Source of the DNA: Actinomycetota bacterium
Lineage (GTDB): Bacteria > Actinomycetota > Acidimicrobiia > Acidimicrobiales > Ilumatobacteraceae
Assembly: GCA_009701105.1 (NCBI GenBank)
Contig: WLKU01000003.1
Span: 1-25,780, forward strand
Direction of reading: 5' to 3'
DNA: 25,780 nucleotides
The first letter of the stretch is position 1, and the number at the start of each line of letters is the position of its first letter. Shown piece by piece: positions 1 through 25,780 of the stretch. Both the position numbers and the translations under genes were made by a program. The notes beneath the pieces were generated by a model. It worked only from the letters and a program-made list of their open reading frames with translations, did no database searches and had not been told where the DNA came from.

Positions 1-678
1 CACAAGACCGTCGGTTGGATATGGATCGTTATCAAAGACTTCAGTGACAGTCGCTGTGCGAGCAGCATTCAACTTTGATCGCGACTTGACGGGGATGCGA
101 TGTCCACCCGGCAACGCCCACATGCAACCATTTTCAGTTGTTGCGTCATCAATGGCAATCCAAAAACCAATCACGCTCTGTGGCTCTGTCCACAGAAATG
201 TGTGGTCGGTATGACTATTTACTTCTCCGCCGATGCGCGGTTGTTTAAATATGTACATCGACTGCAACAGCAGCGGGTCGGCAATCCCAACCTGTTGAGC
301 AACAGCAGCCATTTTGGGCGTGCGGCTAAACGCACTAAACACTGGGTCGAGATCGTGCATCGCGTGTCCGAGTTTGTTGAGACACAGGTGTGCTTCAGAG
401 CGCAACACACCCTGTTCGTCAAACGCATCTTTTTCAAAGAAGCAACGGATTTTGTCACCGCTTGTCAAAAAATATTCATCGGCCGCGTGTTGTGCCGTGG
501 AGTCTGCAGTAAAGATGGTGGCTTCTTGGGGAGACGGCACGTTGTCTTTGGCAAGTTGCAATGCGCGTTCGCGCAACTCGAGACACGCTGCATCATCAAC
601 AAAATTTGGCAGCACCAAATATCCGTCGTCGTTGAACGCCTGCAGTTGTTGAGGCGAAAGAAGTTCTGAAGACGTCAT
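1..678 (-). CDS. Phytanoyl-CoA dioxygenase family protein (PHYHD1-like), C-terminus cut by window edge
   Basis: The reverse strand reads open from an ATG at 678 to base 1, giving 226 codons without a stop, so the C-terminal part lies outside the window. The translation resembles the Fe(II)/2-oxoglutarate oxygenases of the PhyH family, closest in my reading to animal PHYHD1. Visible blocks are the N-terminal 'FNDDGYLVLPNF', 'CLNKLGHAMHDLDPVF', 'QSMYIFKQPRIGGEV' and the iron-binding HxD in 'SHTDHTFLW', followed by 'GFWIAIDDATTENGCMW' and 'LPGGHR'. The distal iron histidine and the 2-oxoglutarate arginine would lie beyond the edge. The ATG overlaps the cytidine deaminase stop codon (ATGA), so it is probably the last visible gene of the nucleoside operon. 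The family hydroxylates diverse substrates; the substrate here is unknown. Confidence 0.86.
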   Translation of the reverse strand, partial: MTSSELLSPQQLQAFNDDGYLVLPNFVDDAACLELRERALQLAKDNVPSPQEATIFTADSTAQHAADEYFLTSGDKIRCFFEKDAFDEQGVLRSEAHLCLNKLGHAMHDLDPVFSAFSRTPKMAAVAQQVGIADPLLLQSMYIFKQPRIGGEVNSHTDHTFLWTEPQSVIGFWIAIDDATTENGCMWALPGGHRIPVKSRSKLNAARTATVTEVFDNDPYPTDGLV

Positions 679-1094
679 CACGAACCACTCGGGTTCTCGA
701 AGTTGGAATGTTCTGGAAATGCTGCTGGCAACAAAATGCTCAGTGGAGTCGGTGTGCCTTCAACATCGACCAGCAAGTTTGCACCACCGTGCTCCCACAA
801 CAATTGGCGGCATCGACCGCATGGCGTGACGTCGGTGTCATTGCCAACACATGCAACCGCAATGATGCGTCCGCCGCCGCTCATGAAAAGCGCTCCCAAG
901 ATTGCGCACTCAGCACACAAGGTGAGTCCGTACGACGCATTTTCTACATTGCAACCTGAGATGATGCGACCATCATCAATAAGTGCTGCTGCACCTACTC
1001 GAAATTTTGAATAAGGCGCATATGAATGTTGCTGCGCCGCACGGGCAGCAGTGCGCAGTGTTTGCCAATCAATCGGTTGTGCAGGTGTGGCCAT
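678..1094 (-). CDS. cdd: Cytidine deaminase
   Basis: This 138-residue protein has the length and motifs of the small homotetrameric cytidine deaminases, which hydrolyse cytidine and deoxycytidine to uridine and deoxyuridine in the cytoplasm. The substrate-binding stretch NVENASYG lies at residues 49-56. The zinc site is CAE (C60, catalytic E62) and PCGRC (C92 and C95), the three-cysteine arrangement of the tetrameric class. The ATG at 1094 lies 9 bases after the stop of the amidohydrolase, and the stop overlaps the start of the PhyH-like gene. It therefore sits in the middle of a nucleoside-salvage operon driven from near 3350. Nothing is truncated or odd. Confidence 0.95.
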   Translation of the reverse strand: MATPAQPIDWQTLRTAARAAQQHSYAPYSKFRVGAAALIDDGRIISGCNVENASYGLTLCAECAILGALFMSGGGRIIAVACVGNDTDVTPCGRCRQLLWEHGGANLLVDVEGTPTPLSILLPAAFPEHSNFENPSGS

Positions 1095-1103
1095 ACGCCA
1101 ACA

Positions 1104-2456
1104 CTAGTTGCGGGCGACCGACGCCAAAATTGCTGGAGTGAGTTTGTTGGCTCGTTCAACAACGGCACGGGCATCGATAGTGAGTGCCACGCGATCGCGC
1201 ACAACAACTTGGCCATGCACAACAACATGGCATACGTCGCCACGACCCGCCGAAGCGACAATGGCGACATGCGGGTCGAACACTGGAGTAAGTGAGGGTG
1301 AGAATGCATCGAGCACGACGATGTCGGCATACTTGCCAACTTCAAGTGAGCCAACGAGATGATCAATGTGCAGTGCCTTGGCCCCATTGATTGTGGCCAT
1401 ACGCAAAACGTCGAGCGCCGGTAAAACAGTTGGGTCTGATGCTGCGGTTTTTTGGACGTAACCAGCCAGACGCATAGCGAGCCACAAGTCGAGGTCATTG
1501 CCTGACGCTGGTCCATCAGTACCAAGCGCAATATTGACACCTTGCTGATGCAACTCGACAATGCGGGCAGTGCCGCTGGCCAACTTGTAGTTGGATGCAG
1601 GGCAGTGCGTGACAGTTGCACCGTGTTGCGCAATCATGGCAATGTCGGTGTCATTCAAATGCACGCCGTGGGCGAGGACCGCATTTGCGAGTAGTTGCGT
1701 GTCGGCAAGCACTTTGATTGGCGTGCGACCATTGTGTCGTTTTGACACGAGTGACATTTCGCCAACGGTCTCTGCGGCGTGTACGTGAATGTGTGCGCCG
1801 TGTTGTTTGGCGAGTGCAGCGATCTGGTTGAGGTGATCTTCGCCAAGCAAGTATGTGCTGTGTGGGCTGAGCCAGTTGAGTGAATCAAAACCATTTGGCA
1901 AGAAGAACTTTTGCTCACGCTTGGCAGAATCGGTGAGCCACTCGTTTGCCCATTTCATTCGTTGCGCAAAAGGCAAAGGCTCGGGGCCATCGGATTCAAG
2001 CAAGTTTGGACCGCAGTGAATGCGCATGCCAGAGCGTGCTGCAACTTCAAGTGCCGCGTCGGGCAAGTAGTACATGTCGAGTGCGGTGGTGATGCCACCT
2101 AGTAGCGATTCGAGCGCTGCAAGTTCGGTGCCGACCACAACGGCATCGTGCGACAACACAGCAATCTCTGCTGGCATCAGTCGGCCAAGAAAATCTTCCA
2201 AGTTCATATCATCGCCCAGGCCACGAAACAGCGTCATGCCCATATGTGTGTGAGCATTGATCATGCCAGGCATCACAATGCCACCTTTGGCATCGATGAC
2301 CGTAGTTGCATTGTGGGCAATTGTTCCAGCAGCAATTGCGCGAATCTTGCGATCAGCACCAACCACGATCGTTGCATCGTTGACAATGGCGCCGACGGTG
2401 TCGACAGTGACAACGCAGGCGTTGGTGATTGCGAGAAGGTCTTGTGGAGTACTCAT
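1104..2456 (-). CDS. Amidohydrolase of the MTA/SAH/adenosine deaminase type
   Basis: The 450-residue protein is a metal-dependent amidohydrolase of the MtaD/SsnA/Atz branch. Metal ligands visible are HxH in 'NAHTHMG' (H69, H71), H226 with E229 in 'HVHAAET', H263 in 'LAHGVHL', H284 in 'HCPASN' and D314 in 'LGTDGPASG'. Enzymes of this branch deaminate 5'-methylthioadenosine, S-adenosylhomocysteine or adenosine to the inosine analogue; a few members act on guanine or triazines. The neighbour upstream is a purine nucleoside phosphorylase whose stop overlaps this start by one base (TAATG). That favours a nucleoside substrate: deamination here, then phosphorolysis of the resulting 6-oxopurine nucleoside. 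The exact substrate cannot be fixed from the sequence. Confidence 0.9.
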   Translation of the reverse strand: MSTPQDLLAITNACVVTVDTVGAIVNDATIVVGADRKIRAIAAGTIAHNATTVIDAKGGIVMPGMINAHTHMGMTLFRGLGDDMNLEDFLGRLMPAEIAVLSHDAVVVGTELAALESLLGGITTALDMYYLPDAALEVAARSGMRIHCGPNLLESDGPEPLPFAQRMKWANEWLTDSAKREQKFFLPNGFDSLNWLSPHSTYLLGEDHLNQIAALAKQHGAHIHVHAAETVGEMSLVSKRHNGRTPIKVLADTQLLANAVLAHGVHLNDTDIAMIAQHGATVTHCPASNYKLASGTARIVELHQQGVNIALGTDGPASGNDLDLWLAMRLAGYVQKTAASDPTVLPALDVLRMATINGAKALHIDHLVGSLEVGKYADIVVLDAFSPSLTPVFDPHVAIVASAGRGDVCHVVVHGQVVVRDRVALTIDARAVVERANKLTPAILASVARN

Positions 2457-3331
2457 TAAAACTTTGTCGCTTTCGTTGCATCTATTTGTTTGAGTACGTC
2501 TCGCAACAGTGCGCCAACTCGTTGAGCTGACTCTTTGCCAACTTGCAATACATCTTCACCCGACAGTGGTTGAGGGTTGATTCCTGCTGCGAGGTTGGTA
2601 GCAAGTGAGAGTGCGAGCACTCGCATACCCAAGTGTCGTGCAGCAATTGTCTCGAGCACGGTTGACATGCCAACCATGTCGGCACCAAGCGTGCCTATTG
2701 CGCGAATTTCTGCTGGCGTTTCAAAATGTGGTCCGTGAAAACCAAAGTAAACAGCCTCGTTGATGTTTGGTGACACATTGCGCACGAGTGATCGCAGCGA
2801 CGAGTTGTACGCATCAGTGAGATCGACGAAGCGACCAGCGAGTGGTGCTGGTGGGTTGTCACCCGTGAGAGGAGAGTGACCTGTCATGTTGATGTGATCT
2901 TTGATCACTACGGGCTCACCAATAGTCCATTCTTTTTGCAAGCAACCCGCGCCGTTTGTGAGGAGTGCGATCTTGCATCCGAGCGCGTTCGCGACACGAA
3001 CCCCGTGCACCACTGCATGCACTCCGTGACCCTCGTACAAATGTGTACGACCGGTGAGTAGCAACACGCGAGTAGAGCCGATGGTGATGGACTTGAGTGC
3101 ACCACCATGGCCGATGGCCGACGGGCGAGTGAATCCTGGGATGTCTGCAACGTTGATGGATTGAACTGGAGTCTCGGATACTTCTTCAAGAAGACCGACC
3201 GCATCTGCCCAGCCAGAACCCAGCACCACAAGCACATCGTGTTCATCACCAAATTGCGCTCGAACCGCTTCAGCTGACCGATTGGCCAGCGCAAACGCCT
3301 CGTTGACTATTTGATCCATAAGTTGATCCAT
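2456..3331 (-). CDS. punA: Purine nucleoside phosphorylase, trimeric class
   Basis: This cytoplasmic enzyme splits purine nucleosides with phosphate to give the base and ribose 1-phosphate. Family marks are 'VVLGSGWAD' (phosphate loop), 'GRTHLYEGH', 'LTNGAG', 'GPHFETPAEIRA' and 'GADMVGMSTVLE', all from the trimeric PNP/MTAP class. The glutamate in the ETPAEIR block and the asparagine in 'SLATNLAAG' match the 6-oxopurine (inosine/guanosine) type rather than the adenosine-cleaving MTAP type. I chose the ATG at 3331 (291 residues) because GGAG lies 8 bases upstream; an in-frame ATG at 3319 is an alternative. A longer reading from 3388 would run through the promoter region. It is first gene of the operon with the amidohydrolase, cdd and the PhyH-like gene. 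The symbol is by family only. Confidence 0.92.
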   Translation of the reverse strand: MDQLMDQIVNEAFALANRSAEAVRAQFGDEHDVLVVLGSGWADAVGLLEEVSETPVQSINVADIPGFTRPSAIGHGGALKSITIGSTRVLLLTGRTHLYEGHGVHAVVHGVRVANALGCKIALLTNGAGCLQKEWTIGEPVVIKDHINMTGHSPLTGDNPPAPLAGRFVDLTDAYNSSLRSLVRNVSPNINEAVYFGFHGPHFETPAEIRAIGTLGADMVGMSTVLETIAARHLGMRVLALSLATNLAAGINPQPLSGEDVLQVGKESAQRVGALLRDVLKQIDATKATKF

Positions 3332-3351
3332 AAATAGCGCTCCATAAATAG

Positions 3352-3357
3352 AGGCTA
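3352..3357 (-). promoter_or_regulatory. Putative -10 box for the PNP operon
   Basis: On the reverse strand TAGCCT is followed by 6 bases and then ATGGAG at 3345. Transcription starting near 3345 would give a leader of about 14 bases carrying the GGAG ribosome-binding site of the PNP start at 3331. No convincing -35 hexamer is visible at 16-18 bases. The call rests on position and similarity to other TANNNT boxes in this window. Confidence 0.4.
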
Positions 3358-3391
3358 CGCACCAAAGTTCGTATTGGCACACGTACATCGG

Positions 3392-3397
3392 TAGCGT
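3392..3397 (+). promoter_or_regulatory. Putative -10 box for bioY (near-leaderless)
   Basis: TAGCGT ends 8 bases before the ATG of bioY at 3406. The spacing would put the transcript start at or very near the start codon. No Shine-Dalgarno sequence is apparent in front of bioY. No clear -35 box is seen. Confidence 0.35.
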
Positions 3398-3405
3398 GGG
3401 GCGCT

Positions 3406-4038
3406 ATGAACACGACTGCGACAGCACCTCTCACAATCTCTCCAGCTCGCGTATTGGCCGACTTGTTGCCAAAACGTGCATCGCGCATATCTGCACTCAC
3501 GCAAGATGTTGTTCTTGTCATGGGGTTTGCCTTGCTCACTGCTCTTGCCGCACAGATCGAGATTCCACTTGGGTTTACACCGGTGCCACTCACTGGCCAA
3601 ACATTTGCAGTGCTTCTGGCTGGAGCAGCGCTCGGTATGCGACGTGGTGCATTGAGTCAACTCGTGTATTGGTTTGCAGGACTTACTGGTTTGCCTTTTT
3701 ATTCGGGTGGCGCAGGTGGATGGAAGTCTGGAACTGGAGCAACACTCGGCTACCTCGTTGGTTTCATAGTTGCTGCTGGTGCAATCGGATATCTTGCAGA
3801 AAAAAAGCAAGACCGAAATTTTGCAACATCATTGCCAGCGATGTTGCTGGGCTCGACAATTATCTATGCCTTTGGTGCAACGTGGTTGGCGCACAAAATC
3901 AACGTGCCACTAGCAAACGGTGACACGAATGCGATTGGCCTTGGTGTCGCACCATTTTTGATTGGCGATTTGTTGAAAGCACTCATTGCGGCAGGACTCA
4001 CCAGCACCGTGTGGACTGCAATCGCTCAGCGCAAATAG
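3406..4038 (+). CDS. bioY: Biotin transporter substrate-binding subunit BioY
   Basis: The 210-residue hydrophobic protein is the S component of an ECF-type biotin transporter. Characteristic stretches are 'PVPLTGQTFAVLLAG' at about residues 59-73, 'GMRRGALSQLVYW' and the glycine-rich 'GTGATLGYLVGF' at 109-120, which together form the biotin pocket in this family. About six membrane segments can be traced. The energising subunits (BioM/BioN or EcfA/EcfT) are not encoded beside it, so it probably shares a general ECF module or works alone. It is transcribed away from the PNP operon, 74 bases apart, and its stop lies 11 bases from the stop of the convergent methyltransferase gene. I saw no BirA-like operator. 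Confidence 0.93.
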   Translation: MNTTATAPLTISPARVLADLLPKRASRISALTQDVVLVMGFALLTALAAQIEIPLGFTPVPLTGQTFAVLLAGAALGMRRGALSQLVYWFAGLTGLPFYSGGAGGWKSGTGATLGYLVGFIVAAGAIGYLAEKKQDRNFATSLPAMLLGSTIIYAFGATWLAHKINVPLANGDTNAIGLGVAPFLIGDLLKALIAAGLTSTVWTAIAQRK

Positions 4039-4049
4039 ATGCAGCGCGT

Positions 4050-4634
4050 TTAGCGCGAACGCTCAAGCTCGTACAGTGTTGTACCGTTGCTGCGCGCAAC
4101 CCATAAACCTGCACCGGCTTGCACAAAGTGTCGGTTAAGACGCTTGCGATACCAGTCGCCAGTGCGTGCATAGATATTGAGGTCGGTGGTTTTTTTGTCG
4201 ACAGCATTGCGCAAGTCGGCTGATGTCGGTACTTCCAAGTACAGCACGCCACGAGTTGCCTTTGCCAAATTGCCAATGGCTGCGACAGCTTGCTTGTCGT
4301 TGAGATACTGCAACACGCTGTGGCAAACAACGAGGTCAAATTGCCGTGTTGGAAACCATGACGCTATGTCGTGACATTCGTGACCGTATTTTTCGCAAGC
4401 ATGCTCGCTGATATCAACCGACAATCGTTTTACTTTTGGATGAGTGGTTGCATACCAATCCCGCCAGTAACCAAGACCTGCACCCACATCGAGCACCGAG
4501 CGCACAGGTACTTCCCACCACTGGCACATTTCGTGCACTGCAGTGGCGAGAGTGTTGACCTTGGTGCGGCTGTGAACAGGGCTAGTTGAATAGAAGCGCT
4601 TGAAAAAAGCGGCATCAAAAGTGTTGCGTGCCAT
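4050..4634 (-). CDS. Class I SAM-dependent methyltransferase
   Basis: The 194-residue protein shows the Rossmann-type SAM-binding motif 'VLDVGAGLGYW' at residues 47-57, an acidic residue at the end of strand 2 ('LSVDIS', D74) and 'FDLVVCHSVLQYL' at 99-111, matching the Methyltransf_11/25 group. It is short and has no visible extra substrate domain, so the substrate cannot be named. It is a single-gene unit, convergent with bioY and divergent from the glutathione peroxidase operon. A TACACA box 6 bases before the ATG suggests a leaderless mRNA. Confidence 0.85.
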   Translation of the reverse strand: MARNTFDAAFFKRFYSTSPVHSRTKVNTLATAVHEMCQWWEVPVRSVLDVGAGLGYWRDWYATTHPKVKRLSVDISEHACEKYGHECHDIASWFPTRQFDLVVCHSVLQYLNDKQAVAAIGNLAKATRGVLYLEVPTSADLRNAVDKKTTDLNIYARTGDWYRKRLNRHFVQAGAGLWVARSNGTTLYELERSR

Positions 4635-4640
4635 GCATCT

Positions 4641-4646
4641 TGTGTA
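4641..4646 (-). promoter_or_regulatory. Putative -10 box of the methyltransferase gene (leaderless)
   Basis: On the reverse strand TACACA is separated by 6 bases from the ATG at 4634. The spacing equals that seen before the DUF4395, cysS and SRPBCC genes. The last base departs from the TANNNT pattern, so the call is weaker than those. Confidence 0.35.
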
Positions 4647-4660
4647 GCAGGTGAGCGGCC

Positions 4661-4690
4661 GCCGTTACGATTGTTGCCGTTACGATTATT
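4661..4690 (+). repeat. Two-copy 15-base tandem repeat upstream of gpx
   Basis: The unit GCCGTTACGATTGTT (4661-4675) is repeated at once as GCCGTTACGATTATT (4676-4690) with one mismatch; another GCC follows. It lies between the divergent methyltransferase and glutathione peroxidase genes. Each copy contains TACGAT, a possible -10 box. It may be a paired regulator site or a duplicated promoter element; the sequence alone does not decide. Confidence 0.7.
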
Positions 4691-4730
4691 GCCAGACCTC
4701 ACTCGAGATCAATTTTGCAAGGAGCAAGCC

Positions 4731-5231
4731 ATGTCCGTGAATGAAACGTCGGTATATGAAACCAAAATTGCACGCCTCAATGGTGCAGGCAGCCCATTTG
4801 ACGATGTGCTTGGCAAAGTGACGCTGCTTGTCAACGTGGCATCCAAGTGCGGTTTGACCCCGCAATACACGGCGATGCAACAGTTGCACACCGATCTGTC
4901 GGCCAAGGGATTCAGTGTGCTTGGCGTGCCATGCAATCAGTTCATGGGTCAGGAACCAGGCAATGCTCAAGAGATTCAAGAGTTTTGTTCAACAACATAT
5001 GGTGTTGATTTTCCATTGAGCGAAAAAGTTGATGTCAATGGTGATGCGCGCCACGCACTGTATGCGTCATTGGTGACCTCACCAGATGCCGAAGGGTACA
5101 CCGGCGATATTCGCTGGAACTTTGAAAAGTTTTTGATTGGTCGCGACGGCAAAGTTGTTGCAAGGTTTGGTCCACAAGTCGCACCAGACGCACCAGAAGT
5201 AGTAGCCGCAATCGAGTTGGCACTGGGCTAA
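4731..5231 (+). CDS. Glutathione peroxidase family protein (probably thioredoxin-dependent)
   Basis: This 166-residue protein is a cysteine-type member of the glutathione peroxidase family, which reduces hydrogen peroxide and organic peroxides in the cytoplasm. The peroxidatic cysteine is C40 in 'NVASKCGLT'; Q74 in 'CNQFMGQE' and W129-N130 in 'IRWNFEKFLI' complete the usual catalytic tetrad. C86 in 'EFCSTTYGV' stands where the resolving cysteine of thioredoxin-dependent members is found, so thioredoxin is the likelier reductant. I chose the ATG at 4731 because AAGGAG lies 6 bases upstream; an earlier in-frame start would run through the tandem repeat. aguB begins 5 bases after its stop. Confidence 0.93.
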   Translation: MSVNETSVYETKIARLNGAGSPFDDVLGKVTLLVNVASKCGLTPQYTAMQQLHTDLSAKGFSVLGVPCNQFMGQEPGNAQEIQEFCSTTYGVDFPLSEKVDVNGDARHALYASLVTSPDAEGYTGDIRWNFEKFLIGRDGKVVARFGPQVAPDAPEVVAAIELALG

Positions 5232-5236
5232 TTACG

Positions 5237-6109
5237 ATGCTCAAGGTCGGTGCAGTTCAGATGTCGATGTCGACAGACATCGCAACGAATATTGCAACCG
5301 CCGAGCGTCTTGTGCGCGTTGCTGTATCGCAGGGTGCACAGGTCGTTTTAATTCCCGAACTTTTTGAGGGACATTATTTTTGCAAGGACGTTGACCCAAA
5401 ACATCTCAATCTTGCATTGCCCATCGACGGACATCCGACCATCGCATATTTTCAGCGCGTGGCAAAAGAGCTCAATGTCGTTCTGCCGATCAGCGTTTTT
5501 GAGCGTGCCAACGAAGCATTGTTTAACACCGTCGCGATGATTGATGCCGACGGAACGGTGATGGGCATTTATCGCAAGAGCCATATTCCAGACGGCATCG
5601 GTTACAGCGAAAAATATTATTTCAGTCCTGGTGATACTGGCTTTCGCGTATGGAAGACACGACACGGAGCTATCGGTGTTGGTATTTGCTGGGATCAATG
5701 GTTTCCAGAATGTGCGCGATCGATGGCACTACAAGGGGCCGACGTGTTGTTGTATCCAACTGCAATTGGCAGCGAACCACCAAACCCTTCGTGGGATTCT
5801 GCACATCATTGGCAACGCGTTATGCAAGGCCACGCAGGAGCCAATATGGTTCCGGTCGTTGCAGCCAACCGAATCGGTCGCGAAGTTGGCGAACAAACAG
5901 AAATTACGTTTTATGGATCTTCATTCATTACCGATGCTCTGGGCGCCAAAGTGGCAGAAGCCAATCGCACGGACGAGGGTGTTTTGGTTGCAACAATCGA
6001 TTGCAACGAAAACCGCGCAATGCGGAGCGCTTGGGGCTTGTTTCGAGATCGACGCCCAGAGTTGTATCGCGGCTTAACCACATTTGATGGCACGACGTCG
6101 GGCAACTAA
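5237..6109 (+). CDS. aguB: N-carbamoylputrescine amidase
   Basis: The 290-residue protein is a carbon-nitrogen hydrolase (nitrilase superfamily) that converts N-carbamoylputrescine to putrescine, ammonia and carbon dioxide. The Glu-Lys-Cys triad is E41 in 'IPELFEG', K114 in 'YRKSHIPDG' and C151 in 'GICWDQWFPE'; the last two blocks are typical of AguB. The next gene, aguA, supplies its substrate, which supports the assignment strongly. The start lies 5 bases after the glutathione peroxidase stop without a clear ribosome-binding site, so translation is probably coupled. The stop overlaps the aguA start by one base (TAATG). Confidence 0.95.
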   Translation: MLKVGAVQMSMSTDIATNIATAERLVRVAVSQGAQVVLIPELFEGHYFCKDVDPKHLNLALPIDGHPTIAYFQRVAKELNVVLPISVFERANEALFNTVAMIDADGTVMGIYRKSHIPDGIGYSEKYYFSPGDTGFRVWKTRHGAIGVGICWDQWFPECARSMALQGADVLLYPTAIGSEPPNPSWDSAHHWQRVMQGHAGANMVPVVAANRIGREVGEQTEITFYGSSFITDALGAKVAEANRTDEGVLVATIDCNENRAMRSAWGLFRDRRPELYRGLTTFDGTTSGN

Positions 6110-7089
6110 TGCCAAGGATGCCAGGAGAGTTTGCTCCTCACGAACGCACAGTTATTGCATGGCCCACACGTGACGATGTATACGGCAAGCATCTTGACGA
6201 AGCACGGGAAGCTCACGCTGCGTTAGCGCGCACGATCTCGGGCTACGAGCCTGTAACCATGATCGCAAATAAGCAAGAAGTCGAGTACGCAGCAGAGTTG
6301 TGTGGCTCAACAGTCGATGTGATTGCACTCCCTATTGATGACTCGTGGTTTAGAGACTCAGGCCCGATTTATATTTTTAATGGCAATGAGCGTTTTGCAG
6401 GCAACTGGATTTTTAATGGCTGGGGCAAAAAGTTTGTGCCGTTTGACAAAGACGCTGCTGTTGCAAGCGCGTGGGCCAAACACGCTGGTCACCCAGTGCG
6501 CAACATCGACATGGTGCTCGAAGGTGGATCGATCACATCCGATGGCGCTGGCTTGTTGGCCACAACTGAGCAATGTTTGTTGCACCCAAATCGCAATCCA
6601 CACCTCAGTAAAACTCAGATAGAACAACGATTACGCAGTGAGTTTGATTTGAACGAAGTGATGTGGCTTCCGCACGGACTGTCGATGGATGCCGACACCG
6701 ACGGACACGTAGACAATGTCGCGATCTTTATTGCTCCGCGCACGATGGTTTTTCAAACATGCGACGATAAATCATTGAGTGATCACTTGCGACTTGAAGA
6801 AAACCGCAAGGTTGCTCAATCTTTTGGCGTGACGATGCACGAAATTCCTGTGTTGCCAGTGATTGAGTATCACGGTGAGCGCATGCAAGTTCCGTATCTC
6901 AACTTTTACATGATCAATGGTGCAGTGATCGTTCCCGTCTGTGGTCATGCAGCAGACGACGACATGCTTGCACTTATCGGCGAATATATTCCCGATCGCG
7001 ACATCATTGGTCTCGACATCGGTGGCATTCTTGCTTACGGTGGTGGTGGCATTCACTGCATCACGCAGCAAATACCTGCCGTGCTCTAA
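6109..7089 (+). CDS. aguA: Agmatine deiminase
   Basis: This 326-residue protein belongs to the peptidyl-arginine-deiminase-like family and hydrolyses agmatine to N-carbamoylputrescine and ammonia. Visible marks are 'EFAPHERTVIAWPTR' near the N-terminus, 'DDSWFRDSGP' (residues 77-86), 'LEGGS' with E138, 'TDGHVDNVA' (D198, H200, D202) and the catalytic cysteine C317 in 'GGGGIHCITQQIP'. With aguB it forms the two-step agmatine-to-putrescine route. No arginine decarboxylase is in the window, so agmatine must come from elsewhere. A second Met at residue 4 is a possible alternative start. Its stop lies 6 bases from that of the convergent sulfatase gene. Confidence 0.96.
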   Translation: MPRMPGEFAPHERTVIAWPTRDDVYGKHLDEAREAHAALARTISGYEPVTMIANKQEVEYAAELCGSTVDVIALPIDDSWFRDSGPIYIFNGNERFAGNWIFNGWGKKFVPFDKDAAVASAWAKHAGHPVRNIDMVLEGGSITSDGAGLLATTEQCLLHPNRNPHLSKTQIEQRLRSEFDLNEVMWLPHGLSMDADTDGHVDNVAIFIAPRTMVFQTCDDKSLSDHLRLEENRKVAQSFGVTMHEIPVLPVIEYHGERMQVPYLNFYMINGAVIVPVCGHAADDDMLALIGEYIPDRDIIGLDIGGILAYGGGGIHCITQQIPAVL

Positions 7090-7095
7090 CAGTTT

Positions 7096-8646
7096 CTAAA
7101 CTGGCGCATCCATTGAGCGCAGTGGCAGTTGCTGCGACGGTAGGTTGTCCCACATGTCGGCAAGCAAATCTTCACGCAATGCACGCACGCTTGGGTCGTC
7201 CCAGCGATTGACGTGTTGCAGTGGGTCATGGGTGAGGTCGTAGAGCTCGCCCTCACCGGCTTTGCTCATAGTGCCGTCAAGCGCGGCTGTGCACACCCAG
7301 TTATCGCGACAAATTGTTCGCAGGTGCACGATCTTCCCGAACAACACTGAATCCCATTCGGTGAGCACACGCTCGTGCCCAAGTTGTTCGGCTTCCGCCT
7401 GATGAATTGGTAAACGAGGCGCTTCTACGTAGCTCGGTTGAGCAATGCCTGCGATGTGCGCAAACGTTGCGGCAAGCGAAACGTGACCGACTGGAGCAGA
7501 AACACGAGCAGGTGCAATGTTGGCACTTGGTGCAGGGCGCCAAATAAGAGGAAGCCGCATCAATGAGTCGACGTGATATGGACCCTTGAAGAGCAAGCCG
7601 AAATCGCCTTGAAACTCGCCGTGATCGGTGGTGTACAACACATCGAGATCGTTGCCCCAACCGCGTGACTCAATCGCACCCATCACTTTGGCAATGGCTT
7701 CGTCGATCAGTTCGTTTTCGACATGCGTATACGCATTGACTTCGCGCACCTGGTCTTGTGTGAGTGTGGCTGGTACCCAACGAGCTGGTGCTTCGTAGTT
7801 TGAAACGAAGGTGCCGTCGTACCAACCCCGCCAGTGTCGCAATTTGTCATCGAGTACGGCTTCGCGGGTTATTGAATTTGCAATGTAATTTTCTGGAAGA
7901 TCGAGGTCTTGCCAACGAACACGGTGCATCTCCGATGCCGGTGGATCCCATGGGTGGTGTGGATCAGGAAAACTCATCCAACAAAACCAGTCGCGGTCTG
8001 CGGGCAACGATTCGAGCCATGCAATTGTGCGTTGAGCAACCCATTCGGTGTGATACCAATCGGTGGGAATTGGGTTGACATGTACTTGCGGTGCTTTGGT
8101 ATCGCCACCGCCTTCTGCGTTGACTTGCAGCTCGTTATCAAGAACGCGGTAGTAATTCATTACGGCTTCTGGGTGGTTGTCGCGAATCCATTGTGAGTAG
8201 TGCAGTGCGCCTGCAGCACCGTGAGTGGCGAGCTCCATATGGTCAAAACCACGGTGCGGGTCATTTGAGTTTTCATTCGTAGAGCGATGGGCACCCATGC
8301 GATTTTCGGTGAAGCGCAAAAATGGATCGAGCAACGGCTCAAAGTGTGCCTTGCCAATCAGTGCGGTTGCGTAACCGGTCGCTCGCAAGTCGGCTGCAAT
8401 ACTCGGCGCATCTTCTGGCAGCGGTACACCGTTCATCCACACGCCGTGAGTGGCAACGTGTTGGCCCGTGAGCATCGTGCTGCGCGATGGCATGCACACA
8501 ACATTTTGAGGATGCGCGCGATCAAACGTGATGCCGTGCTTGCTCAAGGCGTCAATTGTGGGCGTGCGAGCAATCATTCCGCCGTTGCAACCAAGTGCGT
8601 CATAGCGCTGCTGGTCGGTGGTGATGAAAAGAATCTTGCGGCCCAT
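7096..8646 (-). CDS. Type I sulfatase (formylglycine-dependent)
   Basis: The 516-residue protein is an alkaline-phosphatase-superfamily sulfatase that would hydrolyse a sulfate ester. The formylglycine signature is C51 in 'CMPSRSTMLTGQ' (CxPSR), which needs a formylglycine-generating enzyme not present here. The first metal site reads 'TTDQQRYD', with DQ where arylsulfatases have DD; this variant is common in choline-sulfatase-like and related branches. 'YTTDHGEFQGDFGLLFKGP' supplies the second metal site. The C-terminal 'ELYDLTHDP' is typical of the family. No signal peptide is visible, so it is probably cytoplasmic. The ATG directly follows the TAA of the SRPBCC gene. The substrate is unknown. 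Confidence 0.92.
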   Translation of the reverse strand: MGRKILFITTDQQRYDALGCNGGMIARTPTIDALSKHGITFDRAHPQNVVCMPSRSTMLTGQHVATHGVWMNGVPLPEDAPSIAADLRATGYATALIGKAHFEPLLDPFLRFTENRMGAHRSTNENSNDPHRGFDHMELATHGAAGALHYSQWIRDNHPEAVMNYYRVLDNELQVNAEGGGDTKAPQVHVNPIPTDWYHTEWVAQRTIAWLESLPADRDWFCWMSFPDPHHPWDPPASEMHRVRWQDLDLPENYIANSITREAVLDDKLRHWRGWYDGTFVSNYEAPARWVPATLTQDQVREVNAYTHVENELIDEAIAKVMGAIESRGWGNDLDVLYTTDHGEFQGDFGLLFKGPYHVDSLMRLPLIWRPAPSANIAPARVSAPVGHVSLAATFAHIAGIAQPSYVEAPRLPIHQAEAEQLGHERVLTEWDSVLFGKIVHLRTICRDNWVCTAALDGTMSKAGEGELYDLTHDPLQHVNRWDDPSVRALREDLLADMWDNLPSQQLPLRSMDAPV

Positions 8647-9036
8647 TTATTTCCGATCGAACATTTCTTTGACTTTGGCAATGCCTACTCCTGCTGCACC
8701 GCCGATTGGAAGCGCCAATACTTCTGGGTCCATGTCGGTTGAATACATCAGTAGGCATCGATTGGGTCCGTCAGGAATCACATCAACTGTTCCGAGATGA
8801 AACGTGATTAGTGGGTTGTTGACAATTTTGTATTGAAAGCGACGCAAGTCGTGGTCGAGGGTGACGATGTCTTCTTCAAACGTGATGCCGGCTGCAAGCA
8901 CGATCCAACGTTTATTGCCCTCGACTCGGCACGAGGTAATTGGAAACCACTCATGTAGTCGTTCCGGCGCACCAACAAAAGCCCACACCGTGTCGGCGTC
9001 GCATTCGATAAAGCCAAAGCGGCGCACGGTTCCCAT
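8647..9036 (-). CDS. SRPBCC (START-like) family protein
   Basis: The 129-residue protein begins with a pattern typical of polyketide-cyclase/SRPBCC proteins: 'IECDADTVWAFVGAPERLHEWFP' and then alternating beta strands ending in a C-terminal helix. Such proteins form a hydrophobic cavity for small lipophilic ligands; the ligand here is unknown. It is co-transcribed with the sulfatase, whose start follows its stop with no gap. The ATG at 9036 is preceded at 6 bases by TAGATT, and there is no ribosome-binding site, so the mRNA is probably leaderless. Confidence 0.82.
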   Translation of the reverse strand: MGTVRRFGFIECDADTVWAFVGAPERLHEWFPITSCRVEGNKRWIVLAAGITFEEDIVTLDHDLRRFQYKIVNNPLITFHLGTVDVIPDGPNRCLLMYSTDMDPEVLALPIGGAAGVGIAKVKEMFDRK

Positions 9037-9042
9037 GGTCCA

Positions 9043-9048
9043 AATCTA
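9043..9048 (-). promoter_or_regulatory. Putative -10 box for the SRPBCC-sulfatase operon (leaderless)
   Basis: On the reverse strand TAGATT is separated by exactly 6 bases from the ATG at 9036. This box lies in the 47-base gap after ung, so the two-gene unit can be transcribed on its own. A TTGTGC 19 bases further upstream is a weak -35 candidate. Confidence 0.45.
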
Positions 9049-9083
9049 ATCTTTTCGCACTCAAACTGCACAAAGCCAACGAG

Positions 9084-9782
9084 TTATGAGTGGGGTATTT
9101 GCCAATCGATGGGGGCAGAGCCGTTTGCTCGAAGCGCTTGATTGATTTGAGAAAATGGTTTGGAGCCAATAAAACCATTGTGCGCCGACAATGGGCTTGG
9201 GTGAACCGACTCGATGATTGTGTGTTGCGGTTGTGTGATCAACGATTTTTTGTTGCGAGCAAAAGCACCCCACAACACAAACGCGATGGGCGATTTCTGT
9301 GATCCGAGTGTGCGCACCACGGCATCGGTAAAAACTTCCCAACCATGACCTTGGTGTGTGCCGGCACCATCTTGTCGCACGGTCAACGTTGCATTGAGTA
9401 ACAACACGCCTTGACGAGCCCATGAAGTCAAATCTCCGCTAGTCGATGGCGCAATGCCAAGATCTGCGTGTAACTCCTTGTAGATGTTGCGCAGCGATGG
9501 CGGAATCTTGACGCCGTTCGCTACCGAGAAACACAAACCATTTGCTTGTCCTTGCGAGTGGTAAGGGTCTTGACCAAGTATCACTACTCGAACTTCGGTA
9601 GGAGCAGTGAGTGCGAACGCATGAAACGTTGCACCTAGAGGTGGGTAGACGTTTGCCACTTGTCGTTCGGCAGCAACAAAATTTTGCAAAGTCGACCAAT
9701 ATGGGGTCGTAGTTTCGTGGGCGAGTAGGTCTTGCCACAACGGCGGTAATTGGTCAGACATGGTGCGTTGATCTCGGGTCAT
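9084..9782 (-). CDS. ung: Uracil-DNA glycosylase
   Basis: This family 1 enzyme removes uracil from DNA in base-excision repair. The water-activating loop 'GQDPYH' (D72 counted from the start used), 'NGLCFSV', 'LLLNATLTV' and the DNA-intercalation motif 'HPSPLSA' (H194) are all intact. I used the ATG at 9782 because it forms an ATGA overlap with the preceding gene's stop. The ATG at 9761 (225 residues, beginning MSDQLPP) fits the usual N-terminal length as well. A longer reading from 9842 would lie inside the neighbouring gene. It is the last gene of a three-gene unit that begins with the racemase-like gene. Confidence 0.95.
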   Translation of the reverse strand: MTRDQRTMSDQLPPLWQDLLAHETTTPYWSTLQNFVAAERQVANVYPPLGATFHAFALTAPTEVRVVILGQDPYHSQGQANGLCFSVANGVKIPPSLRNIYKELHADLGIAPSTSGDLTSWARQGVLLLNATLTVRQDGAGTHQGHGWEVFTDAVVRTLGSQKSPIAFVLWGAFARNKKSLITQPQHTIIESVHPSPLSAHNGFIGSKPFSQINQALRANGSAPIDWQIPHS

Positions 9783-10894
9783 CCGCCAAATGCTCGATAA
9801 ACACGTTCTGCTGGCCCGAGCCCAAAGTATGTATTCCACCAACTCGAGAGCATCAGTGCAACAACATAAAACAACAGCGATAACGCAAGTGCGGTGTCAA
9901 GACCGGTAGCACCCACCCAATGCAACCGATGAACCACAAGATTAAAAAATACGACATGTAACAAATACACCGAGAGCGTCATGCGTCCGGCTCGTGCAAG
10001 AAATTTCGTAAGAAGCCTGAAAAGAATTGAGCGTGACGCGCGCTCGACCATAAATGAAACGAGACAGAGTGCGACAACGGCGGTTGCAAGCGTGCCAAGC
10101 GAAAACAATATGCCACGATCGAGAGGCTGTGTCGACACCAGCTTTGCGAGGACGAAATCGCGATCAGAAATTTGCGACGACGACGTAAAGAGAAAATTTG
10201 CAGCGTGCGTGGCGAGAATGAGGAGGATCGATGCGAACATAAGTCGCAGGCGAATCTTGGACAAGTGGTGAATGTGGCGTCCGAGCATGATGCCAGCGAC
10301 GAAAAAGGCGATCCACGGAAACACGGGGTGGGTGTAGTCAACAAATGTGCGAATGAGCAGATTGCGTGGCGAATTGGGCGAGGGTGAGAGCCAACGAGTG
10401 TTGTTGCCATCGAGCAACTGACTTGCTCGCCACCATGAAAGGCCTGCAGCAAAGAAGATGCTTACTCCGCCAAGCGCAATCAGTCGTTTTGTTGACCACG
10501 TAAATACGGCCGCGGCGATGATGAAATACGCACCGTAATAAAAGAGGATTGTTCCGGGCCAGACCCATTGCACGAAGTAACCCACGAAATACAGCAATGC
10601 TCCGCGACGCAGTAGAACGATACGAGCATGTTGAATATCAGTACGGCTGTTTGACACTCGTGCACGTTGAGTAAACAAACTCACACCGATGCCAGCAATC
10701 AGTACAAATGTTGCGGCGAATCGTGTTGTCAGTGGTCCTGTGAGCGGATTGAACAAGCGCTCCCATGCCGACGGGTGAGTGGGGTACATGGACTGAGCGC
10801 CGTTGAGATAGGCGTGAAAATTCATAGCAACAACACCAAACAATGCAACGGCTCGCGCAACATCAAGACTTTCAATCCGCGATGACGAATTCAC
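9779..10894 (-). CDS. DUF418/YeiB-like polytopic membrane protein
   Basis: The 371-residue protein has about ten hydrophobic segments. The N-terminal 'RIESLDVARAVALFGVVAMNF' and the C-terminal 'GRMTLSVYLLHVVFFNL' and 'FGLGPAERVYRAF' match the DUF418 / heparan-alpha-glucosaminide acyltransferase-like group related to membrane acyltransferases. A role in acyl transfer to a cell-envelope molecule is possible but not shown. The start is a GTG at 10894, 8 bases after the racemase-like gene; no strong ribosome-binding site is present. The stop overlaps the ung start. Confidence 0.82.
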   Translation of the reverse strand: MNSSSRIESLDVARAVALFGVVAMNFHAYLNGAQSMYPTHPSAWERLFNPLTGPLTTRFAATFVLIAGIGVSLFTQRARVSNSRTDIQHARIVLLRRGALLYFVGYFVQWVWPGTILFYYGAYFIIAAAVFTWSTKRLIALGGVSIFFAAGLSWWRASQLLDGNNTRWLSPSPNSPRNLLIRTFVDYTHPVFPWIAFFVAGIMLGRHIHHLSKIRLRLMFASILLILATHAANFLFTSSSQISDRDFVLAKLVSTQPLDRGILFSLGTLATAVVALCLVSFMVERASRSILFRLLTKFLARAGRMTLSVYLLHVVFFNLVVHRLHWVGATGLDTALALSLLFYVVALMLSSWWNTYFGLGPAERVYRAFGG

Positions 10895-10902
10895 AAAGCG
10901 AG

Positions 10903-11865
10903 TTATTTCCAGGTGATGGTGTCGGCGAATACTCGTGTGAGTGGTTGCTGTACGTCAACAATGTCGTTGACTGTCGGGCAAGTTGCACCATCTTGGATAA
11001 ACAAAATTGTTGAGTGCATATGTGGTGGTTCAAGCATCGCGAGGCGTTGTTTTGCGAAATGAAACGGGCTGAGATCACCCGCGTTTGCAACAACACCGTG
11101 GCTTGATCCACAACCAACTACCACAAGTGAACCGCTGCCAGTAATTGGTGTATTGCGATAGCCCGCTGTTCCGCCATTGACACGACTCACATCCAACACG
11201 TCGGTGCCGAGTGTGAGCATCGACTTGTCACCAAGCCACAAAGAAGTGCCAGAGCGGGCGATGATTTTTCGTTTTTGATTCGCAGTGCGCAATGCGTTGA
11301 GTGAATCAGCATCGACATGGCTGACGTACATTGGCAGATTGTTTGGCACAACGCTCAGCCATTGTGCGATCTCTTGCATGTGATCAGCAGCCGTGCCATC
11401 GAGTGGTGGGTGCACCGACCAACCATGCTGCTCAAAGCCAGCAGCGTTCACGGCACTCACGACCGAGGCGACACCGGAAGCACCAGCCACACCAAAACGT
11501 TGCACACTCGATCGGAGTTTGATGATCACGCGACCAGTCCAACCATGCGACACAAGTGTGTTGACATGTTGCACTGACCCAACAACGAGCACTGCATTGC
11601 GCGGCAGCGAAGTGGGCAACTCATCACCAACAGGCGTGAGCACGATTGGCGTGTGCGATGCAGGAATGTCGTGGGCCTCAAAGACTGTGCCAACCGCAAT
11701 TTCGGTAGCGAATTGTGTTGCTTGTTCGATCAACAGCGGTCGGCCAAAGCCATAACCGTTGCCTTTGACTACGGGCACAAGGAGTTGGTTATTCCCAAGC
11801 AGTTCTGCCTGGGCGTGCACATGGTCGAGCCAGGCTTGGCGGTTGACTGTCAGGCGCAAAGTCAT
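10903..11865 (-). CDS. Divergent, short alanine-racemase-like PLP protein
   Basis: The 320-residue protein carries the fold-type III PLP signature 'VVKGNGYGFG' with the Schiff-base lysine K34, as in alanine racemase N-terminal domains. Other landmarks are altered: 'KLRSSVQRFGV' stands where classical enzymes have the conserved D-T-G-M-R stretch, and 'ARSGTSLWLGD' replaces 'RPGIALYG'. The protein is some 50 residues shorter than usual alanine racemases, and the C-terminal tyrosine-bearing active-site motif is not recognisable. It may act on another amino acid or have lost racemase activity. It starts a unit with the DUF418 gene and ung. A TACCGT box 8 bases before the ATG suggests a leaderless transcript. 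Confidence 0.75.
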   Translation of the reverse strand: MTLRLTVNRQAWLDHVHAQAELLGNNQLLVPVVKGNGYGFGRPLLIEQATQFATEIAVGTVFEAHDIPASHTPIVLTPVGDELPTSLPRNAVLVVGSVQHVNTLVSHGWTGRVIIKLRSSVQRFGVAGASGVASVVSAVNAAGFEQHGWSVHPPLDGTAADHMQEIAQWLSVVPNNLPMYVSHVDADSLNALRTANQKRKIIARSGTSLWLGDKSMLTLGTDVLDVSRVNGGTAGYRNTPITGSGSLVVVGCGSSHGVVANAGDLSPFHFAKQRLAMLEPPHMHSTILFIQDGATCPTVNDIVDVQQPLTRVFADTITWK

Positions 11866-11873
11866 ACGACTGC

Positions 11874-11879
11874 ACGGTA
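11874..11879 (-). promoter_or_regulatory. Putative -10 box of the racemase-like operon
   Basis: On the reverse strand TACCGT is followed by 8 bases and then the ATG at 11865. There is no Shine-Dalgarno sequence. It faces away from the DUF4395 promoter in an 83-base divergent gap. Confidence 0.38.
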
Positions 11880-11910
11880 TCTGAAGGGTTTGGGTGAGGC
11901 GTTTAAACCC

Positions 11911-11928
11911 GACTTGTTAAGTCAACAA
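11911..11928. promoter_or_regulatory. Overlapping dyads in the DUF4395 promoter (possible operator)
   Basis: GACTT-gtt-AAGTC (11911-11923) is a perfect 5-base inverted repeat, and TTGTT-aagtc-AACAA (11914-11928) is a second one overlapping it. They cover the -35 hexamer and the adjoining spacer of the plus-strand promoter, a usual place for a repressor site. Short dyads arise by chance, so support is modest. Confidence 0.3.
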
Positions 11929-11942
11929 TTGCCCTTTAGGCT
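11914..11942 (+). promoter_or_regulatory. Promoter of the DUF4395 gene (leaderless)
   Basis: TTGTTA (11914-11919), a 17-base spacer and TAGGCT (11937-11942) form the best -35/-10 pair in the window. The ATG follows 6 bases after the -10 box, so transcription should begin at the start codon. The same TAGGCT-N6-start arrangement occurs before cysS. Confidence 0.55.
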
Positions 11943-11948
11943 GACTCA

Positions 11949-12464
11949 ATGGTCAAACTCTTCAGTTTCCCCAACCCAGTCAACGAAACATCAGCCCGCA
12001 TTGTTGCTGGTGGTGCTGCTCTCATGGGAACACTGTTTGCCGCAACTGGAAGTGGCTGGGTCTTAGCGGTGTTGACCTATGGCTTTATTGCGCGAGTGCT
12101 CACTGGCCCAACATTGAGCCCGCTCGGTCGACTCTCGACACAAGTGCTCACACCGTTACTCGCACCGTTGATGGAAAGTGAACATCGTATGGTGCCTGGT
12201 CCACCAAAAAGATTTGCCCAAGGTGTTGGCGCAACATTCGGCATTGTTGCAAGCGCACTGTTCGTGAGTGGAGCAGTAACCGAAGCTCGATTTGTAATTG
12301 CCGCACTCGTTGGTGCCGCATTTCTTGAATCAGCATTTGCCGTCTGCCTCGGCTGCATCATGTTTGGATGGCTGATGAAGGCTGGAGTAATTCCTGAAGA
12401 AGTTTGCGAAGAGTGCAATAACTTCAGTTCGCGTTCTTTGGCCACGACGTCAGGTCAGGCTTAA
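11949..12464 (+). CDS. DUF4395 family membrane protein
   Basis: The 171-residue protein matches the DUF4395 family in its landmarks: 'FPNPVNETSARIVAGG' at the N-terminus, 'SPLGRLSTQ', 'PKRFAQGVG' and 'ESAFAVCLGCIMFG' towards the C-terminus, with four membrane segments. The family is often found in actinobacteria beside thiol-redox or sulfurtransferase genes, but no biochemical role is established to my knowledge. The conserved cysteine pair CLGC and the C-terminal CEEC could be redox active or bind metal; this is a guess. It is a single-gene unit. Its 3' end overlaps the 3' end of mftF on the other strand by 41 bases. Confidence 0.87.
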   Translation: MVKLFSFPNPVNETSARIVAGGAALMGTLFAATGSGWVLAVLTYGFIARVLTGPTLSPLGRLSTQVLTPLLAPLMESEHRMVPGPPKRFAQGVGATFGIVASALFVSGAVTEARFVIAALVGAAFLESAFAVCLGCIMFGWLMKAGVIPEEVCEECNNFSSRSLATTSGQA

Positions 12465-13839
12465 GCGCGTCGAAGTTTTGTTCTCGGACAACACCCTTCC
12501 AAACACCAACTCCGTACGAGGCGTCGTCAAGCACGCGTAATGCAGTAAATCGGATCGGGTCAAGCTTTGGTCGCCCTTTCCACCATTCGTACATTGATGG
12601 AACTACTGCAGCAGTAATTAATACCCAGCGCATTCGTTTTGAAAACAGTGCGAGCACAACTGCAATTGGCCACCACACTCGCGTAATCGCTGAAGCAATA
12701 GTGCGACCAGCATGCAAATTGCCAAGGCCAGCCAAACGCGCAGACTCTTCAACGGCGTTTGGGATATCGCGCAATTTGCGAGCAAGTGCAGCGATTGTTC
12801 CTGCGCCGACTAATGCGCCAAAGATTGGGTAACCAAGCGCGATAAGTGCCCACATGCCAGCCGAATATCCGCTCACTCGCACAGGAGCAAGTGCGCCTTT
12901 GTGTCTTTGCGCAAGCGCAGCGGCCGATGTGCCGTAGCCAATTCTCTGCGCAACAAAATCGCTGACAGTTGATCGCGGTAGGTGAGTGCATACCGCGGTT
13001 GGTTGGTAACGACAGCGCCAACCGGCTGTGTCAAGACGCCACAGTGCATCTACGTCTTCACCAACTTGCAGTGATTCATCGAAGCCATGGATCTGACGCA
13101 TTGCCTCGGTGCGACACAACCACATTGCCGAGGGTGTGTAACTAATGCGCGTGCCTTTACGAATTCGACCCTCAAGTGGACCAAGGTCGAGCGGTGATCT
13201 CAACGCTTCATAAGCAGCTAATGCACCTTCGGTAGATGCACTGACAATGCGCGGTGCAACAAGCCCTACGCGCTCGTCGGCAAAATACGAAAGCAGCTCA
13301 ATCAACGTGTTGTTTTCAAGTGTCACGTCTACATCGATAAACGCAACAAATGGTGTGGTCACAAATTGCAATCCGTGGTTACGTGCAGCGCCTGGACCCT
13401 TATTGTGGTCGAGCGAAACAACTCGTGCACCCGCAATGTTGGAAATTGCGTGCGGTGATGCGTCGTTTACAACGATAATGGTGGCTGCAGTTGTAGAGAG
13501 CTTTGTCAGTTTGTCAACAAGAGTGTGGAGCAAGCGCGCGTCTTTGGCATTACGCACATGCGCAGGAATCACAATGCTCACATCGGCAAGCGTGAAAGGT
13601 TGCTCGCTGCCAACGATGTGTGTCGGATGAATCGCGCCGGCATCGAGCAGACGGTTCGTGAGTGCTTCGTGACCTGCGGGAAGTGGTAATCCGATTTCGA
13701 GTAGCTCTGCTACGCGACGACCCTCTTCGCTCAGAGTAAACATCTTGAGTGGAGAGCCTGCGAACACCATGAGACCGCGCACAGGACGGCGCCAAGACGG
13801 ATCAACAATGAAGTGTGGCTGATTGATGAGGTCGGTCAT
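12424..13839 (-). CDS. mftF: Mycofactocin glycosyltransferase MftF
   Basis: The 471-residue GT2-family protein has an N-terminal MftF-type region, then 'VSIVIPAHVRN' (87-97), 'IIVVNDASP', 'GPGAARNHGL', the metal-binding D169-V-D171 and 'GEDVDALWRL' with E261-D262 as likely catalytic residues. Hydrophobic segments in the C-terminal third would attach it to the membrane. In mycobacteria MftF adds a glucan chain to the mycofactocin aglycone. It is the last gene of the mft operon, 21 bases after mftE, with no clear ribosome-binding site. Its 3' end overlaps DUF4395 tail to tail. Operon position makes MftF much likelier than a general glycosyltransferase. Confidence 0.92.
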   Translation of the reverse strand: MTDLINQPHFIVDPSWRRPVRGLMVFAGSPLKMFTLSEEGRRVAELLEIGLPLPAGHEALTNRLLDAGAIHPTHIVGSEQPFTLADVSIVIPAHVRNAKDARLLHTLVDKLTKLSTTAATIIVVNDASPHAISNIAGARVVSLDHNKGPGAARNHGLQFVTTPFVAFIDVDVTLENNTLIELLSYFADERVGLVAPRIVSASTEGALAAYEALRSPLDLGPLEGRIRKGTRISYTPSAMWLCRTEAMRQIHGFDESLQVGEDVDALWRLDTAGWRCRYQPTAVCTHLPRSTVSDFVAQRIGYGTSAAALAQRHKGALAPVRVSGYSAGMWALIALGYPIFGALVGAGTIAALARKLRDIPNAVEESARLAGLGNLHAGRTIASAITRVWWPIAVVLALFSKRMRWVLITAAVVPSMYEWWKGRPKLDPIRFTALRVLDDASYGVGVWKGVVREQNFDALKPDLTSWPKNAN

Positions 13840-13860
13840 GATTATGAGTTATTTGGTTCG

Positions 13861-14538
13861 CTAGTTCATGTGTTCGTTTATAAAGGTAACGAGATCGTGG
13901 GTTAATTGCGAGAGCAAGTTGTGACCGTGTTCGGATGTCGCAGTAACTGGGTCGCCCAACACGCCGTTGGTCGAAACTGCGCGTACTCCGCCACTACGTA
14001 ACTGCGCAGAAATCTCGCTGATCGGCTTGGTTGATCCAGTCTCGGCCTTTGCCATGTTGACTTGCTCTGGGTTGATTACAAGCATCATCGACGTCTCGCT
14101 CGCACCCGCGTGAGCGTCACCGTGCTCGATGCGCGGCCACCACGCAGCAACATTTCGTTGCTCATTGGCAAGTATGCGAGTCGCGGCAGCGACGGCATCG
14201 GCATTGCCACCATGACCATTTACGAATACCACGCCATTGCACCAATCGGCTGAGCGAACGATCTCAACCAAGACTTGAGTGAGAGCTTCGGTTCCGATCG
14301 AAAGTGTGCCGGGAAAGCCAGCATGCTCGCCACTTGCAGAAATAGTCAGACTGGGAGCGATCAGAACGCGGTTGTCATGTCGTGCTGCCCGCACACACAA
14401 GTACTGAGCAATTTGAGTGTCGGTGTCAAGCGGCAAGTGTGGGCCGTGTTGTTCACACGATCCGATTGGCAATAACAAAATGATTGATTGTCGACTTGCG
14501 ACCTCTGGCCAAGTGTTGGTTGCGATGTTGTTGGCCAC
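13861..14538 (-). CDS. mftE: Mycofactocin precursor peptide peptidase MftE
   Basis: This 225-residue creatininase-family metallopeptidase has 'LLPIGSCEQHGPHLPLDTDT' (residues 21-40, with E28, H30 and D39 as metal ligands), 'FVNGHGGNADAV' and 'HAGASETSMM' (acidic ligand in GASE). In the mycofactocin pathway MftE cleaves the MftC-modified MftA to release the C-terminal Val-Tyr-derived AHDP. The start is a GTG at 14538, 8 bases after the dedA-like gene. Members of the family include creatininase itself, but the flanking mft genes settle the assignment. Confidence 0.93.
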   Translation of the reverse strand: MANNIATNTWPEVASRQSIILLLPIGSCEQHGPHLPLDTDTQIAQYLCVRAARHDNRVLIAPSLTISASGEHAGFPGTLSIGTEALTQVLVEIVRSADWCNGVVFVNGHGGNADAVAAATRILANEQRNVAAWWPRIEHGDAHAGASETSMMLVINPEQVNMAKAETGSTKPISEISAQLRSGGVRAVSTNGVLGDPVTATSEHGHNLLSQLTHDLVTFINEHMN

Positions 14539-14546
14539 GCCAAAGA

Positions 14547-15155
14547 CTAAGCGCGAAGGCGTTTGCGCACAAAGCGCACTACTTCAATCAGCACAGTTGC
14601 GCTTAATGCTCCACCGAATGCAACCAGAAATGCTTTGGTGTGGTCTTCCTGGAAAGTTTTGCCACCGATATAGCCAAGTAGCGACGCATAGAGCGCCCAA
14701 ATTGACGCAGCAGCGACTATCCATCCAACGAACCAGCGATGATCGCGACGTGTGATGCCACAAGTCAGTGTTAATAGGGTGCGACCACCCGGTATGAATC
14801 GCGCTGTGATGAGGAGCAAACCGCCGCGTTGTTCAATCTGGTGAATTACCTTTTCTAATCTTTGTCGGCTTTTCTCGTTGCGTGTATATCGCTTGAGGAT
14901 CCGTTCGCTTGCTTGGCGGCCAATCAGGTACGACATGTTGTCGCCTATGAATGCGCCTGCTGCGGCTACCAGTATCACGATCGCTATTGACAATTTTCCA
15001 GTACCCGCGCTAACGCCACCCACGATGACAAGTGTTTCGCTTGGCACGATTGGTATCACTGAGTCGGCAACTGCGATCGTAAAGATGATCAGGTAAAACC
15101 AAGGCGACGATGAAAAGTGCTCAAGCCACGCAAAAAAGTCGTTGAGCAGGTTCAT
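14547..15155 (-). CDS. DedA-family integral membrane protein in the mft operon
   Basis: The 202-residue protein has several membrane segments and the DedA (SNARE-associated) landmarks: 'VADSVIPIVPSETLVIVGG' near residues 29-47, 'GAFIGDNMSYLIGR' and 'ARFIPGGRTLLTLTCG'. DedA-family proteins include transporters that return undecaprenyl phosphate or phospholipids across the membrane. It lies between plsY and mftE, 18 and 8 bases from its neighbours, on the same strand, so it is almost certainly co-transcribed with the mft genes. A link to the lipid or glycan side of mycofactocin is possible but is only inferred from position. Confidence 0.9.
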   Translation of the reverse strand: MNLLNDFFAWLEHFSSSPWFYLIIFTIAVADSVIPIVPSETLVIVGGVSAGTGKLSIAIVILVAAAGAFIGDNMSYLIGRQASERILKRYTRNEKSRQRLEKVIHQIEQRGGLLLITARFIPGGRTLLTLTCGITRRDHRWFVGWIVAAASIWALYASLLGYIGGKTFQEDHTKAFLVAFGGALSATVLIEVVRFVRKRLRA

Positions 15156-15173
15156 TACATTTCAACCAAAACG

Positions 15174-15788
15174 TTAAGCGTTTTCCTCATGAGACTTCAG
15201 GCGACGAATATTTGGCAAGTGCCGAATAATGATCATGCCAACGAGCCCAAGTGCTGCAGCCAACTCCCACATGTTGTCGTTGCGCCAAATAGCGACATAC
15301 ACCGGAACAGCAATTGTGATGACAAGCGAAGCGACCGATGACTTACCCGTTGTCTTGCGGAGTACGAACCAGGATGTGCACAAGATCAAACTCATGACGG
15401 GGTACAGCACGTACATCACACCGCCGCCAGTGGCGACACCTTTGCCGCCGACAAACTTGCGTGTTACAGGAAATGTGTGCCCAATTACTGCGGCATAACC
15501 GCAGGCGTACGCAAGATACGAGACGCGAAGCGGATCTGGTTGTGTGTTCATCACAAACCAGGCAATTGCAACCGACGCAGAACCTTTGAGCACGTCGGCC
15601 AAAAACACAACAAGGCCGTATTTCCAACCGAGCAAGCGCACGACGTTGGATGTTCCTGGATTACCCGAACCCGCTGCAGTTACATCGACACCGCCGCGCT
15701 TGGCAACAATGAGTGCACTTGGAAACGTGCCAAGAAAATACGAAACAATGATGGCACTGATAATCAGCAGTGGATTGACGTCGTTCAT
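15174..15788 (-). CDS. plsY: PlsY-family glycerol-3-phosphate acyltransferase in the mft operon
   Basis: The 204-residue membrane protein carries PlsY motifs: 'GSGNPGTSNVVR' (40-51), 'ADVLKGS' (64-70) and 'GHTFPVTRKFVGGKGVATGGG' (103-123). PlsY transfers an acyl group from acyl phosphate to glycerol 3-phosphate, the first step of phospholipid synthesis. The first motif reads NPGTSN where most enzymes have N-x-GATN, so this may be a divergent paralogue rather than the main housekeeping enzyme. Its ATG overlaps the mftC stop (ATGA), which ties its translation to mftC. It occupies the space where mftD usually lies. Confidence 0.88.
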   Translation of the reverse strand: MNDVNPLLIISAIIVSYFLGTFPSALIVAKRGGVDVTAAGSGNPGTSNVVRLLGWKYGLVVFLADVLKGSASVAIAWFVMNTQPDPLRVSYLAYACGYAAVIGHTFPVTRKFVGGKGVATGGGVMYVLYPVMSLILCTSWFVLRKTTGKSSVASLVITIAVPVYVAIWRNDNMWELAAALGLVGMIIIRHLPNIRRLKSHEENA

Positions 15789-16942
15789 ACCCGTTCCATT
15801 CGTTGCACTGCTTCTTTGGATGAAGCCAGCCGCGGAGTATTGATCTTTACAGGTCTTGAGTGGTCCATTGACGGCTTGGGGATGAGGTTGATAGATGCTG
15901 CCTTGACGAGTTCTTCACCGTGGCCCGTGACGCACTCTGGGTCTGGTCCATCTAGTGGTATACCGGTAAAGAACTTGGCGGCCATGCATCCGCCTTGGCA
16001 GGCGTCGTAACTGCCACAAGCCGAACACGCGCCTTCGGATTCTGGCTCGCGTAGCGACAAGAAGAGGTCGCTTTCTTTCCACACCTTGGTGAAGCCTCCA
16101 TCGTCCAAGAGTGAGCCAGCTTTGAATTGATCATGAATAACAAACGGGCACGCATACACATCGCCGATCGGGTCGATCAAACACACCACACGACCAGCAC
16201 CGCACAGGTTGAGACCGGGGAGCGATTCGCCGAATGCGTTTAAGTGGAAAAACGAATCACCTGTGAGCACGTTCTCGCCATGCTTCATCAACCAGTCATA
16301 AATCTGACGCTGTTGTTGTTGTGTTGGGTGCAACTCGTCCCACGTGTCGGCACCTCTACCCGATGGTCGTAGACGGGTGATGCGCAATTGCGCGCCGTAT
16401 GAATCGGCAAGTGCCTTGAATGCATCGAGTTGATCGACGTTGTGTCGTGTCACAACAACAGAAATTTTGAATTGTCCAAAGTTGGCTTCGCGTAAATGGT
16501 TCATTGCTGCAATTGCTGTTGCGTAAGAGCCCTTGCCGCGCACAGCATCGTTGGTTGCAGCATCCACGCCGTCGAGGCTGATTTGAATGTCGAGGTAATT
16601 CATCGCGGCCAAACGACGTGCATTTTCTGCTGTGATGTATGTGCCGTTCGTCGAAAACTTGACGCCAATGTCATTGGATTCTGCATGTTCGAGAATCTCA
16701 AAAAAATCTTTGCGTATCATCGGCTCGCCACCACCGATATTGATGTAGAACACTTGCAAGTCGCGCAATTCGTCAAGCACGGCTTTTGCTTGATCGGTTG
16801 AAAGTTCGCGTGGGTCTCTAGTACCGCTACTCGACAAACAGTGCACGCACTGCAGGTTGCAGGCGTAGGTGATTTCCCAGGTCAAGCAAATTGGTGCATC
16901 AAGACCAGCCTTGAGTTGTGTCGCGAGCGTTTTACCTGACAC
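15785..16942 (-). CDS. mftC: Mycofactocin radical SAM maturase MftC
   Basis: The 385-residue protein has the radical SAM cysteine motif C28-N-L-Q-C32-V-H-C35 for the catalytic [4Fe-4S] cluster, 'GGGEP' for SAM binding, and a C-terminal SPASM region rich in cysteines ('LNLCGAGRVVCLIDPIGDVYACPF', split here: 'LCGAGRVVC', 'YACPF', 'ACSACGSYDACQGGC'). MftC oxidatively decarboxylates the C-terminal tyrosine of MftA and then cross-links it to the adjacent valine. The start is a GTG at 16942 inside the end of mftB (11-base overlap), and mftA and mftB are directly upstream. Confidence 0.96.
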   Translation of the reverse strand: MSGKTLATQLKAGLDAPICLTWEITYACNLQCVHCLSSSGTRDPRELSTDQAKAVLDELRDLQVFYINIGGGEPMIRKDFFEILEHAESNDIGVKFSTNGTYITAENARRLAAMNYLDIQISLDGVDAATNDAVRGKGSYATAIAAMNHLREANFGQFKISVVVTRHNVDQLDAFKALADSYGAQLRITRLRPSGRGADTWDELHPTQQQQRQIYDWLMKHGENVLTGDSFFHLNAFGESLPGLNLCGAGRVVCLIDPIGDVYACPFVIHDQFKAGSLLDDGGFTKVWKESDLFLSLREPESEGACSACGSYDACQGGCMAAKFFTGIPLDGPDPECVTGHGEELVKAASINLIPKPSMDHSRPVKINTPRLASSKEAVQRMERV

Positions 16943-17198
16943 GAATGATGTCCGATGCTGCGAGTGAGTCGATGGCCTCTACAAAACTCGGCCACCGCGA
17001 TGGCTGAATGTCGTGCGCGCCGAGTGCGTCTTGCAGCGTTGCGTAGTCGGCAACGTCGCGCACCACAGCAACAACGTCTGGGTGTTTTAAAAAAACAAGC
17101 TTGCGGTTGCCGTAGTGATAGGCAAGCGCACCAAATGATTCAGGGCGCAGTGCTACTTGCGGATTTAATTCGCATGCTGTTTCCAGCGTGATTGACAT
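16932..17198 (-). CDS. mftB: Mycofactocin peptide chaperone MftB
   Basis: The 88-residue protein is a PqqD-like peptide chaperone. 'NPQVALRPESFGALAYHYGNR' is split here as 'VALRPESFGALAYHYG' and 'KLVFLKHPDVVAVV'; both are MftB landmarks. MftB binds the MftA leader and presents it to MftC. The ATG at 17198 lies 25 bases after the mftA stop, and no Shine-Dalgarno sequence is seen. The 3' end overlaps mftC by 11 bases. Confidence 0.93.
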   Translation of the reverse strand: MSITLETACELNPQVALRPESFGALAYHYGNRKLVFLKHPDVVAVVRDVADYATLQDALGAHDIQPSRWPSFVEAIDSLAASDIIRVR

Positions 17199-17223
17199 GA
17201 TGTGGAGGACGAACTAGCGGTAC

Positions 17224-17358
17224 TTAGTAGACGCCGCACATGCCGTCAATCGAAATTTCTTCGACAAGCAGTTCGGTGGCATCGTGTTGAACAGCCGGTT
17301 TGGCTGAGTCGACATCTTGTGTGATTTCGCTTATTTGGGCTGTTGCTGTGGGTTCCAT
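17224..17358 (-). CDS. mftA: Mycofactocin precursor peptide MftA
   Basis: A 44-residue ORF ends with 'EEISIDGMCGVY', the nearly invariant C-terminus of MftA; the last two residues, Val-Tyr, become the mycofactocin core. The preceding 'TELLVEE' is the part of the leader recognised by MftB in relatives. The ATG at 17358 is the only ATG, GTG or TTG that opens a compact reading; upstream in-frame codons would run into the adh promoter region. The N-terminal leader is longer than the roughly 30-residue mycobacterial peptide. It begins the mft operon and is divergent from adh, 88 bases away. AGG lies close before the start. Confidence 0.95.
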   Translation of the reverse strand: MEPTATAQISEITQDVDSAKPAVQHDATELLVEEISIDGMCGVY

Positions 17359-17367
17359 TACCTGCCA

Positions 17368-17373
17368 ACAATA
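17368..17373 (-). promoter_or_regulatory. Possible -10 box of the mft operon
   Basis: On the reverse strand TATTGT is followed by 9 bases, including CAGG, and then the mftA ATG. No -35 hexamer is convincing at 16-18 bases upstream, so the promoter of the operon is only tentatively placed. Confidence 0.25.
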
Positions 17374-17446
17374 CTCAAATGGCCCCTCTCGGGCTAGCGT
17401 CAGCGTAGGAAGTGTTGCTAGAAGAGCCATACACAAGGGGGACATC

Positions 17447-18559
17447 GTGAAGACAAAAGCAGCAGTGTTGTGGGAATTGAATGCTCCGTGGAGCATTGAG
17501 GATATTGAATTGGATGCGCCAGGCCCAAACGAAGTGTTGGTGAAGTTGGCCGCTTCTGGTCTTTGTCACTCAGACGAGCATCTTGTTACCGGCGACTTGC
17601 CATTCGAGCTTCCGATCATTGGTGGTCACGAAGGTGCTGGCGTTGTGCAACAAGTCGGCGCGAATGTGAGTTGGCTTGCGCCTGGCGATCACGTCGTATT
17701 TGGTTTCATCCCATCGTGTGGTCGTTGTGTGAGTTGCTCGACTGGTCACCAAAACTTGTGTGACCTTGGTGCCTACATGGCAACTGGCAAGCAGATCAGC
17801 GATCAGACTTCGCGACATCATGCTGGCGGCAAAGACTTGGGTGTGATGTGTCTACTCGGAACATTTGCGCAACACACTGTGGTGCACGAAGCAAGTTGCA
17901 TCAAAATCGAACAAGATGTGCCGCTCGATCGCGCGTGCTTGCTCGGTTGCGGTGTTGTAACTGGCTGGGGTTCGAGCGTGTATGCAGCCGAAGTGAAGCC
18001 TGGCGACACTGTTGTAGTCGTCGGTGTCGGTGGCATTGGCGCAAATGCAATCCAAGGTGCACGCATTGCTGGTGCAAAACAAATCATTGCGATTGACCCA
18101 ATCGAGTTTAAGCGTGAGAAAGCAATGGAGTTTGGTGCGACACATAGCGCCAACTCGATGGCCGAAGCAGTCCCACTGTTGCAAGAACTCACTCGTGGCA
18201 CCATGGCCAACAAAGTGATCATGACGATGGGCGTCGGTAGTGGCGCAGTAATTCATGAAGCAATGGCACTGACTGCAAAGCGTGGTCGTGTTGTCGTAAC
18301 CAACATTCACCCCGCAATGGAGTTTGGTGCATCGGTAAGTTTGCTCGACATGACGTTGATGGAAAAGCAACTTGTTGGATCGCTCTTTGGCTCTGGAAAT
18401 CCACGCTCCGATATTCCAAAGTTGCTCGGCTTGTATCGCGAAGGTCAACTCGATCTCGACGGTTTGGTCACCCGCACTTACACGTTGAATGACATCAACG
18501 AGGGTTACCGCGCGATGCGTGACGGAGAAAATATCCGTGGCGTCATCAAATATGACTGA
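17447..18559 (+). CDS. Zinc alcohol dehydrogenase, NDMA-dependent (mycofactocin-associated) type
   Basis: The 370-residue protein is a medium-chain, zinc-dependent alcohol dehydrogenase. Catalytic zinc ligands are C40 ('GLCHSDEH'), H61 ('GGHEGAG') and C168 ('LLGCGVVTGWGS'); the structural zinc is held by C91, C94, C97 and C105. 'VGVGGIGAN' (192-200) and D217 bind NAD. The 'KTKAAVLWE' start and overall sequence resemble the NDMA-dependent nicotinoprotein group, in which NAD is tightly bound and electrons pass to mycofactocin. I chose the GTG at 17447 because AAGGGGG lies 5 bases upstream; a reading from 17300 would run through mftA. It is divergent from mftA and leads an operon with moxR and vwa. 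The alcohol substrate is unknown. Confidence 0.92.
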   Translation: MKTKAAVLWELNAPWSIEDIELDAPGPNEVLVKLAASGLCHSDEHLVTGDLPFELPIIGGHEGAGVVQQVGANVSWLAPGDHVVFGFIPSCGRCVSCSTGHQNLCDLGAYMATGKQISDQTSRHHAGGKDLGVMCLLGTFAQHTVVHEASCIKIEQDVPLDRACLLGCGVVTGWGSSVYAAEVKPGDTVVVVGVGGIGANAIQGARIAGAKQIIAIDPIEFKREKAMEFGATHSANSMAEAVPLLQELTRGTMANKVIMTMGVGSGAVIHEAMALTAKRGRVVVTNIHPAMEFGASVSLLDMTLMEKQLVGSLFGSGNPRSDIPKLLGLYREGQLDLDGLVTRTYTLNDINEGYRAMRDGENIRGVIKYD

Positions 18560-19511
18560 TCAGCAAACATCAAGCCAGATAATTCATGCAGTCGGCAACG
18601 ATGTTGTCGGGCGTCAGCGTGAAATTGAGTTGGTAGTTGCAGCACTTGTTGCTGGACGACATATGTTGCTTGAAGGACCTCCTGGCACGGGTAAAAGCAC
18701 GTTATTGCGTGCAGTTGCTCAAAGTATGTCGGTTGGGTTTTCGTTTGTTGAGGGCAACGCCGAGCTCACACCTGCACGACTGATTGGTCACTTTGACCCA
18801 GCTCGCGTCTTGACCGACGGCTACGCACCTGACGTCTTTGTTGATGGCCCACTCGTAACAGCATTACGTGAAGGTTCATTGTTGTATGTAGAAGAGATCA
18901 ACCGAATTCCGGAAGAGACGCTCAACGTGTTGATCACGGTGATGAGCGAAGGCGAGATAACTGTGCCGCGACTGGGCAAAGTGGTCGGCACCGATGGATT
19001 TCGACTGGTTGCAGCAATGAACCCGTTTGATGCCGTGGGTACGGCGCGCATTTCAAGCGCTGTGTATGACCGAGTGTGTCGTGTTGCAATGACATATCAG
19101 TCTTCTCAAGACGAGTGTTCAATTGTTGATCGCAATCTCAAGGCAAATAACCAAAAAAATAGCGCTGGTGTGCAACCAGACGCTGCGTGGGTAACAAAAG
19201 TTGTTGAAGTTGTTCGTCGCACACGCAGTCATCCTGATTTGCGAGTTGGGTCATCGGTGCGTGGGGCGATTGATACTGCTTTGGTGGCATCGAGTTTGGC
19301 CGAAGTGCGCTCGTCGAAAAATATTTCTGCATCAATTGGGCTCGATAGTGCACTAGTTGCCATCAGTGGCAGAGTGCGTATTCGAGAAGGAAGTGTGCGT
19401 AATGCAGAAGAAGTTGTTGCCGAAATTTGGAATGACGTTTTTGGTTTGAGCGCCGGAGACGAGTCAGCGGGAAAAGCTGGCGCCCCGACTGGGGCCACGA
19501 CCTCGAACTAG
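18552..19511 (+). CDS. MoxR-type AAA+ ATPase
   Basis: The 319-residue protein has Walker A 'GPPGTGKST' (42-50), the MoxR-type 'EGNAELTPARLIGHFD', Walker B 'LLYVEEINR' (110-118), sensor 1 'AAMNPFD' with N157, and arginines near 166-174 as finger candidates. MoxR ATPases work with a VWA partner to mature or activate other proteins, often metalloenzymes. The ATG at 18552 lies inside the last codons of adh (8-base overlap), so the two are co-translated. The last 22 residues after 'EIWNDVF' are rich in Gly, Ala, Thr and Ser and look unlike the domain; see the note on the T5 run at 19438, which may have altered the 3' end. Confidence 0.9.
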   Translation: MTDQQTSSQIIHAVGNDVVGRQREIELVVAALVAGRHMLLEGPPGTGKSTLLRAVAQSMSVGFSFVEGNAELTPARLIGHFDPARVLTDGYAPDVFVDGPLVTALREGSLLYVEEINRIPEETLNVLITVMSEGEITVPRLGKVVGTDGFRLVAAMNPFDAVGTARISSAVYDRVCRVAMTYQSSQDECSIVDRNLKANNQKNSAGVQPDAAWVTKVVEVVRRTRSHPDLRVGSSVRGAIDTALVASSLAEVRSSKNISASIGLDSALVAISGRVRIREGSVRNAEEVVAEIWNDVFGLSAGDESAGKAGAPTGATTSN

Positions 19512-19594
19512 CAAATCCGGCAGTTAAAGAGGGCGCGCTCGCCGAGCAAGCAGAGAGTCAAGCAAATAAGAAAACTGTTTCGCGAAGTGACTTG
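19432..19594 (+). other. Out-of-frame N-terminal extension of the VWA gene / probable one-base frameshift
   Basis: The VWA reading frame stays open upstream of 19592 to 19436 but has no ATG, GTG or TTG there. An ATG at 19432 lies in another frame and stops after five codons. If the T5 run at 19438-19442 were T4, that ATG would enter the VWA frame (MTFWFERRRR, then RPDWGHDLELANP) and the protein would gain about 54 residues, while moxR would end at a TGA a few codons after the run. This is either a one-base insertion, a sequence error or a slippage site. Confidence 0.5.
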
Positions 19595-20440
19595 GCGCGA
19601 CATGATCGATTTGAACAAATTTCTCCAGAAGTTGGCGAGCTCGATGAAGCCGCAGTAGACGAAGCTCTGAACGAATCTCCTGACGAAATACTCGGCATGC
19701 TCGCAGACTTGACCGCAGCAACCGACCCAAAGTTGCGTGAACTTGCACGCCGACTTGCAGGGCGAGTGATGCTCGAAATTGCGCGCACTGGCAAGCCGCG
19801 TCCGCGCGGTATTGGCAAGATGACGCTTGTCAATTATCAGCCAGATGCAGGTGATATCGACATCGACGCGAGTCTGGATGGACTAAACGAAATACGAGTG
19901 CATGGCGCAGTCGATGTAGATGCCCTCAAAGTGCGTGGCTGGACAAAACCGGGAACAGCATTCAGTTTGGTAGTTGACCGCAGTGGCTCGATGGGTGGGA
20001 AGCCACTTGCTAATTCGGCAATGGCTGCTGCGGCTATAGCCAGTCGCGAGCCAAGTGATTACAGCGTGCTGGTGTTTGGCAATGACGTTGTGGTTGCAAA
20101 GTCGCAGAATGTTTCGCGGTCAAGCGAACAGGTAGTCAACACGGTGCTTTCGTTGCGTGGGTTTGGCACAACCAACCTTGCTCAGGCATTGACCACTGCA
20201 AGCACTCAACTTGCACGTTCTCGGGCAGGTAGGCGAGTAACGATTTTGTTCTCCGATTGTCGCTCGACTGTTGAGGGCGATGCGGTGCTTGCGGGTAGTT
20301 CGCTTGAAGAGCTTGTGGTCATCGCACCAGTTGATGACGATGCAGAGGCTCGCGTATTTGCACAACAAGTAGGCGCAAGGTTTACAACAGTAAGTGGGCC
20401 AAGCGATGTGCCCGATGCATTACGACGAGTGCTCGACTAG
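19592..20440 (+). CDS. VWA domain protein, partner of the MoxR ATPase
   Basis: From the TTG at 19592 the protein has 282 residues: a helical, acidic N-terminal part and a von Willebrand factor A domain with an intact metal-ion-dependent adhesion site, D129-x-S131-x-S133 in 'VVDRSGSMGG', T193/T194 in 'RGFGTTNLA' and D222 in 'LFSDCRST'. VWA proteins of this kind link a MoxR-type ATPase to its client. It follows moxR directly in the adh operon. The TTG is the only usual start in this frame and lacks a ribosome-binding site; the true gene may begin at 19432 after a one-base correction. The stop overlaps that of the convergent LytR-CpsA-Psr gene within one CTAG. Confidence 0.85.
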   Translation: MARHDRFEQISPEVGELDEAAVDEALNESPDEILGMLADLTAATDPKLRELARRLAGRVMLEIARTGKPRPRGIGKMTLVNYQPDAGDIDIDASLDGLNEIRVHGAVDVDALKVRGWTKPGTAFSLVVDRSGSMGGKPLANSAMAAAAIASREPSDYSVLVFGNDVVVAKSQNVSRSSEQVVNTVLSLRGFGTTNLAQALTTASTQLARSRAGRRVTILFSDCRSTVEGDAVLAGSSLEELVVIAPVDDDAEARVFAQQVGARFTTVSGPSDVPDALRRVLD

Positions 20441-21732
20441 CGGCAACTCGGATCGTTTGGTGGAGCAACACCGAGTGTTGCCTGCTCTGGTGCAACAACT
20501 GGAAGTGTCGTTGGTGGTGCAGATGATGAAGCGTTGCTTGTGTACTTCACGTAATTCACCGGCACTATTTCTATACTCGTGATGCCGCCGAGGGCGCCTT
20601 CGTTTGTTGTCATGCCTGAGGTTGGGGTATCTGATGTAGTTGGCGCATCAGTGGCCGAACCAGGAGTGGCCAAACTTGCTTTGCCCTGAAACAAGGCGAG
20701 AATTTCGCGCATCGTGTCGTTTTGAATTCGCGGTATAAGAACGGACTGATCGCCGACCATTTCGCCAGTTGCAGCAATTGTGTAGGTGGGAATACTGCTG
20801 GTATTGAGGTCGCGCATTGCCTGTGCCAGTTGCAGCATTGAGATTGGTGTGAGTTGATCATCGGTGATCACATTTTTGAGCGCCGCGTTAAGCAGTTTGT
20901 TTGCAACAGATGGGCTAGTCGATCCCTTATCAAGAGCCCGTTGCATGGCGCGGCGAATGAAGTCTTGTTGACGGCTGATACGACCAAGATCACCCGTTCC
21001 GTCTTTGATCCAATCATTTTTTGCAGTGTCAAAGTAGGAGTAACCAGATCGAGATCGTACGTATGCGAGTGCGTGATCGCCAGAAAACTCAAAGCAACTC
21101 GGTGCCGGCACGTATAGACCAGTTTTTTTGTCGCGAGTCTCGTACAAAAATGGAATGCTGACTCCGCCTACCGCATTGACGATTTCCTTAAAGGCACAAA
21201 AGTCGATGTTGACATAGTGATCGATACTGATTCCAAAGTTTTGGTAAATCGTGTCGACGAGCTTGTTTGGGTTTTTGCGATCAAAAGCAGTGTTGATGCG
21301 GTTGGTGCGAGTAGAACCAGCAATTTTGACCCACAAGTCACGCGGAAAAGACAAAAATGCCGCGCGGTTATCTTTGGGATCAACGCGAATAATCATGATC
21401 GTGTCGCTGCGCTCGCCAAAGCTTGTTCGATCGCCAAATGCTCCTGCATACGGAGAATCTGGGTCGACACAACTGCCGTTGTCTGAGCCAGTGAGCAAAA
21501 AGTTTTTGGCGGCGAGGTCGCCTTCGGTCAAATTCCAGTTATCGGAAGGCGTGATTTCGGCGTCAGAACTTGGTTGACCGTTTGGGTCACGATTGAGTGA
21601 AACAACTTGTCGGGCGTTGAGACGGTTGTTGGCCCACAACATGCCAATTCCAGCAACAAGTAATGCACACACCACAACAATGTTGAGTGCAAGAACGAAG
21701 TAGTGCGAACGAGGTCGCTTGTAGTGACTCAC
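20437..21732 (-). CDS. LytR-CpsA-Psr family protein
   Basis: The 431-residue protein has a short cytoplasmic N-terminus, one membrane anchor at about residues 12-33 and an extracytoplasmic LCP domain: 'AKNFLLTGSDN', 'ERSDTIMIIRVDP' (R108, D110), 'FLSFPRDLWVKI' (R131), 'NRINTAF' and 'YVRSR'. LCP enzymes move glycopolymers from polyprenyl phosphate carriers to peptidoglycan. A Thr/Ser/Pro-rich tail follows the domain. The start is a GTG overlapping the valS stop (GTGA), so it is translated after valS. Two extra cysteines in the domain (C88 and the one in 'IDFCAF') could form a disulfide outside the cell. Confidence 0.9.
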   Translation of the reverse strand: MSHYKRPRSHYFVLALNIVVVCALLVAGIGMLWANNRLNARQVVSLNRDPNGQPSSDAEITPSDNWNLTEGDLAAKNFLLTGSDNGSCVDPDSPYAGAFGDRTSFGERSDTIMIIRVDPKDNRAAFLSFPRDLWVKIAGSTRTNRINTAFDRKNPNKLVDTIYQNFGISIDHYVNIDFCAFKEIVNAVGGVSIPFLYETRDKKTGLYVPAPSCFEFSGDHALAYVRSRSGYSYFDTAKNDWIKDGTGDLGRISRQQDFIRRAMQRALDKGSTSPSVANKLLNAALKNVITDDQLTPISMLQLAQAMRDLNTSSIPTYTIAATGEMVGDQSVLIPRIQNDTMREILALFQGKASLATPGSATDAPTTSDTPTSGMTTNEGALGGITSIEIVPVNYVKYTSNASSSAPPTTLPVVAPEQATLGVAPPNDPSCR

Positions 21733-24308
21733 TTGGCGTCCACTACTGGTGCGAGTCGCACAGTCGTCACGATATGTGCAACTGAATCACCTGCTGTGTG
21801 CGAAACAAACTCGACTGCAGGTACAACACCAGCGTTTTGCAAGTCACCAATGCACACTTTGAGCAATGCAATTTGTGCATCTGTTGCACTCACGGATGTG
21901 TACTCAACCTCGGCACGTTGCGAGAGTTTGGCTTCTGTTTTGGTGCGACGAATAACACCGATCACGTTGCACGCACTGTCGAGCATCATCTCGAAGGCAT
22001 CAATATGTTTGGTATCTCCGGTAATTTCAGTAACAGTTGGCCATTGCGCCAAGTGGATCGAATGTTGTTTCCACCAACTCCATACTTCTTCGGTGGCAAA
22101 TGGAATGTGAGGAGCAAACAAACGTTGCATGACACTCAGCGCGCGTTGAAGTGCAGCCCGAGCCGAGGCAGAAATATCGGTAGTGCCGTATGCACGCATC
22201 TTGACGAGTTCGAGATAGTCGTCGCAGAACCACCAAAAGAATGATTCGGTGCGCTCGAGTGCTCGCGCGTAGTCAAATGTTTCGAACGCCGTGGTTGCAT
22301 CGTTGATCACAACGCTGAGTCGTTGCAACATAGCAACGTCAAGCGGCTCAGTCGGCACCACGTCGGCACTTACGTCACCAGCACCCAACACAAACTTTGT
22401 TGCGTTCAGCAACTTGGTGGCGAGTTTGCGTCCAACCTTCATTTGGTCTTCGCTAAATGCGGTGTCGACTCCTGGTCGGGCAGATGCAGCCCAGTAGCGC
22501 ACAGCGTCGCTGCCGTATTGCTCAAACAAATCGATTGGTGTTACGACGTTGCCCTTCGACTTCGACATCTTCTTGCGATCAGGATCCAAGATCCATCCCG
22601 ACAGTGCAGCGTTGCGCCACGGAGCAACACTGTGTTCGAAGTGGGAACGAACGGTTGTTGCAAAGAGCCATGTGCGAATGATGTCGTGGCCCTGTGGTCG
22701 CACGTCCATTGGGAAAACATTGTTAAACATTGCTGGGTCGTCGAGCCAGCGACCAGCAATTTGTGGCGTCAATGAAGATGTCGCCCACGTGTCGAGCACA
22801 TCAGCATCACCGATAAATCCACCCGGAACACCGCGCTGTGCTTCGGTGAAATCACCTGGTACATCGGTACTTGGATCGATTGGTAATCGTGATGCTTCAG
22901 GAACAAGTGGGTTCGAATAGTCGGGTTCACCGGCTTGATTGAGTCGATACCACAGCGGCACTGGCACGCCAAAGTAACGCTGACGACTTACGAGCCAGTC
23001 ACCGTTCAGTCCGTCGACCCAGTTGCTGTAGCGATGTTGCATAAATTCTGGATGCCAAGCCAACTGATCGCCGCGTGCCAGCAATGCTGCGCGCAAATCG
23101 GTATCGCGACCGCCGTTGCGGATGTACCACTGACGGCTTGTCACGATCTCGAGAGGTCGATCGCCCTTTTCGTAAAACTTGACAGGGTGAGTGATTGGTT
23201 TTGGCTCGCCGCGCAAGTCACCACTTGTGCGCAGCATCTCGACGATGGCGGTCTGAGCCTGCTTCACCGATTTGCCGGCAAGTGCCGCATAGTGCTCGAG
23301 ACCAGTAGCACTTGTCATGCCGTCTGGTGCTTGCGTCAAGATGCGACCATCGCGTCCAATAATTGGGCGTGTAGGCAAATTGAGTTCGCGCCACCACACA
23401 ACGTCGGTGAGATCACCAAATGTGCAGACCATCGCAATGCCCGTACCTTTATCGATCTGTGCAAGTTCGTGTGCGAGCACAGGTACTGCAACATCAAACA
23501 ACGGCGAGCGCACCATGGTGCCAAAAAATGGTTTGTAGCGGTCGTCGTCTGGGTGAGCAACGAGTGCAACGCAAGCAGGGATGAGTTCTGGTCGCGTAGT
23601 CGCGATCAATATTTCGCCACCAGACTCATGCTTGAAAGAAATGTCGTGGAATGCACCAGGACGCTCGCGATCTTCTAATTCGGCTTGCGCAACAGCTGTT
23701 CCAAAATCTACGTCCCACAAAGTTGGTGCTTCTTGTGCGTAGGCCTCACCGCGCGACAAGTTGCGCAAGAACGCGTCTTGGCTTGTGCGTCGCGCGTGAT
23801 CGCTGATGGTGGTGTACAACAGCGACCAATCGACCGACAATCCAAGTCGGCGAAACAGGTCTTCAAAAACTTTTTCGTCTTCGTGCGTGAGCTCTTCGCA
23901 CAACGCAATGAAGTTTGGGCGAGAAATTGCAACTGCGCGTTGATCCTTGGGCACGTCGCCGCGAAATGGCGGCACAAATGTGGGGTCATGAGCAACGCTC
24001 GGGTCGCATGACACACCAAAATAATTTTGCACACGTCGTTCGGTCGGCAGTCCGTTGTCGTCCCAACCCATCGGATAAAAAACTGACTTGCCACGCATGC
24101 GCCAAAACCTGGCGACAGCGTCGGTATGTGTGTAGCTAAACACGTGGCCCATGTGTAGTGAACCGCTCACAGTGGGTGGAGGAGTATCGATGGCAAAGAC
24201 GTTGTCGCGAGTGGCCTTGCGGTCAAATGCGTATGTGCCCGAGGCATCCCACTGTGCAATCAACTTGCTTTCGACGTTGTCGAGGGAGGGCTTATCGGGC
24301 ACGGTCAT
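21729..24308 (-). CDS. valS: Valyl-tRNA synthetase
   Basis: The 859-residue class I synthetase charges tRNA(Val). The HIGH motif is HMGH at residues 52-55 within 'PPPTVSGSLHMGHV', and the KMSKS motif is 'KMSKSKGN' starting at residue 580. An editing (CP1) region with 'ATTRPELIPACVALVAHPDD' lies between them and the anticodon-binding part follows. Length and motif order are normal for the family; no long C-terminal coiled coil is obvious, so it is on the short side. The ATG at 24308 has TACAGT 9 bases upstream on the same strand and no ribosome-binding site. It is divergent from cysS, 64 bases apart, and followed by the LCP gene. Confidence 0.96.
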   Translation of the reverse strand: MTVPDKPSLDNVESKLIAQWDASGTYAFDRKATRDNVFAIDTPPPTVSGSLHMGHVFSYTHTDAVARFWRMRGKSVFYPMGWDDNGLPTERRVQNYFGVSCDPSVAHDPTFVPPFRGDVPKDQRAVAISRPNFIALCEELTHEDEKVFEDLFRRLGLSVDWSLLYTTISDHARRTSQDAFLRNLSRGEAYAQEAPTLWDVDFGTAVAQAELEDRERPGAFHDISFKHESGGEILIATTRPELIPACVALVAHPDDDRYKPFFGTMVRSPLFDVAVPVLAHELAQIDKGTGIAMVCTFGDLTDVVWWRELNLPTRPIIGRDGRILTQAPDGMTSATGLEHYAALAGKSVKQAQTAIVEMLRTSGDLRGEPKPITHPVKFYEKGDRPLEIVTSRQWYIRNGGRDTDLRAALLARGDQLAWHPEFMQHRYSNWVDGLNGDWLVSRQRYFGVPVPLWYRLNQAGEPDYSNPLVPEASRLPIDPSTDVPGDFTEAQRGVPGGFIGDADVLDTWATSSLTPQIAGRWLDDPAMFNNVFPMDVRPQGHDIIRTWLFATTVRSHFEHSVAPWRNAALSGWILDPDRKKMSKSKGNVVTPIDLFEQYGSDAVRYWAASARPGVDTAFSEDQMKVGRKLATKLLNATKFVLGAGDVSADVVPTEPLDVAMLQRLSVVINDATTAFETFDYARALERTESFFWWFCDDYLELVKMRAYGTTDISASARAALQRALSVMQRLFAPHIPFATEEVWSWWKQHSIHLAQWPTVTEITGDTKHIDAFEMMLDSACNVIGVIRRTKTEAKLSQRAEVEYTSVSATDAQIALLKVCIGDLQNAGVVPAVEFVSHTAGDSVAHIVTTVRLAPVVDAK

Positions 24309-24317
24309 CGCGCATTA

Positions 24318-24323
24318 ACTGTA
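24318..24323 (-). promoter_or_regulatory. Putative -10 box of valS
   Basis: On the reverse strand TACAGT is followed by 9 bases and then the valS ATG at 24308. The leader would be at most a few bases. No clear -35 box is seen. Confidence 0.33.
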
Positions 24324-24360
24324 TTGGGTCAGGCCACTGCTTGGCCTACAACTGCGCCTC

Positions 24361-24366
24361 TAGGCT
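24361..24366 (+). promoter_or_regulatory. Putative -10 box of cysS (leaderless), decides the start
   Basis: TAGGCT ends 6 bases before the GTG at 24373, the same box and spacing as before the DUF4395 gene. It therefore favours that GTG over the one at 24367. No -35 hexamer of good quality is present at 16-18 bases. Confidence 0.5.
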
Positions 24367-24372
24367 GTGTGC

Positions 24373-25740
24373 GTGCTGCACTTATATGACACCGTGACAC
24401 GCGATGTGCGCGAACTCAAAATGCGTGAGCCAGGCAAGTTGGGCATCTATTTGTGTGGCCCAACCGTCTATGGCCCACCGCATTTGGGCCACGGTCGAGC
24501 CACTTTGGTCTACGACATTTTGCGTAGATATATGGAGTGGTGCGGTGTTCAGGTGCGATTGGTATCCAATATCACCGATATTGACGACAAGATCATCGAC
24601 CGCGCAAATCGCGAAAATCGTCCGTGGGCAGAAATCACTCACAAATGCGAAACCGTGTGGTTTGACGCAATGAACGCACTTGGTGTGATGCGACCAACCG
24701 ATGTGCCGCACGCAACCGAATACGTAGAACAGATGGTTGACATGATCGGCGAGTTGATGTCGAGCGACAGCGCGTACGCAACCGATGACGGTGTGTACCT
24801 CGATATTTCGTCGGTGCCAGATTACGGATTACTTGCGCATCAAAATTTGGACGACATGTTGTCTGGTGGTGGCGATCGCGAAGTGTTGGGTGCTGCACAA
24901 AAGCGTCACCCAGCCGACTTTGCACTGTGGAAGTTTTCTAAACCTGGCGAACCAAGTTGGTCATCACCGTGGGGTGAGGGTCGACCAGGGTGGCACAGCG
25001 AATGTGTAGTGATGAGTCTGCAATTACTTGGTGAAGGTTTCGACTTGCATTGCGGTGGCGCCGACTTGCGCTTTCCTCACCACGAAAACGAACGCGCCCA
25101 AGCAGTGGCTCTTGGCAAGACATTTGCCCAGCACTGGATGCACAACGGTTTCGTTGTCGACACCGAAGGTGAAAAAATGTCGAAGAGCCTCGGCAACGTC
25201 ACCAATCTTGTCGACTTGGTGCAGCATTACGACCCACGCGCATACCGCATGTTGTTGTTGCAAACGCACTACCGCTCACCGGTCAAGGTGGGTCAAGACA
25301 ACATTGATTCATCGGTCAAGTCACTGGCCAATCTGGATGGGTTTGCAGACCGCATGACCAAGGCTGCGTTGCCAGCAATGTCTGCTGACACTGAAGTGCT
25401 CGCCAAGTTTCGTGAAGTAATGGACAACGACATCGATACAGCAAACGCAATGGCAATTATTTTTGACACCGTACGACGCGCCAATATTGCCATCGAGTCT
25501 GGCGACACTCAAGCATGTGCAGCCTTGGCAACTGCAGTGCACGAAATGTGCAATGCGCTGGGCCTCATGTTGCGCAGTGGCGACGATATTGACGCAGCGA
25601 TTGTCGAGCGCGCACAACAACTGGATGCTGCTCGCGTGGCAAAAGATTTTGCAACGGCTGACGCCATCCGTATTGAACTGCAAGCAGCTGGCTACGTGGT
25701 CGAGACCACCAAGGCCGGCACTCGCGTGCGTCGCGCATGA
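24373..25740 (+). CDS. cysS: Cysteinyl-tRNA synthetase
   Basis: The 455-residue class I synthetase charges tRNA(Cys). The zinc site is C28 ('YLCGPTVY'), C211 ('WHSECVVM'), H236 and E240 ('FPHHENE'); the HIGH motif is HLGH at 37-40 and KMSKS lies at 268-272 ('EKMSKSLGN'). These exclude the related mycothiol ligase MshC, which lacks the C-terminal part present here. I start it at the GTG at 24373, because 'LHLYDTVTRDV' matches the usual N-terminus and a -10 box ends 6 bases before it. The stop overlaps the next gene by ATGA. Confidence 0.96.
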   Translation: MLHLYDTVTRDVRELKMREPGKLGIYLCGPTVYGPPHLGHGRATLVYDILRRYMEWCGVQVRLVSNITDIDDKIIDRANRENRPWAEITHKCETVWFDAMNALGVMRPTDVPHATEYVEQMVDMIGELMSSDSAYATDDGVYLDISSVPDYGLLAHQNLDDMLSGGGDREVLGAAQKRHPADFALWKFSKPGEPSWSSPWGEGRPGWHSECVVMSLQLLGEGFDLHCGGADLRFPHHENERAQAVALGKTFAQHWMHNGFVVDTEGEKMSKSLGNVTNLVDLVQHYDPRAYRMLLLQTHYRSPVKVGQDNIDSSVKSLANLDGFADRMTKAALPAMSADTEVLAKFREVMDNDIDTANAMAIIFDTVRRANIAIESGDTQACAALATAVHEMCNALGLMLRSGDDIDAAIVERAQQLDAARVAKDFATADAIRIELQAAGYVVETTKAGTRVRRA

Positions 25741-25780
25741 CCGAGACTCAAAAAACTTCACGCGAGCCTTTGCCGCGCGG
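25737..25780 (+). CDS. Start of a gene downstream of cysS, cut by window edge
   Basis: An ATG at 25737 overlaps the cysS stop (ATGA) and the frame stays open to the edge, giving 14 full codons (MTETQKTSREPLPR). Too little is visible to identify it. In many actinobacteria cysS is followed by a TrmH/RlmB-type 23S rRNA methyltransferase, whose N-terminus is polar and variable like this one; that is only a guess from gene order. Confidence 0.5.
   Translation, partial: MTETQKTSREPLPR

Follow-up and report, generated by a model that had tools for sequence, protein, structure and literature searches.

Organization of the mycofactocin cluster

In mycofactocin clusters, mftD is usually located between mftC and mftE. 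In the window analysed here, a stretch of 25,780 nucleotides from an actinobacterium of the family Ilumatobacteraceae, no mftD was found in this interval, which holds a PlsY-family and a DedA-family gene (PF02660 and PF09335 matches), as a sequence-only reading of this DNA had stated. This raises the question of whether the lineage makes its cofactor without MftD or encodes the enzyme elsewhere, and of what the two genes do in the place of mftD.

Profile HMMs confirmed all seven genes in the single-strand order mftA-mftB-mftC-plsY-dedA-mftE-mftF (Table 1), with MftB, MftC, MftE and MftF each scoring above the curated equivalog cut-off. The start of mftA is the ATG at 17358, and MftA ends in CGVY, which the accessible text of Haft (2011) gives as invariant at this end. 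The earlier description of gaps of 25 bases or less was borne out by the spacings of mftA-mftB (25 nt), plsY-dedA (18 nt), dedA-mftE (8 nt) and mftE-mftF (21 nt), as was the coupling of mftC to plsY by ATGA; the 'several overlaps' it mentioned exist but come to only two, this ATGA and the 11 nt shared by the ends of mftB and mftC.

Table 1. Genes of the mycofactocin cluster and its flanks in the window
Gene	Product	Length (aa)	Positions	Strand	Profile match
	Alanine-racemase-like PLP protein		10903..11865	-	PF01168 41.7 bits
mftF	Glycosyltransferase	471	12424..13839	-	TIGR03965 372.1 bits (cut-off 280)
mftE	Creatininase-family peptidase	225	13861..14538	-	TIGR03964 284 bits (cut-off 172)
dedA	VTT-domain membrane protein	202	14547..15155	-	PF09335 85.6 bits (cut-off 33.9)
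plsY	Acyl-phosphate:glycerol-3-phosphate acyltransferase	204	15174..15788	-	PF02660 147.7 bits (cut-off 24.1)
mftC	Radical SAM/SPASM maturase	385	15785..16942	-	TIGR03962 607.4 bits (cut-off 265)
mftB	MftA-binding chaperone	88	16932..17198	-	TIGR03967 89.7 bits (cut-off 33)
mftA	Mycofactocin precursor, C-terminus IDGMCGVY	44	17224..17358	-	TIGR03969 48.6 bits (cut-off 25); PF23709 46.2 bits
	NDMA-dependent alcohol dehydrogenase, divergent		17447..18559	+	TIGR03989 561.3 bits (cut-off 440)

NDMA-dependent alcohol dehydrogenases form a nicotinoprotein family tied to mycofactocin, and the position of this gene next to mftA is conserved in the relatives. The alanine-racemase-like PLP gene comes after mftF in many of them.

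The window shares with the canonical actinobacterial mftA-F clusters (plasmids of Streptomyces sp. NBC_00080 and M. chubuense) the CGVY end of MftA, the single-strand order of MftA, MftB, MftC, MftE and MftF and a nearby nicotinoprotein alcohol dehydrogenase; it differs from them in having plsY and dedA, not mftD, between mftC and mftE, and in that the searches run on the window recognised neither mftR nor mftG. The OYE-type clusters (Streptomyces sp. NBC_00564, S. yangpuensis and the family loci L152, L165 and L174) resemble it in having mftABC first and mftE later, and those of family members also in having plsY and dedA, but they carry TIGR03996/TIGR03997 flavoproteins and electron-transfer-flavoprotein (ETF) genes, none of which was found in the window's cluster.

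MftD in the relatives of the window's genome

The search for mftD covered 18 window-clade genomes, i.e. relatives of the window's genome, and 12 of them encode MftD away from the cluster, in ten cases in full and above the cut-off (G002, G003, G006, G007, G008, G012, G013, G014, G015 and G039) and in two (G010 and G011) cut by contig ends. The trimethylamine-methyltransferase family gene mttB lies directly before mftD in nine of the 12; in G011 the two genes share a contig with 12 kb between them, in G013 they are on separate contigs, and in G006 mftD is adjoined only by a short mttB piece. In the wider family, mftD is at least 14.6 kb from the cluster in all ten listed genomes with both on one contig, including three chromosome-sized contigs (G043, G194 and G068). 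Of the two options offered by the sequence-only reading, a location of mftD elsewhere is thus true of 12 of the 18 relatives, while a different end product is not supported for the window's lineage, with an MftD scoring about 690 bits in close relatives (cut-off 470.85) and MftE present in all 18 genomes. The window's cluster is probably of the MftD type.

It is unlikely that the lineage truly lacks MftD and that its cofactor ends at AHDP or its glycosides, or is processed by another deaminase. Such a lack would fit the joint absence of mftD and mttB from six of the 18 genomes, three of which (G001, G004 and G005) are among the six nearest relatives of the window (82.7-89.9% nucleotide identity); in some of these nearest relatives the two genes may really be absent together. 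However, PlsX, an essential gene, escaped detection in 8 of these 18 MAGs, so the absence of MftD from six is within the range of assembly gaps. Furthermore, the genomes without mftD tend to be small, sister genomes at 87-90% identity carry mftD, and neither OYE_1 nor OYE_2 was found in the 18 genomes among the first five candidates scored in each. Loss of mftD, being no commoner than that of PlsX, was therefore left as no more than a rival reading.

MftD and OYE flavoproteins across the family and beyond

The suggestion of a lineage without mftD is unlikely for the window's clade but holds for other clades of the family, which have the OYE/TMADH-like flavoproteins OYE_1/OYE_2 (TIGR03996/TIGR03997) instead. 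At thresholds of 1e-102, 1e-140 and 1e-200, with the first five (OYE) or eight (MftD) candidates per genome scored, the 166 family genomes with mftC divided into 71 with MftD, 75 with OYE_1 or OYE_2, 20 with neither and none found with both. The OYE genes occupy the slot of mftD in OYE-type clusters, often together with an electron-transfer-flavoprotein chain. This comparison suggests two alternatives for the MftD step in bacteria, mftD or another flavoprotein set, and OYE_1/OYE_2 are proposed to replace MftD in OYE-type clusters.

That the split is an effect of sampling, with incomplete MAGs, the scoring thresholds or common descent giving independent genes a false exclusivity, is quite improbable. 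The strict thresholds and the small number of candidates scored per genome would favour it, as would a sign test with independent pairs from the MftC tree, which did not reach significance (median p 0.125), and the small number of switches on that tree, only about nine. Against it, none of 3000 independent-evolution simulations on the same tree, in either direction, was free of co-occurrence; a second sample, consisting of 12 plasmid records from bacteria and archaea that carry mftC, splits likewise into four with MftD, eight with OYE and none with both; and the loci of Competibacteraceae have OYE genes, with MftD missing in three of their genomes. An MftG protein query in the plasmids returned only its own record, a result of little weight given the diversity of MftG. 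The NCBI text for TIGR03997 reportedly names Rhodococcus among the holders. MftD is listed in Rhodococcus jostii in the accessible text of Haft (2011), and if both statements hold, the exclusion has exceptions.

PlsY and DedA in the mftC-mftE interval

The window PlsY aligned to the Aquifex PlsY structure (5xj5, E 1.6e-23), with which it shares the motifs GSGNPG, GGKGVAT and RHLPNIRRL, and its TIGR00023 score of 135.7 bits is narrowly below the equivalog cut-off of 137.2. A second plsY was looked for and none was found, PF02660 giving one match only in each of the 18 window-clade genomes. The general acyltransferase job must therefore fall to the mftC-linked PlsY. PlsX is the supplier of acyl-phosphate to PlsY, and it turned up in 10 of these 18 genomes and in 20 of all 28 searched. 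The window shares PlsY motifs and, judged from the relatives, a single copy with the PlsX/PlsY phospholipid pathway and differs from it in the location of plsY in a cofactor operon.

The order mftC-plsY-dedA-mftE-mftF occurs in all 17 window-clade loci assembled beyond mftC; the assembly of the 18th, L048, ends within mftC. Across the family, plsY directly follows mftC in 82 of 122 loci (in 49 of 52 loci of MftD genomes) and lies on the same strand within 5.5 kb of it in 109 of 131. The mftC-linked PlsY proteins (106 loci and the window) form a single clade without any of the 11 unlinked copies in the tree (SH-aLRT 95). A recent local insertion of plsY-dedA was rejected on the arrangement being common to the 17 loci and on the linkage of plsY across much of the family. 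Since this linkage is found in MftD genomes and many OYE genomes alike, plsY probably did not come in place of mftD; most simply, it is a housekeeping gene long settled by mftC and no substitute for mftD. The sequence-only reading had held that an mftD elsewhere, together with absence of the plsY-dedA insertion from related genomes, would reduce the arrangement to a local rearrangement; mftD does lie elsewhere in the relatives, but the plsY arrangement is common among them, not absent.

The window DedA shares the VTT domain with the DedA/UptA undecaprenyl-phosphate transporters but scores far below the cut-offs of the UptA equivalog models (59.1 bits against 300, and 44.3 against 250), and its assignment as UptA was rejected on these scores. 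It has no relative in the PDB by sequence at E 0.1. The genomes encode one to three VTT proteins, dedA among them. A role of dedA in membrane-linked glycosylation is possible.

An involvement of both proteins in mycofactocin itself, with PlsY acylating the glycosylated cofactor or DedA flipping a lipid carrier for it, would fit the translational coupling and linkage of plsY to mftC, and also the MftR-mediated response of mft genes to long-chain acyl-CoA, an induction described for M. smegmatis in the accessible text of PMC8728441, but it is very unlikely, as PlsY is needed for its general job, plsY and mftC are on different contigs in G022, G040 and G023, dedA is missing from the mftC-mftE slot in part of the family, no plsY adjoins mftC in mft clusters from beyond the family (Microthrixaceae L027, Thermomicrobium L032/L035, Competibacteraceae, and Streptomyces and Mycolicibacterium plasmids), and no paper joining mycofactocin and PlsY was found. 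Lipid-modified mycofactocin, of which the sequence-only reading had taken plsY as a sign, was rejected as first choice on the grounds that the window-clade genomes have no other PlsY. The conservation of mftC-plsY is beyond the expectation for chance neighbours, possibly leaving room for a functional link.

Proposed pathways and their significance

The window is probably best explained by an ordinary MftD-type mycofactocin pathway whose genes are divided between two places, with plsY as a housekeeping gene. The host would be a freshwater actinobacterium with a small genome, of Ilumatobacteraceae type and of the acIV lineage, in which the window's cluster would supply MftC to crosslink MftA, MftE to cut it and MftF to glycosylate it. 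The deaminating enzyme MftD, predicted for the window's own genome from its relatives, would come from a second locus, in close relatives directly behind mttB. PlsY would be the cell's sole glycerol-3-phosphate acyltransferase of its family, its gene having probably become part of the mftC transcription unit at an early stage of the family, to be co-translated and presumably co-transcribed with mftC.

For bacteria and archaea at large we tentatively propose, as a reading that may well prove wrong, two mutually exclusive mycofactocin routes, an aerobic one through MftD and an oxygen-free one through OYE_1/OYE_2 with an ETF chain. OYE_1/OYE_2, which carry a 4Fe-4S motif and are putatively related to trimethylamine and histamine dehydrogenases, would need no oxygen to turn AHDP into premycofactocin by deamination, and their electrons would reach the quinone pool by way of a dedicated ETF chain; the set may also substitute for MftG. 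In the window's family, MftD and OYE would have been swapped several times, with plsY staying by mftC throughout.

A lack of mftD between mftC and mftE does not by itself imply that MftD is absent, as the window's family regularly has mftD elsewhere. In about half of its mycofactocin genomes MftD is not recognisable and OYE_1/OYE_2 are present. If the OYE proteins do not make premycofactocin, the cofactor of those organisms would be a different molecule. If they do, cofactor synthesis in organisms without MftD would be explained, and by an oxygen-independent route, in contrast to the MftD step termed aerobic in the accessible text of PMC8406134; the same route may also answer a question left open in the part of PMC11778925 available, namely what serves the approximately 25% of MftC genomes without MftG.

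Mycofactocin locus of the window

All five mft genes of the window cluster passed the NCBIfam cut-offs and plsY and dedA the Pfam cut-offs as profile HMMs. The intergenic gaps are of 25 bases or less, mftB and mftC overlap by 11 bases, and mftC is joined to plsY through ATGA. The mftC-mftE interval of the window holds no mftD; HMM matches and reading of the sequence confirm the layout proposed by the sequence-only reading, with plsY and dedA in this slot. The Haloterrigena mycofactocin cluster is likewise adjoined by an AAA ATPase and a VWA gene.

Coordinates of the features of the window and of one relative's locus
Feature	Position	Strand or orientation	Remark
mftA, mftB, mftC, plsY, dedA, mftE, mftF	17358 to 12424	minus	seven genes, in this order
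NDMA-dependent alcohol dehydrogenase (TIGR03989)	start 17447	divergent from mft cluster	
MoxR-type AAA ATPase and VWA-domain protein	18489-20440		downstream of alcohol dehydrogenase
Alanine-racemase-like PLP protein	10903-11865		after mftF; in many relatives beyond a convergent DUF4395 gene
mttB and FAD/GcvT-domain genes, mftD	L108:4291-9532		directly ahead of mftD, also in matching window-clade loci

The window MftC, as query against genome contigs, returned 65 loci, the nearest of which (L001-L006, freshwater MAGs) display 94-97% MftC identity and 82.7-89.9% DNA identity; these are labelled Acidimicrobiaceae, Acidimicrobium or Actinobacteria, and more distant members Ilumatobacteraceae. The family denotes the 221 genomes returned as the family of one relative (G002), its name being inferred from record labels, and the window clade the 18 genomes (G001-G015, G028, G037, G039) that their MftC rows place together with the window. 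Some genomes (G026, G030; loci L030/L032 and L029) carry a second mftC copy.

Location of mftD in the window clade

MftD scored above the cut-off in 10 of the 18 window-clade genomes, another two being cut by contig ends, and the gene sits away from the mft cluster. In 9 of these 12 genomes mftD directly follows mttB, a gene of the trimethylamine methyltransferase family (PF06253), itself preceded by a FAD/GcvT-domain gene wherever the contig extends that far; of the others, G006 retains only a short mttB piece beside mftD, G011 has the two genes 12 kb apart on one contig, and G013 has them on different contigs. The adjacency hints that the supply of mycofactocin may be connected with the breakdown of methylated amines. 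Neither mftD nor mttB was found in the remaining six window-clade genomes. The absence of mftD from these six need not be real, because 8 of the 18 genomes lack PlsX, treated as a nearly indispensable gene and as a gauge of assembly gaps. In five other family genomes (G068, G292, G528, G533, G534) mftD adjoins mftE, both away from mftC. The window most likely carries a mycofactocin locus of the MftD type in rearranged form.

Role of plsY and dedA

The interpretation given by the sequence-only reading is partly supported. It had held that mftD might lie elsewhere, which is borne out in 12 of the 18 relatives, and that the lipid-type membrane genes might link cofactor glycosylation to the membrane, which for plsY is not favoured: no second plsY was found, each of the 18 window-clade genomes having a single PF02660 match, and the window PlsY retains the signature motifs when aligned with the Aquifex protein. 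Both findings favour the ordinary role for plsY. Each of 35 genomes searched encodes one to three VTT proteins.

Comparison across the family revealed plsY immediately 3' of mftC in 82 of the 122 loci with at least 900 bases past mftC (131 loci have mftC), and plsY has therefore long been settled by mftC in the family; dedA, mftE and mftF follow it in some clades only. By type, this linkage occurs in 49/52 MftD, 19/54 OYE and 14/16 loci with neither call. In a PlsY tree of 118 rows, which carries long-branch warnings and from which the unlinked L228 and L231 were dropped as short or weak matches, the window groups with 106 mft-linked copies in a single clade (SH-aLRT 95), and all 11 unlinked copies fall outside it.

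Apparent mutual exclusion of MftD and OYE flavoproteins

In other clades of the family, in genomes lacking MftD, the gene after mftC, or after plsY, is TIGR03996 (OYE_1), NCBI's "mycofactocin system FadH/OYE family oxidoreductase 1", which can be followed by oxidoreductase 2 (TIGR03997, OYE_2), dedA, an ETF beta gene, mftE and mftF (loci L174, L152). Among the 221 genomes, MftC was detected in 166, MftE in 145, MftD in 74 (E 1e-102), OYE_1 in 70 (1e-140) and OYE_2 in 61 (1e-200); fragments and outliers may be missed, since scoring was limited to the top few candidates of each genome. The 166 mftC-bearing genomes comprise 71 with MftD, 75 with OYE, none with both and 20 with neither, an OYE_1 piece being visible at the locus in three of these 20. 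Several genomes of the G499-G507 group have mftC and OYE genes, with no MftE at the threshold used.

The exclusion may exceed shared ancestry. The MftC tree (131 family sequences) shows nine switches from one type to the other, and when independent evolution was simulated on it, in each direction, 0 of 3000 runs ended without any co-occurrence. The stricter independent-pairs test found no pair against exclusion, but with too few informative pairs to reach significance (median p 0.125). Twelve plasmid records with MftC, independent of the family tree and counted per record rather than per genome, contain MftD in four and OYE_2 in six (split in two pieces in Streptomyces sp. SAT1), none having both; the remaining two, from haloarchaea, encode an OYE_2-like protein (625 and 615 bits, cut-off 793) adjoining ETF genes. 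Outside the family, six Competibacteraceae loci are ordered mftC-OYE-OYE-etfB-mftE, and MftD was not found in the three Competibacteraceae genomes searched. MftD is present, and OYE absent from the locus, in Thermomicrobium, L033 and L051.

Proposed mechanism and significance

Amine dehydrogenases of the histamine and trimethylamine dehydrogenase kind pass electrons to ETF. OYE_1 and OYE_2 resemble these two enzymes and 2,4-dienoyl-CoA reductase, and the iron-sulfur motif CxxCNQxC is present in 46 of 48 full-length OYE_1 and 16 of 21 OYE_2. Two Streptomyces plasmids carry mftA-B-C-OYE1-OYE2-etfA-FixC-like-4Fe4S-etfB, with mftE or mftF next. MftD, according to PMC11778925, deaminates AHDP to the ketoamide premycofactocin. 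From these sequence features we infer OYE_1, OYE_2 or both as candidate MftD replacements, one or both of which would take over this step; they would perhaps also cover the role of MftG, as candidate stand-ins.

The association of OYE proteins with mycofactocin is already known, as evident from NCBI model names. The accessible text of Haft (2011, PMC3023750) places the MftD family in most, not all, mycofactocin species and leaves OYE unmentioned. A literature search, thin on subscription papers, found one paper for mycofactocin with old yellow enzyme, no account of the MftD/OYE exclusion and no paper pairing mycofactocin with electron transfer flavoprotein, Ilumatobacter or PlsY. The window is of value chiefly for having pointed to the MftD/OYE split.
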